Made by a program: the position numbers and the translations under genes. The notes under the pieces are model-generated. The model did no database searches, was not told the DNA's origin, and saw only the letters and a list, made by a program, of their open reading frames with translations. Positions 1 through 64,000 of a DNA stretch of 64,000 bases are shown here, piece after piece; within the stretch, counting starts at the first letter, position 1; every line of letters begins with the position of its first letter. The stretch lies in NCBI GenBank assembly GCA_019752535.1, contig JAIEMA010000049.1:1-64000 (forward strand). The letters are read 5' to 3'. Source of the DNA: Bacteriovoracaceae bacterium. GTDB taxonomy: Bacteria; Bdellovibrionota; Bacteriovoracia; Bacteriovoracales; Bacteriovoracaceae.

Positions 1-2
1 CA

Positions 3-56
3 CACTTTGAAGAATTGATCGGTAAATTAAAAGAGAAAGGCAAAGTCTCTCTCTAG
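3..56 (+). CDS. 3' end of an unidentified gene (partial)
   Basis: An open frame entering from the left edge encodes 17 residues ending FEELIGKLKEKGKVSL before a TAG stop, and a clear intrinsic terminator follows about 30 bases later. The tail is charged and helical-looking, but it is too short to name a family. It is called coding because the frame is open to the edge and its stop lies directly in front of a terminator. Confidence 0.5.
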   Translation, partial: HFEELIGKLKEKGKVSL

Positions 57-84
57 TTCGAAAAGGCCAATAAAGTTTATTGAA

Positions 85-112
85 GGGCTTCCAGATGGAA
101 GCCCTTTTTTTT
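85..112 (+). terminator. Rho-independent terminator after the leftmost gene
   Basis: A perfect 8-bp stem, GGGCTTCC/GGAAGCCC with loop AGAT, is followed by eight T. It ends the transcript entering from the left and separates it from the HU gene. Confidence 0.93.
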
Positions 113-168
113 ACAACGCACGGCCGCAAGGCCTTGCCAACTTGATTTGAATGGCCGACTCTAATTTC

Positions 169-468
169 ATGAATAAAAAAGAACTTATTGAAGCAACTCT
201 TAGTCGTGTGCAACTTCCTTCTGTCTCTAAGAAAGAAACAGAGATTCTCCTTAACACTCTCATTGATGTGATCAAAGAAAATGTCGCCAATGGCTCAGAA
301 GTGACTTTAAAAGACTTCGGTACATTTACTCTTGTCCATCATCGTGAGCGTCGAGGGTTTAATCCTGTGACGGGTGAAGAGATGATGATCAGTAGCCGAA
401 CTTTTCCGAAATTTAGACCTGGCAAAGGTTGGGTTGAAATGGTTGGAAACGAGAAATCGTTATCTTGA
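169..468 (+). CDS. HU/IHF-family DNA-binding protein
   Basis: A small nucleoid protein of 99 residues from the ATG at 169; an in-frame ATG at 151 would add six residues, and neither has a clear Shine-Dalgarno site. The family pattern is present: N-terminal MNKKELIEA helix, the central DFGTFTL strand, and the DNA-binding beta-arm with RRGFNPVTGEE and FRPGKGW. The family works as dimers that bend DNA. I cannot separate HU from an IHF subunit by eye. The gene stands alone between a terminator and the flagellar promoter region. Confidence 0.9.
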   Translation: MNKKELIEATLSRVQLPSVSKKETEILLNTLIDVIKENVANGSEVTLKDFGTFTLVHHRERRGFNPVTGEEMMISSRTFPKFRPGKGWVEMVGNEKSLS

Positions 469-484
469 CTGAATTGCTGTGTCG

Positions 485-525
485 GCCGGTTGACACCATT
501 TCAGGTCATTTTTACAAAAACCGGC
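485..525. repeat. Inverted repeat bracketing the fliL promoter
   Basis: GCCGGTT (485-491) and its exact complement AACCGGC (519-525) flank the candidate -35/-10 pair at 490-518. This is an operator-like arrangement, but it may also be chance. Confidence 0.4.
490..518 (+). promoter_or_regulatory. Candidate housekeeping promoter for the flagellar operon
   Basis: A perfect TTGACA (490-495) sits 17 bases before TACAAA (513-518), which matches four of six positions of the -10 consensus. It lies about 120 bases before fliL, in the only sizeable gap upstream of the flagellar unit. A second TTGACA at 584-589 lacks a plausible -10. Confidence 0.5.
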
Positions 526-638
526 AAACTTTTCCTTTCATATCATGCCAATCTTGCCCCGATTCATACGGAGCGCTATACTTTTGACATGAGACCAGGA
601 AAGGTCTCCCACAGAAACTCAGGAAGGGTATTTCCTCC

Positions 639-1187
639 ATGGCCGAAAATACAGAAACAGCACCAGCAGCATCTTCATCTGCACCATCGGCTAAGAATCC
701 TTTAGTCACAATTCTTCTCGTCTTGAATATGGCTGCGATGGGAACGATTGCATTTTTTCAATATCGCTTTATGCAAATGGAAAAAGATCGTCCTGATCTT
801 ACAGCACTTTTAAAAGAGAAAGATGCAAAGCCCGTCGAGGGAGAAGCTGAAGGCGAACAGAAAACAGTAGAGGTGGTAAAGAAAGAAAATCTTCTTCCTC
901 TAGAAATGTTCACTGTGAATCTCTCTCAAGGAGATGGCCCTCGTCGCTATGCTCGCATGGAAGCAGTTCTAAAGATGAGTGATGATGCGAAAGCTGCTGA
1001 GTTTGAAGCAAGAAAGCCTCAGATTCGCGACACCATCATTAGTATTCTCAATACCAAGAGACCTGAAGACCTTCTAAAGAAAGAAGGGAAGCAGTTTTTA
1101 AAAGAAGAGATTAAAGCAGCAATCAATGCCTTCTTAGTGGATGGCAAGGTTGATGATGTTTATTACATAGGTTTTCAGATTAACTAG
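639..1187 (+). CDS. fliL: Flagellar basal-body protein FliL
   Basis: A single-pass inner-membrane protein near the stator and basal body, 182 residues. The short N-terminal tail is Ala/Ser/Pro-rich, one membrane helix spans about residues 22-41, and an acidic linker leads to the conserved periplasmic domain. That domain includes LEMFTVNLS and the C-terminal helices ending YYIGFQIN. AGGAAGG lies upstream of the ATG inside a small imperfect hairpin. It is the first gene of the flagellar unit; FliL modulates stator function in other bacteria. Confidence 0.93.
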   Translation: MAENTETAPAASSSAPSAKNPLVTILLVLNMAAMGTIAFFQYRFMQMEKDRPDLTALLKEKDAKPVEGEAEGEQKTVEVVKKENLLPLEMFTVNLSQGDGPRRYARMEAVLKMSDDAKAAEFEARKPQIRDTIISILNTKRPEDLLKKEGKQFLKEEIKAAINAFLVDGKVDDVYYIGFQIN

Positions 1188-1197
1188 CTGAAACAAA

Positions 1198-1220
1198 CTG
1201 TTGCATAGGATTTGCAACAG
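1198..1220 (+). other. fliL-fliM intergenic hairpin
   Basis: A perfect 8-bp inverted repeat, CTGTTGCA/TGCAACAG, with a 7-base loop lies between fliL and fliM. No T tract follows, so it is unlikely to be a simple terminator. It could serve mRNA processing or stability. Confidence 0.5.
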
Positions 1221-1258
1221 GCGCGAGACAAACTTAGCGCATCCCAGGAGGGGAGCCC

Positions 1259-2254
1259 ATGGCACAAGTACTAAGCCAAGATGAAGTAGATGCATTGTTA
1301 AGTGCCGTCAATGAAGACGGAGATGCTCCCGCTGCTGGCGGAGGCGATGCAGGCTTTGGAGAGGCGGAAGAATCCCAAGAAAATATTCAGCCGTATGATC
1401 TAACGAACCAAGATAGGGTTATTCGCGGAAGAATGCCGATTCTTGAGATCATCTACGAGCGCTTTATTCGTCAGTTTCGTGTTTCTCTCTCCAATTCACT
1501 TAGAAAAATTTCGACCATTTCAATGATCTCAACAGATCTTTTGAAATTTGGTGAATTCGTCAACACACTCCCGATCCCAAGTTGCATGTGTATCATGCGC
1601 TTTAATGAACTACGCGGACCAGCGCTAATTGTTTTCGAATCGAAATTAGCCTACGCCATCATTGATTCTTACTTTGGTGGAACTGATCGCCCGTTCACAA
1701 AAATTGAAGGAAAAGAATTTACATCAATTGAGCTTTCATTCATGCGCCGAGTGATGGATATGGCCATCAGTGATCTTGAAGAAGCGTGGGCTCCGGTTCA
1801 TCGTATTGATGCTCAATATGTAAGAACTGAAATCAATCCTCAGTTCGTGGGCGTTGTTCCTCCATCTGACGTCATTATCACAACTACATTTGAAGTGGAG
1901 TTCGAGAGTGCATCGGGAACCATTATGGTGGTTATCCCTTACTCAACGATTGAACCAATTAAAGCCAAACTCTCTTCAAGTTTCCAATCTGAAAACGATG
2001 TAGTGGATACTCTTTGGACTCGCTCTCTTCAGGAGCATGTTCAAAACTCTGAAGCCACTGCCATTGTGAAATTAGGTGAAACAGAGATGACAATTGGTGA
2101 CCTAGTCAGTCTTCAAATTGGAGATGTGATTCCACTTTCACAAGAAGTCAGTGGTGAGCTTGATCTCGAAATTGAAGGTGCAAATAAATTAAAATGCTTA
2201 ACCGGAACATTTAAGGGCAATCGGGCAGTGCAGATCACTCGCCGAAATGCTTAA
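1259..2254 (+). CDS. fliM: Flagellar motor switch protein FliM
   Basis: A C-ring component that receives phosphorylated CheY and sets rotation direction, 331 residues. The N-terminus [13 protein letters not shown] is the conserved CheY-binding segment, followed by an Ala/Gly/acidic linker of about residues 17-40. The CheC-like middle domain contains NSLRKIS and FGG motifs, and the C-terminal SpoA domain lies at about 255-325. A strong AGGAGGGG site precedes the ATG. The stop overlaps a possible fliN start. Confidence 0.97.
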
Positions 2255-2262
2255 TGGGGGAA

Positions 2263-2607
2263 ATGATGAACGATACTAGTCGCGAAGCAATTGGCCAGCT
2301 TGCAGATCAGATTAAGGCCGGTGATGATGCCCTCAATAAACTTAAGGTCCAAAACCTTGATTTCATTTTGGATATCCCTCTTAAAGTGAGTGTTGAGCTC
2401 GGTAGGGCCAAAGTGATCATTAAAGATCTTCTTCAACTGGGCCAAGGATCAGTCTTAGAGCTCGATAAGCTTGCAGGTGAGCCCTTAGAGGTTCTAGTGA
2501 ATGGCAAGCTCGTTGCAAGAGGTGAGGTTGTGGTGGTGAACGAGAAATTCGGGATCCGCTTAACAGATATCATAAGTCCTCTAGAACGCATTGAATCTTT
2601 AAAGTAA
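2263..2607 (+). CDS. fliN: Flagellar motor switch protein FliN
   Basis: A C-ring protein of about 114 residues dominated by a SpoA domain: [16 protein letters not shown], then [20 protein letters not shown] and [14 protein letters not shown]. It partners with FliM at the base of the C-ring and helps dock the export ATPase. Start choice is open among ATGs at 2254 (overlapping the fliM stop), 2263 and 2266; GGGGG at 2256-2260 favours one of the latter two. Length is typical for the short form of FliN. Confidence 0.95.
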
Positions 2608-2630
2608 GTGAATTGGAATAAGGGGAAACC

Positions 2631-3707
2631 GTGAGAATCATGCTAGCTACCATCATTGCCCTACTTGCCACCGTGATTGCCCATGCTGGGGTCAAAGTGA
2701 CCAACCTAGAGTGGAGTACTCAAGGCGAGAAAGGGAAATTTGTTGTTACTCTCTCTGCTCCTGCGACAGAAGCTCCTGAGTGGGATGTGAAGGGCGGAAG
2801 ATTCGCCATGAATTTACCGGCCGCAGAGATTGAAAAAAATACCGTGAAAAAAATTGAAGGTGTGAGACTGGCCGCTGCCAATACTGCCCGCGGTGTTCTT
2901 GCGACTTTAACTTTTCCTCAAGGTGTAATCAATGCTGATAATGTGGCATTGACTCTCAAGGACGGAAAGATTGAAATCACCACAAAAATTCCACAAAGTG
3001 TAGCTACAGAGAAGACACCATTCAAAGCGGCTTCACCGGTTGACATGAACAAGAGAAATACACTGACCAAGCAAGAGCTTGGCGAAGACTACTTGAAAAA
3101 AATTGAAGCAGAACTAAATACGACTGAAAAGAAAGCAGAACCAGTTCAAGCTCCAGTTGTGGCCAAACCGACTGAAGACACTGTTTCTACCAAGCAAGCA
3201 GCGACGAAGAGAGATGAGTCATTCTCTTTTGTCACTTATGCTGGCAAGTTCATAGCATTCCTAGGAGTCGTACTTCTTTTCTTCTGGGGAATTATCCAGT
3301 TAATGAAGAAAGGAGTTCTCTCGAAAGGCAAACTTGGTTTTTTAAACAACACTCAACTCGTTAGTGTTCTCTCTACAACTTATGTCGCGCCTAAGAGATC
3401 TCTTCTTGTCGTGAAAGCCCATAATCAAGTTTTTCTTGTAAGTTCTTCAGAAAATGGAATGAGTTTAATTTCAGAGATTAAAGATGTTCCTGGTCTCGTG
3501 AAAGAGAGTGAAAGAGTCATTACGGGGACAAACTTTGATGACAACGTCGATGAGACCAGCAAAGTTGAATCTCCTAAAGAGATGAAAATTAAAGAAGATA
3601 TTTATCAGTCGACGGCACTTATTGAGAAGGCCGGCGTACAAAAAGATATTGTCCGTTTTTCAGATGAACTAAAAAAGAAAGTAAAGAACCTCAAGTCTTT
3701 ACAGTAA
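2631..3707 (+). CDS. fliO: FliO-type flagellar assembly protein with a large exported N-terminal domain
   Basis: FliO assists assembly of the FliP ring. Here it has 358 residues, far above the roughly 120 of enteric FliO. The GTG start is preceded by AGGGGAA. A signal peptide (about 1-19, ending IAHA) is followed by a beta-rich domain of about residues 20-120 that resembles an AMIN/localisation fold by strand pattern only. A Lys/Ala/Pro linker follows, then one membrane helix at about 205-225 and the cytoplasmic FliO segment (LVSVLSTTYVAPKRSLLVV). Position between fliN and fliP supports the name. Confidence 0.85.
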   Translation: MRIMLATIIALLATVIAHAGVKVTNLEWSTQGEKGKFVVTLSAPATEAPEWDVKGGRFAMNLPAAEIEKNTVKKIEGVRLAAANTARGVLATLTFPQGVINADNVALTLKDGKIEITTKIPQSVATEKTPFKAASPVDMNKRNTLTKQELGEDYLKKIEAELNTTEKKAEPVQAPVVAKPTEDTVSTKQAATKRDESFSFVTYAGKFIAFLGVVLLFFWGIIQLMKKGVLSKGKLGFLNNTQLVSVLSTTYVAPKRSLLVVKAHNQVFLVSSSENGMSLISEIKDVPGLVKESERVITGTNFDDNVDETSKVESPKEMKIKEDIYQSTALIEKAGVQKDIVRFSDELKKKVKNLKSLQ

Positions 3708-3718
3708 AAAGGTTTTCT

Positions 3719-4465
3719 ATGAAGCTTCCAGGATGGATGCTCGCAGTACTTCCGCTTCTTGCTTTTTTTGCTCCGCTTGAAGCGATGGCCCAAAGTGCCC
3801 AGCTTCCTGGTGTGAGTGTAAATTTCGGGCAAGGTACAAATCTCGTCGATACAATCGAAGTATTAATTTTGTTCACTGTTTTAACGATGGCTCCGGCCAT
3901 TGTTATTCTTTGTACTTCATTCACTCGAATTATTATCGTCCTCTCGTTCATGCGCCAAGCTCTGGGCACACAGAACTTACCTCCCAATCAGCTTTTGATT
4001 GGGTTCGCGATGTTCCTTTCAATCTTTGTCATGATGCCCACTGGTCGAGCGATTTTCGATAACGGCATTAAGCCCTATATGGACAAGAAAATTGACACAA
4101 CTCAGGCCCTTGAAGTGCTAGAGGTCAATCTTCGTGCCTTTATGACAAAACATGTTCGCAAAACTGATATCGGATTATTCTATGAGGTATCAGGCGAAGC
4201 AGCACCACAAGATATATCTGCTGTTCCAATTCATTATCTTATTCCAGCTTTCATTATCTCTGAGTTGAAGACCGCCTTTCAAATTGGCTTTCTTCTCTAC
4301 ATTCCATTTCTTGTCCTAGATATGGTTGTCGCTAGTGTGTTGATGGCGATGGGTATGATGATGCTCCCTCCAATGCTTGTATCACTTCCATTTAAACTCT
4401 TACTTTTTGTTTTAGTTGATGGTTGGCAATTAGTGACTGGTTCAATTTTACGATCTTTTAACTAG
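3719..4465 (+). CDS. fliP: Flagellar export gate protein FliP
   Basis: A core membrane subunit of the flagellar type III export gate, 248 residues. A cleavable signal peptide (ending AMAQ) is typical of FliP. The first membrane segment carries the conserved TSFTRIIIVLSFMRQALG stretch, and the C-terminal block has MGMMMLPP and VDGWQLV. Five FliP subunits form the channel with FliQ and FliR. Confidence 0.97.
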   Translation: MKLPGWMLAVLPLLAFFAPLEAMAQSAQLPGVSVNFGQGTNLVDTIEVLILFTVLTMAPAIVILCTSFTRIIIVLSFMRQALGTQNLPPNQLLIGFAMFLSIFVMMPTGRAIFDNGIKPYMDKKIDTTQALEVLEVNLRAFMTKHVRKTDIGLFYEVSGEAAPQDISAVPIHYLIPAFIISELKTAFQIGFLLYIPFLVLDMVVASVLMAMGMMMLPPMLVSLPFKLLLFVLVDGWQLVTGSILRSFN

Positions 4466-4477
4466 TAGGGGGAACGC

Positions 4478-4753
4478 TTGGGTAATGAAGCTGTTCTAGA
4501 AATTACAAACCATGCGATGAAAGTCACATTAATGCTTGCGGCTCCAATGCTCGCTGGTGCACTCATCATCGGTATCTTGGTTTCACTTTTTCAAGCTGTG
4601 ACTCAAATCAACGAACAAACGCTCTCATTCATTCCAAAAATTTTGGTGATTGTGGCGGCGCTTGTTTTCTTTAGTCCTTGGATGCTAACGACAATGACAG
4701 AATTCACACGGGAAACTTTTTTAAGAATTCCTGAAATGGTACATAGCCCATGA
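4478..4753 (+). CDS. fliQ: Flagellar export gate protein FliQ
   Basis: A 91-residue protein with two membrane helices (about 17-40 and 54-76) and the family segment QAVTQINEQTLSFIPK between them. Start is TTG at 4478, with GGGGGA a few bases upstream; no ATG gives a full-length protein. Its stop overlaps the fliR ATG, implying translational coupling. FliQ wraps the FliP/FliR core of the export gate. Confidence 0.95.
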   Translation: MGNEAVLEITNHAMKVTLMLAAPMLAGALIIGILVSLFQAVTQINEQTLSFIPKILVIVAALVFFSPWMLTTMTEFTRETFLRIPEMVHSP

Positions 4754-5532
4754 TGAATGTGGCCATCACTGACCATGTGGCCTTTGTTGCATTCTGGCTT
4801 GGCTTTAGTCGCTGGGTCACTATTCTTATGCAACTTCCTTTGTTTGATAACACTGCAGTTCCTAACATCGTTAAAGTCCTAGCAAGTTTTGTCATCGCTT
4901 GGGCGTTTCATCCACTCGTCTCTCCGGCCCTCACAGCAGAAGTGAGAGCTGTAGGCATCGAGCATCTCTGGGCTTTGACAGCTGTTCATGTCGGGTGTGG
5001 ATTAGTGATAGGTTTTTTTGTGAAAAGTTTTATGGCCCTCTTTGCTTCGGCCGGTACGATCATCACTCAGCAAATTGGATTTGCCTCCGTCAGTTATTTT
5101 GATCCCACTCAAGCTCAACAAACCGGTCCTTTCGAGAAACTTATTCAATGGACGATGGTGGTTTTGATTCTCACTTCAGGCGCTTTGATTCCTATGTTTA
5201 AGGGTGTAACAGAAAGTTTCTACACTGTGAATTCTTTGAATTTAGACAAGATGACACAGTCTCATGCTTTTTTTGGTGAGGTTTTTAAAGGCATTTTTAC
5301 TGCGGCGATCATGCTTGCCGCTCCACTCTTGTTTGCCAATATCTTAATGAATCTAGTTTTTGGAATCGTCGCTAGAACCATTCCTCAGATGAACGTTTTA
5401 ATGGTTTCATTCGTTGTGAATATTGGCGTAGGTCTTCTTTTATTTATCGCAATCTCTCAAGAGTTTTTTCAAGTGAGCTTTGACATTTACGTAGAAAGAC
5501 TGGGGCAGTGGTTCCAGTTTTTCGCAAGGTAA
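4750..5532 (+). CDS. fliR: Flagellar export gate protein FliR
   Basis: A multi-span inner-membrane protein of 260 residues that completes the FliPQR gate. Hydrophobic helices run through the whole length, with QIGFASVSYFDPTQAQQ and VVNIGVGLLLF blocks characteristic of FliR. It overlaps the end of fliQ by four bases, and flhB follows six bases later. Confidence 0.95.
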   Translation: MMNVAITDHVAFVAFWLGFSRWVTILMQLPLFDNTAVPNIVKVLASFVIAWAFHPLVSPALTAEVRAVGIEHLWALTAVHVGCGLVIGFFVKSFMALFASAGTIITQQIGFASVSYFDPTQAQQTGPFEKLIQWTMVVLILTSGALIPMFKGVTESFYTVNSLNLDKMTQSHAFFGEVFKGIFTAAIMLAAPLLFANILMNLVFGIVARTIPQMNVLMVSFVVNIGVGLLLFIAISQEFFQVSFDIYVERLGQWFQFFAR

Positions 5533-5538
5533 GGTGGC

Positions 5539-6624
5539 ATGGCAGACGAACAAGACAATGGCGAAAAAACCGAAGAACCCAGTCAATATAAGATTGATGA
5601 AGCCAGGAAAAATGGCGATGTCGCATCGTCTCGTGAGCTAAATAGTATTATTTTGCTCTCGGGCACTCTTATGGCCACTGTGCTCTGTGGAGCGATCGTT
5701 TATGAAGAATTTACAGAATATCTTTCTTGGTTATTAAGATTAGATTTTCAAAAAGCCTATCAAGAAAAAGAATTTGCAGAGGTTATTGAGAAGACTGCGT
5801 GGCTTGCACTTAAATGTGTTGGGCCCGTTTTTGGTGCCTCAGCTTGTTTAGGCTTTATTTCGCAGTTTGCTCAAGTGGGATTTCTGTATTCTCCTGATAT
5901 TTTGACCATGAAATTTGATCGTGTGAATCCTATTAAAGGATTCGGACGTCTGTTCTCAAAAAAATCTATTGTTGAGGTCATCAAGGGTATTTTTAAATTT
6001 ACCGTTGTTCTCTCCATTACCTATATGGTGATGAAAGATAACATTGGGCAGTTTTTAGGTTTCCTCCATTCTGAAGTTGGGGCCGGACTGCTTTTTGGAA
6101 AGTATCTGATCTTTAAGCTTGGTTATTCTGTGCTTCTGGGTCTTGGAGTGATCGCCTTGGGTGATTTCGCCTGGGAGAAATGGTCTTATCGTCAAAAAAT
6201 GATGATGACCAAACAACAGGCCAAGGACGAGCACAAAGATAAAGATGGTAACCCAGAGATTAAACAAAAAATTCGCTCTATTCAGAGACAAATGGCCCAA
6301 AAACGGATGATGGATGGTGTGAAAAAAGCGGACGTTATTGTCACAAATCCGACCCATATTAGTGTAGCATTGAAGTATGACGGGCAGAACATGATTGCCC
6401 CGGAAGTCATGGCCAAAGGGTCAGATTTGATGGCCCTTAAGATTAGAGAAATAGCTCAAGAGCATGACATTCCAATTGTTGAAAATGTTTTGTTAGCGAG
6501 AACTTTATATTCAACGGTGAAAGTGGGGCAGGGAGTGCCGAGATCTTTGTACCGTGCCGTAGCAGAAGTTTTATCTTTCGTTTACAAGTTGAAGCGTAAG
6601 AAGAAAGCGTTGAAATCATCTTAA
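5539..6624 (+). CDS. flhB: Flagellar export switch protein FlhB
   Basis: An export-gate protein that switches substrate specificity from rod/hook to filament, 361 residues. The N-terminal GEKTEEPSQYKIDEARKNG block is a family hallmark, four membrane helices follow, and the cytoplasmic domain carries the autocleavage motif N270-P271-T272-H273. All residues needed for cleavage are present. AAGGTGG precedes the ATG. Confidence 0.97.
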   Translation: MADEQDNGEKTEEPSQYKIDEARKNGDVASSRELNSIILLSGTLMATVLCGAIVYEEFTEYLSWLLRLDFQKAYQEKEFAEVIEKTAWLALKCVGPVFGASACLGFISQFAQVGFLYSPDILTMKFDRVNPIKGFGRLFSKKSIVEVIKGIFKFTVVLSITYMVMKDNIGQFLGFLHSEVGAGLLFGKYLIFKLGYSVLLGLGVIALGDFAWEKWSYRQKMMMTKQQAKDEHKDKDGNPEIKQKIRSIQRQMAQKRMMDGVKKADVIVTNPTHISVALKYDGQNMIAPEVMAKGSDLMALKIREIAQEHDIPIVENVLLARTLYSTVKVGQGVPRSLYRAVAEVLSFVYKLKRKKKALKSS

Positions 6625-6641
6625 GCTAGAAGGAAGAATCC

Positions 6642-8717
6642 ATGGATGGATTATTCGCAAGATTAAAAGTTTTTACCCAAAATTCTGATTTGGCCATCGC
6701 TATTGGCTTGTTAATCATTTTATTGGTGATGGTTGTTCCTGTTCCTCCCTTTGCACTTGATGCATTTTTAGCGCTCTCACTCGCTCTTGCAGTTGTTATT
6801 CTTTTGATGAGTGTTTACGCCAAAAAACCATTGGATTTCTCAACATTTCCATCAGTGCTTCTCGTTACAACATTACTTCGACTCTCTCTTAACGTGGCTT
6901 CAACTCGTAATATTTTGTTGCATGGTAAAGAAGATGGAACTGGAGCCGCTGGAGAAATCATTAAAGCATTTGGTGAGTTCGTGGTGGGTGGTAACTACGC
7001 AGTAGGTATCATCATCTTTACGATCTTGGTGATCATCAATTTTATCGTTATCACTAAAGGTGCTGGTCGAGTCGCAGAAGTCAGTGCTCGATTCACTTTG
7101 GATGCTATGCCAGGAAAGCAGATGGCGATTGATGCTGATTTGAATGCTGGATTGATTGATAACGTCGAAGCCAAACGCAGACGTGCCGAAGTCGCGCAAG
7201 AAGCAGATTTCTACGGTTCGATGGACGGTGCTTCGAAGTTCGTTCGAGGAGAAGCGATTGCGGGTATTCTTATCACTGCAGTCAATATCTTGGGCGGTAT
7301 CATTATTGGTGTAGCTCAAAATGACATGGCGTTTGCAGATGCCACTCGTACATTCACTCTTCTTACTGTGGGTGATGGTCTCATCACTCAAATTCCAGCT
7401 CTTATCATTTCTACGGCCGCTGGTATTATTGCCACTCGCTCAAATACCGAATCTGCCCTAGGTCAACAAGTTGGAAATGAATTCACTATTCATCCAAAAG
7501 CTTTCTACATCACGGGTGGAGTCTTAGCTTTATTTGCGATGATTCCAGGACTTCCGGGTTTACCATTTTTTGGAATTGCCGGTTTGAGTGCCTTCTTTGG
7601 ATTTAGAATTGAGCAGAATAAGAAGCTCGCTGAAACGAATAAAAAGAATGCAGAAGTTAAAGAGCAGAAGTCTCATGCTGAAACTCTTGAAAGTTTACTT
7701 CCTGTTGAACTTGTTCAGCTTGAAGTGGGCTACGGTTTGGTGAGTTTAGTAGACGCTGAACAAAATGGTGATCTGCTTGAACGTATCTCTCACCTTCGTA
7801 AACAGTTTGTCTCTGATTGGGGTCTTATCGTTCCTTCGATTAGAATTAAAGATAACTTAGAGCTCAAGCCGGGTGGTTATTCAATTAAACTTAAAGGCAT
7901 CGAGATCGCTAAGGGCGAATTGATGGCCGATCACTTCTTGGCCATGGATCCTGGAACTGTAATCGGTGAAGTTGATGGCATAGAAACTAAAGAGCCGGTC
8001 TTTGGTCTTCCAGCACTTTGGGTCACAGAAGATTTGCGTGATGATGCTCAATACAATGGCTACACCGTGGTAGATCTTTCAACTGTTGTCGCCACACATT
8101 TAACTGAAGTTCTTAAGGCCAATCTCCACGAGATGCTAGGTCGCCAAGAATTGGTACGCTTGCTGGATAACTTCAAAGAAGAGAATCCAAAAATTGTGGC
8201 CGATCTTATTCCAGAGATCTTACCTTTGGGCTCAGTGCTCAAAGTGATGCAGAATCTTTTACGTGAGAGTGTGTCCGTTAGAGATTTGAGAACTGTTCTT
8301 GAAACACTTGCAGAGTATGGAACAAGTTCGAAAGATCCAGACGCATTGACCGAGTATGTTCGTCAGGCTCTTTATCGTCAGATCACAGAACGCATTAAAG
8401 GCTCTCAGGGCGACATTCCACTCTTCACCCTTGATCGTGCGGTTGAAGAGAGTATAGCTCGCTCAATTGTGAGAAGTGATGGGGGAGATCAACTCTCTCT
8501 CGATCCTAAAATCACACAAGTGATTCTGGCTGGATTGAATGAGAAAATTGAAGAAGCAACCAGTGCGGGTGAGAAAATGGTTGTTCTCTGTTCTCCCGTT
8601 ATTCGCCGCCACTTCAAGAGGTTGACTGAAAAGTTTATTCCCAACCTGATTGTGGTTAGTCATAATGAATTAAGTCCAGAAACTAATATTCGATCTCTCG
8701 GTACCGTAAGGTTGTAA
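6642..8717 (+). CDS. flhA: Flagellar export protein FlhA
   Basis: The largest export-gate subunit, 691 residues. It has eight membrane helices in the first half, with the FHIPEP-family segment RLSLNVASTRNIL and the cytoplasmic loop AIDADLNAGLI. A large cytoplasmic domain from about residue 345 docks chaperone-substrate complexes. The ring of FlhA uses the proton gradient for export. AGAAGGAAG lies upstream of the ATG; flhF follows after four bases. Confidence 0.97.
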   Translation: MDGLFARLKVFTQNSDLAIAIGLLIILLVMVVPVPPFALDAFLALSLALAVVILLMSVYAKKPLDFSTFPSVLLVTTLLRLSLNVASTRNILLHGKEDGTGAAGEIIKAFGEFVVGGNYAVGIIIFTILVIINFIVITKGAGRVAEVSARFTLDAMPGKQMAIDADLNAGLIDNVEAKRRRAEVAQEADFYGSMDGASKFVRGEAIAGILITAVNILGGIIIGVAQNDMAFADATRTFTLLTVGDGLITQIPALIISTAAGIIATRSNTESALGQQVGNEFTIHPKAFYITGGVLALFAMIPGLPGLPFFGIAGLSAFFGFRIEQNKKLAETNKKNAEVKEQKSHAETLESLLPVELVQLEVGYGLVSLVDAEQNGDLLERISHLRKQFVSDWGLIVPSIRIKDNLELKPGGYSIKLKGIEIAKGELMADHFLAMDPGTVIGEVDGIETKEPVFGLPALWVTEDLRDDAQYNGYTVVDLSTVVATHLTEVLKANLHEMLGRQELVRLLDNFKEENPKIVADLIPEILPLGSVLKVMQNLLRESVSVRDLRTVLETLAEYGTSSKDPDALTEYVRQALYRQITERIKGSQGDIPLFTLDRAVEESIARSIVRSDGGDQLSLDPKITQVILAGLNEKIEEATSAGEKMVVLCSPVIRRHFKRLTEKFIPNLIVVSHNELSPETNIRSLGTVRL

Positions 8718-8721
8718 TTCG

Positions 8722-10191
8722 ATGTTTGTGAAGAAGTTCGAGGCAGACACTATTGATGAGGCGCTCAAAGCAGTTAAAGCTGAGTTGGGTCCTGATGCAA
8801 TAATCCTTAAAACGATCACTAATAAAGGTCTTAAAGGGGCTTTTAAAAAAAAGCGAATTGAAATTACAGCGGCTGTTTCCGAGAAAAATATCGAGAAGAA
8901 GGCCAAAGTGGATAAAGTTCTAAATAACGATCAAAAAAAAGATTTTTATTCTCGTGGAGCCAGCTCTCTTAAAGAAGCCATCGACGATTATGATCAAAGT
9001 CCCTCTGCTCCAGCTGGCTACGGCCATATGGGTCTTAACAAAGTAGTAAGTCAAATCTCTAGAAGCAAATCTTCTATCGCCGAAGCGGCGAAGAATACTT
9101 CAAACGCTCTTAAGCAGGGTCTTGATGATTTCCTAGGTGAAGAAGATGCCGTCATGGAAGATGACGCTCGTGATTTTCAGCCACAGACGCGAGTGGCAAA
9201 GCCAAAACCTACGGCTGCAAAAATCAATTTAGAAAATTCCTATAAAGCAGCTGCTACGCCAGCCCCTCAACAAGAAGTGCAAACAATATCTCCAGTCGCC
9301 AAAGAGCTTATTAATGAGCTTCGCCAAGAGATGCGCACTCAACAACATCGCATCGAAATCCTGGAGCAGAAGCTTCACGAAATGGGGCCAGCTGCCATAG
9401 CTGCAGCGAATGCGGATGCTCGTGGAGTTTATCAATTAAGAACAAGTCTCAAGGCCCTTGAGGTGGATGAGTCGATCATTATCGATCTCGTTCGTAAGGC
9501 GGCTTATGAGCTCTCAAAAGAAGAACTAGAGAATCCTGATGTGGTTTTTGAATTTGCTCTTCGTGAAATGACTCAATCAGTGAATGCGGCCCTTCCTCTT
9601 TTCTCGACAGAAGGCGAGGAGCCAGTGGTAACTGTTTTGCTTTCTGAGGCTGCGGCTGGACAGACAAGTATGTCCATGAAGATTGCCGTTTTAAAGAAAG
9701 ATGTAGAGATCGTTCAATTCTCAGCTGAGGGTGGGCATCAAGGCGGGGCAGAGTTTGCCGCTCAGGTATTTGGTCTAAAAGTGCATCGGGCACAGACTCA
9801 AGCCGAGATTATTCAGGCTACTCGTAAGAGTATAGAATCAGGTAAAAGCGTGATCGTTGATCTGCGCTTGGCCAATAGAATGCATGATGAGACTAAGAAA
9901 TTTATTGAGTCTTTACGCCGTGGGTTCCATCACGTGGAAGTGCTTATCACGATTTCTGCAATCCATGCTGAACTTTATAACCGTAAAATTCTTTCCCGTT
10001 ACAAGGAACTGGCCGACGGTCTTATAATATCTCATGTGGACTTGTGTCTCAATTTTGGAGCACTTTATAACGTTCACAGAGCTCACTCCAAGATTCCTTT
10101 AAAGTTTTTTGGGACAGGGCCAGTGGTACCAGACGATGTTGAATCGGCCACTGCAGAAAGAATCATGGCAGGGCTCTTTCAGTTAGGTTAG
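8722..10191 (+). CDS. flhF: FlhF-like protein with degenerate GTPase motifs
   Basis: FlhF is the SRP-type GTPase that marks the pole for flagellar assembly; this one has 489 residues. The N-terminal MFVKKFEADTIDEALKAVKAELGPDAII block and the position between flhA and flhG identify the family. The G domain is unlike any working GTPase: the Walker A site reads SEAAAGQT (308-315, Gln314 where Lys is expected), the DTAGR site reads DLRLA (380-384), and the TKLDE site reads SHVDL (437-441). GTP binding is probably lost, while the fold and the polar-marker role may remain. The frame is intact, so this is not a simple pseudogene. Confidence 0.88.
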   Translation: MFVKKFEADTIDEALKAVKAELGPDAIILKTITNKGLKGAFKKKRIEITAAVSEKNIEKKAKVDKVLNNDQKKDFYSRGASSLKEAIDDYDQSPSAPAGYGHMGLNKVVSQISRSKSSIAEAAKNTSNALKQGLDDFLGEEDAVMEDDARDFQPQTRVAKPKPTAAKINLENSYKAAATPAPQQEVQTISPVAKELINELRQEMRTQQHRIEILEQKLHEMGPAAIAAANADARGVYQLRTSLKALEVDESIIIDLVRKAAYELSKEELENPDVVFEFALREMTQSVNAALPLFSTEGEEPVVTVLLSEAAAGQTSMSMKIAVLKKDVEIVQFSAEGGHQGGAEFAAQVFGLKVHRAQTQAEIIQATRKSIESGKSVIVDLRLANRMHDETKKFIESLRRGFHHVEVLITISAIHAELYNRKILSRYKELADGLIISHVDLCLNFGALYNVHRAHSKIPLKFFGTGPVVPDDVESATAERIMAGLFQLG

Positions 10192-10212
10192 TTTTTAAAA
10201 TTTGATAAAGCG

Positions 10213-10231
10213 CTCTCCTAGGATGGGAGAG
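10213..10231 (+). other. flhF-flhG intergenic hairpin
   Basis: CTCTCC and GGAGAG form a 6-bp stem with a 7-base loop in the 67-base gap before flhG. No T run follows. It may be a processing or stability element, or chance. Confidence 0.3.
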
Positions 10232-10258
10232 TTCTGTTAGTGGACATACAGGAGGTAT

Positions 10259-11122
10259 ATGCAGAAGACTAGTGATTGGTTGATGTCATTTAGCACACGA
10301 CCACGTTCTAACACACGCCCCGCTCATCCCTTACAAAGAACATCTAGCTGTGTAAAAGTCTCCGTCACTGGTGGCAAGGGTGGTGTTGGTAAAACTTCTG
10401 TGGCCCTTCGCATGGCCCGTGAGCTTGGCGCCTTAGGACACAAAGTTCTTCTCATAGACTGTGATACAAATCTCTCAAACACGGCCATTAAGCTAGGTCT
10501 TCCTCTGGATGACATGTTTTGGAAGCTTCTCTCTGCTGAGAAAGAATTCAGCGAATGTGTAGTCAGAAGAGATGGCTATGATTTGCTTCCAGCTTGTAAC
10601 GGCAGCATCGATCTTTTTGAAAGCCGCCTTGCACTCGACGAAGTCATCATCGATATTGTGAGCTCTCATGAAGAGGAATACGATTGGATTCTTCTTGATT
10701 GCCCTGCAGGTCTTGATAGAGCAAGTCTTACGCTCAATGCTTGGTGTGACCACCGCGTGATCGTAGTGACTCCAGATAAAAGCTCAATCACAGACTCTTA
10801 CTCACTCGTAAAAATCCTTCAGACTCGTTATGGAATCAAAGAAAATCATCTTTTGGTGAACATGATTCAAAACGATCGTCAGTTTCAAAAGGTTGTTATG
10901 ACCTTGAGTGAAACAATTGAGAATTTCCTCGGATGCCGTACAAATGTGCTCGGTGGAATTCGCAAAGTGGATGTTTCTGCCGAGTCATTTGATACTTTTT
11001 TCCTCTCTGAACAAGGTTCGGAGTGGCATAAGAATTTTTTAAAGATCGTTCAACAGTTCGCCGAAAAATGGGGTGCCGGAAATGTTTCACGACGTCCGGC
11101 TTTGGAACAAGAAGTCCATTAA
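10259..11122 (+). CDS. flhG: FlhG (YlxH/FleN) MinD-like ATPase controlling flagellar number
   Basis: A ParA/MinD-family ATPase of 287 residues that limits flagellar number. The deviant Walker A motif GGKGGVGKTS lies at about residues 38-47, followed by LLIDCDTN and the switch II-like DWILLDCPAGLD. A perfect AGGAGG precedes the ATG. The N-terminal 30 residues are Ser/Thr/Arg-rich and lack the DQAxxLR motif with which FlhG normally activates FlhF. That fits the degenerate FlhF encoded just upstream. Confidence 0.93.
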   Translation: MQKTSDWLMSFSTRPRSNTRPAHPLQRTSSCVKVSVTGGKGGVGKTSVALRMARELGALGHKVLLIDCDTNLSNTAIKLGLPLDDMFWKLLSAEKEFSECVVRRDGYDLLPACNGSIDLFESRLALDEVIIDIVSSHEEEYDWILLDCPAGLDRASLTLNAWCDHRVIVVTPDKSSITDSYSLVKILQTRYGIKENHLLVNMIQNDRQFQKVVMTLSETIENFLGCRTNVLGGIRKVDVSAESFDTFFLSEQGSEWHKNFLKIVQQFAEKWGAGNVSRRPALEQEVH

Positions 11123-11147
11123 GACCCCTCGCTAAGGAGCAGCGCCC

Positions 11148-11936
11148 ATGTCGTCACTGACGAGCAAATTGAAGAACCTCAAAGATTACCGTAGCACTGT
11201 TGAGCCGAAGGTGAAGGACGAGATCATTCTCGAGTACGCACCATTGGTTAAATATATTGCTCAAAAAATCGCTTCTCGCTTGCCTTCAAACATCGAGCTA
11301 GATGATTTGATGTCTTGTGGTGTGATTGGGCTCATGGACGCGATCGAAAAGTTCGATCCAAGCCGTGATAATAAATTTAAAACTTATGCTGAATTCCGAA
11401 TCCGTGGCGCTATTCTCGATGAGCTCCGCTCACAGGATTGGGTTCCACGTTCAGTTCGTGAGAAAGCGAAGCAAGTCGAGCGCGCATACGCGAAGCTTGA
11501 TAAAGAACTTGGTCGTCCAGCGACTGATGAAGAAATGTGTGTTGAACTTCAATGCAATATGGATGAGTTTCATGATTTGATCAATAAATCAAAGTCAGTT
11601 TCTCTCTTAAACATTGATGACACGGCTTCAATGGGTCGTGGAGACAAGAAGTTAATGTCGAATTTAATGGAAAATAGCCGCTCAGCGAATCCATTTTCGG
11701 CCGTTAACTACAAGCGCTCACAAGATTTAATCAAAGAAGGCATTAAGACTCTTCCCGAGAAGCAACGTCTCGTGTTGTCACTTTACTACTTTGAAGACTT
11801 GAACCTAAAGGAAATTGGTCAGGTTCTAGATGTCACTGAGTCTCGAGTGTCTCAACTTCACACTCAAGCCATCTTGAAACTTAAGGCCCGTCTTCGTACG
11901 CAGTTCGATAGTCACGAAGATTTAGCGGCTAGCTAA
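11148..11936 (+). CDS. fliA: Flagellar RNA polymerase sigma factor FliA (sigma-28)
   Basis: A sigma-70-family factor of 262 residues. Region 2 (LVKYIAQKIASRLP, DLMSCGVIGLMDAIEKFDP, TYAEFRIRGAILDELR) leads into the FliA-typical DWVPRSVREKAK, then region 3. The region 4 helix-turn-helix is LKEIGQVLDVTESRVSQLH. It directs late flagellar genes. It is the last gene of the flagellar unit and is followed by a terminator. No anti-sigma factor FlgM is seen nearby. Confidence 0.95.
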   Translation: MSSLTSKLKNLKDYRSTVEPKVKDEIILEYAPLVKYIAQKIASRLPSNIELDDLMSCGVIGLMDAIEKFDPSRDNKFKTYAEFRIRGAILDELRSQDWVPRSVREKAKQVERAYAKLDKELGRPATDEEMCVELQCNMDEFHDLINKSKSVSLLNIDDTASMGRGDKKLMSNLMENSRSANPFSAVNYKRSQDLIKEGIKTLPEKQRLVLSLYYFEDLNLKEIGQVLDVTESRVSQLHTQAILKLKARLRTQFDSHEDLAAS

Positions 11937-11961
11937 CAGATACATCCATAAATAAAAATGA

Positions 11962-11990
11962 AACCCAGGCTTAGTCCTGGGTTTTCATTT
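11962..11990 (+). terminator. Terminator of the flagellar operon
   Basis: An AACCCAGG/CCTGGGTT stem with loop CTTAGT is followed by TTCATTTT, 25 bases after the fliA stop. Confidence 0.9.
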
Positions 11991-12039
11991 TGTGCGTAAT
12001 TTTTCATAATGAACTAAGGTCTTTATCAAAAAGGTTCAT

Positions 12040-14337
12040 ATGGAAGCGCGTTCAATGAAAGTGACTCAAATGGCGACTCATCTGCTGCTAGCGACTTCGA
12101 TTGCTGGTCTCATGTTTGTTGGCTGGGAGCTGTCTGAATCCATTAAACAAAAAGATCAGTTGGTAGAAACTCAAAGTAAGGCAAGATCGAGGATTGAGCA
12201 ACTCAAAGAGAAGAATCCTTTTGTCGCAATCGATAAATCTCTCAGTAAGGTTCAAACAACAGAAGCTCTTGATCGACTCTCAAAGCTTGATCAAAACATC
12301 TCTCAACTTGAAAAACAACTTGATATCAAACGCAGTGAAGAGATCACAAACATTTTCATTAAATTCAAAAATGCCATTCAAGACTCAAAAAATTTATCTC
12401 GTCCAGATGAACTACTTTCTACCATTAGCGACAAAGTCGATCATCTTATTGGCCTCGCAAAAACTCGTAAATGGCAAAATATTGCACGCATCAGTTCAAG
12501 AATTGAGTCTCGCTTGGTTCAACTCAGATCAAGCCAGAAAGTGGAGTCTCCATTAGTCAAATACATGGAGAGTGATCTTCTTGGTCTCACTCAACTCGTA
12601 AAAACTTCAACATTGGATGAATCGGACAAGGGCTCACTTTTAAATCAATTAGAGGGGATTCGCCAAGAACTCTCAATGTTACTTGATCTCCACCAAAGTC
12701 GCAGAGGTTCTGGTGAGCATCTCCAGAATGCTCAAGAGGCGCTAGGACACTGGATTGCGAAAGCAGAGCTTGCAATAGGCACTCTTGATTTTAGAGCGCA
12801 ATCAAAAGTGGATACTTCAATTAATCATTTCTGGATTCTTACTTCATTTCTTTTTGTGGGATGGATTCTTGTAGGCATGTTGTGGACGATGGCGCGTCGA
12901 TCACAAAAGCATTTGAATGATCAAAATATTATTGAGCTTCTCACTCTAAGCGTCTTAGGTGAGAGTCCGTCATGGAAGAAATTTGTCGGAAGCTCGAGAA
13001 TTGATGAAGTCAGCCGAACGCTGAATGTAATCAAAAAAAGAATGAGTCTTGGAGAGAATTTTCAAGAAGCGATGCCGTTTGGATCTCTTCTGGTTGATGA
13101 TAAATCCAATCTTATTTGGGGCAATGAGCTCTTCTGTGAGCAATTTTCGATAGAGGCTCAAGACCTTGAAGATGAGTTTATTAATTGGACTCAAATCAAG
13201 AGCAGAATTTCGGGTGTGGATATTGATCCTATAGAGTTTGCCATCTCAGAGATGCAACCCGGAACCTGGCAGATTCAACTTCAAATGGAAGATGGTGTTT
13301 CTATTCCACTCGAAATGCATGTCACACCAATAGAACACAAAGCCTCTCGTAAAGTTCTTGTCATTTTCTACCCACTGGCGATGATGAAAGAAACGATTCA
13401 AACTCAAGCTCGTATTATAATGGAACCTGTTCGTCTTGCTTTAGATGCTTTAGAGAAAGAAGATTGGGGCTTAGAGGTAGAGGAGCGACTTGCTCCACAG
13501 TGGAGACAGGTGGGGCTTGGGGAAGATTGGGAGAAGCTGAGCCGTTCTATCTACAGAATGAATCAGGCGAGAAATGATTTATTCAATCATATGACTCAAA
13601 TTGAAAATGAGAACCACGATTATCTGAAAACAATTAAGGATCTCTCAGTCGGTGTTGAAGAGAGAATCTCTGGTTTAAAAAATCAAATGAGTTCTTTAAA
13701 AGAGATGAGAGATTGTCTCGTTTCAATTGACCAGCTCAATAATGATTTAGTGCTTGAACACTCTTCGCTGGTCACTGAAGCAAGAACTTTTGTTAAAAAA
13801 CATGACTATCTCGTTGAAGCCTCAAGGTCTCTGGGTGAGAGACTAACTCAGGCCAAAGAAGCTGCAAGCGCGATAGAAAAATGCAAGCAAGAGTATAAAG
13901 AGGGCAAGCTAGAAATCCAGCTGACTAAGCAGTTAATGGTGACACTCCATAATAAATTTTTAAACACTATCCCTGATATGAGCGAGAAAGCGGAAGTCAT
14001 TGCTTCGGAAATGAAAGAAGCACTCATGCGCTTGGATCGTGCGACTCAAAGTCTAGAGACAAGACTCTCAAGCTTGGATATTCAAATCACAAAACTTGCT
14101 ATGAATTTTGCGGGTCCTATTCCAGATATCGAAAAAGTGACGGGCGCCCTAGATTTAAATGTTCATGAAAGAGTGGCCAGAGAGATCCAGGTGGCGATTC
14201 AAGAAGATCAAGACCTTGTGATTCAGCACTTGAAAAAAATTGTGGATGACTTGAAACAAGATTCTCAAGCCATGGGGGATTTAATCAAGTCGACCCACGA
14301 GATCTCAGTTGATCCATCATCAGCTTCGATTGGATGA
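12040..14337 (+). CDS. Two-TM membrane protein with PAS-like and long coiled-coil regions
   Basis: Not a named family that I recognise; 765 residues. Membrane helices at about 13-32 and 263-284 enclose a helical extracytoplasmic domain. A PAS-like domain follows at about 345-450 (FGSLLVDDKSNLIWGNELF...), and the last 250 residues are heptad-rich coiled coil. Topology resembles chemoreceptors, but the conserved MCP hairpin tip is absent, and there are no kinase or GGDEF motifs. It lies directly after fliA behind a terminator. Its final bases overlap the next ATG, so the two are co-translated. Confidence 0.8.
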   Translation: MEARSMKVTQMATHLLLATSIAGLMFVGWELSESIKQKDQLVETQSKARSRIEQLKEKNPFVAIDKSLSKVQTTEALDRLSKLDQNISQLEKQLDIKRSEEITNIFIKFKNAIQDSKNLSRPDELLSTISDKVDHLIGLAKTRKWQNIARISSRIESRLVQLRSSQKVESPLVKYMESDLLGLTQLVKTSTLDESDKGSLLNQLEGIRQELSMLLDLHQSRRGSGEHLQNAQEALGHWIAKAELAIGTLDFRAQSKVDTSINHFWILTSFLFVGWILVGMLWTMARRSQKHLNDQNIIELLTLSVLGESPSWKKFVGSSRIDEVSRTLNVIKKRMSLGENFQEAMPFGSLLVDDKSNLIWGNELFCEQFSIEAQDLEDEFINWTQIKSRISGVDIDPIEFAISEMQPGTWQIQLQMEDGVSIPLEMHVTPIEHKASRKVLVIFYPLAMMKETIQTQARIIMEPVRLALDALEKEDWGLEVEERLAPQWRQVGLGEDWEKLSRSIYRMNQARNDLFNHMTQIENENHDYLKTIKDLSVGVEERISGLKNQMSSLKEMRDCLVSIDQLNNDLVLEHSSLVTEARTFVKKHDYLVEASRSLGERLTQAKEAASAIEKCKQEYKEGKLEIQLTKQLMVTLHNKFLNTIPDMSEKAEVIASEMKEALMRLDRATQSLETRLSSLDIQITKLAMNFAGPIPDIEKVTGALDLNVHERVAREIQVAIQEDQDLVIQHLKKIVDDLKQDSQAMGDLIKSTHEISVDPSSASIG

Positions 14338-15167
14338 GAAATTACACAATTAAAGCCACGACACCTGATGAACGCTTAGGTGAAGCGCTGACACGAGTGA
14401 CTAAGCTTAAAGGTGATCTCATCGCTAGAATGCTAGAGTGTGGAGCTGTCCAAATTCGATTTAGGGCAAAGGGGCCGTGGGAGAGAGTACGAGACCCAAG
14501 GATTAAATTAGATAAAACTGATGTAATTAAGGCCTGCCTGGATGAAAGAGTTTTATCAATCCCCGCCTTTACTGATGTTCAGGTGATTGCAGAAAATAAA
14601 AATTATGGCGTTTATGTGAAGCCTGCTGGAGTGATGGCGCAGGGGACGGATGCAGGTGATCACTGCACTTTATTATATGCTGTTAATAAGTTGGGAAAAC
14701 AATCCTTTCCTGTTCACAGACTTGATCGTGAAACGGAGGGACTAATGCTGGTGGCTTTTAACTCGCAAGCCGCCGCAAAATTGTCTCAACTATTTCAGCT
14801 CCAAAAAGTTCATAAGACTTATCTCGCAATCGTGGCGGGTGAGACTTCTTATTTAGGAGTAGGCACGCAAGGTAGTATAAATGAGCCCCTAGATAGAAAG
14901 AGTGCTGAAACTCAGTACAACGTTTTGCAAGAGCTTGAAGATTCAAGGCTTTTGGTCGAACTTAAACCCCTGACAGGCCGGCTTCATCAGATTAGAAGAC
15001 ATCTAGAGCTCATCGATTGTGGGGTATGGGGTGATCCTAAGTATGGGAAAAGAAATAAAAATCGTGAGGGCATGAAGCTCGCTGCGACTGAGTTAAGATT
15101 CGTTGACCCATGGTCTTTGGATGAAATCGTCTATCGCTATAAGGCCAGCTTTTCGCCTAAAGCCTGA
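14334..15167 (+). CDS. RluA-family pseudouridine synthase
   Basis: Converts uridine to pseudouridine in RNA, 277 residues. The catalytic motif HRLDRETEGLMLVA contains the essential Asp, and the family blocks YGVYVKPAGVMAQGT, KTYLAIVAG and LTGRLHQIRRHL are present. The N-terminal 70 residues look like an S4-type RNA-binding segment. The ATG overlaps the stop of the preceding gene. The exact target (rRNA or tRNA site) cannot be told from sequence alone. Confidence 0.9.
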   Translation: MRNYTIKATTPDERLGEALTRVTKLKGDLIARMLECGAVQIRFRAKGPWERVRDPRIKLDKTDVIKACLDERVLSIPAFTDVQVIAENKNYGVYVKPAGVMAQGTDAGDHCTLLYAVNKLGKQSFPVHRLDRETEGLMLVAFNSQAAAKLSQLFQLQKVHKTYLAIVAGETSYLGVGTQGSINEPLDRKSAETQYNVLQELEDSRLLVELKPLTGRLHQIRRHLELIDCGVWGDPKYGKRNKNREGMKLAATELRFVDPWSLDEIVYRYKASFSPKA

Positions 15168-15210
15168 AACTTTTACCCCATTTCTCTTTATTTACGCATC
15201 CGTTTCTCAA

Positions 15211-15238
15211 GAAAGCTTATGATGGCGGCAACCGATAA
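15211..15238 (+). promoter_or_regulatory. Candidate sigma-28 (FliA) promoter
   Basis: GAAAGCTT, 12 bases, then ACCGATAA compares with the enteric FliA consensus TAAAGTTT-N11-GCCGATAA: six and seven of eight positions match. A start about seven bases downstream would leave only a very short leader before the GGAG site, which weakens the case. Confidence 0.3.
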
Positions 15239-15253
15239 TTTTTGGAGCCCCAT

Positions 15254-16726
15254 ATGCGTAATTTGAAACGCCACATGTTGACCGTATGCTTGAGCGGATT
15301 AGCTTCATTCTCTACTTTTGCAGGGATGTCTGATGAGGCCTTAACCTCAAGACTGACGGAGCTTGAGAGCTATAGAAATAATGGGCTAGACCTTGATGCT
15401 CTTACTCGTGAAGCTTCATATGAGAGACTCGATCTCAATTTAGAAAAGCGTGCTTGGATTGAGTCACAAATCATTGTGCAAAATATCCGCGCCGCAGTTC
15501 TTAGAGGTTATGATGCAGCACTTGAGCAAACTGGCAGTGTCGATGGAGCAGCAAAACTAGTTAGGGCCAATATGGATAAGGACATGAACCTTATCGCACC
15601 AGAGCTTCGTGATGATATTCGCACTATCGTAGAAGATGTTTTAAAAAATCCAAATCCTACAAACGCTGATCTCGCTGTTTCTGATACTCTTTTGAATTCC
15701 ATGTCTCAGAGAAGTGTTGAGCGCATGCAAGTTCTCCTACAGGGCGCTCAAAATATCAGTGAAATTAAAGAGCTAAGTTCTGATCGTAAGGGACAAGTAG
15801 AGCATAACACCACATCTGCATTAGTATCTGCTCTAGCAGATGATCAAAGTGAATCAGAGCGCTGGGTTTCGACGGCTAATATGTCGGCGCGTTCGGGAGT
15901 GACAAGAGGAAGCGAGGAAGAATTCTCAGCTCAAGTCTCAGCTGAATTCTTAGGAGTTCAAGTCGCTGCTGGACCTGTTTTTAAATTTAAAAAATATATT
16001 TCATCCTACGTTGATATGAAGGGTGAGGGCCTGTATCCAATCTTCGATGCTCAGGGGAAATTTGATGTCGTTTTAAGAGATTCATTAGGTCGTCCACGCA
16101 AAGGACGTCGCTTTATGATGTTCACTTGCGAACTTGAAAGCAACGTTGAAAGTGAAACGGCTATCAAGGGTGGATTTAAGGTCATGGGGATTGGGGGAGA
16201 AGGAAATGTCCTTCAGAAATTTACCAGTAATGTGAACTTCTCTTCTCGTCGTGTTTTAGTTCCTGATTCTATCGATAACCGAGAAGCCACAGTAGGCGTT
16301 CTCGCTAAAATTTGTCACAACGACTTTATGAAAGCGAGAGCGACCAATGGACGCACGATTAAGCAGAATCTTGATATCATGACTAAAAACCTTGCTTCGG
16401 CTCTGGTTTATGTGAATCCAGCTCTTAAGTGTCTTAGAGACTCTCACTGTAATAATTGGTTCAACAAAGAAGTCATCTGGATGCACAAAGTAAATACGAC
16501 TCCAGTCTGTGTCCAAGAAAAAAACAATCCAAGTCTAATGACTTGTCAGCTTCGTGGTATTCAGAAAGCAGCTTGTTCCGTTTATCAAGAGGGCAAGCGC
16601 GTCTCAAGTGGAATGTTTGAATACACCTGTAAGACTGGTTATCGCTGTGTGATTACTCATAGAGGTGGTTGGTTCCAGAATTGGGAACTGTGGGATCCAT
16701 GGCGTGCTGAGTGTCGCAAAAATTAA
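15254..16726 (+). CDS. Secreted protein of unknown function with Cys-containing C-terminus
   Basis: Not recognised; 490 residues. The ATG at 15254 is chosen because GGAG lies seven bases upstream, and it opens a clean signal peptide (RNLKRHMLTVCLSGLASFST, then FAG). Residues 25-200 are charged and helical, and about 205-360 are beta-rich. The last 100 residues hold nine Cys in C-x4-C-like spacing (KCLRDSHC, TCKTGYRC), suggesting an extracytoplasmic disulfide-bonded domain. It stands alone between rluA-like and coaE genes, possibly under FliA control. Confidence 0.78.
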   Translation: MRNLKRHMLTVCLSGLASFSTFAGMSDEALTSRLTELESYRNNGLDLDALTREASYERLDLNLEKRAWIESQIIVQNIRAAVLRGYDAALEQTGSVDGAAKLVRANMDKDMNLIAPELRDDIRTIVEDVLKNPNPTNADLAVSDTLLNSMSQRSVERMQVLLQGAQNISEIKELSSDRKGQVEHNTTSALVSALADDQSESERWVSTANMSARSGVTRGSEEEFSAQVSAEFLGVQVAAGPVFKFKKYISSYVDMKGEGLYPIFDAQGKFDVVLRDSLGRPRKGRRFMMFTCELESNVESETAIKGGFKVMGIGGEGNVLQKFTSNVNFSSRRVLVPDSIDNREATVGVLAKICHNDFMKARATNGRTIKQNLDIMTKNLASALVYVNPALKCLRDSHCNNWFNKEVIWMHKVNTTPVCVQEKNNPSLMTCQLRGIQKAACSVYQEGKRVSSGMFEYTCKTGYRCVITHRGGWFQNWELWDPWRAECRKN

Positions 16727-17361
16727 TTTGTAATTAACGTCTCCCAAAGTTGCTCAAGAGCTTTGGGAGAAATTTCTTTGGAATTATCAAAAACAATATC
16801 CGCTTTGATTTTCTTTTCATCGATTGAGATTTGATCAGAAATAATTTTTTCGGCCAGTTGCTCATCTGTTTGCGGATCTCTAATTAACAATCTTCTTTTT
16901 TGCTCTTCTCGGCTAATCCAAGAAACAATAATGACATCAAACTTCTCTTCTAGTTTTCTCTCAAAGAGAAGCGGGATCTCGTAGATTAGCCATGGAATTT
17001 CTTTAAATTGAGCTTCTGCCTCTTGAAATGCATGAGGGAGCCCTTTGTAAAGAAAGGTCTCCAGCTCATTTTTAAAGGTCGCATCACTAAAAACTTTTTG
17101 CCTAAGAGTTTTAAAACAAACTTGTTCTTCTTTTACGGCCTGTGAGGCATGAAGCTTAAGCCAGTCAAGAGTAGATTTTTTTTTGTAGATTTCTTTAATC
17201 AGTTGATCGGCACTAATAGTGGGGATTTTTTTAGTTTTAAAAAAATCAAGCAGGGTGGACTTACCAGAGGCAATGCCGCCGGTGAGTGCAATCACAGGGT
17301 AGGGCCTATGATAGAGCCTCTCTTTGGGAGAAAGTTTTATCCATTGATCAGCTAGTTTCAT
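16723..17361 (-). CDS. coaE: Dephospho-CoA kinase
   Basis: Phosphorylates dephospho-CoA in the last step of coenzyme A synthesis; 212 residues. The P-loop GGIASGKST is at about residues 28-36, with ISADQLIKEIY and the lid region (SREEQKRRLLIRDPQTDEQ) following. There is an extra N-terminal stretch of about 20 residues before the first strand. The ATG overlaps the mazG stop in an ATGA junction, so the two genes are coupled. Its 3' end overlaps the preceding plus-strand gene by four bases. Confidence 0.95.
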   Translation of the reverse strand: MKLADQWIKLSPKERLYHRPYPVIALTGGIASGKSTLLDFFKTKKIPTISADQLIKEIYKKKSTLDWLKLHASQAVKEEQVCFKTLRQKVFSDATFKNELETFLYKGLPHAFQEAEAQFKEIPWLIYEIPLLFERKLEEKFDVIIVSWISREEQKRRLLIRDPQTDEQLAEKIISDQISIDEKKIKADIVFDNSKEISPKALEQLWETLITN

Positions 17362-18152
17362 TTCAAATCTTTTTTAGCCTGAATCCACAAATCTTCCATT
17401 TCCTGATTTGTCATTTGCCCCATCACTCTGCCTTGGGCTTCAGCTAATTTTTCAACATGATGATAGCGCTTGAGAAATTTTTTGTTTCCATTACGAAGAG
17501 CTTCTTCGGGCTCTACCCCTAAGTGTCTCGCTAATTGGGCGACACTAAAAAGAAGGTCTCCAATTTCATCGGCCACTCGTGCTTTATCAAAATGACCTCC
17601 AGGTGGAAGTTCATCTTTTAGTTCTTGCCACTCTTCTTCTACTTTATGCATGACCTGACGGTGATCTTCCCAATCAAAAGCCACTTTCTGACTGGCCACC
17701 CCAATCAGATAGGCCGTTCTCAAGGCTGGATTATGAAGAAGTTTTGAAGGGATAGTCGATCTCTTGGCTTTTTTTTCTTCATGCTTAATGACTTCCCATC
17801 TCTCCCTGACTTGTTCAGGAGTAAGATTCTTTTCATTCACTTCACCAAAAACATGGGGGTGGCGATGCACGAGCTTAGTAGAAAGTCGCTTGGCGACATC
17901 TTCTATGTTGAATCGCTTTTCCTGTTCAGCAATGGTCGAATGAAGAATGACTTGTAAGAGTACATCACCAATTTCCTCACACATCATCTCTGAATTATTA
18001 AGCTCAACCGCTTCGACATATTCATAGGACTCTTCAATGAGATAGCGAAGAAGTGATTCATGTGTCTGAGCAAGATCCCAGGGACAGCCACCATTGGGGT
18101 CTCTGAGTTTCTGGATGACGCGAATGGTGTTTTCTAATTCTGGATAGGGCAT
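17358..18152 (-). CDS. mazG: Nucleoside triphosphate pyrophosphohydrolase MazG
   Basis: Hydrolyses NTPs to NMPs and clears non-canonical or excess nucleotides; 264 residues. Two MazG domains are visible: the first with LRDPNGGCPWDLAQTHESL, EESYEYVEAV and EEIGDVLLQVILH, and the second with KVEEEWQELKDE and DEIGDLLFSVAQLARHL. The EExxE...ExxD metal-binding pattern is intact in both. Length and double-domain layout match the long form. Confidence 0.95.
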   Translation of the reverse strand: MPYPELENTIRVIQKLRDPNGGCPWDLAQTHESLLRYLIEESYEYVEAVELNNSEMMCEEIGDVLLQVILHSTIAEQEKRFNIEDVAKRLSTKLVHRHPHVFGEVNEKNLTPEQVRERWEVIKHEEKKAKRSTIPSKLLHNPALRTAYLIGVASQKVAFDWEDHRQVMHKVEEEWQELKDELPPGGHFDKARVADEIGDLLFSVAQLARHLGVEPEEALRNGNKKFLKRYHHVEKLAEAQGRVMGQMTNQEMEDLWIQAKKDLK

Positions 18153-18185
18153 GATTTATTCTCCAGATTAATGTTATCATGTCTT

Positions 18186-18683
18186 ATGCCAAAACTTACA
18201 GTCGAGACCTTTGCCTCAGTGAAATTCCCTTTGAAAGCCCAAAGATGGCTGGAGCTCGCCTTTGAAGTGGCCAGTAGTGAACTTCCCTCAAAGATAAAAG
18301 TCGCACAATTGAGCTTGGTTATTTGTGGTGATCAACGTATGCGTAGCACCAATAAAATTCACCGCAAAAAAGACAAAACGACCGACGTCCTCTCTTTCCC
18401 TCATCAGGAAAATCTACGTGATAATAAAAATCCTGATTTCATTGCAGATCAAGTGATCTCAATAGGTGACTTGATGATTTCTTTTCCTCAAGCAGTAAAA
18501 CAGGCAAAAAAATTTAAAGTCTCAACTGAAGAGGAACTTGTTCATCTCTTTTTTCATGGCTTTTTGCATCTGATGGGCTTTGATCATGAAATCAGTCAAA
18601 AAGAAGAAAAGATCATGGAATTAAAAGAGAGAGTTTTGTTGGAGCGATTTGCGAAACTAAGACAGAAAAAGAAATTAAAATAG
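18186..18683 (+). CDS. ybeY: Endoribonuclease YbeY
   Basis: A zinc endoribonuclease for 16S rRNA 3'-end maturation and ribosome quality control; 165 residues from the ATG at 18186. The zinc motif H-x3-H-x5-H appears as HGFLHLMGFDH, and the KKDKTTDVLSFP block is the other family hallmark. An ATG at 18171 is possible, but the homologous part begins at MPKLTVE; neither has a strong ribosome site. Its stop codon lies within the terminator stem. Confidence 0.93.
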   Translation: MPKLTVETFASVKFPLKAQRWLELAFEVASSELPSKIKVAQLSLVICGDQRMRSTNKIHRKKDKTTDVLSFPHQENLRDNKNPDFIADQVISIGDLMISFPQAVKQAKKFKVSTEEELVHLFFHGFLHLMGFDHEISQKEEKIMELKERVLLERFAKLRQKKKLK

Positions 18684-18705
18684 CCCACTTTCGTGGGCTA
18701 TTTTA
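18681..18705. terminator. Bidirectional terminator between ybeY and the subtilase gene
   Basis: A perfect TAGCCCAC/GTGGGCTA stem with loop TTTC is flanked by T on the plus strand and, read in reverse, by TTTT on the minus strand. It serves two convergent genes, and its first three bases are the ybeY stop. Confidence 0.9.
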
Positions 18706-18713
18706 AAAATTAA

Positions 18714-20069
18714 CTAGCGAATAATTTTAGATCCACGACTTGAATAATTAGCCTCAGCGTACTTTAGAGCTGCAGCTAAATCGATTCTTCCACCAGTCAC
18801 CATCTTGCCAGCAAAAGCTGAAACGGGAGTGACTGACTTCATGATCACATCTTTAAGCTCAAGAGCGTTCAATTTTGGGAAATAAGTGAGAATTTCAGCA
18901 GCGACACCTACAGTTGTCGGAGTGGCCATTGAAGTTCCTGAGTAACTCTCGTAACCATTTCCAGGAACAGTTGAGAACACATCTTGGCCAGGAGCTGCAA
19001 CGTCAACGCCGACTTTACCTACGTTTGAGAATGAAGCGAGTCCGCCATTAGATGTTGAAGCAGCGATCACGAGAAGGTGCTCGTTAGCGTATGAAGCCGG
19101 GTAGCGAGGTTTTTTATCAATATCAAACCAGCTAAATGGACCGAAAGAATCATTTCCTGCAGCTGCAACGACAAGTGTTCCGTAAGTCTCTCCGATATAT
19201 TTGATCGTTTCAGATACAACCATACCGCCCTCGTTCACTGCTTTGCCAAATGAGCAGTTAATGAGTTTCGCTCCCATCTTCGCCGCATAAAGATAAGACT
19301 CAACGACGTTCTTATCCGTCTCATCACCATCACCTGGAACAGTTCTGATCGCCATAATTTCAGCGTGAGAGGCGATTCCAGCAATGCCGATTCCGTTGTT
19401 TTGTTTAGCTGCAATTGTTCCAGAAACGTGCGTGCCGTGTGGGTGATCTGGAGTCGGATCACCTGTAGGAATACCATTGGCATCGCGATCAATTGTGTCG
19501 ATTCCATACACATCATCGATATAACCATTGTTGTCATCATCAATTCCATTTCCTGGAATTTCTTTTTTGTTTACCCACATGATGTCTTTGAGGTCTTCAT
19601 GGTTGTAATCCACACCAGTATCAACAACTGCAACGACTACTGATTTCGCCGCACGGTTTGGAAGCTGAGAGTAGGCTAGGTTAACAGAGACACCGTTTCG
19701 AGAAGCATCATTAAATGCCCAGACTTTTGAAGCGTATGGATCATTGAATGAAACATCATCGACTAGATCTGGAAGACTCTTTGAATTTGATGGAAGAGCA
19801 AGATCACGAGGGCCTGCGTAGAAAGACTTCTCAGTCCAAGCAACCGCTTCATTTTTTCTTAATTCATTCTCTAAAAGAATAGCGTCTGAAGTCGTGACTT
19901 CCCAAATCTCACCAAAGAGGTGTTTTTGATTTTCAATTAAATGACTCTCTGGAAGGTTTGAACCCTTGTTGAGTTTGACGAAAAGAGTGTTTTGCTCAAA
20001 GCGAATTGCTTGTGCGAATGATAAACTTGCAGTTAAGCATCCGATTAAAATAAGGCCAAATTTCTTCAT
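18714..20069 (-). CDS. Secreted subtilisin-like serine protease (S8)
   Basis: An exported endoprotease of 451 residues. A signal peptide (1-19, ending SFAQ) is followed by an inhibitor-type propeptide of about 20-85. The catalytic triad is complete: Asp150 in AVVDTGVD, His211 in HGTHVSG and Ser380 in SGTSMATP, with oxyanion Asn306 in AAAGND. Asp/Asn-rich loops (GNGIDDDNNGYIDD) probably bind calcium. A protein this short has no extra C-terminal domain. In a predator it could attack prey, but nothing here proves that. Confidence 0.95.
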   Translation of the reverse strand: MKKFGLILIGCLTASLSFAQAIRFEQNTLFVKLNKGSNLPESHLIENQKHLFGEIWEVTTSDAILLENELRKNEAVAWTEKSFYAGPRDLALPSNSKSLPDLVDDVSFNDPYASKVWAFNDASRNGVSVNLAYSQLPNRAAKSVVVAVVDTGVDYNHEDLKDIMWVNKKEIPGNGIDDDNNGYIDDVYGIDTIDRDANGIPTGDPTPDHPHGTHVSGTIAAKQNNGIGIAGIASHAEIMAIRTVPGDGDETDKNVVESYLYAAKMGAKLINCSFGKAVNEGGMVVSETIKYIGETYGTLVVAAAGNDSFGPFSWFDIDKKPRYPASYANEHLLVIAASTSNGGLASFSNVGKVGVDVAAPGQDVFSTVPGNGYESYSGTSMATPTTVGVAAEILTYFPKLNALELKDVIMKSVTPVSAFAGKMVTGGRIDLAAALKYAEANYSSRGSKIIR

Positions 20070-20146
20070 GGGAGATCCCCCGGCTTTTAAGTTATTAAAA
20101 TTCTTGCTCGACCACAGTACGCGGTTATAAGTAAAATCAACAACTT

Positions 20147-20163
20147 ACAATGTCTTACATTGT
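20147..20163. repeat. Perfect palindrome in the protease/OMP divergent region
   Basis: ACAATGT-CTT-ACATTGT, with 7-bp arms and a 3-base centre, lies 78 bases upstream of the subtilase start. A looser outer pair AACTT/AAGTT extends it. The size is typical of a dimeric regulator site. The rest of the 267-base gap (20070-20336) shows no gene and no convincing -35/-10 pair. Confidence 0.4.
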
Positions 20164-20336
20164 CAAAGTTACCTTCACAGAAGGCCAAAACCGTTACCTT
20201 TTTACATGCTTTTCACATCCTCTCCCCTCCGTAACTACCTGATTGGTACAATGCATTATGGTTAAGGCAAGTTTTGCAACCCGTCTGTTTTTTTGAGATA
20301 GGTTGATAGAATGAAAGAAAAACAAGGTATTACGGC

Positions 20337-21644
20337 GTGAAGTTAAAAAGTTTTATTTTTATCCTTTTGATGACCCTCGCTGGGGCTTCTTGGTCTGCAC
20401 AAGATTTCACAGGTTCTGTGGGTGCGCTCTCCAATCAGCTTAATGAAAACGTCGGTGATGTAGCAGGCAACCGCTACAACATGGATTTGAATTTTGAATT
20501 TCATCGCAATCGCTCAAATGAATTAGAAAGAAAATTTACTGCCAATGCATTAATGAATGATGCCAACGGCACAATGTATTCTGTAAATGAAGCTTACCTT
20601 TCGAGCAAGTGGGGCCGATCAGAGTTGAAGTTTGGTCGCTCGATCCTGGATTGGTCTGATATCGATGCTCATTGGGGTTTTGGTAAGATCAATAATCGTC
20701 AAAATTTTTCTGGTTTTACTCCAGGTCAGGAAGGATTAACCGGAATCGTTTTCTCGAGACGCTATAGCAATGGTTTTAGATATCATTTCTTTGCGACTCC
20801 GATCTATGTTCCAGAAACAAATCCTTCTCTCGATATTAATAAGACAGATGGAACGATCACTTCAAAGAATCCATGGTCAAAGCCCCCTGCAGCTTCGGCC
20901 AATATTTCAAATCGTGATATCCCTATTTTTTATAAAGTTGATTATCCAAGCATAACGGATGTGGTTTTTAAGCCCTCTGGCGGTATTAACCTTGGATGGG
21001 GAAATAAGCATTGGGACGGTGGTTTTTATTATCTAAGAAAGCCTGAAAACCAAGTTTCAACAACAGTTGATATTTCATACAACCCGGGTGATGACATCAT
21101 CAACGCTCGCATTCAGCCTCAGTTCTTTTATCACGATATTTATGGCGGAAACTTACGTTGGAAGAACAAAGATATTACTGTGTACGCTTCAGCTGTCGCC
21201 ATTCGCCCGAATGATTACCCAGTAGGTGATCCACTAGTTACTCAATACACTCAAATCGAAGTGGAAAAGCGCAGAGAAGATTATGTTGGAGGCGGTATCT
21301 CAAAAGAGAATGACCGTCTTGGAACTGGTTTTGATTACGTCGCTCGTTTGAGCCCATTTAATAAAGATGAAGATATTTTGGCGGAGGATCCTCGCTGGAA
21401 CCAAGCCGTTCACGGATGGGTGAGATACCGCTTTAATCGCTTCTTTCAAGTTTCAGGTGACGTTAAGTATGACATGCTTACGACAGATCGTTTGACGATG
21501 CTTAAAGTGAGCTACTATCCGACTCGAAATATGGCCGTTAATGCTGGCGTAAATATGATTGGTACACCGAGTAATGGCAAATCTTATTGGAGCCCCTACA
21601 CAAATAACGACGCAGTCTACGCAGGCTTGCGCTACTTGTTCTGA
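20337..21644 (+). CDS. Outer-membrane beta-barrel protein, unknown substrate
   Basis: 435 residues with a signal peptide (ending GASWSA) and alternating hydrophobic strands with aromatic girdles throughout. It ends GLRYLF with a terminal Phe, the usual signal for the Bam machinery. GRSILDWSDIDAHWGFGKIN suggests relatedness to DUF1302-like or other porin-type barrels, but I cannot name it. The GTG start has AAGG nine bases upstream. The next gene, a large lipoprotein, follows after nine bases and is likely co-transcribed. Confidence 0.8.
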   Translation: MKLKSFIFILLMTLAGASWSAQDFTGSVGALSNQLNENVGDVAGNRYNMDLNFEFHRNRSNELERKFTANALMNDANGTMYSVNEAYLSSKWGRSELKFGRSILDWSDIDAHWGFGKINNRQNFSGFTPGQEGLTGIVFSRRYSNGFRYHFFATPIYVPETNPSLDINKTDGTITSKNPWSKPPAASANISNRDIPIFYKVDYPSITDVVFKPSGGINLGWGNKHWDGGFYYLRKPENQVSTTVDISYNPGDDIINARIQPQFFYHDIYGGNLRWKNKDITVYASAVAIRPNDYPVGDPLVTQYTQIEVEKRREDYVGGGISKENDRLGTGFDYVARLSPFNKDEDILAEDPRWNQAVHGWVRYRFNRFFQVSGDVKYDMLTTDRLTMLKVSYYPTRNMAVNAGVNMIGTPSNGKSYWSPYTNNDAVYAGLRYLF

Positions 21645-21653
21645 GGAACTTTT

Positions 21654-23927
21654 ATGAACCGCATGAAACTTCAACTAGGTCTCATTCTCACTTGCCTGAT
21701 AGGTATGGTGGGATGCTCTGATCTTGGAAAAAATAGTGTGGTCAACAAACCCATACAAAGTGATCGCTTCAATGTCGGGTGTGAGTTATCAATCGAAAAT
21801 TTTAAATTTATTATGGAGAAAGATATTACTCCACAAATCAACTGCCTTGAAAAGAACATCGATTTGTTCATGAAAGTGGTTGAAAGTGGAAGACCAGGCT
21901 ATCTTTCAAGAACAGCGTTTGAACTTTATGTAAAAAAGAACGTTCCTGATTTTAAACCAGAAAACATTCGCGCTATTAAGAGCGTTTTTGATATCGCTCA
22001 TTTAATCTTTGGAGATGATAGAGAGTATCTTTCTCCGGGTGCCGTGAAGAAGATTTTCAGTTTCGTTTATCTCTTCAACCGTGAAATGCCAAAAGTCTAT
22101 CCCTTCTTTATAAGCAAAGAAGAAACTCCATTTAATCTTCACGATATTCAGAGAATTCGTGTTTATAAAGCGGCGGATGCCATCTCACGCGCCCTTCTCG
22201 ATATCTTTAAGGGTGATCGTGGAGATCAAATTCACAAAGTTAATATCATCGATATTATTGAAAGTTTCACGAATGATGATACGGCCGGAACCTTAGATAA
22301 GGTTAAAGCGATCTTGTTTGTTAAAAAGGTTATTCTTGGTGGAGTAAAGGATGAACTCACTCACCTCGAACTTCAGGATCTTCTTTATAAGTTTGCGCCA
22401 GCAGGAAGCGTTGTTTTTGATTTAGCGCGTGTGAAGTATGTCGATTTGACTCAGAAGAGTTTGATGGAACTTGTTTCGACTGATGTTGAAGTGTTTGATC
22501 GTCTTCTCTATTATCCTGCAGATTCAGGCGAGAGACTTTTTAATGTAGATGATATCGCAGAAGCCATTCCTTATTTCTTAGGGGATTCAGATAACTTTCC
22601 AGACTTAAAGAAGTACCGCGAAGAAATGGTGCAGATCAAAATGCTTCTCATGAGTGAAGCGCGCTGGCACGCCAATGAGGATCTTTCTGGTAAGGACTGG
22701 GTTCTCCCTGGTGAATTGAAGCTTCTCGTCTCTCACGCTAAAGATCTCTCTAAGCGTGGAGCGATTTATCATAGAATTTATGAATTCTTTAAGCCTTACT
22801 TAGATAGTCCCGGCACAGTGAATATCAACTACAACAACTACTTGTTGCAGTTTCCGACTCATGAAAAATACGTTAAAGAGTTCGCACGTATCTCCAACGA
22901 ATACCGCTTTTTCTGGGGAAGTTTTGAATTTCCTTACTACTCGAATGCCTTTAGAAGAAATGCTGAAGGCATGGTCGAGATTGGTTTAGTGGAATATGGT
23001 CTCTACTTAGTCACAAGAAGATATGGTGAAGAAGCTCCTGGTAAAACTTGGGGTTACGGAATCACTCAAGATCAAATGCTAGGAGTGATTAAAAATGTCT
23101 TTGGCAGAATTTTAATTGATGAAGGAATTATTTTAAAAGGCAGAGAAGCCAAGAATAATGAAAACATCACTTTATTATCAACTCTGTTTCAACCTCAATC
23201 CAATGGTGACGCTATCATCAATGTGGATGAAGGAACGTCATTCTTAATTCAAGTTCTCTCTTCAATGAAGCATGCCGATTGGTTTGAGCAAGAAATGGGC
23301 CGAGTGTGTCCAACTGACAACAGAGGCCGAATCACTGACCTAGAATGTCACCGTGAACACTATTTTGGCTTAATTTGCACACGCTTTAAAAATGAATTCC
23401 CACAACTTCTACAGCGCCTTGGAATCAAAAGCTGTACTGATGCAGGAACTGATCCTGCTTGGAACAAGAAGCTCATTAAGGATCTTGAAGTCGTCGCTCG
23501 TACATGTACTGTGTTTAAAGATGGAACGGATGTTCCTATTCAGTCAGATGACTACATGCCAATCATGGTGATGCTCACTGAGATTGAAGGCTCAATCTTG
23601 AAGTATGACATCAACAAGAACAACATTCTTGATCCTTCAGAGGTAAGAACGGCTTACGACGCGACATTTAAGTCTGCAATTGAAGCTCTCGTCGAGGAGC
23701 AAGCGGCGATTATTGCTAAATTGCCATTCAATCTTGGTTCGGCGATTTCGAAGAAAATTTACTACTACCTCATTAAATACAAAACTCTTCCTAAGAAAGT
23801 GGGCGATTATCTGAAGCTTCTGACTATTGGTGCGACTTCAGCTGATCGTGACACCTTCGCCGCAGTGCTAAAAATCATCAGTGAACAGGGAGAACCGTCC
23901 ACTTTTGATTGCGAGACACTTAGATAA
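21654..23927 (+). CDS. Large lipoprotein with an EF-hand loop, unknown function
   Basis: Not recognised; 757 residues. A lipoprotein signal ends GMVGC (Cys21). The body is mostly helical and charged. A canonical 12-residue EF-hand loop, DINKNNILDPSE (652-663), has Asp1, Asn3, Asn5, Asp9 and Glu12, and a helical flank follows; several other helix-loop stretches such as YDATFKS may be degenerate partners. A GAGGAAC site precedes the ATG. Linked to the upstream outer-membrane protein, it may be an envelope calcium-responsive partner; that is inference. Confidence 0.8.
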   Translation: MNRMKLQLGLILTCLIGMVGCSDLGKNSVVNKPIQSDRFNVGCELSIENFKFIMEKDITPQINCLEKNIDLFMKVVESGRPGYLSRTAFELYVKKNVPDFKPENIRAIKSVFDIAHLIFGDDREYLSPGAVKKIFSFVYLFNREMPKVYPFFISKEETPFNLHDIQRIRVYKAADAISRALLDIFKGDRGDQIHKVNIIDIIESFTNDDTAGTLDKVKAILFVKKVILGGVKDELTHLELQDLLYKFAPAGSVVFDLARVKYVDLTQKSLMELVSTDVEVFDRLLYYPADSGERLFNVDDIAEAIPYFLGDSDNFPDLKKYREEMVQIKMLLMSEARWHANEDLSGKDWVLPGELKLLVSHAKDLSKRGAIYHRIYEFFKPYLDSPGTVNINYNNYLLQFPTHEKYVKEFARISNEYRFFWGSFEFPYYSNAFRRNAEGMVEIGLVEYGLYLVTRRYGEEAPGKTWGYGITQDQMLGVIKNVFGRILIDEGIILKGREAKNNENITLLSTLFQPQSNGDAIINVDEGTSFLIQVLSSMKHADWFEQEMGRVCPTDNRGRITDLECHREHYFGLICTRFKNEFPQLLQRLGIKSCTDAGTDPAWNKKLIKDLEVVARTCTVFKDGTDVPIQSDDYMPIMVMLTEIEGSILKYDINKNNILDPSEVRTAYDATFKSAIEALVEEQAAIIAKLPFNLGSAISKKIYYYLIKYKTLPKKVGDYLKLLTIGATSADRDTFAAVLKIISEQGEPSTFDCETLR

Positions 23928-23938
23928 GCTGGTAATTT

Positions 23939-23960
23939 GAGGGTCTTCTTGGAGACCCTC
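23939..23960 (+). promoter_or_regulatory. Hairpin abutting the prfB start codon
   Basis: GAGGGTCT/AGACCCTC, a perfect 8-bp stem with loop TCTTGG, ends at the base before the prfB ATG. The only Shine-Dalgarno candidate, GGAG (23951-23954), sits half in the loop and half in the 3' arm, so folding would hinder initiation. It might also act as a weak terminator of the upstream gene, though no T run follows. Confidence 0.55.
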
Positions 23961-25113
23961 ATGAATAATGCAACACAGCTAAAGTTAGACGATTTTAAAA
24001 CTCGTCTCCCTGAATTCAAAAATACCATTCAGACTATTCGGAGGTCGCTTTGACGTTGAGAGAAAATCTCAACGCTTAAAAGAGATCACTCAAATGGAAG
24101 CCCTCGAGGGATTCTGGAATGATTCGAGTAATGCGGCCAAAATCCAAAAAGAAAAAGCTCTCCTTGAAGACTCCGTTAAAGCCTACTCAAAACTTAAAAC
24201 TTCAATTGAGGATTTTGAAGTTTTATTAGAGATGGCCGAAATGGGTGATGAATCCTCTCTTGAGGAAGCTTTGCTGGCGTTTCCAAAATGTGAAAAAGCA
24301 GTCAGTGAAGCTGAACAAAAAGCTCTCCTCTCTGGAGAGACAGATATTAACAATGCCATTATCACGATTAATGCCGGGGCAGGTGGAACTGAATCCTGTG
24401 ATTGGGCCGGAATGCTCATGCGTATGGTTCAAAGATGGGCCGAGCAGCATGGGTTTAAAGTTGATGTGATGGATTTTCAATATGGAGATGCGGCCGGAAT
24501 TCGCAGTGCCACACTTCAAGTCAACGGCCCGTTTGCTTACGGATTACTCAAAAGTGAGTCTGGGGTTCATCGCTTAGTAAGAATCTCTCCGTTTGATTCA
24601 AATGCCAGAAGACACACCTCATTTTCATCGATGTATGTTTCCGCAGAAATTGATGATTCAATTGAAATTGAAGTCCTTGATAAAGACCTTCGAGTCGATG
24701 TCTACCGCTCTGGTGGAGCAGGGGGACAATCCGTCAATACGACTGACTCTGCTGTGCGCTTAACTCACTTTCCCTCAGGAATTGTGGTGGCCTGCCAGCA
24801 GGAGAGATCGCAGTTGCAAAATAAAATTAAAGCGATGAAAATTTTGAAGTCTCGCCTGTATGAGCGCGAACTTCAACGCCGCCTTGAGGCCCAAAATCAA
24901 GTCGAGGCTGGAAAGAAAGACAATGCGTGGGGATCTCAAATAAGATCTTATGTGTTGCATCCTTATCAATTAGTGAAAGACCACCGAACTGGGTTTAATA
25001 CGTCGCAGGCCCAGTCGGTTTTAGATGGCGACTTAGATGATTTCATGAAAGCGTACCTCCAGTGGCAGAGTCTTGGGGGCAAACCGGTGGAGAGTGGCGA
25101 TGACGATCTCTAA
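23961..25113 (+). CDS. prfB: Peptide chain release factor 2, with programmed +1 frameshift
   Basis: RF2 reads UGA and UAA stops and releases the peptide. The zero frame starts at ATG 23961, runs 30 codons and meets TGA at 24051-24053. Reading continues in +1 from GAC at 24052, giving about 383 residues in all. The slip site CTT-TGA-C is preceded by the Shine-Dalgarno-like CGGAGG with a 3-base gap, the same geometry as E. coli prfB. The recognition tripeptide SPF (RISPFDSNARR) and the catalytic GGQ (SGGAGGQSVNTT) are present. Translation from the ATG at 24094 would lose the N-terminal helix. lysS follows. Confidence 0.95.
24042..24054 (+). promoter_or_regulatory. RF2 autoregulatory frameshift site
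   Basis: GGAGG, TCG, CTT, TGA then C: an internal Shine-Dalgarno-like element upstream of a CUU-UGA slip site. When RF2 is scarce, ribosomes shift +1 at CUU and complete RF2; when abundant, they terminate. This is established for the prfB family. Confidence 0.93.
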
Positions 25114-25135
25114 TCTTACCGAATCAGGAAAAGTG

Positions 25136-26674
25136 ATGAAACAGAAACACGTTGAGCGTTGGACTAATGATTTCTCAGAACAGATGCATGTGCGTTTGGA
25201 TAAGAGAAAAAAACTTGAAGAAATCTCTGGTCTTGGTGGAGCTTATAAAAACCACTTAAAGCCTGATACTCACTTCAATACTTTATTTGAGAAATATAAC
25301 TCACTTGAGAAAGACGCTATCGGACAAACTCCGGAATACAAAGTAGCTGGACGTGTCCTCATGGTTCGTGACTTTGGAAAAGCGGCTTTCCTCACTTGTG
25401 ATGACGGCACTCATCGCTTTCAACTCTACGTAAAAAAAGATGTAACCAGTGAAGCTGGCTTTGCTCAATATAAGCTACTCGATTATGGCGATATCGTTTG
25501 GGCAAGCGGTGATGTATTCAAAACAATGAAGGGTGAACTTTCATTAAACGTAAAAGATTTCGCCATCATCTCAAAGAGTACACGTCCACTTCCTGAGAAA
25601 TTCCATGGTCTCACTGATCATGAACTTCGCTATCGTATGCGCTATGTGGATCTTGCGATGAACCCTGACGTTCGCCACACGCTTCGCACGCGTTCAGATA
25701 TTATTCGCTACATCCGTGAATATTTTTATAACAAGGACTTCTTAGAAGTTGAGACACCCATGATGCACGCAATTGCAGGGGGTGCAGCAGCTCGTCCGTT
25801 TAAAACTCACCACAATGCGCTTGATATGGAACTCCACATGCGGATCGCTCCAGAGTTGCATTTAAAGAGATTAATAGTCGGTGGATTCAATAAAGTATTT
25901 GAGATGAACCGCTGCTTTAGAAACGAAGGTCTCTCACTAAAGCATAATCCAGAATTCACATCGATTGAGTTTTACTGGGCTTACGCGAATTATGAAGATT
26001 TGATTCAGCTGACTGAAGATCTAATCGCTGGTATCGCTCGTGATGTTCTCAAAAAAGAGACTGTCACTTTTGGTGATCATGAGATTAATCTTAAAGGACC
26101 TTACGCGCGTATGACGATGCGTGAAGCTGTCTGTAAATACACGAAGAGCACTCCTGAACAAGTGATGGAAGCGGCCCATTTAAAAAATCTTCTCAAAGAA
26201 ACAGATATCGATCCAAAGACAATTGGTTCTGCGGGCTGGGGAAAACTTCTGACTTTGTGTTTTGAAGAATTTGCAGAAAAACATTTGATTCAACCGACAT
26301 TTATTACGGAATACCCAACGGAAGTTTCACCGCTTTCTCGCCGCAATGATTCTCACCCTGAATTTGTGGATCGCTTCGAGTTCTTTATGAATGGCTGGGA
26401 AATTGGTAATGCATTCTCAGAGTTAAATAATCCTACTGATCAGCTTGATCGTTTTGCCGAACAAGCGATGGCGAAAGAAGCAGGAGATGCAGAAGCCTGT
26501 GATGTCGATTATGACTATGTTCGTGCTCTTGAGTACGGTATGCCGCCTACTGCTGGTCAAGGGATTGGTATTGATCGCCTCGTGATGGTGCTTACAAATA
26601 GTTCAACCATTCGTGACGTCATCTTGTTCCCGCTTCTTAAGAAAGAAGTTTTTGGCCACGAAGAGCAAGAGTAA
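25136..26674 (+). CDS. lysS: Lysyl-tRNA synthetase, class II
   Basis: Charges tRNA-Lys; 512 residues from the ATG at 25136, chosen because AGGA lies five bases upstream, whereas upstream in-frame starts lie inside prfB. An OB-fold anticodon-binding domain spans about 60-160. The class II catalytic core has motif 1 (DFLEVETPMM), motif 2 (FRNEGLSLKHNPEFT) and motif 3 (GQGIGIDRLVMVL). It is probably co-transcribed with prfB, an order seen in many bacteria. Confidence 0.94.
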   Translation: MKQKHVERWTNDFSEQMHVRLDKRKKLEEISGLGGAYKNHLKPDTHFNTLFEKYNSLEKDAIGQTPEYKVAGRVLMVRDFGKAAFLTCDDGTHRFQLYVKKDVTSEAGFAQYKLLDYGDIVWASGDVFKTMKGELSLNVKDFAIISKSTRPLPEKFHGLTDHELRYRMRYVDLAMNPDVRHTLRTRSDIIRYIREYFYNKDFLEVETPMMHAIAGGAAARPFKTHHNALDMELHMRIAPELHLKRLIVGGFNKVFEMNRCFRNEGLSLKHNPEFTSIEFYWAYANYEDLIQLTEDLIAGIARDVLKKETVTFGDHEINLKGPYARMTMREAVCKYTKSTPEQVMEAAHLKNLLKETDIDPKTIGSAGWGKLLTLCFEEFAEKHLIQPTFITEYPTEVSPLSRRNDSHPEFVDRFEFFMNGWEIGNAFSELNNPTDQLDRFAEQAMAKEAGDAEACDVDYDYVRALEYGMPPTAGQGIGIDRLVMVLTNSSTIRDVILFPLLKKEVFGHEEQE

Positions 26675-27856
26675 ATGCCAGGCAGGTTGCTTCTTGCTCT
26701 AGGAAGAATCTTTTTTGATCAGGCCGCAACCTGGCGCCTACTTGCTTTTAGCATTTTTGGCTACGCTTTCTCTTTAGCCGTTATCCTTAGCACTCTAGGG
26801 TTAATGGACGGCTTTGAAGAAACATTAAAAAATGGATTAAGACTCTCTTCTGGCGATGCTTATCTCACTCACAAAAATGGTTTTTATCAACTTGAAGATT
26901 CCGTTCTTGAAGAGATGCAACTCCATGGGGTTCAAGCTGTAAGTGGATTGGTCCAATCTGAAGCTTTCGCACTCAGAGAAGGAATGTCTAAAGGTGTTTT
27001 AGTCAGAGGGATAGATCCAAAAGATTTTGGAAATGTAACTGGTCTCAAAATTCCTCTTCAAGAACAATCAATTGTTCTTGGAGATGTTTTGGCCCGTGAT
27101 TGGAAAATGAATCTGGGTGATGAAGTCACCCTTGTTCTGGCCAAGGGACACGAAGGGGAGAAGCCACAATTTATTACCCTGAAATATGCTGGTTCAGTCC
27201 GACATGGCATTTACGAGAAAGATTCGCGTTTTGTTTATATGAACCGTCCCGAACTCCAAGAAAGTTTGGGACTTGGATCTAAAATCAATCTAGGGCTCAT
27301 TCAATTTGTAAAAAAATCATCTGAAAATTTGGAAGAGAGTGTGCGCTCTCTAGATGATTCCATGGGAAATCCTTGGTACGTGAAAGCCTCGTGGCAGGAG
27401 TTCTCTGGATTACTTGAAGCTGTGGCTGTCGAAAAAACCTCAATTGCAGTTGTTTTGCAGCTCATCGTGGTGGTGGCCGTCTTTAATGTCGCTGCATTTC
27501 TGATTACTCTTCAATCGAGAAAAACCAGAGAGTTTTTTCTCTTGCGTGCTTTTGGGCTTCCAAGAAAAAGATTTTTTGTCTTTGCCTCGACCTTACTATT
27601 AAATGTCTGGCTAACTTCTTGTGTTGTCGCTCTTGGGTTGGTTAAATTTTTTAATTATTTGTTGATTCATGCCTCCTGGCTTCAGGTCCCAGGTGATATT
27701 TATGTTTTGACTCAACTGCAAGTGAAGTTGGAACTGACTGATTACTTAATTGTCTTTGGTTTAGCTCTCGTTTGGATGATAATTCTTGGAGGATTTGCCA
27801 TTCGTAAGGTCAAGGGCCAATCTTTATTGACTGGTCTCAGGCAGGAGTTTCAATGA
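26675..27856 (+). CDS. Lipoprotein-releasing permease (LolC/LolE type)
   Basis: The inner-membrane subunit that extracts outer-membrane lipoproteins and hands them to LolA; 393 residues. One N-terminal membrane helix (about 20-42) is followed by a periplasmic MacB-like domain of about 45-250 and three C-terminal helices of FtsX type. A single permease gene precedes lolD, so it probably forms a homodimer where enterics use LolC plus LolE. It begins directly after the lysS stop and overlaps lolD by four bases. Confidence 0.88.
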   Translation: MPGRLLLALGRIFFDQAATWRLLAFSIFGYAFSLAVILSTLGLMDGFEETLKNGLRLSSGDAYLTHKNGFYQLEDSVLEEMQLHGVQAVSGLVQSEAFALREGMSKGVLVRGIDPKDFGNVTGLKIPLQEQSIVLGDVLARDWKMNLGDEVTLVLAKGHEGEKPQFITLKYAGSVRHGIYEKDSRFVYMNRPELQESLGLGSKINLGLIQFVKKSSENLEESVRSLDDSMGNPWYVKASWQEFSGLLEAVAVEKTSIAVVLQLIVVVAVFNVAAFLITLQSRKTREFFLLRAFGLPRKRFFVFASTLLLNVWLTSCVVALGLVKFFNYLLIHASWLQVPGDIYVLTQLQVKLELTDYLIVFGLALVWMIILGGFAIRKVKGQSLLTGLRQEFQ

Positions 27857-28515
27857 ACCCTTTTATTAAGTTAAAAGATATAGAAAAAAACTATGGATCC
27901 ACACCAGTGTTGAGAGGTGTGAATTTAGAGATTGAAGCTGGTGAATGCTTGGCCATTAAGGGAGCTTCCGGTTCAGGGAAATCCACATTGCTTTACTTGC
28001 TCGGAGGCCTCGAGAAGGCAAGCAAAGGGGAAGTCCATGTCGCCCAAAAAAATCTTAATAAACTTGATGATGATTCCCTCGCTCAATTTAGAAATCAAAC
28101 GGTAGGTTTTGTTTTTCAATTCCATTTCCTTCTTCCGTCGATTACGGCTTGGGGAAACATCATTCTTCCGGCCCGAATTGGCGGTCATGATGTCAATAAA
28201 GTCACAGTGAGAGCAAAAAATCTTGCTCAGCGTTTAGGTGTTGCAGGGTTACTTGAAAAGTGGCCTCATCAGCTCTCTGGTGGAGAGCAGCAAAGAATAA
28301 ATATTATCCGTGCCCTCTCCTTACAGCCCCCACTTCTTTTGTGCGATGAGCCTACCGGGAATTTGGATTCTTTGAATTCTCAAAAGGTCACAACACTGCT
28401 TAAAGAGTTGGCGGTAGAAAATAAATCCACTCTCATTCTCGTCACCCATGATGAAAAAGTCGCTTCTGTCTTTGAGCGAAAGATCGTGATTGAAGATGGT
28501 CAGATTATCCGATAG
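27853..28515 (+). CDS. lolD: LolD-type ABC transporter ATPase
   Basis: The ATPase driving lipoprotein release; 220 residues. Walker A is GASGSGKST, the Q-loop region is VGFVFQFHFLLP, the signature is LSGGEQQR, Walker B is LLLCDEPTGNLD, and the switch His is in VTHD. All catalytic positions are intact. It is translationally coupled to the permease gene. MacB or FtsE-like ATPases look similar, but the LolC/E-type neighbour decides the call. Confidence 0.9.
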   Translation: MNPFIKLKDIEKNYGSTPVLRGVNLEIEAGECLAIKGASGSGKSTLLYLLGGLEKASKGEVHVAQKNLNKLDDDSLAQFRNQTVGFVFQFHFLLPSITAWGNIILPARIGGHDVNKVTVRAKNLAQRLGVAGLLEKWPHQLSGGEQQRINIIRALSLQPPLLLCDEPTGNLDSLNSQKVTTLLKELAVENKSTLILVTHDEKVASVFERKIVIEDGQIIR

Positions 28516-28560
28516 AATGACACGAATTTGAACGATTTCAAGAATTTAAGAGCGAGCTGA

Positions 28561-30873
28561 ATGAGAATTCGTGGCCTCATGCTGGTAGTATTTTGCTTTG
28601 CACTAAGTGTGAATTTGATTTCACCTGCAAACGCACAAGAAATTATCGGTCCCATCAAAGAATTATTTAAAATTGATTCCATTGAAATCGAAGGCAATCG
28701 CAAAGTTGAAAGTGAAGCGATTCTTGAAAGAATTACAACTAAGTCTGAGCAAGTTTTAGATAATTATCTCCTTCGTAAAGATATTCAGCGCATTTACGAA
28801 ATGAAATATTTCGATGAAGTCGAAGCCTGGCATAAGCAGAAAGATAAAAAACAAATTCTCCTATTTCGCTTAAAAGAAAAACCGATTATCGGCAAAGTTG
28901 AGTTCAAAGGAAATGATGAGCTCAATGATGATGATTTGAAAGAGCAAGTTAAAACGAAGCAATTTCAAATTTTAGATGTCGCCACTCTTAAGTCCGATGT
29001 CTTAGCCTTGCAAAAGCATTATGAAGAGAAAGGCTTCTTTATTGCTCAAGCATCCTACGAAGTAAAACCGCAGGAAAATGGTTCTGTAAATATCGTCTTC
29101 AGAATTAAAGAGTGGGACAAGGTGATGGTTAAAAAAATCACCTTCCTTGGTAACAAGGCCATGACTGATCAAGAACTCAAAGGTTTTATGCAGACCCAGG
29201 AGGAGACTCTCTTTTCAGGACTTTCAGGTTCAGGGAATTTTAAAGAAATTAATTTTCAAACAGATATTGAGCGTCTGAAGTACCTCTATAAAACGAGAGG
29301 TCACCTCCAAGTCAATATCAACAATCCCGTCGTGACAGTCTCGGAAGACAAGCGTTGGATTTTCATCACTGTTCAAGTGACTGAAGGTCCTAAGTTCAGT
29401 GTGAATAATATTTATTACAACGGAGAGCTTCTATTCACTGAAAGTGAGATGAACGACAAAATTAAGCTCAAACCCAATGATACTTACAATGAGGAAAATC
29501 TTCGCCAAGACATTCAGACGTTAACTGAGATGTATCAAGACAAGGGTTATGCTTTTGCCAACGTTCTTAGAACTCTAGAAATAGTTCCCGGCGAAAACAA
29601 AGTGGATGTGCATTTCTCATTTGAGAAAGGTAAAATTTGTTACTTCGGAAAAATCACAGTTAAAGGGAATAGTAAAACTCGCGATAAAGTTGTCCGACGT
29701 GAACTTAAAATTCATGAAGGAGAAATGTACTCAGGCTCAGGGCTAAGAATTTCTAAAGACAACGTCAATCGTCTTGGATTCTTCCAACCGGAGAGCGTGA
29801 TCTTTAATACAGTCGCGCAGAAAGGTAAGGACGATGTTCTAGATGTAGAGATTTCTATCAAAGAGCGTGCGACTGGACAAATTAGTGTGGGAGCTGGTTA
29901 TTCGACGGCGACTCAAGGATTTATTCAGGCGAGTATTGCTCAGAACAACTTCGCTGGTCGCGGCCAGAATATTAACTTCAATCTCTCGCTGGCTTCGAAT
30001 CAACAAATTTATAACTTGGGTTTCACTGAGCCTTATTTATTCGATACAAAATGGACGGCCGGAGCTGACTATTTTAGAACTTCATCGAATTTTATCCGCT
30101 CTTTCAGTTATCAGAAACATGGCTTTGATGTTCGTGTAGGTCACCCCGTTTATGACTATACGAGACTGTTTTTAACCTATCGTTACGAAGACAATGAAAT
30201 TTCAAATATTGCTAACCCCACCATTGATCCCAAACTAGAAAACGGATCAGCAGGCTCTTTGCAAGCCTCATTAATTCACGATCGTCGAAACAACGTTTTT
30301 GAACCAACGAATGGTTATTACGGGTCAGCTTCGATTGAGTATGCCGGTGTGGGTGGTATTCAACGCTGGGCGAGAGCTGATGTAGAAGGGCGCTACTACA
30401 AACCGATTTGGGAAGATCTTGTTTTCAGAACAAGAACGACATTGGGTCAAATTTATCAAACAACAGAAAGAGGGATCCCACGTATCGAAAGATTTGCGAT
30501 GGGGGGCTCTCGTAATATGAGAGGTTTTGGTTTGATGGCGATTGGCCCACAAATTAACGCCATTAACAAAATTACTGGTTCACCGGATACATTCAATAGT
30601 GGTGGTTTGATGCAATTCTTATCTTCTTATGAATTGGAGCATCCTCTCATTAAAGAAGCTGGACTAAAATGGGTGGTCTTTAGCGACTTGGGTAACGTTT
30701 GGAGCAAAACGATTGGTGAGAATGATGATTACTCATTGCGTGCTGACTACGGATTTGGATTCAGATGGTTCTCACCTATTGGTGTACTCCGTTTTGAGTT
30801 TGGTTTCCCTCTTAATAAGCGCGAGAACGAAGCGCCAAATCAATTCAATTTTGACATAGGACAACTGTTCTAA
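28561..30873 (+). CDS. bamA: Outer-membrane protein assembly factor BamA
   Basis: The central Bam subunit, which folds beta-barrels into the outer membrane; 770 residues. A signal peptide (ending PANA) is followed by five POTRA domains over about 35-430 and then a 16-strand Omp85 barrel. The barrel carries GGSRNMRGF (the VRGF-type motif of loop 6) and ends in Phe. The order bamA-skp-lpxD-fabZ-lpxA is the widespread envelope-biogenesis cluster. Confidence 0.96.
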   Translation: MRIRGLMLVVFCFALSVNLISPANAQEIIGPIKELFKIDSIEIEGNRKVESEAILERITTKSEQVLDNYLLRKDIQRIYEMKYFDEVEAWHKQKDKKQILLFRLKEKPIIGKVEFKGNDELNDDDLKEQVKTKQFQILDVATLKSDVLALQKHYEEKGFFIAQASYEVKPQENGSVNIVFRIKEWDKVMVKKITFLGNKAMTDQELKGFMQTQEETLFSGLSGSGNFKEINFQTDIERLKYLYKTRGHLQVNINNPVVTVSEDKRWIFITVQVTEGPKFSVNNIYYNGELLFTESEMNDKIKLKPNDTYNEENLRQDIQTLTEMYQDKGYAFANVLRTLEIVPGENKVDVHFSFEKGKICYFGKITVKGNSKTRDKVVRRELKIHEGEMYSGSGLRISKDNVNRLGFFQPESVIFNTVAQKGKDDVLDVEISIKERATGQISVGAGYSTATQGFIQASIAQNNFAGRGQNINFNLSLASNQQIYNLGFTEPYLFDTKWTAGADYFRTSSNFIRSFSYQKHGFDVRVGHPVYDYTRLFLTYRYEDNEISNIANPTIDPKLENGSAGSLQASLIHDRRNNVFEPTNGYYGSASIEYAGVGGIQRWARADVEGRYYKPIWEDLVFRTRTTLGQIYQTTERGIPRIERFAMGGSRNMRGFGLMAIGPQINAINKITGSPDTFNSGGLMQFLSSYELEHPLIKEAGLKWVVFSDLGNVWSKTIGENDDYSLRADYGFGFRWFSPIGVLRFEFGFPLNKRENEAPNQFNFDIGQLF

Positions 30874-30917
30874 AAGTGCTAGATTTTCAGGCAGATTGAC
30901 CTTTAAGGAGACCTGCA

Positions 30918-31424
30918 ATGAAACTAAGCACAATTTTATTATTTCTTTTAGCTTTTAATGCTCAAGCCGCTGTGACTGTTGGACTTGTTGACGTTCAAAA
31001 AGTTCTGACTTCAATTAAAGAAGGTCAGTCCGTGATGAAGACGTTGGAGAAATCTTTCAACGACAAAAAATCAACATTGAAGAAAGATGAAGATAAAATC
31101 AAAAAAGCTGGCGAAGACTTAAAGAAGCAATCAGCTGTTTTGAGTGAGCAAGCTCGCTTAACTAAAGAGCGCGAAATTCAAGAACAGATCTTGAAGGTTC
31201 AGGGCAAAGCGTCTGACTTCCAACGTGATATGCAAAAGATGGAAAACGATCTTAAGCGTCCGATCATCGAAAAACTTCGCCCAGTCATTGAAGATGTTTC
31301 TAAAGCTGCAAGTGTGGATATGACATTTGAACTTGGAAGCGCGCCAATCATCTACGCTGAATCTAAAAAAGATTTAACTGACGATGTGGTAAAAGCTTAC
31401 GACAAAAAGTATCCGGTGAAGTAA
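30918..31424 (+). CDS. Periplasmic chaperone OmpH/Skp
   Basis: 168 residues with a signal peptide (ending NAQA). The mature part starts with the family strand VTVGLVDVQKVL, continues as a long Lys/Glu-rich coiled-coil tentacle of about 40-120, and ends with the trimer-forming segment. It carries unfolded outer-membrane proteins to BamA. AAGGAGA precedes the ATG. Its stop overlaps the lpxD ATG by one base. Confidence 0.93.
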   Translation: MKLSTILLFLLAFNAQAAVTVGLVDVQKVLTSIKEGQSVMKTLEKSFNDKKSTLKKDEDKIKKAGEDLKKQSAVLSEQARLTKEREIQEQILKVQGKASDFQRDMQKMENDLKRPIIEKLRPVIEDVSKAASVDMTFELGSAPIIYAESKKDLTDDVVKAYDKKYPVK

Positions 31425-32467
31425 TGCTCTGCTTGGACCTGTTAAACTTTGATGCTGATATTGAAATCGTTCATCAATCAGTTGAATCAGGTCCAATGTC
31501 GGTTGATGGCATCTCTCTTGCCCAGGACCTTGGGGCTCAGAAATTAGTTTTCGTAAAAAATTCAAAATTCTTAAAAACGCTCGAAGAAAAACTCGCTAAG
31601 GGATCTCAACCTAAGGCGAGTTTAATTATTGAGAAAAAGATTTTTGAATCTCTTACTTCAGAGAGCAAAGATTTTTTACAAAAAAACTTGGGTCTAATTG
31701 CAACGACAGTGAATGTTCCTCTTTCAATGACAAAGATTTCTAAACCTCTTTTTCAAGAAAAGTTTGGCGATATCCAAAATGCAGTCGACGGCAGACAGAT
31801 GGGAAATGTTGAAATTCATCCTTCAGTCATCATCGGCCAAGGAGTTTTCGTCGGGGAACACGTCAAAATTGGCTCAGGGGCAGTTATCCATCCTGGAGTG
31901 ACAATTGCTTCACATGTGGAGATTGGTGACAACTCAACTGTGTTTGCGAATGTCGCGATCTACTCATTCTCAAAAATTGGTAAGAATGTCCGAATTCACT
32001 CGAATACAACTGTTGGGAGTGATGGTTTCGGTTATGTTTTCGATAAAGGCATTCATCACAAAATTTGGCACACAGGTGGTGTCGAAATTCATGATGATGT
32101 TGAAATTGGATCGAATTGCAGTATCGACATGGGAGCCTTTACTCCGACTGTCATTGGTTCAGGCACAAAAATCGATAACCAAGTTCAAGTGGCTCATAAT
32201 ACAAAAATTGGTAAAGGTTGCATCTTGTGCGGACAATCCGGTGTCGCAGGAAGTGCAGTGCTTGAAGATTATGTTGTTCTAGGTGGCCGTGCAGCGATCG
32301 GCCCTGATTCTCATATTGGAATGGCTTCTCAAGTTGCAGGCGGCGCCATGGTCAATGAAGGTGCCGTGTGGCCTGCAAAATCAGTACTGGGTGGGCATCC
32401 TGCTCGCGATATCAAAGAGTGGATGCGTACATTTGCCTGGGTACGAAAAAACGCTCTGAAGAACTAG
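31424..32467 (+). CDS. lpxD: UDP-3-O-acyl-glucosamine N-acyltransferase LpxD
   Basis: Adds the N-linked acyl chain in lipid A synthesis; 347 residues. The N-terminal uridine-binding domain spans about 1-105, then a left-handed beta-helix with hexapeptide repeats contains the conserved GSDGFGY, the catalytic His of VAHNTKIG, and a C-terminal helix. Length is normal for the family. Confidence 0.95.
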   Translation: MLCLDLLNFDADIEIVHQSVESGPMSVDGISLAQDLGAQKLVFVKNSKFLKTLEEKLAKGSQPKASLIIEKKIFESLTSESKDFLQKNLGLIATTVNVPLSMTKISKPLFQEKFGDIQNAVDGRQMGNVEIHPSVIIGQGVFVGEHVKIGSGAVIHPGVTIASHVEIGDNSTVFANVAIYSFSKIGKNVRIHSNTTVGSDGFGYVFDKGIHHKIWHTGGVEIHDDVEIGSNCSIDMGAFTPTVIGSGTKIDNQVQVAHNTKIGKGCILCGQSGVAGSAVLEDYVVLGGRAAIGPDSHIGMASQVAGGAMVNEGAVWPAKSVLGGHPARDIKEWMRTFAWVRKNALKN

Positions 32468-32476
32468 GAGTTCAAA

Positions 32477-32971
32477 ATGTTAATGAATACCAAACAGGTT
32501 ATGGCATTTTTGCCACACAGAGATCCTTTCTTGTTTATTGATTCAGTGACCAGCGTCGAGTTACCTGAAGAGTTAAAAGGTTTGAAGAAACCATTCAAGG
32601 CTAATCAACTTGTGGGAGGCAAAACATTTTGTCGCTTTGAGGTTCGTCCTGAGACAAAAGTTTTAGAAGGTCACTTTCCTGGTCATCCCATTCTTCCTGG
32701 AGTGGTTCAAGTCGAGATGATGGCCCAGGCTTCTGCTTTCCTCATGATCTATGCCATTGATGTTCCACCTGAAGAGGCGAAGCTTGATGTCGCACTTCTG
32801 GGTGTTGAGAAAGCAAAGTTTAGAAAGCCAGTCCTTCCTGGAATGATGCTCGAAATATCGACTGTGCTCACAAAAGTGAGAGGGCCGATGACAACATATG
32901 ATGCTCAAATTCATTGCAATGGCGAGCTGATGAGTGAATCAAGCTTTCTAGCAAGTTTAAGAATACTTTAA
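32477..32971 (+). CDS. fabZ: (3R)-hydroxyacyl-ACP dehydratase FabZ
   Basis: A hot-dog fold dehydratase of type II fatty-acid synthesis; 164 residues. PHRDPFLFIDSV and the active-site block GHFPGHPILPGVVQVE supply the catalytic His and Glu. TAGGAG lies upstream of the ATG. It draws on the same hydroxyacyl-ACP pool used by the neighbouring LpxA and LpxD. Confidence 0.95.
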   Translation: MLMNTKQVMAFLPHRDPFLFIDSVTSVELPEELKGLKKPFKANQLVGGKTFCRFEVRPETKVLEGHFPGHPILPGVVQVEMMAQASAFLMIYAIDVPPEEAKLDVALLGVEKAKFRKPVLPGMMLEISTVLTKVRGPMTTYDAQIHCNGELMSESSFLASLRIL

Positions 32972-32984
32972 AGAGGTAACTTTT

Positions 32985-33782
32985 ATGTCTGTTGAAATTG
33001 ATAAACTAGCCAGTGTACACCCCGAAGCTAAACTTGGAGTTGGTGTAAAAGTCGGCCCCTTTTGTATGGTTGGCCCTCATGTTCAAATTGGAGATGGAAC
33101 TATTCTCTCCTCACATGTAGTGCTTGAAGGTCACACCACCATTGGTAAGAATAATAAGTTCCTTCAATTCTGCTCAATTGGTGCTCCTCCGCAGGACTCA
33201 TCTTATAAAGGTGAGCCGACAGAAACGATCATCGGAGATGGAAATACTTTCAGGGAATACGTCTCTGTTCACAGAGGTACGACTAAGCAAGATAACAAGA
33301 CTGTCATTGGAAACAATTCTTTATATATGGCCTACTGTCATATTGCTCACGATTGTAATGTCGGAAGCAACTTAACTTTTGCTAACAGTGTTCAGCTTGC
33401 TGGACATGTGAATATTGGTGATCGAGTGATTATCGGTGGAAATACGGGTGTCTCTCAGTTTGTCTCTCTAGGGAAGGGAGCTTACATCGGTGGGGGAACA
33501 TCTATCGATCGTGATATCCCTAATTTTTGCACAGCTTACGGAAATCGTGTTCGCCTTAAGGGAATAAATATTATCGGTCTCAAAAGACAGGGATTTGATA
33601 AGCAGATTATTTCTGAAGTTGTCGATTTCTATCGCACAATGGAGAGCTCTGCCCTTTCACCTAGAGCGTTTGTTGAACATCAAGAGCTAATGACTGAGTT
33701 TAGTAATAATCCTGTGGTTAAAGATATTGCGAGTTTCATTCGCAAGTCTGAGATTGGTGTCGCTCCCTTTATGATTGGATAA
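32985..33782 (+). CDS. lpxA: UDP-N-acetylglucosamine acyltransferase LpxA
   Basis: Catalyses the first acyl transfer of lipid A synthesis; 265 residues. Hexapeptide repeats form the beta-helix, with the catalytic His in HIAHDCNVG and the family C-terminal helix block INIIGLKRQGF. Given the next gene, its acceptor may be the 3-amino sugar UDP-GlcNAc3N in place of UDP-GlcNAc, making an amide at position 3; sequence alone cannot settle this. Confidence 0.95.
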   Translation: MSVEIDKLASVHPEAKLGVGVKVGPFCMVGPHVQIGDGTILSSHVVLEGHTTIGKNNKFLQFCSIGAPPQDSSYKGEPTETIIGDGNTFREYVSVHRGTTKQDNKTVIGNNSLYMAYCHIAHDCNVGSNLTFANSVQLAGHVNIGDRVIIGGNTGVSQFVSLGKGAYIGGGTSIDRDIPNFCTAYGNRVRLKGINIIGLKRQGFDKQIISEVVDFYRTMESSALSPRAFVEHQELMTEFSNNPVVKDIASFIRKSEIGVAPFMIG

Positions 33783-33785
33783 TTT

Positions 33786-34742
33786 ATGAAAGTTCGTGTC
33801 GCAACGATAGGCTATGGTTTTTTAGGAAAGTGGCATGCTCAAAAAGCAGCTGCACTTAATGAACTCGCAGAACTTAAGTACATTGTTGAGAAATTTCCAA
33901 GCGCCCAGCAAGCCGCTCGAGAAAATCATCCAGGTGTAAAAATCGTCTCCGAAGTGAAAGAGATTTTATCGGATATTGATGCTGCGATCATTGTGACTCC
34001 TACAAGTTTTCATTATGAAGTCGCTAAAGAATTGCTCATGGCCGGGAAGCATGTCTTTTGCGAGAAACCTCTCTGTTCAACTGTTGCAGAAGCCCAGGAG
34101 CTTGAGAAATTAGCCAATGAAAAAAAGCTCGTCCTCCAAGTTGGGCACTCTGAAAGATGTCATCAAGCTTGGGAGACTTTAAGGCAGAGCTTTTTGAATT
34201 TCAAAGGGCCTCTGAGTTTGAGGATTGATCGCTTCGCTCCTTTTAAGGGCAGGGCCACTGATGTCGATGTCGTTCAAGATTTAATGATTCACGATATTGA
34301 TTTGATGCTTTGGCTTTTTGGAAGAAAAGTTAAAAGTGTTAAGGCTTGGGGCCATAAAATCAGAACTCAGAACTGGGATCATGTAACAGCAGAATTTACT
34401 CTCGCTGATGGTATGCAAGCCGTACTGACAATGGGACGCAACAGTGTTCATGAAGCCAGATCGCTTGAGGTCTTCCATCAGTCTGGTTCAACGAGAGTGA
34501 ATTTATTTGCAAATAAAATTCAAACAGCACCCTCTGGAGAGATCTCTCCAGGTGTGTTTGTTTCGGAATCAAGTTACGAGAAGCGAGATCATCTCCTGAT
34601 TGAGCAGAAAGCTTTTTATAACAGCATCCTTCAAGGTGCTCCTGTCATGGTGAGTGGAACTGAAGGCAGGGTAGCAGTGGTCTTAGTTGAAGCTGTCTTA
34701 ACGGCTCTCAAATCTGGTCAGTTGGAAACTTTAGATGTCTAA
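33786..34742 (+). CDS. Gfo/Idh/MocA oxidoreductase in the lipid A cluster (GnnA candidate)
   Basis: An NAD(P)-dependent sugar oxidoreductase of 318 residues. The Rossmann motif IGYGFLGKWH is at the N-terminus, FCEKPL is the cofactor/catalytic Lys block, and a C-terminal alpha/beta domain follows. Placement between lpxA and lpxB, four bases after the first and overlapping the second, matches gnnA of 2,3-diamino-glucose lipid A pathways, where it oxidises UDP-GlcNAc at C3. No aminotransferase (gnnB) is adjacent, so the specific role is inferred. Confidence 0.8.
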   Translation: MKVRVATIGYGFLGKWHAQKAAALNELAELKYIVEKFPSAQQAARENHPGVKIVSEVKEILSDIDAAIIVTPTSFHYEVAKELLMAGKHVFCEKPLCSTVAEAQELEKLANEKKLVLQVGHSERCHQAWETLRQSFLNFKGPLSLRIDRFAPFKGRATDVDVVQDLMIHDIDLMLWLFGRKVKSVKAWGHKIRTQNWDHVTAEFTLADGMQAVLTMGRNSVHEARSLEVFHQSGSTRVNLFANKIQTAPSGEISPGVFVSESSYEKRDHLLIEQKAFYNSILQGAPVMVSGTEGRVAVVLVEAVLTALKSGQLETLDV

Positions 34743-35859
34743 GGTTCTCATTGTGGCCGGCGAACCTTCGGGTGAAGAGCACGCTCTCTCATTTCTTCCT
34801 CAACTTATAAAACTTAGACCTGATCTTGAGTTTTGGGGCGTCGGTGGAGAGAGATTAAAAGAGCATGGGGTTGATTTAAAATATCATCTCTCAGATTTTT
34901 CCAGCATGGGTTTTACTGAAGTCATCTCTAAAATCCCCTTTTATAAAAATGCTCTCTCTCAAATTACTGCAGCAGCTTTAAGCTCAGGCACTAAAGATGC
35001 TATTCTCATCGATTTTCAGGATTTTAATTTAAGACTCGCACAACGCTTGGCCAAAAACGGAATCCGTGTTTGGTACTATGTTGCACCTCAGGCCTGGGCT
35101 TGGAGGCCATGGCGTGCGAAAACATTGGCCAAGACAGTTCATAGACTTTTTACCATTTTACCATTTGAGCAAAAATGGTTCTCCTCTCGCGGAGTAAAAC
35201 AACTCACTTCAATTCCGCACCCTTTGATGAAGAATTGGCAGCCTTCAATTGAGAAGCTTAAGACAAATTTTTGGGATAAGAGAATGCTCTCTCATCCAAG
35301 AATTATTCTTTTGCCCGGAAGTCGGGCCAGCGAGGTGAGACCCCTTTTGCCTATTTTTGTTGAAACGATAAAAATATTAAAAAATAAAATCCCTGATCTT
35401 CATGTCACGATCTCAAAAGTGGATCATCTGGATGCACGCCTCTATGATTGTGCCAAAGAGATTGTAGATAAGTGGATAAGCCCTGAGGAGCTTCCAGAGA
35501 CTTTACTCAATATTGATGTCGCACTTGCGGCCAGTGGAACCGTGACGCTTGGGACAGGAATTATGGGAGTCCCAACAGTTGTGACTTATCAATCCTCTCT
35601 CGTTAATGAATTTGTAGTAAGAAAAATTATAAAATATGAGAAAGCCGTATCACTGACCAATTTGATTTTGGATGAAATGGTGTTTCCAGAGTTCCTGCAA
35701 CAGCAAGTTCGATCGCCTCTTTTGGCTCATTGTGTGCTATCTTGGTTGAATCATCCCGATGATTGGAACGCGATGGTCAAAAAGCTCTCAAGACTTCCGT
35801 CAATGTTGAGTGGATCTAGCGAGGAAGTTTTTGATTTAATGGCCCAGGAGATGGAATGA
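34735..35859 (+). CDS. lpxB: Lipid-A-disaccharide synthase LpxB
   Basis: A GT19 glycosyltransferase that joins the two acylated glucosamine units; 374 residues. The N-terminal VAGEPSGEEHA and FWGVGGERL, then APQAWAWRPWRA and LLPGSRASEVRPLLP, are family landmarks. It overlaps the preceding gene by eight bases and the lpxK ATG by four, so translation is coupled. Confidence 0.95.
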   Translation: MSKVLIVAGEPSGEEHALSFLPQLIKLRPDLEFWGVGGERLKEHGVDLKYHLSDFSSMGFTEVISKIPFYKNALSQITAAALSSGTKDAILIDFQDFNLRLAQRLAKNGIRVWYYVAPQAWAWRPWRAKTLAKTVHRLFTILPFEQKWFSSRGVKQLTSIPHPLMKNWQPSIEKLKTNFWDKRMLSHPRIILLPGSRASEVRPLLPIFVETIKILKNKIPDLHVTISKVDHLDARLYDCAKEIVDKWISPEELPETLLNIDVALAASGTVTLGTGIMGVPTVVTYQSSLVNEFVVRKIIKYEKAVSLTNLILDEMVFPEFLQQQVRSPLLAHCVLSWLNHPDDWNAMVKKLSRLPSMLSGSSEEVFDLMAQEME

Positions 35860-36935
35860 ATAAGCTTCTACATCTAAAAAAAATCATTTATACGCCTCTC
35901 TCATGGGTATGGGATTGGGTTTATCGCATTCGTCGCTCTTGTTACGAGTACGGATTTCTTAAAAAAAACTATTTTAAAGTGCCCGTTGTCTCAGTAGGAA
36001 ACATCACATTTGGTGGGACTGGAAAAACTCCTACGATTCTATGGCTTGCTGATTATATTACTCAGCAGGGTCTCACTCCAGTCGTGCTGACGAGAGGCTA
36101 TAAAGGTTTGCTCGAGCATAGCGCTGGTCTACTCAAATCTGGTCAACGTTTTCGTCTTAATCCTCATGATTATGGTGATGAGCCTTTGATGATTGCGAGT
36201 AAAATGACTACCGGAGCAGTGATTGTAGGAAAAAAAAGAGCTCAAAATCTCATTCGTTTTTTTCCTGAAGTGAAACCGGATGTTGTTCTGCTGGATGATG
36301 GTTTTCAACATTTGAATATTTACCGCTCGTTTAACTTAGTTCTTTTTGATGCCATGATGCCTCTGGAGAATTATCAAACAGCACCCTTGGGCTATTTAAG
36401 AGAAGGTCTTAGTGCGCTCAAGGATGCAGATGCTATTATTTTGAGCCGAGCTAATATGGCCGATGAAGAGAGGCTCAAAAAGTTAAAAGACTTTCTTTCT
36501 CAGTTCTTTCATCATGGCCCTCTCTGGTGTGAAATGGGCTATCGACCAATTGGTTTATTCGATGGCTATGATTCATTTCGTTTTAGGGTGGATGACCTCC
36601 AAGGCAAAGATATTGTCGCTGTGACTGCCATCGCTTCACCGGAATCATTCTTCAATAGCCTTGAAAATTATGGGGCTAATTTAGTTGAGAAGGTGAGCTT
36701 TCCGGACCACTATTTTTTCACACAAGAAGATGTGAATGATTTGCTTCTGAAGGCTTCACGCCATTCAGCTATGATTATTTGCTCTGAGAAAGACATGGTG
36801 AAATTGAGACGTGTCTCCCAGGATCCAAGAATCTATTTTCTTAAAGTCCAAGTTGAATTCCTGAGTGGAGAAGACAGTCTCAAAGCTGCTCTTGGTAAAG
36901 TTCTCCACCTTGAAGCCAGTGGCTTAACCCTTTAA
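35856..36935 (+). CDS. lpxK: Tetraacyldisaccharide 4'-kinase LpxK
   Basis: Phosphorylates the 4' position of the lipid A precursor at the inner membrane; 359 residues. An amphipathic N-terminal segment is followed by VVSVGNITFGGTGKTP, which contains the P-loop, then VVLTRGYKG, DEPLMIA and VLLDDGFQH. All recognisable catalytic motifs are retained, so lipid A here is probably made through a 4'-phosphate at least transiently. Confidence 0.95.
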   Translation: MNKLLHLKKIIYTPLSWVWDWVYRIRRSCYEYGFLKKNYFKVPVVSVGNITFGGTGKTPTILWLADYITQQGLTPVVLTRGYKGLLEHSAGLLKSGQRFRLNPHDYGDEPLMIASKMTTGAVIVGKKRAQNLIRFFPEVKPDVVLLDDGFQHLNIYRSFNLVLFDAMMPLENYQTAPLGYLREGLSALKDADAIILSRANMADEERLKKLKDFLSQFFHHGPLWCEMGYRPIGLFDGYDSFRFRVDDLQGKDIVAVTAIASPESFFNSLENYGANLVEKVSFPDHYFFTQEDVNDLLLKASRHSAMIICSEKDMVKLRRVSQDPRIYFLKVQVEFLSGEDSLKAALGKVLHLEASGLTL

Positions 36936-36944
36936 AATCTAATA

Positions 36945-38036
36945 ATGCGAAATATATTAAAGAGTTGTCTTCAGACAACAGTGTTCCTCTTTTTCTTATC
37001 CAGTTGTGCCTGGAGTACAAAATGGTTTCAAAAAGGTGCAGTCGCCACTAATGAGCAACTCACTGAAGTTGGCGCAAATGAAGAAGAGTTAAAAAAGTTT
37101 TCAGTTCAAGAAACGGCCGAAGAGCCTGTAAAGGAAGAAGCGAAAGAAGAGGTTAAGCCCGAGGTTGTGAAACCAGTTGTGTCAGCGACACCTTCGAAGC
37201 AAAAAATCACTAAGCCAAAGAAAGAGGCCCCTAAAAAAGTTATCGCTCCAGTTAAGAAAGAAGTCCCAAAGTCTCTCTATCCTAAGGATTATCCCGAAGA
37301 CTACAAAACGGTAGATATTGAAACTGAAAAAACATGGAAATTATTTTCACCAAAATTTAAAACTAATGAGCAAATGTTCTTAGACGTCGATTACATGGGA
37401 CTGACTGTCGGAAAAGTCGTTCTCAGTTATCGTGGTATCAAAAGCATGAACACTAAACCTGTTCATCACTTTCAGGCCGTTTTCAAGAGTGCCCCCTTTT
37501 ATAGTGCAATTTATGAGCTGGATGACAAGCTTGATACATTCGTGGATCAGGAACATTTTGTAGGGCTTCGCTACAATTTGGTTCAAAGAGAGAGCAAGCA
37601 AGATGTCGACGAGGTTCAGCTCTATGATCGTGAAACTCTTAAGACAACGGCTTATCAAAAATGGGTCCGAAAAGATAAAGTGAAAAATAATAAATGGGAA
37701 GGATTTATCCCTCGCTTTAGCATCGATCCACTGAGCGTTTTTTGGTTGATTCGAGGAATGCCTTTTAAGGAAAAAGACAAATACACTATTCCCATCGTGA
37801 ACAAAGGAAAGCTTCTGATTATGGAAGCCAATGTTGAGGAGAGGGAAAAAATCAAAACCAAATTAGGCGAGTCCCAAAGTATAAGAGTGAAAGTGCATAC
37901 TGTTTACACAGGGAAAACTCTTAAAAGTGGTGATATGACTTTTTGGTTTTCTGATGATGACACAAGAAGGTTACTCAGAGCTCAGGCCAAAATTCAAATC
38001 GGCTCAGTTTATGCTGAAGCCGTAAAAGGTGATTAG
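36945..38036 (+). CDS. DUF3108-type lipoprotein
   Basis: 363 residues with a lipoprotein signal ending LSSC (Cys21). A long Lys/Glu/Pro-rich tether of about 45-120 leads to a beta-rich DUF3108 domain (MFLDVDYMGLTVGKVVLSYRG...) of about 140-360. No enzymatic motif is visible and its function is unknown. The tether would let the domain reach across the periplasm. It starts nine bases after lpxK without an obvious ribosome site, and overlaps the next gene. Confidence 0.82.
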   Translation: MRNILKSCLQTTVFLFFLSSCAWSTKWFQKGAVATNEQLTEVGANEEELKKFSVQETAEEPVKEEAKEEVKPEVVKPVVSATPSKQKITKPKKEAPKKVIAPVKKEVPKSLYPKDYPEDYKTVDIETEKTWKLFSPKFKTNEQMFLDVDYMGLTVGKVVLSYRGIKSMNTKPVHHFQAVFKSAPFYSAIYELDDKLDTFVDQEHFVGLRYNLVQRESKQDVDEVQLYDRETLKTTAYQKWVRKDKVKNNKWEGFIPRFSIDPLSVFWLIRGMPFKEKDKYTIPIVNKGKLLIMEANVEEREKIKTKLGESQSIRVKVHTVYTGKTLKSGDMTFWFSDDDTRRLLRAQAKIQIGSVYAEAVKGD

Positions 38037-39204
38037 GTTGCGTGAGAAACTTCGCCTATCAGACCTTAATGTTCTCTATGTTTGCCTAGATGCAAAGCAT
38101 GGAACCAATAGCCATCGAACGCTCTCTGATGTCATTACTTTTAGAAATATGGGGGGAAATCCCTTACTTATTTGTCGCAAAAATTCATTCATCGATAAGG
38201 CGACAGAAGTTCAAGACATAAGACGAATCCACATTGATGCGAAAGGTGGATGGAGAGCAAGTCTTGAACTCTATAAAACCGTTCGCCAATTGGTCAAACA
38301 AGAACAGCTCGATCTTGTGCATTGTTATAATTACTTACCATTGATGGTGCTGGGTTTTGCACTCAAAGGTGAAGTTCGAATACCTTTGGTTTATACTTGC
38401 AATGAAGATGTATCAGAAAAATATATTCCCTTTTGGCATGATTATTTCATCACGCGAGTAGATCAAATCTTATGCTTCTCTCCTGTGCTTGAAGATAAAG
38501 TGATCGATTCACTTCCGATTAATCCAAGAAAAGTATGTTTTATTGGCGCAGGATTAGAGTTCCCTAATGAAAATGCTGTTTGCGAATTGAATGACACCAA
38601 TTGGAAGGTTTGCTGTTTTGTAAAACCTGATGAAGACAATATTGAGAAGTTCCTGCCTCTCTTTTTGGCATTACCTTTAATTAAAGATGAAAATAAAAAA
38701 ATAATTCTCACTTTCATCACAATGGGGTCTTGGTATCAACACCCACATTACGAGCTCTTTAAGCGAGCGGTCTTAGAGAGAGGATTAGAGCACCAAATTT
38801 CGTTCTATCCTCGAAGTTGGGGGAGTGAAACCTTAGCCCAACAGCACCTGCTCATTTCTCTTCAAAGCAAGTCGCCCTTCGAGGATTTTGAGCTCGAGGC
38901 GATTTTAAATAATGTTCCCGTCCTTCTTCCTCGAACTGCCGCGAGGACTGATTTACTCCAAAATGGCACTCTGGGTCTGACTTATCAATCTGGCGATATC
39001 AGAGAGCTTAAGACCAAGGCCTTGGATATCCTGGCTAACTATAAGCAATTTCAACAGTCTTTGACTCGGGCCATCCCTGATCTCAAAGAAAAGCACCACT
39101 TTGACCAGTATGCCTCCGAGCTCTATCAGCACTATGAAAGACTCTCGCTGCAACGCCTGAGATTCTCTCTGAAAAGGCATGTTCCTTTTACCTCAAAGTC
39201 TTGA
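38029..39204 (+). CDS. GT-B fold glycosyltransferase-like protein
   Basis: 391 residues; GTG start inside the end of the preceding gene. The N-terminal half has the GT4-like pattern (NVLYVCLDAKHGTNSHR, LVHCYNYLPLMVLG, PLVYTCNEDV), and the C-terminal half has a donor-site-like stretch SKSPFEDFELEAILNNVPVL. Probably cytoplasmic, acting in LPS core or related glycan synthesis because it is the last gene of the lpx run. Donor and acceptor cannot be told. Confidence 0.78.
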   Translation: MIRLREKLRLSDLNVLYVCLDAKHGTNSHRTLSDVITFRNMGGNPLLICRKNSFIDKATEVQDIRRIHIDAKGGWRASLELYKTVRQLVKQEQLDLVHCYNYLPLMVLGFALKGEVRIPLVYTCNEDVSEKYIPFWHDYFITRVDQILCFSPVLEDKVIDSLPINPRKVCFIGAGLEFPNENAVCELNDTNWKVCCFVKPDEDNIEKFLPLFLALPLIKDENKKIILTFITMGSWYQHPHYELFKRAVLERGLEHQISFYPRSWGSETLAQQHLLISLQSKSPFEDFELEAILNNVPVLLPRTAARTDLLQNGTLGLTYQSGDIRELKTKALDILANYKQFQQSLTRAIPDLKEKHHFDQYASELYQHYERLSLQRLRFSLKRHVPFTSKS

Positions 39205-39210
39205 TTTTCT

Positions 39211-39240
39211 TTGACTTGAACCCCCAAACTGGCCTATAAA
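39211..39240 (+). promoter_or_regulatory. Housekeeping promoter of rpsA
   Basis: TTGACT (39211-39216), an 18-base spacer, then TATAAA (39235-39240): ten of twelve consensus positions. It lies in the only gap before rpsA and gives a leader of about 60 bases. Confidence 0.75.
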
Positions 39241-39263
39241 TACGCCTCTTGTTCATTCAAGAA

Positions 39264-39280
39264 ACCCTTCGTAGAAGGGT
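39264..39280 (+). other. rpsA leader hairpin
   Basis: A perfect 7-bp stem ACCCTTC/GAAGGGT with loop GTA lies in the rpsA leader, upstream of the GGGAGGG ribosome site. No T run follows. S1 represses its own mRNA in enterics through leader structure, so this is a candidate autoregulatory element. Confidence 0.45.
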
Positions 39281-39306
39281 CAATGTCAAAAAAGGGAGGG
39301 CTTATT

Positions 39307-41043
39307 ATGCCCACCAAACAAACTGCTACAAAATCCTTTCAGGTACCGGCCTGGGTGAAAGGTTTCGACTTCGTTCAAGGCGAAGAGAAAGAACAGGCAG
39401 CAAAGTCAGAGTTCGGGGATTTGATCAACTCGAGCGCCGCTAAGAATTTCGCTGAAGGCGAAGTTTTCATGGGGAAAGTGATCAATGTAACTGATGACTA
39501 CGTCACTGTAGATATCGGCTACAAGCAAGAAGGTCTCGTTCTTGCGAAAGAGTTCCGTTCATACGACGGCACTTTGAAAGTAAAAACTGGAGACGAAATT
39601 CAGGTTTATCTTGAGAAGCTCGAGTCTGCCATGGGCAACCTCGTTCTTTCTAAAGACAAGGCTGAGATCCTCAAGGCTTGGGATAAAATCTCTGAAGCTT
39701 GTGAGCGCGGAGAAGCAGTAGAAGGAACAGTCATCGCGAAAGTGAAGGGCGGTCTCTCTGTTGATATCGGCGTGAAGGCATTCTTGCCAGGATCACAAAT
39801 TGATATCCGTCCAGTGAAGAACTTAGACAAGTACATTGGTAAAACAATGGAATTCAAAGTCATCAAGTTCAACAAGAAGCGCGGAAATATCGTTCTTTCT
39901 CGTCGTGCAATTCTTCAAGATGAGCGCGGGAAGCTTCGTGACGAAACATTGTCACAACTTCAAGAGGGAATGGTTGTTAAGGGTATCGTGAAGAATATCA
40001 CGGACTACGGCGCATTCATTGACCTTGGTGGTGTTGATGGTCTTCTTCACATTACAGATATGTCTTGGGGTCGCGTAAAGCATCCTTCGAATCTCTTGAA
40101 TGTGGGTGATGAAGTTGATGTTAAGATCTTGAAGTACGATGCTGGCAAAGAGCGCGTATCTCTAGGCTTAAAGCAAGTTCAACCAAATCCTTGGGAATCT
40201 GCTAAAGACAAATACTTCCCAGGAACTAAAGTTTCTGGCGAAATCGTTTCAGTTAAAGACTACGGAATTTTCGTAGAACTTGCTGACGGTATCGAAGGCT
40301 TGATCCACGTAAGTGAGATGAGCTGGACGAACAAAAAAGCTCCAGTGAAGAACTACAACACTGGTGAGAAAATCGAAGCAGTTGTTCTAGAGGTTGACGT
40401 TGAAAACAAGCGCATCTCATTGGGTATCAAGCAATTGATGCCAAACCCTTGGGAAGATCTTGCTAACAAGTACACAATCGGTAAAACGGTTGAAGGTTCT
40501 GTTAAGGCCATCGTTGAGTTCGGCTTATTTATCGACGTCGGTGAAGAAGTTGATGCTTTAATCCATGTTTCTGACGTTTCTTGGACTCGTAAAAACATTA
40601 ACATTAATGAAGAGTACAAAGTCGGACAAAAAATTAAAGCAGCAGTCGTCTCTGTTGATGCTGAAAACCAAAAGTTCTGCCTAGGCTTAAAACAGCTTGA
40701 GGAAGATCCTTGGAAGCGCATCGAAGAGCGTATGCCTGTTGGCTCTGCAGTTGAAGGCGAAGTTGTTCGCTTGACTGACTTTGGTGCATTCTTAGAAGTT
40801 GAAACAGGAATCGAAGGTCTTGTTCATATTTCTGAAATCTCTGAAGAGCGCGTTGAGAAGCCTTCTGACAAACTTGAAAAAGGTCAGAAAGTTAAAGCTG
40901 TTGTGATCTCAATTGATAAAGCTGCGAAGAAGATCGCTCTTTCAATCAAAGCGGTCGCTTCTGGTGAATTCAAAGCGAACTACAAAGCTGATGAATCAAG
41001 TGCTTCAACTCTTGCTTCTAAGCTTAAAGGCTTTAAAGTCTAA
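39307..41043 (+). CDS. rpsA: 30S ribosomal protein S1
   Basis: Recruits mRNA to the 30S subunit; 578 residues from the ATG at 39307, chosen because GGGAGGG ends six bases upstream; the ATG at 39283 lacks such a site. Six S1 OB-fold repeats are visible, beginning near residues 45, 130, 215, 300, 390 and 475. Repeats 3-6 carry the classical GLLHIT/GLIHVS/ALIHVS/GLVHIS motif. Full six-domain length is that of the Gram-negative form. Confidence 0.96.
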   Translation: MPTKQTATKSFQVPAWVKGFDFVQGEEKEQAAKSEFGDLINSSAAKNFAEGEVFMGKVINVTDDYVTVDIGYKQEGLVLAKEFRSYDGTLKVKTGDEIQVYLEKLESAMGNLVLSKDKAEILKAWDKISEACERGEAVEGTVIAKVKGGLSVDIGVKAFLPGSQIDIRPVKNLDKYIGKTMEFKVIKFNKKRGNIVLSRRAILQDERGKLRDETLSQLQEGMVVKGIVKNITDYGAFIDLGGVDGLLHITDMSWGRVKHPSNLLNVGDEVDVKILKYDAGKERVSLGLKQVQPNPWESAKDKYFPGTKVSGEIVSVKDYGIFVELADGIEGLIHVSEMSWTNKKAPVKNYNTGEKIEAVVLEVDVENKRISLGIKQLMPNPWEDLANKYTIGKTVEGSVKAIVEFGLFIDVGEEVDALIHVSDVSWTRKNININEEYKVGQKIKAAVVSVDAENQKFCLGLKQLEEDPWKRIEERMPVGSAVEGEVVRLTDFGAFLEVETGIEGLVHISEISEERVEKPSDKLEKGQKVKAVVISIDKAAKKIALSIKAVASGEFKANYKADESSASTLASKLKGFKV

Positions 41044-41074
41044 TTCTGATTCCCTGTTATCTTTGGGAAATGAG

Positions 41075-41100
41075 AAGGGCCTCGAAAGAGGCCCTTTTTA
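41075..41100 (+). terminator. rpsA terminator
   Basis: A perfect 9-bp stem AAGGGCCTC/GAGGCCCTT with a GAAA tetraloop is followed by TTTTA, 32 bases after the rpsA stop and just before the convergent gene ends. Confidence 0.9.
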
Positions 41101-41103
41101 TTT

Positions 41104-42312
41104 TCATCCACCGCATTGGCGATAGCGATCGGCACACTTATTCATACAAGAGTCTTTATCATCTTTCCCAAAGCAAGTTTGCTGACACTTGAGCCCATTG
41201 ATTTTGCATTTTTCAATCTTTAAATAGAAATCAATCGTCTCAGCATCCACTCCGTAGCTTGGAAGTACGCTTTTGTGTACCTCAACAATAGAGTAAACTT
41301 TTTCTCTCAAAGTGATATCGGCCTGATTGGTGAATGAAGGAAGGCGCGCAATCTCACAAGCTTGGCATGTTTGAGAGGGCGGTGCTCCCATGGCCATCGC
41401 TCCCACTTGGAATAAAGCGATGATTCCCATTACAGTTTCTGAAGCCCCAACAAGCACACTGGTTTCTGCTCCATTGGAATCGAGGTTGAGATTATGAAGA
41501 ATAATTCGTTTGTTTTGCGCAAACTCAGATCCTTCATTAATGTTGAGACCTTTTTCACTTCGAAATTGGAGCTTCTTAAGTTTGAGACCATTTTTGTCAT
41601 GATAAAACGAGACGCTTGATTCGATCTGATCACCGTAAGGTATTCCTAATCTGACTCCGCCAAGCTGTATCCCATGATCTCTGCTTTGAGTTTGAGTCGC
41701 TGGCACTGGTTCATTAAAAACAAGCCCGACTCGTCCACCATATTCAATAGGTGCGCCGGTATTGTTCTGTAATTCTTCTGAGAAAATCCCGCCTAATGCA
41801 TCGGCCACAGCTTTTGTTTCACTGAGATTTTTATTCGTTCGAATCTTCTTGAGCTCTTGCTGAGCTTTCTTCATCTTGGCCCCAAAGCGCTCATTAAGAG
41901 TTTTCTCTAATTCTTTTTTTGTATTCGATTCAATCATCCCGAAGAAATCCCAATTAGGAACTTCAAGCCGTGATTGAAATCCTTTCTGTGGATCCCAGGA
42001 TAAGTTTTTAATTTCTACAGCTTTGCAACCATCTATTAAATCGAGTTTTGTCTTCACACACATCGAAATGGCGCCAGCAAAATTGATGTTGATCCCTTTT
42101 TCATCAAAGCCAAAATAGAGATTGTGATCGGGCTTCAAAGTGATCTTCGCCACATCATCATTTTTAATTGAAAGTGGCTTTTTAACAAAAATCTCCCCAC
42201 GAACTTCAGCAGGAAGAGTTTTTAAATGATCTGAGAGAGGCTTTAAGCTCGGTATTTCACTTGCCGCATACGAATTTAGAATGACTGACAATAGAATAAT
42301 CAATTTAAACAA
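41104..42312 (-). CDS. Secreted Cys-rich protein, paralogue A
   Basis: Not a named family; 402 residues. The TTG start at 42312 overlaps the stop of the upstream paralogue by 13 bases, and a signal peptide (ending NSYAAS) follows. A lipocalin- or LolA-like beta-rich body is suggested but not proven. The C-terminal part has a CxxC (QTCQAC), then the pattern C-x6-C-x3-C-x8-C-x3-C-x6-C to the end. The segments NINEGSEFAQNKR and VLVGASETVMG are shared with paralogue B. Probably extracytoplasmic and disulfide-bonded. Confidence 0.8.
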   Translation of the reverse strand: MFKLIILLSVILNSYAASEIPSLKPLSDHLKTLPAEVRGEIFVKKPLSIKNDDVAKITLKPDHNLYFGFDEKGININFAGAISMCVKTKLDLIDGCKAVEIKNLSWDPQKGFQSRLEVPNWDFFGMIESNTKKELEKTLNERFGAKMKKAQQELKKIRTNKNLSETKAVADALGGIFSEELQNNTGAPIEYGGRVGLVFNEPVPATQTQSRDHGIQLGGVRLGIPYGDQIESSVSFYHDKNGLKLKKLQFRSEKGLNINEGSEFAQNKRIILHNLNLDSNGAETSVLVGASETVMGIIALFQVGAMAMGAPPSQTCQACEIARLPSFTNQADITLREKVYSIVEVHKSVLPSYGVDAETIDFYLKIEKCKINGLKCQQTCFGKDDKDSCMNKCADRYRQCGG

Positions 42313-43454
42313 TCCGCTTGGATGTCTTCACACTTATTTTTACAAGCATGAATTTGACCCGTTGATGTGTATTTTCTAGAGCACTCTCTGGAACACTTGA
42401 TTCCATTCAGCTGGCAGCTTGCTCTTCGCTCAAAGGCTCTGAGGGTTGCTTCTGAGACGCCAATCGCACGCAATTGAGGTCTTTGACTGCGAATCATGGC
42501 AAGTACTTGTTCTCTGATTTCTTGCTCAACAATAAGTTGAACAGGTTTTAATTGAACAAGATCAAGACAGCTTAAGCAGGCCTGAGAGGGTGGATGGCCC
42601 GCTTGAACAGAGGCCACTTCAAAAGCCACAAGTAAACCAAGAATCGTTTCTGAGGCTCCAAGGTGAGCTCCAATTCCCATTCCTCTTCCACTTAGGTCTA
42701 GAGAGCTAAAGACTAGGCGTTTGTTATTTTTGAATTCAGTTCCTTCATTAATGTCGATGCCGAGATTAGACGTCACATTGAGACTTAAAGTTTGAAAAGT
42801 ATCATTTTTTATTTTGAATCCAATGCCTGCTCTGATTCGGTCTCCAGCTTTGATACCCACTCGCAAGTTGTTCAGTTGAAGAACTTTATTTTGTGGTGGA
42901 GCAAAGACTAGTCCCATCTCGCCACGTGAAGAGGGGAGAGTGGGGCTATTAGTTGTAAATATTTTCATGATTTTTCTCATCACTGTATTGGTGTCTGAGA
43001 GCTGTTTTGCTGTACGGATTTGTCTCAACTGGTCTGAGGCCAGTCTCATCTTTTCTCCGAACATCTTTTGAAGTGGAGTTTTAATTTCCTTGTTAACGTA
43101 ATCCGTTCCAAGACCAAACATAAATCCTGGAAGTTTTGACTTAACAGTAAATCCACCATTTCGATCCCATCGGATGTTTTCTACTTTGATATTCAGAGGT
43201 CCAACTTTTAGCTCAACTCCACTTGAAGGATAGAGTTCTAAAAAATTTTCTCCAAACGCAAAGCCGATATCTCGATTAGGCATCAACTTCATACTCGTCA
43301 TCCCTTCAGAATAGAGGGGAGCCGAGCTATCAAAGCGAATGCTTCCATCCACCCAAGCGGGAGTACTTTTAAGGTAGTTGATCACTGTCTCTGTTGGTGC
43401 AGAGTACGAGTGAATAGAGATCACTGAAAAAATGAGGATAAGTGTCCATTTCAT
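42300..43454 (-). CDS. Secreted Cys-rich protein, paralogue B
   Basis: 384 residues with a signal peptide (ending HSYSA). It aligns along most of its length with the gene just downstream (DINEGTEFKNNKR, HLGASETILG, HPPSQACLSC), and the C-terminal Cys pattern is C-x6-C-x3-C-x12-C-x3-C-x6-C. This is the first gene of the pair and probably the product of a tandem duplication. No enzyme motif is seen. Confidence 0.8.
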   Translation of the reverse strand: MKWTLILIFSVISIHSYSAPTETVINYLKSTPAWVDGSIRFDSSAPLYSEGMTSMKLMPNRDIGFAFGENFLELYPSSGVELKVGPLNIKVENIRWDRNGGFTVKSKLPGFMFGLGTDYVNKEIKTPLQKMFGEKMRLASDQLRQIRTAKQLSDTNTVMRKIMKIFTTNSPTLPSSRGEMGLVFAPPQNKVLQLNNLRVGIKAGDRIRAGIGFKIKNDTFQTLSLNVTSNLGIDINEGTEFKNNKRLVFSSLDLSGRGMGIGAHLGASETILGLLVAFEVASVQAGHPPSQACLSCLDLVQLKPVQLIVEQEIREQVLAMIRSQRPQLRAIGVSEATLRAFERRASCQLNGIKCSRECSRKYTSTGQIHACKNKCEDIQADCLN

Positions 43455-43523
43455 GGATAACTGATCGGAAGGCTGAGGGGAAAACTCAAGAATTAGTGAG
43501 GTTTACCTTTTACATTCAAAGGC

Positions 43524-44486
43524 TTAGCTCCAGTTAAATTCCCAAGCCTGATGAATTCCAGAATCTGCGAAATCGGGCGGTACAGTCCAGCGAGTAATCT
43601 CTTTGGCCTGAAGAGCAAGCTGGGTATCAAGACGGAATTTTCTCTTATTGGTAGAGAAAAACAGCTTTCCACCGGCGTTCAATCTATTCAAACAAGCAGA
43701 AATAAGAAATTCATGATCTCTCTGAATATCTAAAACATCATCCATTCGTTTTGAATTGGAGAAACTTGGTGGATCAAGAATGATGATATCAAAGCGCTCT
43801 GAGATCACGTCTCGCAACCATGCCACGACATCAGCTTGTAAAAAACGATAATTCTCATATTTTAATTCGTTCAATAAAAAATTTCTCCTGGCCCACTGAA
43901 GATAGGGATTCGACATATCGATAGAGAGAACATCCGAGGCGCCGCCTTTAGCAGCGGCTACACTTAAGGAGCCAGTGTAACAAAATAAATTTAAAACTTT
44001 TTTATTCGCACTTGTTCTTAAAAGCTCTCTACGCAAGGGTCTGTGATCGAGAAACAAACCTGTGTCCAAGTATTTTCGTAAATTCACTTCAAAATGAAGC
44101 TGCCCTTCTTGAATACGCATGACTTCATCGGCCAGTGGATCAATGACTTCATATTGCTCTTTGCCGCTTTGGCGAGCACGACGTTTAACGATAATATTTT
44201 CTTCTGGAATTTTGAGAAGATCGATTAGAGCTGTTTTAGCTTCAAGATGATGCTTTTCTACCAAATCTGGTGCTTCTTCAACTTCTCGCCCCTGGTCGTA
44301 GAAAAGACAATAATTCTTGTATAAATCGATCAAGTAGGGATAAGCCGGTATATCTTGGGCATAAAGACGCCAAGCTTCTACATTTTGTGAACGAAATTGA
44401 GCCGCGAGTCGGCGATAATTTTTTTGTAAGCGATGAGCGAGCTCTGACACATGAATTCCTTCAGCATTTGCGGTAGTATAATTCAT
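43524..44486 (-). CDS. Stand-alone RlmK-type 23S rRNA methyltransferase
   Basis: 320 residues matching the C-terminal half of E. coli RlmKL, which makes m7G2069: NRLQKN-like start (HRLQKNYRRLA), NLRKYLDTGLFLDHRPLRR, the SAM site LNLFCYTGSLSVAAA, and the catalytic IILDPPSFSNSKRM. The THUMP/RlmL half is absent, so this is the single-domain form. Start may be the ATG at 44486 or a GTG at 44450; the former leaves only 20 bases to the divergent clpS. Confidence 0.85.
   Translation of the reverse strand: MNYTTANAEGIHVSELAHRLQKNYRRLAAQFRSQNVEAWRLYAQDIPAYPYLIDLYKNYCLFYDQGREVEEAPDLVEKHHLEAKTALIDLLKIPEENIIVKRRARQSGKEQYEVIDPLADEVMRIQEGQLHFEVNLRKYLDTGLFLDHRPLRRELLRTSANKKVLNLFCYTGSLSVAAAKGGASDVLSIDMSNPYLQWARRNFLLNELKYENYRFLQADVVAWLRDVISERFDIIILDPPSFSNSKRMDDVLDIQRDHEFLISACLNRLNAGGKLFFSTNKRKFRLDTQLALQAKEITRWTVPPDFADSGIHQAWEFNWS
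44477..44482 (+). promoter_or_regulatory. Possible -10 element for clpS
   Basis: A perfect TATAAT lies 25 bases before the clpS ATG, overlapping the divergent gene's start. No good -35 is found at 16-18 bases, so the call is tentative. Confidence 0.35.
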
Positions 44487-44506
44487 TATAACGGAAGGTC
44501 ACTGAC

Positions 44507-44830
44507 ATGTCTGCAGATCACGAAGAAGAGGGAAAAAGTGGGATAGCGGTTGCTCGGAAAGTAAAAGTCGAGCGTCCCCGCCTATGGCAAGTGCTTTTGC
44601 ACAACGATGATTACACAACGATGGAATTCGTAGTGCATGTTCTTCAGCGCTATTTTGCTAAAACTCGTCATGAGGCTCAGGCCATCATGCTGGAAGTACA
44701 CACGCGAGGTTTTGGCGTATGCGGCATTTACACTTATGAAGTGGCCGAATCAAAAAAAGAAAAAGTCATGCGTTATGCTCGTGAAAACGGGCATCCCTTA
44801 AAATGCTCAATAGAACCTAGCGAAGATTGA
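44507..44830 (+). CDS. clpS: ClpS adaptor for N-end rule degradation
   Basis: Delivers proteins with destabilising N-terminal residues to ClpAP; 107 residues. A flexible N-terminal tail is followed by the core motif LLHNDDYTTMEFVVHVL, whose residues form the N-degron pocket, and the HTRGFGVCGIYTYEVAE block. GGAAGG lies upstream of the ATG. clpA follows, the standard pairing. Confidence 0.95.
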   Translation: MSADHEEEGKSGIAVARKVKVERPRLWQVLLHNDDYTTMEFVVHVLQRYFAKTRHEAQAIMLEVHTRGFGVCGIYTYEVAESKKEKVMRYARENGHPLKCSIEPSED

Positions 44831-44901
44831 GACGGCCCTTGCAGCTTGAGAAAAAGTGCTCATTGTTAGAGAAGTGGTAATTTAGTGTCAAAGGAAGGCC
44901 T

Positions 44902-47238
44902 ATGATCAGCCAACAACTTGAAGGGATACTTAATAAGGCAATTCGCAAAGCCAATGAGCATCGACATGAGTTTTTAACATTAGAAAATGTACTCTTGGCC
45001 ATGCTCGATGATGCCACTGTGGCAGAAGTCTTAAGAGATTGCGGTGGAAAGCTAGACGAGCTTCGTAAAGATCTCGAAATTTTTATTAAAGATGATTCCA
45101 ATTTTAGTATTTTAGCTCAAGAAGAGATTGATGATCTGAATGAAAAGCAATTTGGAAACGAACAGCTACGTGAAGCAGCTAAAGAAAATGGAATTCGTTA
45201 TCAACCTGAGATTTCTTTGGCCCTGCAAAGGGTTATTCAAAGAGCGGCGATTCATATTCAAAGCTCCGGAAAAAAATCGATTCAAGCGATTAACCTTCTA
45301 GTCGCGCTCTTTAGCGAAAAAGAGAGCCATGCCACTTATTTCTTAAATAAGCAGGGTATTCAGCGTGTGGATGTGGTTGAAAAAATTGCCCATGGAAGCG
45401 ACAAACCACAAACTCAAAATTCTGATGACAGAGAAGAGGGTGAAGAGGGCGTCTTTAAGAAAGAAGAAAAATATGAAAAGGCCCTGGCCGACTTTACGGT
45501 TAATCTTAACGAGCAGGCCAAACAGGGAAAATTGGATCCGACCATTGGTCGAAGTGATGAAATTCAACGAATCACCCAAATCTTATGCCGCCGAAGAAAA
45601 AATAACCCGATACTTGTAGGTGATGCGGGCGTTGGTAAGACTGCCATCGCTGAAGGTCTTGCTCAAGCCATCGTGGATGAAAAGGTTCCAGGGCCCTTGG
45701 CCAAGACCACTGTCTATTCTTTAGACATGGCTTCCCTTTTAGCGGGCACAAAATTTCGAGGAGACTTTGAAGAGAGATTAAAAATCGTGCTCCAAGCTTT
45801 GGAGAAGAAAAATAGTAAGGATGCAGGAAGTATCCTCTTTATTGATGAGATCCACACGATTATTGGCGCCGGGGCGACCAGCGGAGGCAGCCTTGATGCT
45901 TCCAATCTCTTAAAACCTTCTTTATCTAAAGGCACCCTTCGTTGCATGGGCTCAACGACTTTTGAAGAATATCGAAAATATTTCGAAAAAGACGCCGCCC
46001 TCAATCGCAGATTTCAAAAAGTTGACATCCTTGAGCCATCAAGCGACGACACGATTCAGATTTTGAAGGGCCTTAAGGGTCGATTTGAAGAACATCATGG
46101 CGTGAAATATTCAGATGAGGTCTTGAAGTCAGCCGTTGATCTCTCTATCAAGCATATTAGTGATCGTAAGCTTCCAGATAAGGCCATTGATGTGATCGAT
46201 GAGCTGGGTGCATATATGCGATTAAAGCCCACTTGGAGCAAAGAGGCTGAAGCCCAGGTAGCCGATGTTGAGTACATCGTGGCTAAGATTGCCCGCATTC
46301 CGGAAAAAAGTGTCACTACTAATGAGCGAGATAAGCTTAAAAATCTTGAAAGAGATCTTAAATTGCTTATTTTTGGCCAAGATCAGGCCATCGAGAAGGT
46401 TTCAAACGCCATTATTCTTTCAAGATCGGGTCTCGGGACATCAACTAAGCCGATCGCGAGCTTTTTATTTGCTGGACCTACTGGTGTGGGGAAAACAGAG
46501 CTCGCTAAGCAGCTGGCGGCTCAAATGGGCGTGAATTTCTTACGTCTCGATATGTCTGAATATATGGAGAAGCACACTGTCTCTAAATTGATTGGTGCGC
46601 CTCCAGGCTACGTAGGCTTCGAGCAAGGAGGAAGTCTCACAGATGCCGTTCATAAGACGCCCTACACGGTTCTCTTATTGGATGAGATCGAGAAAGCTCA
46701 TGCTGATATCTACAATATTCTTCTTCAGGTGATGGATCATGGCGCTCTCACGGATTCCAATGGTCGCACGACAGATTTTAGAAATGTGATTTTAATCATG
46801 ACTTCAAATGCTGGCGCCAAAGATATGGAAGCGGGCTCAATTGGCCTCTCAAGTGGAACGAGAGGTCTCAATACGGCCAAGCGTGATCAGGCGATCCGGC
46901 AATTTTTTACCCCCGAGTTTCGCAATCGTTTGGACGCTGTTATCCACTTTAATCGCCTCAAATCGACAAATGTGGAATCGATTGTAGAGAAATTCTTAAT
47001 GGAGCTTGAAGAGCAGTTGATGGATAAAAAGATCGAGCTCGAAGTCTCTCAAGCGGCTAAAGAGTGGCTAGCCCGTCATGGTTTTGACGATAAATTAGGC
47101 GCAAGACCTGTGGGAAGACTGATCGATGAGAAGATTAAGAAGCCTCTTGCGCATGAAATTCTTTTTGGAAAACTAGAAAAAGGCGGAAAGGTTTTAGTAG
47201 AAATCGGAGATGAGGGGCCTATCTTTAAAATTAATTAA
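44902..47238 (+). CDS. clpA: ClpA, ATPase subunit of the ClpAP protease
   Basis: A hexameric AAA+ unfoldase of 778 residues. A Clp N-domain (about 1-145) is followed by two AAA modules with Walker [10 protein letters not shown] and GPTGVGKTE, and Walker B LFIDEIH and [13 protein letters not shown] near residue 650 matches the ClpP-docking loop of ClpA and distinguishes it from ClpB, as does the lack of a long middle coiled coil. AAGGAAGG precedes the ATG. Confidence 0.96.
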
Positions 47239-47301
47239 AGCTTTTGGTGGTTAGTGACCGAGAAGTCATTTAACGGCCAACATGAGCTTTTTTTTTCACT
47301 A

Positions 47302-47327
47302 AAACAAAAAAAATGTATTTTTTGTTT
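47302..47327. repeat. AT-only inverted repeat after clpA
   Basis: AAACAAAAAA and TTTTTTGTTT are exact complements around a 6-base loop. With the T run just upstream (47288-47296), this may end clpA transcripts or be part of the promoter region of the next gene. The gap 47239-47399 is very AT-rich throughout and holds no further gene. Confidence 0.4.
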
Positions 47328-47399
47328 GCGTTAAAAAAAAATCGTGATTAAGCTTTAAATAAGAAAGGTTAATGTACCACTCATTTCTGGGAGGAAATT

Positions 47400-47516
47400 A
47401 TGGTTAAGAAAGCTACAAAGAAAGCAGCAAAGAAAGCTACAAAGAAAGTTGCAAAGAAAGCAACTAAGAAAGTTGCAAAGAAAGCAACTAAGAAAAAAGC
47501 TGCTAAGAAGAAGTAA
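47400..47516 (+). CDS. 38-residue Lys/Ala repeat protein (histone H1-tail-like)
   Basis: A short gene with a near-perfect repeat of period about eight residues, built from KKATKKVA/KKATKKAA units and ending KKKAAKKK. Composition is about half Lys, with no acidic residue and no aromatic residue. A strong GGGAGGAA site is correctly spaced before the ATG, and a UUCG-loop terminator follows closely, so it looks like a genuine, highly expressed single gene. The sequence resembles the C-terminal tails of histone H1 and of bacterial AlgP/HctB-type proteins. DNA or RNA binding is inferred from charge only. Confidence 0.85.
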   Translation: MVKKATKKAAKKATKKVAKKATKKVAKKATKKKAAKKK

Positions 47517-47531
47517 TTCTCTTCTTACCTT

Positions 47532-47559
47532 AAAGGGTCCTTCGGGACCCTTTTTTTTT
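47532..47559 (+). terminator. Terminator with UUCG tetraloop after the Lys/Ala repeat gene
   Basis: GGGTCC-TTCG-GGACCC, extended by A/T pairs, is followed by nine T, 16 bases after the stop. It is one of the strongest terminators in the window. Confidence 0.93.
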
Positions 47560-47577
47560 GCCTTTTCCCTCTGAAAA

Positions 47578-48894
47578 CTAGTCTTTTTTCTTTTTCTTTT
47601 TTTTCCAAATAACCCACGGTCTCGTCATCACACCAAAGGGTTCACTGGCCAAAAATCCTCGCGCTTGTCCCACCATTACTGGCCATGCATCTCGCACTTT
47701 TATGCTCGGAATTGTTGTCAAAACAGACAATCGAATCAGCGTTGAAGTGACAAAAATCCCCAAATAAGGATCACTACTGAGTGTCCAATTTTGAAGAGCC
47801 CAGCCGCCAAGACTTACCCCAATCACCATTCCGAGGGTGTTTGTGAAAGAAATATAGGTTAAAAGGGAGGTCCGCTCAGAATCTTTGATTCTTTCGAAAT
47901 ATAGCATGATGACGGCCAATTCAAATGCGGCCCAATAAGCCCCAGATAAGAATTCAATCAGCATGATCCAGATAAAATTTTGTGAAATGACCCACCATAG
48001 GGGCGTAAAAGAGATTCCGGCACAACCAATAAAAAAGATCCATGGAATCTGCTTGGGTTGAGCTCTTGTTCGCAGATATCTAAAGGTAAGGATGCGACCA
48101 ACAAAGGAAAAGGCGATGATGGTGGTGTAATCAATAAATCCCCAATTGAGTTTTTTGAGCATAAAGGGATCAAAATAGACTCCGCTAAACTGAACAGCGA
48201 TATACCAGAAGAAGAGAAAGCCCACGAGATGTCCTTGAGGTGATCCTTTGAGGCCTTTAAGGAAATCTCTAAATCGGATGCGCTCCTCCGTTCCACCTTT
48301 GATAGGGGCATTTTTGTGGCGATAAAGTTCTCTGGCGGACAAAATTTTTAAAAATCCGCAGATTAAAAAAAGAGCCGCATATGTTTGAAGCAAGTGATCT
48401 TCAAAACGAGAAAGAATAATTCCTGCCAATATGAGCCCAGATAATATGGCGATCTGAGCCCAAGCATTTCTCAAAGCAAAGAATTTAAGGCGAAAGCGAG
48501 GGGGAATTGTTTCACCCATCAACCTATGCCATGGCGGTTGTGAGGAAAGTCCTGCCGCCCAGTAAAGGCCGATGAGAAAGATGACAAGGTACGCATTTTT
48601 GAGATGAAAGATTCCCAAAGCGGCGAGTAGGGGAAGTGTGAGAGCTTGGATCAAGATAAATCCGACCATGCGAGATTTCAGACTCATTTTTCGAAATGGA
48701 CCTCTGATCGCCAACATCTGCACACACACACCAATAAACATGGGAAAAATTCGGCCAGCCCCGGCGGCCACATCACTGAGGCCCAAGGCCAACATGAACG
48801 CCACAAAATAGCTTTCACCCATCCCGACGGTGAGATTGGTAAAAATGGCGTCTTTGAGACTGGCCCTAACGTGTTGGTGGTTTGATGGTTCCAT
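47578..48894 (-). CDS. MFS-type permease
   Basis: 438 residues from the ATG giving MEPSNHQHVRAS; a start 18 bases upstream is possible. About twelve hydrophobic helices are spread across the protein in the two-bundle MFS layout, with short polar loops. The C-terminus is a basic stretch WKKKKKKKD. Its substrate is not identifiable. It is convergent with the Lys/Ala repeat gene and divergent from the DUF502 gene, sharing a short start region with it. Confidence 0.8.
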   Translation of the reverse strand: MEPSNHQHVRASLKDAIFTNLTVGMGESYFVAFMLALGLSDVAAGAGRIFPMFIGVCVQMLAIRGPFRKMSLKSRMVGFILIQALTLPLLAALGIFHLKNAYLVIFLIGLYWAAGLSSQPPWHRLMGETIPPRFRLKFFALRNAWAQIAILSGLILAGIILSRFEDHLLQTYAALFLICGFLKILSARELYRHKNAPIKGGTEERIRFRDFLKGLKGSPQGHLVGFLFFWYIAVQFSGVYFDPFMLKKLNWGFIDYTTIIAFSFVGRILTFRYLRTRAQPKQIPWIFFIGCAGISFTPLWWVISQNFIWIMLIEFLSGAYWAAFELAVIMLYFERIKDSERTSLLTYISFTNTLGMVIGVSLGGWALQNWTLSSDPYLGIFVTSTLIRLSVLTTIPSIKVRDAWPVMVGQARGFLASEPFGVMTRPWVIWKKKKKKKD

Positions 48895-48941
48895 GTTACT
48901 TTGAATTATCACGCATACTGCTTCGAGAAGGGAATTTTTGT

Positions 48942-49517
48942 ATGAAAAAACTCAATCAGATCTTTTTTAAAGGACTCATTGTTGTTTTGCCGATCATGCT
49001 TACTTTCTATCTGCTTTATTGGGCCAGTGCCAAAGCCGAAGGCTTGTTTGGTTCGGTAGTGCTTTGGGCCGTGGGTCAGGAATATTATTTCCCAGGAACC
49101 GGCATAATCTTAACGCTTATCTTTATTTTTTTAGTTGGTCTTTTGGCCCATGGCTATTTTACCGCAAGAGTCTTTCGTTGGTTTACCGATCAATTAGAAA
49201 AATTCCCTCTTATCAAAGTCATTTATAATCCACTTAAAGATTTGATGGCGCTCATCCCTGGTAGAAGTCAGACGAGCACCAATCAGCATGTCGTTTTAGT
49301 GACAGTAGGCGGAGTGAAGGTCATGGGTTTAGTGACTCGAGAAAATATAACTGAGCTTCCCCAACACAATTTAATAAGTGTCTATATCCCTTTCAGTTAT
49401 ATGCTTGGGGGGATGACAGTTTTGGTGAATGCTAATGAAGTCGAAAATGTCGATATACCTGTAGACCAAGCGATTAAACTTTCAGTCACTGCATGGATTA
49501 AAGCTAAAGAGAGCTAA
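48942..49517 (+). CDS. DUF502 family membrane protein
   Basis: 191 residues from the ATG at 48942, chosen because it opens the family N-terminus MKKLNQIFFKGLIVVLPI and has GAAGGGA upstream. Two membrane helices (about 9-31 and 50-72) are followed by the conserved FPLIKVIYNPLKDLMALIPG and a beta-rich C-terminal domain. Function is unknown in bacteria. It ends three bases from the convergent deaminase gene. Confidence 0.85.
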   Translation: MKKLNQIFFKGLIVVLPIMLTFYLLYWASAKAEGLFGSVVLWAVGQEYYFPGTGIILTLIFIFLVGLLAHGYFTARVFRWFTDQLEKFPLIKVIYNPLKDLMALIPGRSQTSTNQHVVLVTVGGVKVMGLVTRENITELPQHNLISVYIPFSYMLGGMTVLVNANEVENVDIPVDQAIKLSVTAWIKAKES

Positions 49518-49520
49518 AGA

Positions 49521-50027
49521 CTATTGTTCTGAGAGAGTTTTCTCGAAATGAACGTGAAGATCGTTCATGAGTTCAGATTTTAATTGAAGCTGACGGGTTG
49601 TGATTCCACTAAGGTCTAGAATTTTTTTGGCGATATTGTTCTCAACGGAACCGATATATTTATCAGAAAGATAGATCACTTCTTTCACTCTCACTGTCGC
49701 AAGCATCTTTGCGCATTCATGACAGGGAAAAAGCGTCACATAGAGTTTCGAGCCCTCAAGTTCACCTTTTGAGTGCAATATGGCGTTGGCTTCAGAATGT
49801 ACGACATAGGCATACTTTTGCTGATCGAGAGGGAGATCTTTAGCATTTTTCCAAGAGAGTTTCGCTTCATCAAGACCAGCAATTTGTCCGTTGTAGCCCA
49901 TGCTGATTTGATGGTTTTTGTGATCAACAAAGACACAGCCCACTTTCGTGTTGGGATCTTTGCTCTTAAAGCTCGCCACAATGGCCTGAAGCATGAAGTA
50001 TTCATCCCAATTAAGTGCGCTATTCAT
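49521..50027 (-). CDS. Deoxycytidylate (dCMP) deaminase family protein
   Basis: A zinc deaminase of 168 residues. HSEANAI supplies zinc ligand His77 and catalytic Glu79, and PCHEC supplies Cys102 and Cys105. The N-terminal DPNTKVGCVFVD and GYNGQI blocks fit dCMP/ComEB-type enzymes better than tRNA or cytidine deaminases. It would feed dUMP to thymidylate synthesis. The next upstream gene on the same strand ends two bases away. Confidence 0.88.
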   Translation of the reverse strand: MNSALNWDEYFMLQAIVASFKSKDPNTKVGCVFVDHKNHQISMGYNGQIAGLDEAKLSWKNAKDLPLDQQKYAYVVHSEANAILHSKGELEGSKLYVTLFPCHECAKMLATVRVKEVIYLSDKYIGSVENNIAKKILDLSGITTRQLQLKSELMNDLHVHFEKTLSEQ

Positions 50028-50028
50028 C

Positions 50029-50409
50029 TTAACCTCGAGAGCGAAAGACCAAAGGAAGTTTTACTTCTAAAGAAGTGTCATCTTCAAAGGCAGGAAAACT
50101 CATATTATCCACAACATTAAAGAGACAATCATAAAAGCGAGAGTCCCAACTCGAGCTCTCATCGAGCCAAAGTGTTTCAAGGGCACCAGTTGGATTTAAG
50201 CGAAAGGTCATCGACACTTCTACCGGCTTTTTGCCCACAATCTTGAGGTATTTGCTACAAGTCTGAAACTTGTTTTTATTTTGAGACAATTTCTCTTTAA
50301 CCTTCTCTTCCCAATCATCTTTAGAGGGATTTTGAGAGGTTGCGCAGCCACTGAGCAGCATTGCAGCAAACAAGAAATCAAGCATTACGAGGCGACAAAA
50401 AGACTTCAT
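50029..50409 (-). CDS. Small lipoprotein with AgmX/PglI-type TonB-C-like domain
   Basis: 126 residues from the ATG at 50409; an in-frame start 36 bases upstream would put a long tail before the signal. The lipoprotein signal ends LLSGC (Cys22). The remainder (VEVSMTFRLNPTGALETLWL...FYDCLFNVVDNMSFPAF) matches the pattern of the AgmX/PglI C-terminal domain, a TonB-C-like fold known from gliding bacteria. Its two Cys (in QTCSK and YDCLF) could pair. Function unknown. Confidence 0.72.
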   Translation of the reverse strand: MKSFCRLVMLDFLFAAMLLSGCATSQNPSKDDWEEKVKEKLSQNKNKFQTCSKYLKIVGKKPVEVSMTFRLNPTGALETLWLDESSSWDSRFYDCLFNVVDNMSFPAFEDDTSLEVKLPLVFRSRG

Positions 50410-50459
50410 CTCGTTATGATAGATAAACTCAACAGTCTTGGCCATGTCGGAGGCAGTAC

Positions 50460-50774
50460 ATGAAATATGAAATTTCTCGCGAAGTTTTTAAACAGCGTCT
50501 CAATGAAAAATTGAATTTTGCTTTTATTGATGTGCAATCAAAAGTGGTTGTTCCCTTCGAAGGCACGAATCATATGCCCTATGGGCAAGATTTTGTGGGT
50601 CAGTTCTCCGGTAAATTTCCGGCCAAATCACAAAATGTGATTGTTTATGCGTTAAATCCTGCTGATGAAGCTCCAGTCAAAGCGGCTGAAGATTTAGCTA
50701 ATGCAGGTTATCAATTTGTTTATTTCTATAGAGGAAGTGACAAAGATCTAGTGCTCGACAAAGGATTGAATTAA
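50460..50774 (+). CDS. Rhodanese-like protein lacking the active-site Cys
   Basis: 104 residues. The strand order and LNFAFIDVQSK ... NVIVYALNPADEAPVKAAEDLANAGYQFVYFYRG reproduce a rhodanese fold, but the loop after VIVY begins Ala-Leu where the persulfide Cys should be. The protein contains no Cys at all, so sulfur transfer is impossible; a binding or regulatory role is more likely. GGAGG lies upstream of the ATG. A strong terminator follows immediately. Confidence 0.72.
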   Translation: MKYEISREVFKQRLNEKLNFAFIDVQSKVVVPFEGTNHMPYGQDFVGQFSGKFPAKSQNVIVYALNPADEAPVKAAEDLANAGYQFVYFYRGSDKDLVLDKGLN

Positions 50775-50775
50775 A

Positions 50776-50806
50776 AAAAAGGCCTCTTAAAGAGGCCTTT
50801 TTTATT
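50776..50806. terminator. Terminator between convergent genes
   Basis: An AAAGGCCTCT/AGAGGCCTTT stem with loop TAA is bordered by A on the left and T on the right, so it can work in both directions. Confidence 0.9.
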
Positions 50807-50811
50807 TCTGA

Positions 50812-51129
50812 TTATCTTAAAAATCTACAGAGTACTTGTGCCCATCCATTCACAAATGGATTTACTATTGGGTTGGTAGAAACCACGGCAAATCTGTAGC
50901 CCGCAGGTGGAATGATATCTGCCACTCTGGCTTGCTGAACAGTTCCTACAAAAGTTTGACCAAAAGCCAAACCTTCACAAAGAATCGGCTCGTAATAAGG
51001 ATTGTAAATTTGAGCAGTCACAGCAGCGGCCGTGATTGTGACTAACGGATTAACTCCAAACACCTGGGCTTTGACCTCAGTTGTGAGTGTAAAAAAACTT
51101 AAAACGGCGATAAGACCGATTGTGCGCAT
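50812..51129 (-). CDS. Small secreted protein, unknown
   Basis: 105 residues from the ATG at 51129, which has GGAGGAAT directly upstream. A signal peptide ends EVKAQ. The mature 80 residues contain YNPYYEPILCEGL and end QVLCRFLR; two Cys could form one disulfide. No family is recognised. It is the only gene on this strand here and ends just before the shared terminator. Confidence 0.75.
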   Translation of the reverse strand: MRTIGLIAVLSFFTLTTEVKAQVFGVNPLVTITAAAVTAQIYNPYYEPILCEGLAFGQTFVGTVQQARVADIIPPAGYRFAVVSTNPIVNPFVNGWAQVLCRFLR

Positions 51130-51260
51130 AATTCCTCCAAAAACAAATATGTTCATGTGCATTTACTTTAAAATAATGCAACCGGTCAATATCTTTGAGT
51201 GACGTATGAATTCTGTCGATGGTAGTTCTCATGAATTCCAAGACTTATAGGAGAAATTAC

Positions 51261-52718
51261 ATGGTCATGCCTGAACATTTTCCACAGGAACCCAAACTTC
51301 TTTGGAATTATTTTCATGAATTAAATCAACTCCCTCGTCCTTCAAAGCATGAAGATAAGGTCAGAGAGTTTATTGTGAAGGAAGCTTCTCGCCTGAGTCT
51401 GCGCTCTCAAGTCGATGAAGTCGGCAATGTTGTTGTCTATGTTCCCGCTTCAAAGGGAAAAGAGAAAGATTCACCAGTCATTATTCAAAACCATATGGAT
51501 ATGGTCACGGATGCTGTGCCAGAGAAAAAAATAAATTTCGCCACTGATCCAATCACAACATTTAGAGAGGGAAATTGGATTAAAGCTCAGGGAACGACTC
51601 TCGGTGCAGATAACGGAATTGGATGCGCGGCCGCATTGGCGCTGATGTCTGACCAGTCATTAATTCATCCTCCTCTGGAACTTCTTTTTACAATAGATGA
51701 AGAGACAGGACTAAAGGGAGCATGGGGAGTAAAGCCAGAATTTTTTCAAGGCAAACGAATGCTCAATCTCGACACTGAGGAGTGGGGAAGCTTCTATATC
51801 GGATGCGCTGGTGGAATCGACTATGAACTTGAAGGCGATTTCCCCGAGTCAGAAGTGATTTTCAAGAATCATCTCACTATGAAATTAAGTGTGGGTGGAT
51901 TTTTGGGAGGTCACTCTGGGGTTGATATTCATGAGCAAAGAGGCAATGCCATCAAGTTTTTATCCGATATTCTTCACGCTTTGCCTTCAGATCTGACAAT
52001 GGTGCACGAAATTCGTGGAGGCAAAGCTCATAATATTATTCCTCGTGATGCATGGTGCAGATTGAGTCTAGATAAATCCCAATTCGCCAACCTTCAAAAA
52101 GTTATCGATGAAACGAAGACACGCTGGAAATCTTATCTGCCTGAAAGTGATTTACAGTTTTTTGCAAAATTAGAAGAAGTTGAACAAGATACTGCTGGAA
52201 TGACTGGTGTAGCGCTCAAAAAACTCACAAGTTTTCTTATCGCCTTTCCTCATGGCGCTCATAAATATGATCTTGCTAGTCATAAAGAATTAGTCTCCCT
52301 CTCGAATAATTTGGCGATCAATTTATTAGTAAAAGGGAAGTTTTATGTATTAGCTTCTCTTCGATTTTTTGACCGACAAGAGTGCGTGGGACTTGAAGAG
52401 CAAATCCAGGCCCTCGCTTTCATGATGAATCTTACGGTGAAAAAGCATGGAGAGTACCCAAGCTGGAAGCCAGTAAGGGAAAATAAACTCTTAGATCAGA
52501 TTTGTTCTGTTTATGAAGGTCTCTATCATAAAAAACCTCGGGTCACAGCGATTCATGCTGGTTTAGAATGTGGAATACTGAGAGATAAGATTGGGCCGAT
52601 TGATGCTGTATCTTTTGGACCCACGATTATGGGAGCTCATTCTCCTGATGAGAGAGTCGAAATCTCAACAGTAAGTGAGTTTTGGAAGCTTTTAAATGCG
52701 ACACTTAAAGAAATTTGA
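51261..52718 (+). CDS. pepD: Aminoacyl-histidine dipeptidase (M20 family, PepD type)
   Basis: A zinc dipeptidase of 485 residues; the ATG at 51261 has TAGGAG nine bases before it. Metal and catalytic motifs are in place: NHMDMV (His, Asp), LGADNGIG (bridging Asp), IDEETGLKGA (catalytic and metal Glu), NLDTEEWG (metal Asp) and the late His in GAHSPDER. Probably cytoplasmic, breaking down dipeptides, a role that would suit growth on host or environmental protein. Confidence 0.92.
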   Translation: MVMPEHFPQEPKLLWNYFHELNQLPRPSKHEDKVREFIVKEASRLSLRSQVDEVGNVVVYVPASKGKEKDSPVIIQNHMDMVTDAVPEKKINFATDPITTFREGNWIKAQGTTLGADNGIGCAAALALMSDQSLIHPPLELLFTIDEETGLKGAWGVKPEFFQGKRMLNLDTEEWGSFYIGCAGGIDYELEGDFPESEVIFKNHLTMKLSVGGFLGGHSGVDIHEQRGNAIKFLSDILHALPSDLTMVHEIRGGKAHNIIPRDAWCRLSLDKSQFANLQKVIDETKTRWKSYLPESDLQFFAKLEEVEQDTAGMTGVALKKLTSFLIAFPHGAHKYDLASHKELVSLSNNLAINLLVKGKFYVLASLRFFDRQECVGLEEQIQALAFMMNLTVKKHGEYPSWKPVRENKLLDQICSVYEGLYHKKPRVTAIHAGLECGILRDKIGPIDAVSFGPTIMGAHSPDERVEISTVSEFWKLLNATLKEI

Positions 52719-52727
52719 GGATAGACC

Positions 52728-53075
52728 ATGATTAATTATGAAATTTATAAAATTCTTCACTTAAGTAGCCTGATCCTGCTCTTCACAGGCTTCTCAGTCC
52801 AATTTTTCGGAACAAAGACGAAGGCACTCAAAATTTTGACAGGTGTGACGACGTTGTTGGTTCTTGTCTCTGGCATGGGCTTAATGGCAAGAATTGGAAT
52901 TCAGCATGGTGAAGCTTGGCCGGTTTGGATCAAAGCGAAATTTACAATCTGGTTTATCGTTGGAGTTGGAAGTGCGGTCGTCGTGAAGAGATTTCCTCAA
53001 AAAGGAAAATTGGCTTATCTCCTCTCGGTTGGTTTTTTTATTTTGGCCGCAACGATGGCAATTTATAAATTCTGA
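52728..53075 (+). CDS. Small four-helix membrane protein, unknown
   Basis: 115 residues with hydrophobic helices at about 8-27, 33-53, 66-84 and 92-112 and a conserved-looking [18 protein letters not shown] start. The layout is SirB2-like, but I cannot assign it. AGGATAG lies upstream of the ATG, nine bases after pepD, so it is likely co-transcribed. Confidence 0.75.
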
Positions 53076-53111
53076 TTTCCATTATGGTGCAAGGCCAGCT
53101 ATCATTTAAAA

Positions 53112-53339
53112 ATGATTCAACTGGTGATCGATCTTTTTATTTTATTAACTCTCGTCGATACGGTGATGAGTTTTATTCCTGATCCAAAAAATCGTCGTCA
53201 TCCTGCAGTGATGTGGTTGAGAAAAATTGTGGATGTCCCACAAAAACCTATTCGACAGTTACTGCCTCCGAATATTCCCTTTGATCCTTCACCTTTAGTA
53301 GTCATTCTCGTTTTGAGAATGCTGGGAGCAATGATTTAA
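53112..53339 (+). CDS. YggT family membrane protein
   Basis: 75 residues with two helices (about 3-20 and 58-74) joined by the family loop: a helix, VDVPQKPIRQLLPP, then DPSPLVVILVLRML. YggT proteins are implicated in osmotic tolerance and cell-shape contexts elsewhere. Its stop TAA shares its last base with the next ATG. Confidence 0.85.
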   Translation: MIQLVIDLFILLTLVDTVMSFIPDPKNRRHPAVMWLRKIVDVPQKPIRQLLPPNIPFDPSPLVVILVLRMLGAMI

Positions 53340-54157
53340 TGGATGATCTATCTTTTTTAGTTCAAGAGACATTAAAGCAAAATGAACTGCGCCAACTCGG
53401 AGAGTGGCAAGAAGAGGATGGAGAGGAAGTTTGGGAACCTGTCACTTTTGAACCTGAGGTGATCGCAGAGTTGCCCGTTTCTGCTGGAATCTTTTTTCAT
53501 CTTGTTCACCAGGGTGGAACTTTTATCGTCAGAACTCTTGAATCTAAAAATATTAAAGAAGACCATGCACTTATCATTCAATCTCCTGAGTCTTATCCTA
53601 GTTTGAGGTTAGTCGATGGGAGTGGACCTCAGATTCATCGCCTCAAGTGGTTTGCAGTTGAAACGTTTGAAGAAGCCCAAGCTATTCATGGAAGAATCGG
53701 TCAGCGACGTTTTCCGTTACGCGAAGAGGATGTTTGCAATATTAGTGATCCTGGATTTAGCTGGTGGATGGAAGAGTCTGATAATGGTTTTACACTTCAT
53801 TCAAAAATGAGTGTGCTCAAAGAATCAATGACTCGCTTAGGCCCTTTAGCTGACCCAAAACTTGCGCCTCATCGTTTGAGTGATCTTGCCACTTCACTCA
53901 GTTTTTTGCCTTTAAAGCTAGAAGTCAGTATTGAGAATTCACGTTTTCATATGAAGGCTGATTCTGATGCTTGGATTGCTTTGGAGTTTGCTAAAATTTT
54001 CTCTCAAGGTGTGATCTCTCAAGACATCTTCGATATCTTCCGTCTTCTAGGCAAGAGAGGAGTCCCGAGTGCGACTCTTGAGTCGAGTTGGTTCTTCTTG
54101 AGAGAAGTGGCTGCAGTGAGAAAGTTTTGGATCAAAATCTCAGAGCTTCTCGACTGA
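53339..54157 (+). CDS. Cytoplasmic protein of unknown function
   Basis: 272 residues, no signal or membrane segment, acidic. Three rough blocks: residues 1-80 with a beta pattern, about 80-140 with WFAVETFEEAQAIHGRIG, and 150-272 mostly helical. No motif is recognised. Translational overlap with the yggT-like gene suggests co-regulation. Orphan status cannot be tested here. Confidence 0.72.
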   Translation: MDDLSFLVQETLKQNELRQLGEWQEEDGEEVWEPVTFEPEVIAELPVSAGIFFHLVHQGGTFIVRTLESKNIKEDHALIIQSPESYPSLRLVDGSGPQIHRLKWFAVETFEEAQAIHGRIGQRRFPLREEDVCNISDPGFSWWMEESDNGFTLHSKMSVLKESMTRLGPLADPKLAPHRLSDLATSLSFLPLKLEVSIENSRFHMKADSDAWIALEFAKIFSQGVISQDIFDIFRLLGKRGVPSATLESSWFFLREVAAVRKFWIKISELLD

Positions 54158-54158
54158 A

Positions 54159-54395
54159 TTATTGCAGCTTACCCATTTCAGACTTCGCTGCGAGATAACC
54201 AGTCACCATAATTTGTGCGAGTGTCCCTAACTCTTCCTCTTCTTCAATTCCGTAAAAATCTTCAAGATGACGGACAAAGAGTTCAAGATCATCATCTGAG
54301 AGATGTTTTTCGACTAAGGCCGTCATTGTATCGGCATCTAGTTGTGACATGCGTTCAAAAAAATTTGAAAGCAATTGGTTTTTGTCCGTGCTCAT
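54159..54395 (-). CDS. Small acidic helical protein, unknown
   Basis: 78 residues and strongly acidic, including GIEEEEELG. It has the look of two helical hairpins, with no Cys and no signal. It is convergent with the preceding gene, with stops one base apart. No family recognised. Confidence 0.65.
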   Translation of the reverse strand: MSTDKNQLLSNFFERMSQLDADTMTALVEKHLSDDDLELFVRHLEDFYGIEEEEELGTLAQIMVTGYLAAKSEMGKLQ

Positions 54396-54446
54396 TTCGA
54401 ATCCTCAGTAGAAGTGTTGAGATGATGTAAGTTTATTGGTGTCAGC

Positions 54447-54497
54447 TTGACAACAAGAATGGTGTCGTTTTGCACCACGCAAAAAAAGTGTTGTCAA
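54447..54497. repeat. Spaced inverted repeat in a 193-base gap
   Basis: TTGACAAC (54447-54454) and its exact complement GTTGTCAA (54490-54497) enclose a smaller GGTG/CACC pair. It lies upstream of the barrel gene at 54589; a TATAAT at 54549-54554 without a good -35 could be that gene's -10. Nothing else is seen in the gap 54396-54588. Confidence 0.4.
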
Positions 54498-54588
54498 CGT
54501 TTTCGAACTCATGCAATTTTCATGAAGCAAATTTAACACGTTTGTAATTATAATAGCTTTTTAACTTTTTTAAGGATGGACGCAGAAA

Positions 54589-55575
54589 ATGAAATACGTC
54601 ATCGCTCTCACACTTGCTTTCACTTCTGTCATCGCTTTGGCCCAAACTTCAAATGTGAATTTGAAAAAAAAGAAGCAAGTTGCAGCACCATCCGCCAAGA
54701 AAATATCTAAGCCTGCAGCTTCCGCTGTGAAGCAAGCCCCAGTCACTGCGCCTGCTGCACCTGTGGCGACATCAACGGCTGAAGTTGATAACTCGACTAT
54801 GGGAATTTTAAAGCAACGTCTCCAAATTCGTTACTTCTCAGAACTTTTAGGGCCAAACTTTAAAAAGTGGGATGACAATCAAGTAGACACAGATGCAAAA
54901 GGTAATTTTTCTCGATCATCATCTCCTACAAATATGTTCAATCAAGTTTCTTTCCGCTGGCTCGTAGCCGAGAATACTCGTGTTGCGATTGAGCCACGTT
55001 TTACGACTCAGTTCGGAGACAGAAATGAATTAGATAAAAATGATGATAAGCAAGTCGTTGTTCAAGAAGATCATCGTATTCGTATTTATAAAAACTACTG
55101 GAATAGCGAAAATAAGATTTGGTCTACGACACTGAGTTTTGGAAATCGCTTTCCCACAAGTAGAGCTTCTAAGGATGGAAACATTATTGCCCAGCCAGAA
55201 ATTCTTCACATCACCAGTGCTCAAGTCACTCCAAGTTTGAACTTCTCTCTTTGGAATCAAGCACGTTACTACTGGTTTGAGCAAAAAGTTGATCGCGAAC
55301 GTTACCGCTTTTATACCAGCCCAAGTATGACCTATACCTTTAACGATACCTATTCTGCTTATGTTCAGTATGAATTTGAGATTCAACATAACCAGCCTGA
55401 GGGCAAGAGAAAGTACAACTATACAGTTGAGAGTCTTCAAGATTTGTATCTTGGTTTGAATATAAACCTCACTCAATCTTTCACGGTCATGCCGTTTATA
55501 AGAACTCCGACCATGAAGAAGTTTAGCGATCAAACCCTGCATGTTGGGGCTTGGTTTATGGCCGCATTATTCTAA
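54589..55575 (+). CDS. Probable outer-membrane or periplasmic beta-barrel protein
   Basis: 328 residues with a signal peptide (ending IALAQT). An Ala/Pro/Lys-rich segment of about 20-65 is followed by alternating beta strands rich in Tyr, Trp and Phe (QARYYWFEQKVDRERYRF, YSAYVQYEFEIQ). The end HVGAWFMAALF terminates in Phe, as barrels do. AAGGATGG lies upstream. It has its own terminator. Transport role unknown. Confidence 0.75.
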   Translation: MKYVIALTLAFTSVIALAQTSNVNLKKKKQVAAPSAKKISKPAASAVKQAPVTAPAAPVATSTAEVDNSTMGILKQRLQIRYFSELLGPNFKKWDDNQVDTDAKGNFSRSSSPTNMFNQVSFRWLVAENTRVAIEPRFTTQFGDRNELDKNDDKQVVVQEDHRIRIYKNYWNSENKIWSTTLSFGNRFPTSRASKDGNIIAQPEILHITSAQVTPSLNFSLWNQARYYWFEQKVDRERYRFYTSPSMTYTFNDTYSAYVQYEFEIQHNQPEGKRKYNYTVESLQDLYLGLNINLTQSFTVMPFIRTPTMKKFSDQTLHVGAWFMAALF

Positions 55576-55607
55576 GTTGTTGAAATTTAATACAATGTAG
55601 ATCTTAC

Positions 55608-55635
55608 AAGCCCCTTATTTGAGGGGCTTTCTTAT
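55608..55635 (+). terminator. Terminator after the barrel gene
   Basis: An AAGCCCCT/AGGGGCTT stem with loop TATTTG is followed by TTCTTATTT. Confidence 0.85.
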
Positions 55636-55699
55636 TTGCCAAAGATAACCTTAAGGGTTATGTTGCGCCGAACTAATCCCGCTAACTCTCGGAGCTCTC

Positions 55700-57382
55700 G
55701 TGAAATTTTCTGAACTAGGCCTACGCGCCTCATCTTTAGCTGCAATTGAAAAACTTGGTTTCTCTGAAGCCACTGAAATTCAAGCTCAAGCCATTCCTCT
55801 TCTTCTTGCTGGTGATATCGATTTCATCGGCCAAGCCCAAACAGGTACAGGCAAGACAGCAGCTTTCTTATTACCCTTATTTGAAAAGCTAGATACTAAA
55901 GCTCGTCACGTACAAGCATTAGTTCTTGCTCCTACTCGCGAACTTGCTAATCAGATCGAAGGTGAAATTAAAAAATTCACTTCGGCTGGCGATCGCGTTC
56001 GCTCTTTATCAGTTTATGGTGGAACACCAATCGGTGCTCAGCTTCGCGCTCTTCGCTCTGACGCTCCTCAGGTAGTGGTTGGAACTCCAGGACGCGTGCT
56101 TGATTTGATTGATCGTGGTGCTCTTAAATTAGAAGACGTTCGTTATGTGATCTTAGATGAAGCTGATGAAATGCTTGATATGGGCTTTTTTGATGACGTT
56201 CAAACGATCATCGCGAACAGTCCTCATAAAAAAGTTTGGATGTTCTCTGCGACTATGCCTGCACCTATCCAAGGATTAGTGAAGAAGCATTTCCGTGATC
56301 CACAGATGGTGAAAGTGACGAAGCAACAGTTAACAACTAACTCGGTTGAGCAAACATACTTAGTGGCTCGTCCATCTGATATGGTTGAAGCTCTCTGTCG
56401 CTACCTTGATAGCATTGATGATATTTATGGACTTGTTTTCACTCGTACAAAAATCGGTGCGCAACAACTTGCGGACGCTTTAAATAATCGTGGCTACGCA
56501 ACGGAATCGTTGCATGGAGATATGGAGCAAGATGCTCGTGATTTCACGATGAAGCGTTTCAAAGAAAAGAAATGCAAGCTAGTGGCCTGTACTGATGTGG
56601 CCGCTCGCGGAATTGATGTGTCGGATCTTACTCACGTGATCAACGTCGAGCTTCCGGCCGATCTAGAGTCTTATGTTCACCGTATCGGAAGAACAGGTCG
56701 CGGCGGTGCTAAGGGTGTGGCCCTTTCTATCGTGACTCCGATGGAATTTAGAAAGATCGCTCTTATTGAGCGCATCACTAAAGCGGCTATTAAGCGCGTT
56801 GAACTTCCAGGTGTTGATGAGATTCGTGGCCGCTTGATTTCAAAAGCTGTTAAAGGCGTTATCGAGCTTGCTGCTGAAATCCGTGAAGACAATCATCCTG
56901 AGTTTGCAGAATTCAAAGCTTCAACTGAAGCGATGAGCAAAGAAGAGATGCAAAAAGCTCTTTATGCAAAAACTCTTGCTCCTACGATAAAGAAATACCG
57001 TGAAGCACGTGACCTTACAGCGATGGCGCCAAGTCGTCGTGGTGAAGCGGGCGCGGGTGCTGGTCGTGATATGAATCGTGGTCCTGCTCGTGGAGCGGGT
57101 CAGCGTTTCATCATCAATGTCGGGAAAATGGATGGAGCCAATCCTGGTGATTTGTTGAAATTCTTAAGCCGCACAGCTGGTCTTCGCGGATCAGAAGTAG
57201 GAAGAATTGATATCCGTGATAAAGTTTCATTCTTTGAAATCGATGCGAACCAAGGCGCACGTTTACATAAAGTGAAAGGCACGTCATGGGGGCAGAGAAA
57301 AGTGATGGTCGACATCGCAGATCGTTTGCCATCATCTCCTGAGCCACGTGCTCAGGTAAGAAGACCTCGTCCAACTACGTGA
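55700..57382 (+). CDS. DEAD-box RNA helicase with DbpA-type RNA-binding domain
   Basis: 560 residues; GTG start with GGAG upstream. The Q motif (FSELGLRASSLAAIEKLGF), motif I AQTGTGKT, motif II DEAD, motif III SAT and motif VI HRIGRTGRGG are all present. An extended linker and Arg/Gly stretch (about 450-480) lead to a C-terminal RRM-like DbpA/CsdA domain. This layout is that of DeaD/CsdA helicases used in ribosome assembly and cold growth. Confidence 0.92.
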   Translation: MKFSELGLRASSLAAIEKLGFSEATEIQAQAIPLLLAGDIDFIGQAQTGTGKTAAFLLPLFEKLDTKARHVQALVLAPTRELANQIEGEIKKFTSAGDRVRSLSVYGGTPIGAQLRALRSDAPQVVVGTPGRVLDLIDRGALKLEDVRYVILDEADEMLDMGFFDDVQTIIANSPHKKVWMFSATMPAPIQGLVKKHFRDPQMVKVTKQQLTTNSVEQTYLVARPSDMVEALCRYLDSIDDIYGLVFTRTKIGAQQLADALNNRGYATESLHGDMEQDARDFTMKRFKEKKCKLVACTDVAARGIDVSDLTHVINVELPADLESYVHRIGRTGRGGAKGVALSIVTPMEFRKIALIERITKAAIKRVELPGVDEIRGRLISKAVKGVIELAAEIREDNHPEFAEFKASTEAMSKEEMQKALYAKTLAPTIKKYREARDLTAMAPSRRGEAGAGAGRDMNRGPARGAGQRFIINVGKMDGANPGDLLKFLSRTAGLRGSEVGRIDIRDKVSFFEIDANQGARLHKVKGTSWGQRKVMVDIADRLPSSPEPRAQVRRPRPTT

Positions 57383-57397
57383 TTGTATTCATCTCGG

Positions 57398-57445
57398 CAC
57401 GGTGTTAGACTGTAAGCATCACACGCTTACCAGGATGGCACCGTG
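57398..57445 (+). promoter_or_regulatory. Nested hairpin enclosing the start of the FtsB-like gene
   Basis: CACGGTG (57398-57404) complements CACCGTG (57439-57445), whose last three bases are the GTG start codon. Inside, GTAAGC (57412-57417) pairs with GCTTAC (57425-57430). The AGGATGG ribosome site lies between the two right arms. Folding would hide the start codon. Confidence 0.5.
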
Positions 57446-58087
57446 GACTCTTTTAACACCACTTTTGAAGACGATGAATACGAAGAAGTACCTTCACCTT
57501 TTCGTAAGTCAGCGACTCGCACTAAAACGACAACACGTTCTACGAATCTTTTTGCACGTCCCATGGGAACGGCTCCATCTGAAGCTCCTACGATAATAGA
57601 AGGTGCAACTCGCCGATCTCCTGCACGTATGGAGCAAACAGAATTCCTCACGCCAAAACGTCGTCCGATAAGTGCTCCTCAAGTTGATTACTTGGATGAC
57701 GATGAAGAAGAAGAGGAAGAAGAAGTTCAAGAGCGCAGAGTCGTTAGAGCTAAACCAAAGCAAAAAACAAAAGCTAAAGTTGATCTTGTCCCTCGAATTG
57801 GTTGGGGGATAGTGGCTGCACTTATGTTGAGACTTGTATTCATGGAGCGTGGAGTGATCGACTATATGACCATGGATAATAAAATCAAAGAAAAAGAAAC
57901 TGAGCTCTCACGATTAAAAAATGAGAATCAGGAAATTACGACTGAGATTAAAAGAATTACGCTGGATAAGTCTTATCAAAAGCAATTGGCCAAAGAACAC
58001 TTAGGTGTCATTGCGGCCGATGAGTTTCTTATTTTATTTGCTGGGGAATCGCAGGAGAATGAAACTTCAATTGATCGCCCAATTTAA
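57443..58087 (+). CDS. FtsB/DivIC-like septum protein with long acidic N-terminal tail
   Basis: 214 residues; GTG start with AGGATGG eight bases before it. Roughly 115 N-terminal residues are low complexity, Arg/Thr/Pro-rich then strongly acidic (DDDEEEEEEEVQ), and then basic. One membrane helix at about 117-133 leads to a short coiled coil (NKIKEKETELSRLKNENQEI) and a small C-terminal domain with LAKEHLGVIAADEF, the FtsB/DivIC pattern. Usual FtsB proteins lack such a tail. It is likely an inner-membrane division scaffold partner. Confidence 0.8.
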   Translation: MDSFNTTFEDDEYEEVPSPFRKSATRTKTTTRSTNLFARPMGTAPSEAPTIIEGATRRSPARMEQTEFLTPKRRPISAPQVDYLDDDEEEEEEEVQERRVVRAKPKQKTKAKVDLVPRIGWGIVAALMLRLVFMERGVIDYMTMDNKIKEKETELSRLKNENQEITTEIKRITLDKSYQKQLAKEHLGVIAADEFLILFAGESQENETSIDRPI

Positions 58088-58538
58088 GTTTCTGAGAAAC
58101 ACTCGATTTAGATTTTAATTCTAAAACATGTCTGGCCCACACTGAGCGTATTCTTGGGATGCGATCTTCGGGAGTGCGTCCAATAAAATGCGGAACTTTT
58201 CTTTCGATATCGATAATTTTCAAATCTTTATCAATAAAGAAAAGATCGAGATCAAAGTAAGTATCAGGCATCCAAAAGGCTCGAGGTCCATCTTCATCAT
58301 AAAGAAAGATGATCCCTTGATCATCTGGCCAGTCCTCATCACGTGTTCCTGAGAAGCCTTTGACCTGGTCATCTAGGCTAATGGCAAGCTTGGTGAGGAT
58401 TTTATCTTGGGGTGCGATGAGCCATCCCCAGTGAGCGGGGTCTTTTTCTACCGGATCATTGCACGCGGCTAGAAGCGTCAAAAGTAAAACGGGGAGGATT
58501 CGATTGAGCTTAAAGCGAGGTAGTGGCAACATTGTCAT
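58029..58538 (-). CDS. DUF192 family lipoprotein
   Basis: 169 residues with a lipoprotein signal ending TLLAAC (Cys26). The DUF192 domain follows: VKGFSGTRDEDW, GIIFLYDEDGPRAFWM, and LDLFFIDKDLKIIDIE. This beta-rich family has no known enzymatic activity. It overlaps the FtsB-like gene tail-to-tail by 59 bases and diverges from aspS with a 36-base gap. Confidence 0.87.
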   Translation of the reverse strand: MTMLPLPRFKLNRILPVLLLTLLAACNDPVEKDPAHWGWLIAPQDKILTKLAISLDDQVKGFSGTRDEDWPDDQGIIFLYDEDGPRAFWMPDTYFDLDLFFIDKDLKIIDIERKVPHFIGRTPEDRIPRIRSVWARHVLELKSKSSVSQKLKLGDQLKFHSPAIPQQIK

Positions 58539-58554
58539 GCCTAGAATCCTAGGC
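58539..58554. promoter_or_regulatory. Palindrome in the DUF192-aspS divergent gap
   Basis: GCCTAG-AATC-CTAGGC is a perfect 6-bp-arm palindrome. It is enclosed by a second exact 9-bp repeat, CATTGTCAT (58530-58538) and ATGACAATG (58569-58577), which covers the two start regions. Confidence 0.45.
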
Positions 58555-58574
58555 CAATTTGCGAGGAGATGACA

Positions 58575-60362
58575 ATGACGACAACAAGCGATTTATCTGG
58601 ACTCATGCGGACTCACACTTGTGGAGAGCTGAGAGATTCGGATATTGGAAAAACTGTCTCGATCTGCGGATGGGTGAATAAAGTACGAGATCTAGGTGCA
58701 CTTCATTTTGTTGATTTACGAGACAAGCATGGAGTGACTCAACTTGGCTTTGAGCAATTCAAAGGTGATCTCTCAATTTTGAAAACGTTCTCTCTTGAAT
58801 CTGTCGTGCGGGCCACTGGAGTTGTTGCGGCTCGACCTGATTCAGCTAAGAATACAAAAATGGATACTGGTCTTGTGGAAGTTCAAGTTAAAGAAATTGA
58901 ACTTCTCTCAAAAGCCGAGATTCCACCGTTTCTGCCACACGGACAAGGAGAAGCGACTGAAGATTTGCGCTTAAAGTATCGCTATCTCGATCTTCGAAGC
59001 AAGAAGCTTCAAGACGTTTTAAAGATGAGATCAGATGCCACCAGAAAAGCGCGTGAAACACTTTATGAGTTAGGTTTTACAGAGGTCGAAACGCCCATCC
59101 TTTATAAGACAACTCCTGAAGGCGCGCGTGACTATGTGGTTCCAAGTCGAGTCCACAAAGGGAAAGTCTACGCACTTCCCCAATCACCACAAACATTGAA
59201 GCAGTTGTTGATGATTGCCAACACGGATAAATATTTTCAAATTTGTCGCTGCTTTCGTGATGAAGATCTTCGAGCAGACCGTCAGCCGGAGTTTACTCAA
59301 ATTGATATTGAAGTGAGTTTTCCAACGATGGATTACATGAAGAATCTTGCAAGCCGCATGGTCAGCAGACTTTTCAATCTGGGAGATAACTTCACACTTA
59401 AAGGCATTACCTATGATGAAGTCATGGCGAAGTATGGCTCAGATAAGCCAGATGTTCGTTTTGGACTAGAGCAGATGAATGTCACACAGGTGTTTGCGAA
59501 TTCTGGGTTTGCAACATTTGCAGATATTGCCAAAGAAAAACATGGCCTAGTGAAAGCGATGTTCTTGCCCGCAAAGATGGGAACACTTGCTCGTAAAGAC
59601 ATCGATGCGCTTACAGAAGTCGTGAAGCCCTATGGTGGTAAAGGTGTGGCCTGGTTTAAAGTTGAAAATGCTGCCCTCTCAGGGGGGATTTCAAAATTTG
59701 TCACACCTGAAATTCAAGCGGCTCTTTATGAAAACTCACCAGAGAAAGGGGATGGCTTATGGCTCTTCTGTGCCGACAAAAAAGAAAATACGGCCCATGA
59801 TTGTGCCGATGCTGTTCGCCGCCATCTTGGAAAAACTCTCAAGCTTTATAACCCTGATGATTATGCCTTCTTATGGGTTTATGATTTCCCACTTCTCGAT
59901 GTGGATTTTGAGACGGGAGCGATTGGAGCGAAACATCACCCATTCACTATGCCTCGTTTAGATCAAGTGGATAATTTCATGAGTAAAGATCTTGAAAGTC
60001 TTGCGGCCTGTAAGGCCCAAGCTTATGACATCGTTTGCAATGGTTATGAACTTGGCGGTGGCTCTCTTCGAATTTTTGATAACAAAGTTCAAAGCCGCAT
60101 GTTTGAAGTTTTAGGGATGACTCCAGAAGAGGCGCAACATCAGTTTGGCTTCTTTATTGAGGCGCTTAAATACGGAACTCCTCCCCATGGCGGGATGGCG
60201 TTTGGTATGGAGCGTTTAGTGATGATGCTTACAAAAACGGATTCCATCCGTGATGTGATGGCATTCCCTAAAACGGCAACGGCCACAGATCTTATGGCCA
60301 ATGCGCCTTCAAAGCCGAATGAGGCGCAGATCAAAGAACTTAATTTCAAATGGATTGAATAA
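58575..60362 (+). CDS. aspS: Aspartyl-tRNA synthetase
   Basis: Charges tRNA-Asp; 595 residues. The ATG at 58575 is preferred because GAGGAG lies six bases before it; the ATG at 58569 would touch it. The N-terminal OB-fold (VSICGWVNKVRDLGALHFVDLRDKHG) is followed by the class II core with motif 2 FRDEDLRADRQPEFTQ and motif 3 GMERLVMML. The bacterial GAD insertion domain is present at about 285-415. Whether it is discriminating or also charges tRNA-Asn is not evident. Confidence 0.95.
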   Translation: MTTTSDLSGLMRTHTCGELRDSDIGKTVSICGWVNKVRDLGALHFVDLRDKHGVTQLGFEQFKGDLSILKTFSLESVVRATGVVAARPDSAKNTKMDTGLVEVQVKEIELLSKAEIPPFLPHGQGEATEDLRLKYRYLDLRSKKLQDVLKMRSDATRKARETLYELGFTEVETPILYKTTPEGARDYVVPSRVHKGKVYALPQSPQTLKQLLMIANTDKYFQICRCFRDEDLRADRQPEFTQIDIEVSFPTMDYMKNLASRMVSRLFNLGDNFTLKGITYDEVMAKYGSDKPDVRFGLEQMNVTQVFANSGFATFADIAKEKHGLVKAMFLPAKMGTLARKDIDALTEVVKPYGGKGVAWFKVENAALSGGISKFVTPEIQAALYENSPEKGDGLWLFCADKKENTAHDCADAVRRHLGKTLKLYNPDDYAFLWVYDFPLLDVDFETGAIGAKHHPFTMPRLDQVDNFMSKDLESLAACKAQAYDIVCNGYELGGGSLRIFDNKVQSRMFEVLGMTPEEAQHQFGFFIEALKYGTPPHGGMAFGMERLVMMLTKTDSIRDVMAFPKTATATDLMANAPSKPNEAQIKELNFKWIE

Positions 60363-60364
60363 AA

Positions 60365-60390
60365 AAAGGCTCCCAAGGGAGCCTTTTTTT
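60365..60390. terminator. aspS terminator, usable from both sides
   Basis: A GGCTCC-CAAG-GGAGCC stem extended by A/T pairs lies three bases after the aspS stop, with seven T after and seven A before. Confidence 0.92.
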
Positions 60391-60391
60391 A

Positions 60392-61018
60392 TTACTTATT
60401 AAGAATCATCTTACACCAAGTATCGACACAGCTTTTACGGTAGTCGGCTTCTCTAAGTGACTTATAAAAGAGCACTTGGCCCACATCTTTAAACTTAGAT
60501 GAATAGAAGAAAATGTGAACGAAGAAGTTTGTGAGTGTGTGAATATCAAGGTCTGAGCGTACAACACCCCAGTCTTGGCCACTTTTTAAAATATCAGCAA
60601 GGCGTTGGTGAAACATTTTGGCCTGATCAAGAAGTTTGCCTTTTGTGTTTCTGAAATTCTGACCCATCTCTTGGAGGAGCATTTCGAGGTACTCATCATT
60701 CGTATTGATGTGATCCAAAAATTCAACCAAGAATCCACGCATTGAAGCTTCAAAAGTTTCTTTGCTGAAGGTTGAAGTGAAATGGCGATTCATCATGCCA
60801 ATAATTTCGTTAGCTGAATGCTGAAGACAGGCGAGGTAGAGTTCTGTCTTACCGCCGAAGATCTTTGAGATGGCGCTTAGGTTGCAACCACTCTCATCAC
60901 AGATCATGCGGACGCTGACTCCGTCATATCCATGCTTCGCAAAAAGGCGGATGGAGGCCAATAAAATAAGGTCAGGGAGTTCTCTGGATTTTTGTTCTGT
61001 AGACATAGACTCATTCAT
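60392..61018 (-). CDS. TetR-family transcriptional regulator
   Basis: 208 residues. The N-terminal helix-turn-helix shows the TetR signature: LILLASIRLFAKHGYDGVSVRMICDE in two parts, then LSAISKIFGGKTELYLACL. The C-terminal ligand domain is helical, with an unassigned ligand. Start is ATG 61018 or the ATG 12 bases inward; both lack a strong ribosome site. The nearest gene on its strand is an RDD membrane protein 77 bases upstream. Confidence 0.9.
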   Translation of the reverse strand: MNESMSTEQKSRELPDLILLASIRLFAKHGYDGVSVRMICDESGCNLSAISKIFGGKTELYLACLQHSANEIIGMMNRHFTSTFSKETFEASMRGFLVEFLDHINTNDEYLEMLLQEMGQNFRNTKGKLLDQAKMFHQRLADILKSGQDWGVVRSDLDIHTLTNFFVHIFFYSSKFKDVGQVLFYKSLREADYRKSCVDTWCKMILNK

Positions 61019-61095
61019 AACTTCATGGCGAAGATTTGAAAAGAGCTGAAGTTATTTTGTTTAAAAAATCAGGTCAAATTGACGGCTTTTTGACT

Positions 61096-61683
61096 CTAAG
61101 CAGCCTGCTTGTAGTCCTGAGCTTCGTCTTGATGAACCTCAAGTTCAACCACCTCAACTTCATAGCTTTGGTGTTTATCCAGGGCAAATTTCCAGTACTG
61201 ATACTTCCAGGAAGTGGTCTCGGATTGGGCCAGCTGATCGATGAGGTCATTAAAAAGTGGTAATCCAAAACTGACTGCTGAAACAGTCGCCCCAAAAGCC
61301 CACTGGGCAGATTGCGTAGCCGATGTTGTCGAGACTGAGTGTTTAAAGATTTTTTGTCCTGGAGTCATGCTATGAAAATGAATGCCTAAAAAATTAATCG
61401 TGAAAAAAATTAAAGGGGACAGTAAAAGTGTCACGCCCTTTGAATAATTCGTGATGAGTTCTTTTGTTTGCGAAGGAAGTGAATCAAAACCGAGAGGGCC
61501 AATAAAGCTGAACCATGAGTTCACACACAAGTAGGCAAAACCAATAGCCATTAACCAATCAAAGCACCAAGCACTATACATGGCCCAGCGATTGACCTTT
61601 AGAGGCGCTTTACGAATCGAGGGATCCAAAAGTTGATTGGGGCTTATTGGGTATTCTAAGTGCTCTAGAAGTTTTGGAGTCAT
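61096..61683 (-). CDS. RDD-family membrane protein
   Basis: 195 residues with three membrane helices. The family residues are seen as NRWAMYSAWCFDWLMAIG (Arg-Asp of the first helix) and SMTPGQKIFKHSV (the TPGK-like turn). The C-terminal tail is charged. RDD proteins include transporters and membrane anchors of unknown role. AGAGGA precedes the ATG. Confidence 0.75.
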   Translation of the reverse strand: MTPKLLEHLEYPISPNQLLDPSIRKAPLKVNRWAMYSAWCFDWLMAIGFAYLCVNSWFSFIGPLGFDSLPSQTKELITNYSKGVTLLLSPLIFFTINFLGIHFHSMTPGQKIFKHSVSTTSATQSAQWAFGATVSAVSFGLPLFNDLIDQLAQSETTSWKYQYWKFALDKHQSYEVEVVELEVHQDEAQDYKQAA

Positions 61684-61744
61684 AGGTATCCTCTTAAGTC
61701 TTAACGGAATTTAGAGGAAAAATCTGAGGCTGTGGGAGAGTGGG

Positions 61745-62482
61745 CTATTTTTGCTCAATCGCCATTTTACAGGCACTTCGTACTTCCTCTTGGGGATCGT
61801 TTTGGCATTTTTTGAGTTCTGCTGAGAGTTTGAGCTTATCAGCAGGGGCCAATTCCTGAGCAAGGTTCGCTGCTCTCATCCTGAGAGGGAAAGGTGAGAG
61901 AGAGAGAGCATTTTTGATAAGTGGGACAAGCTTTGATTTGTCTCCGCGATAATAACTCTCAAGGGTTTCCATCGCTTTTAAACGGATCTGAGAGTCTTTG
62001 TCGGCTAGAAGAGAATTTATCTTCTCTGGATCTGGAGATTTTTCCTGAAGCTGCCATGTCGACAGTACGGCCATCCGAGTGGTGAGAGGAATATCTTGAG
62101 AATTTAAATCTATCGTTTGATTCAAGAATTCTAAAATTTTAGAACCTTCTTGTCCTTCACCCATAGAAGCAAGAGTCGTGACCAAGAGAGAGTTCTGTTT
62201 GCTTTTTACATCTGTCGTTTTGACTTTTTCCATGAGTTTCGGAATTAAGCTTATTCTGTGTAAACTGCTAATGGTTTGGAGGGCCAGCATTTGAGTTTGG
62301 CCTTCCGTTTCGATTGCATTCTTTAATTGTTCATCTAGGTTTTCAATTTTAAGTAATTCTTCACGAGCGATAATACTTTCCTCATTGTCCGATGAAAGCT
62401 TCAGGGCCCATGAAGTGAACGATGTCGCCGCATAAGCGCAATTGAATAGTATTAAACTAGAAGCGATGTACACTAAACGCAC
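61745..62482 (-). CDS. Secreted HEAT-like helical repeat protein
   Basis: 245 residues with a signal peptide (ending CAYAA). The rest is helical hairpins with repeated patterns such as LADKDSQIRLKAMETLESYY and CQNDPQEEVRSACKMAIEQ, which look like HEAT repeats. Probably periplasmic protein-protein interaction. Its start overlaps the end of the upstream caspase-like gene by 26 bases, so the two are probably translated together. Confidence 0.75.
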   Translation of the reverse strand: MRLVYIASSLILFNCAYAATSFTSWALKLSSDNEESIIAREELLKIENLDEQLKNAIETEGQTQMLALQTISSLHRISLIPKLMEKVKTTDVKSKQNSLLVTTLASMGEGQEGSKILEFLNQTIDLNSQDIPLTTRMAVLSTWQLQEKSPDPEKINSLLADKDSQIRLKAMETLESYYRGDKSKLVPLIKNALSLSPFPLRMRAANLAQELAPADKLKLSAELKKCQNDPQEEVRSACKMAIEQK

Positions 62483-63686
62483 AGCTGGCCTCCTGAGTTT
62501 TTTTATTCATTTCACTTTGGCATTGATGGGACATGGCAGAGTCTAGGGTTTGCAGCATGCCACCTACCACTTCATCATTAAAAGCGATTCGATTAGATAA
62601 TATAAGTGAGGAACTCGGTGAAGCCTGAGCCAGTTGACCCTTATCCATAAAGTTGCGTTTTGAGTTGCACGAGAATGAACCATAGAAAACGGGGGCTTTG
62701 CCTTTTGCAGTGGCTTCTTTCAAAGCAGCAACCTCTAAGTTATGACCAGGTCTATTCGAGCGATACCATGGATAATTGACGTGTCCATTGGCCAGAACCT
62801 TTGGAGGCTCAAAACTTGGACCTCCGCCATCTCTTGCATGGCCGACATACATCACAATTTCATCCCCATTTTTAATAGAGCCCGAAAATGTGTCTTTGAG
62901 ATATTTCGTTTTACACGGCTGAAAGTAGAATCGGTCTTGAGGTGTGCATTTATTTTCTAAACCAGTCTTTGGGAAAGCGAGAGCTAAGTTTTGTTTCCTA
63001 CACTCAGAGAGCTCTAAGCCCACTTTGCCTTTACAGATTTTATCGACGAACAAATTTGTCGACTCTCTATTCTTCTTGTCACTCGGTGATAATTGAGCTG
63101 AAACAATTCGTACTCTTATTTGTACATTCCTGTTTCTATGATCCTTGATCGTCTTTGTGTAAATCTCTGGATCATCTGTACTCTTGAAGCCGCAAACTTG
63201 TTTGAACTGCACTGTCTTGCCACAGCCTTTATCTCTCTCAGCTTGAAGAGAGGCCAGGGTGACATCTTCGTCAGCTCTTCCATCAATTTTTCCAAGAGCA
63301 TAACTCGTAGGGCAGGCACCTGTAAGTCGAGTGAGAATAGTATTTTGATGAAATTCACCCCAAACATTATCACTTGTAGTGCCACCATTATCGTCATAGC
63401 CAATGGCAATAGTGGTATTGACCACACCATCGGCAAACATTTTGTCATATCTCTCTTTGCAGATGGGTTCGAGCTGAGGAAGTGGAGGAGCGACTGGCTG
63501 CTGCTGAGCTTTAAGAGCTTTGCAGGTCACGCACTCTTCATTCGGACCTTTGGGGATGAGATGTAAAAGCTCTAAGCAAGCCTTGAGACCATCCATTCCA
63601 TTGAGCACGCTACAATCAGCATCATTGGCCCATGAATTGAGAGAGAGAAGAGAGCTCATTAAAATTATAAGAAGTGTGTTTTTCAC
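62457..63686 (-). CDS. Secreted Cys-containing protein with caspase-like His/Cys pair
   Basis: 409 residues with a signal peptide (ending NSWAN). No name is recognised. Residues 274-284 (GDEIVMYVGHA) look like a strand ending in Gly-His283, and residues 331-341 (APVFYGSFSCN) like the next parallel strand ending in Ser-Cys340, with an intervening helix. This is the order and spacing of CHAT, clostripain and gingipain proteases. Seventeen or so other Cys suggest an extracytoplasmic disulfide-rich protein. It overlaps the HEAT-like gene. Confidence 0.72.
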   Translation of the reverse strand: MKNTLLIILMSSLLSLNSWANDADCSVLNGMDGLKACLELLHLIPKGPNEECVTCKALKAQQQPVAPPLPQLEPICKERYDKMFADGVVNTTIAIGYDDNGGTTSDNVWGEFHQNTILTRLTGACPTSYALGKIDGRADEDVTLASLQAERDKGCGKTVQFKQVCGFKSTDDPEIYTKTIKDHRNRNVQIRVRIVSAQLSPSDKKNRESTNLFVDKICKGKVGLELSECRKQNLALAFPKTGLENKCTPQDRFYFQPCKTKYLKDTFSGSIKNGDEIVMYVGHARDGGGPSFEPPKVLANGHVNYPWYRSNRPGHNLEVAALKEATAKGKAPVFYGSFSCNSKRNFMDKGQLAQASPSSSLILSNRIAFNDEVVGGMLQTLDSAMSHQCQSEMNKKTQEASCAFSVHRF

Positions 63687-63734
63687 ACACCTCTTATCGA
63701 AACTTAAAAAAAAAATAAAACTAGATTAAATTGC

Positions 63735-64000
63735 TCAGTGACTTTGGGCCTGAATTTTCATTTCATGCAACTTTTGCAGAGCTTGAAGCGGAGTAAGGTT
63801 CATAATATCAATCTCCTGCAGCTTCTTTTCTAGTTCAATCAAATGCCCAGAAGGCGGTGTTTGGTCGAAGAGAGAGAGTTGAGGAGGATTGACTTGATCT
63901 ACAACTGAAGAGCTATGGTATTGATCTTCTAAGTTATGAAGTATTCCGCGAGCACGTTTTAAAATCTCTTTAGGTAGTCCGGCCAGTTCGGCCACATGGA
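63735..64000 (-). CDS. mutS: 3' end of mutS, cut by the window edge
   Basis: The C-terminal 87 or so residues of a DNA mismatch repair protein: HVAELAGLPKEILKRARGIL is the characteristic end of the ATPase domain, followed by a variable linker (LSLFDQTPP) and a helical tail for tetramerisation. The frame is open to the right edge. The rest of the gene lies beyond the window. Confidence 0.93.
   Translation of the reverse strand, partial: HVAELAGLPKEILKRARGILHNLEDQYHSSSVVDQVNPPQLSLFDQTPPSGHLIELEKKLQEIDIMNLTPLQALQKLHEMKIQAQSH

Follow-up and report, generated by a model that had tools for sequence, protein, structure and literature searches.

The window, by which we mean the whole 64,000-nucleotide stretch of Bacteriovoracaceae DNA that was analysed (positions 1 to 64,000 of contig JAIEMA010000049.1), carries flhA, flhF, flhG and fliA one after another on the forward strand. 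This order is constant among the relatives, with flhA upstream of flhF at 78 of 78 loci showing that side, flhG downstream at 77 of 77 and then fliA at 73 of 73. The flhF reading frame starts with ATG and runs through 489 codons with no internal stop, so that the intact frame described in an initial annotation of this DNA is borne out. The features considered here are as follows.

6642 to 8717, forward strand: flhA, directly upstream of flhF (PF00771, E 2.9e-274)
8722 to 10191, forward strand: flhF, putative pseudo-GTPase FlhF of 489 aa (ORF, TIGR03499, hhalign, Foldseek)
8722 to 8916, forward strand: strongly conserved B-domain (residues 1-65), which includes the FliG-interacting region (many invariant columns; match to 9en1)
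9643 to 9666, forward strand: degenerate P-loop (G1) SEAAAGQT, residues 308-315, with the P-loop Lys replaced by Gln (family census)
9859 to 9873, forward strand: degenerate G3 DLRLA, residues 380-384, with Asp alone kept and the Gly of DTAG lost (census)
9958 to 9981, forward strand: family-specific motif AIHAELYN, residues 413-420 (family alignment)
10030 to 10044, forward strand: degenerate G4 SHVDL, residues 437-441, with Asp kept and Lys lost (census)
10259 to 11122, forward strand: flhG, MinD-like ATPase with intact Walker A, carrying SDWL/SEWL and an invariant Trp7 in place of the N-terminal DQAxxLR helix (Foldseek top matches FleN and FlhG)
11148 to 11936, forward strand: fliA, sigma-28 type (sigma-70 regions 2-4)

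A long membrane protein is encoded after fliA at window positions 12040-14337, and one also follows fliA in the apparently aflagellate genus g32 described below (L238:11148-13070, for which there was no convincing Pfam match). Scattered over the window's genome (G000) are eight PF00669 (flagellin-type) matches, of which one is weak and may be a hook-associated protein. Besides full-length FliG, this genome has several ORFs that match the C-terminal domain of FliG, most of them of about 140-150 aa and some longer.

G000, C16:17893-18210, C45:12357-12665 and C53:6889-7194: FliG C-terminal-domain ORFs, with similar ones in G006 and other relatives

By descent the 489-codon ORF is orthologous to FlhF, as had been proposed from its position and N-terminus; gene order, B-domain, profile homology and NG fold all agree on this. 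Aligned with hhalign against 13 FlhFs belonging to other families of Bdellovibrionota, the profile of the window's family matched from first to last residue (453 columns, E 1.3e-42). The NCBIfam FlhF model TIGR03499 matched residues 1-266 of the window protein (E 4.4e-14) at 53.1 bits, well below the curated equivalog cut-off of 174.15, and matched 78 of 78 family members at E 0.001 or better. In a PDB profile search, Bacillus subtilis FlhF (2px0) ranked first (E 7e-7), and residues 3-57 of the family profile matched a solved 53-aa FlhF chain, 9en1 (E 0.003); matches to haemagglutinin chains covered the linker and coiled-coil region and were discounted as noise. For the window FlhF, AF2 gave a confident model of the N-terminal domain and of most of the NG domain (pLDDT > 90 across most of the G domain). 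The best Foldseek match of this model in the PDB was the GDP-bound Shewanella putrefaciens FlhF, 8r9r (E 7.9e-12, TM 0.71 by target length), with structures of SRP54 and FtsY ranking next. The protein is thus predicted from the model to have the NG fold of the SRP GTPases.

Within this fold, SEAAAGQT, DLRLA and SHVDL align with the G1, G3 and G4 motifs of other FlhFs. To define how far this state extends, a census of the P-loop was taken across the phylum Bdellovibrionota, comprising 97 distinct Bacteriovoracaceae FlhFs (from 123 family proteins) and a comparison set of 90 FlhFs from other families; those relatives that carry names belong to Bacteriovoracaceae/Halobacteriovoraceae, among them Halobacteriovorax marinus and isolates of Bacteriovorax. 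Ser308, at the position of the first P-loop Gly, and Gln314, at that of the P-loop Lys, are invariant in 97 of 97 family proteins, whereas all 90 FlhFs of the other families have GxxxxGK[ST] with Gly and Lys at both positions. The G2 box (DTxRxAAxEQ) is replaced in the family by a loop variable in both length and sequence, and at G4 the Asp and mostly the Ser/Thr are kept but the Lys of TKxD (position 438) is present in only two of the 97. No GxxxxGK[ST] was found anywhere in the window FlhF or its relatives (0/123 family proteins), which rules out an intact P-loop displaced to another part of the protein, one of the two cases that the initial annotation had named as its own refutation. Nor was an intact FlhF-like GTPase paralogue found among the SRP54 matches, the additional ones being consistent with Ffh and FtsY, with P-loop fragments of roughly 35 aa from other ATPases, or with the C-terminal half of FlhF itself.

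Not all of the site has gone. Asp380 of G3 is kept in 96 of the 97 distinct proteins, Asp440 of G4 in all 97, Gly313 of the P-loop in 96 and Thr/Ser315 in 94, and these FlhFs likewise retain Lys320 of the SRP family (97/97) and, at the C-terminus, the GTGxxVPxDIExA segment. The family also has a motif of its own, AIHAELYN, in which I414, E417, Y419 and N420 are invariant among 78 aligned members. The initial reading that all GTPase motifs were lost therefore holds for the P-loop Lys and first Gly, the G2 box, the G3 Gly and the G4 Lys, but not for the G3 and G4 Asp or the P-loop Thr/Ser; DLRLA and SHVDL, quoted as lost sites, were read correctly, but each retains its Asp.

As most of the genomes are metagenome bins and Pfam SRP54 finds no match in the window protein, one might ask whether a sequencing, assembly or alignment artefact, or a misidentified gene, lies behind these observations. 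This explanation is refuted by the recurrence of the same state in 97 distinct proteins, by the degenerate P-loop in the genomes of the isolates Bacteriovorax BSW11_IV (L104) and DB6_IX (L123), by the full-length profile alignment to other FlhFs, and by SRP54 itself, which matches 45 of the 78 relatives with E values of at most 0.01.

In a tree built without the motif columns, the family FlhFs formed one clade (support 100) on a stem 2.76 changes per column in length and, since the family is monophyletic, a single loss suffices. Because all 119 genomes of the class with an FlhF match belong to this one family, the loss is not datable further within the class. On the sequences compared, the loss of the P-loop maps to one branch before the family diversified and appears as an ancient and fixed state. 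Alignment with a Bdellovibrio FlhF, proposed in the initial annotation, gave the opposite state. The protein in question, which we take to be that of B. bacteriovorus HD100, reads GPAGSGKT at the P-loop, DTFKVGAADQ at G2, DYTG at G3 and TSLDES at G4. L193 and the other FlhFs of family f6, likely Bdellovibrionaceae, have an intact P-loop and have lost the G4 Lys (TSLDES), and their FlhG is without DQAxxLR; this may be an intermediate state in the predator that has been studied most. Our literature search found no paper on FlhF of Bdellovibrio or Bacteriovorax, or on a degenerate FlhF.

The family flhF is under strong purifying selection, in agreement with the earlier view that selection has kept the protein. 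Across 21 distinct pairs the dN/dS (omega) of the NG domain ranged from 0.006 to 0.084 (median 0.041), and the frames are open in nearly all of the 119 genomes. Both the TCN and the AGY type of serine codon are used at position 308, and both CAA and CAG at position 314, with neither Ser308 nor Gln314 ever changed; given this and the low omega, the replacement loop is being maintained and is not decaying. It is therefore highly improbable that FlhF is vestigial in the family, with placement moved to some other polar factor and the G domain merely decaying, as the long stem branch might suggest: that explanation is contradicted by the selection data, together with the invariant new motifs, the open frames and the fixed synteny.

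A more serious alternative is that the protein is dead in hydrolysis but still binds GTP, GDP or another nucleotide through the S[DE]xxxGQ[ST] loop, Asp380 and Asp440, either to stabilise a dimer or as a sensor. The near-universal retention of both Asp residues, Gly313 and Thr/Ser315 speaks for this, as does the invariance of the replacement Gln, which marks a loop conserved in a new form. However, the Lys that holds the phosphate, the first P-loop Gly and the G4 Lys are lost, the G2 box has become a loop of changing length, and a conserved Asp can be structural, and we regard nucleotide binding of this kind as unlikely. Mutants of Vibrio alginolyticus FlhF offer a comparison: flagella are lost completely with T306A and D439A but merely reduced with G299A, K305A and K437A (PMC6092412), and by alignment the family keeps the equivalents of T306 and D439 and loses those of G299, K305 and K437. 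Retention of the former pair may reflect structural roles or some residual nucleotide binding. From the motifs, we infer that family FlhFs would not hydrolyse GTP and most likely would not bind it in the canonical manner.

The partner ATPase, FlhG, appears intact, its Walker A motif (GKGGVGKT) being invariant in the family and its structural model matching FleN/FlhG. The Gln of the N-terminal DQAxxLR helix of FlhG stimulates the FlhF GTPase (PMC12826062), and this helix was found in none of 114 family FlhGs; in its place is a stretch resembling SEWL, with a Trp that does not vary among 46 aligned members. The helix is also missing from 58 of 70 outgroup FlhGs whose FlhFs retain the P-loop, and since it is lacking in many such sister families its loss was earlier than, or independent of, that of the P-loop. 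To read it as specific co-evolution with a dead FlhF would consequently be an overclaim; the state of FlhG is consistent with, and not proof of, a dead FlhF. Among the outgroups all 12 with DQAxxLR have the G4 Lys, versus 8 of the 58 without this helix, although the tree reduces these counts to two independent contrasts. BcsE/BcsQ was considered as a precedent for such a partnership and rejected, as it concerns a degenerate receiver-GGDEF and not an SRP GTPase.

Cultured members of this family of predatory bacteria bear a single polar flagellum, as described for Bacteriovorax stolpii and starrii (PMC7175336), H. marinus BE01 (PMC5760749) and new Halobacteriovorax isolates (PMC12724312). On the sequence evidence, these observations are best read as a pseudo-GTPase at the flagellar pole. 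We put at roughly two in three the probability that Bacteriovoracaceae FlhF is a pseudo-GTPase that arose once, before the family diversified, and that works as a scaffold independent of nucleotide or at least of hydrolysis. The role of the family protein in positioning the flagellum is assumed in this prediction, under which placement in Bacteriovoracaceae probably runs without the usual GTP switch. At the pole, the conserved B-domain would still engage FliG/FliF, and the NG domain, hydrolysis-dead and probably nucleotide-free, would serve as a constitutive interaction module (a dimer or a dock for a partner) replacing the GTP-timed dimer. Control of flagellar number would be left to the intact FlhG ATPase, still cycling with ATP, in which a helix with an invariant Trp would stand where the GTPase-stimulating helix has gone. 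By analogy, a hydrolysis-free FlhF is mechanistically plausible, as V. alginolyticus FlhF R334A indicates that GTP hydrolysis is dispensable for placement (PMC6092412). The original suggestion, that the protein is kept for a function not requiring GTP and that a pseudo-GTPase places the polar flagellum, is upheld as to its being an FlhF with a lost signature, under selection, in a group whose cultured members have a single polar flagellum; its exclusion of GTP is less secure, as binding is possible via the kept Asp and Thr/Ser.

The distribution of flhF bears on whether its role is confined to the flagellum. Ten genomes of the class are without FlhF, several of them incomplete and some retaining flagellin or FliG; FlhA is also absent from nine and is cut short in the tenth (G083), and flhF therefore otherwise tracks the flagellar export gene, genus g32 excepted. 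In three g32 genomes (94-99% complete) FlhA, FliG, FliM/N, flagellin and the rod proteins are all absent, and yet each encodes a pseudo-FlhF bearing the same loop, with FliA next to it downstream, and elsewhere an FlrC-like activator followed by a FliF-like protein. In the window's genome the rod genes, fliF and fliG follow the same activator.

L238:9044-10171, L239:9441-10481 and L240:10236-9109: g32 pseudo-FlhF
L241:5035-6324, L242:918-2411 and L243:4645-6135: g32 FliF-like protein, diverged

This retention suggests a role beyond the flagellum. We tentatively consider it possible that family FlhF is a nucleotide-independent, constitutive polar scaffold forming with FliF a module separable from the flagellum, which survives in g32 with a FliF-like ring protein. 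Somewhat less probable is that the pseudo-FlhF is primarily a general organiser of the cell pole, with flagellar placement as one output and the loss of the GTP cycle reflecting the second role, a proposal compatible with the preferred reading. The persistence in g32 of pseudo-FlhF, FliF-like, FlrC-like and FliA proteins without FlhA, FliG, FliM/N, flagellin and rod proteins favours it, as does an omega of 0.053 between two g32 genomes. However, a single genus is involved, in which both genes could have been repurposed or be slowly decaying (omega 0.19-0.23 in the more distant pairs, where dS is near saturation), and the match to FliF is a weak one (E 1e-7 to 6e-5).

Whether polar placement needs the GTP cycle of FlhF is debated, the case resting on point mutants with phenotypes that vary from one species to another. 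With the pseudo-GTPase reading, Bacteriovoracaceae would be a natural experiment in which FlhF has been retained without its GTPase site and cultured members have a single polar flagellum, so that the view that the GTP cycle is essential for placement becomes directly testable in a natural system. The phylum as a whole offers a series of natural losses, from a full FlhF with a DQAxxLR FlhG, through P-loop FlhFs often without the G4 Lys or DQAxxLR, to the full pseudo-GTPase, and also an apparently aflagellate genus that keeps FlhF and a FliF-like protein.

By motif, FlhF of Bacteriovoracaceae would fall outside the SRP-type GTPase class, as it has none of the P-loop, G2, G3 and G4 signatures; what defines a pseudo-GTPase, a G fold with its G motifs lost in a conserved protein, is what we find. 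With the SRP-type FlhFs of B. subtilis (2px0/3syn), S. putrefaciens (8r9r) and V. alginolyticus it has in common the gene order, the B-domain, the fold of the N and G domains and GTGxxVPxDIExA; it differs from them in lacking the G1 Lys and first Gly, the G2 box, the G3 Gly and the G4 Lys, in its new invariant P-loop Gln and Ser, and in a FlhG without DQAxxLR. The FlhFs of Bdellovibrionaceae and other Bdellovibrionota share the linkage to flhG, and there too FlhG is often without DQAxxLR and the G4 Lys often lost, but they keep GxxxxGK[ST] without exception and the G2 box in most. The V. alginolyticus R334A protein resembles the family in hydrolysis-free placement, which is inferred here, but is a laboratory mutant with an intact P-loop and not a natural loss (PMC6092412). 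Eukaryotic pseudo-GTPases, such as the p190RhoGAP domains and some septins, likewise combine a G fold with lost G motifs and are kept for protein contacts (PMC5593906, PMC10731463); they belong to another group of G proteins and not to the SRP type, whereas the protein described here is a putative bacterial placement factor.
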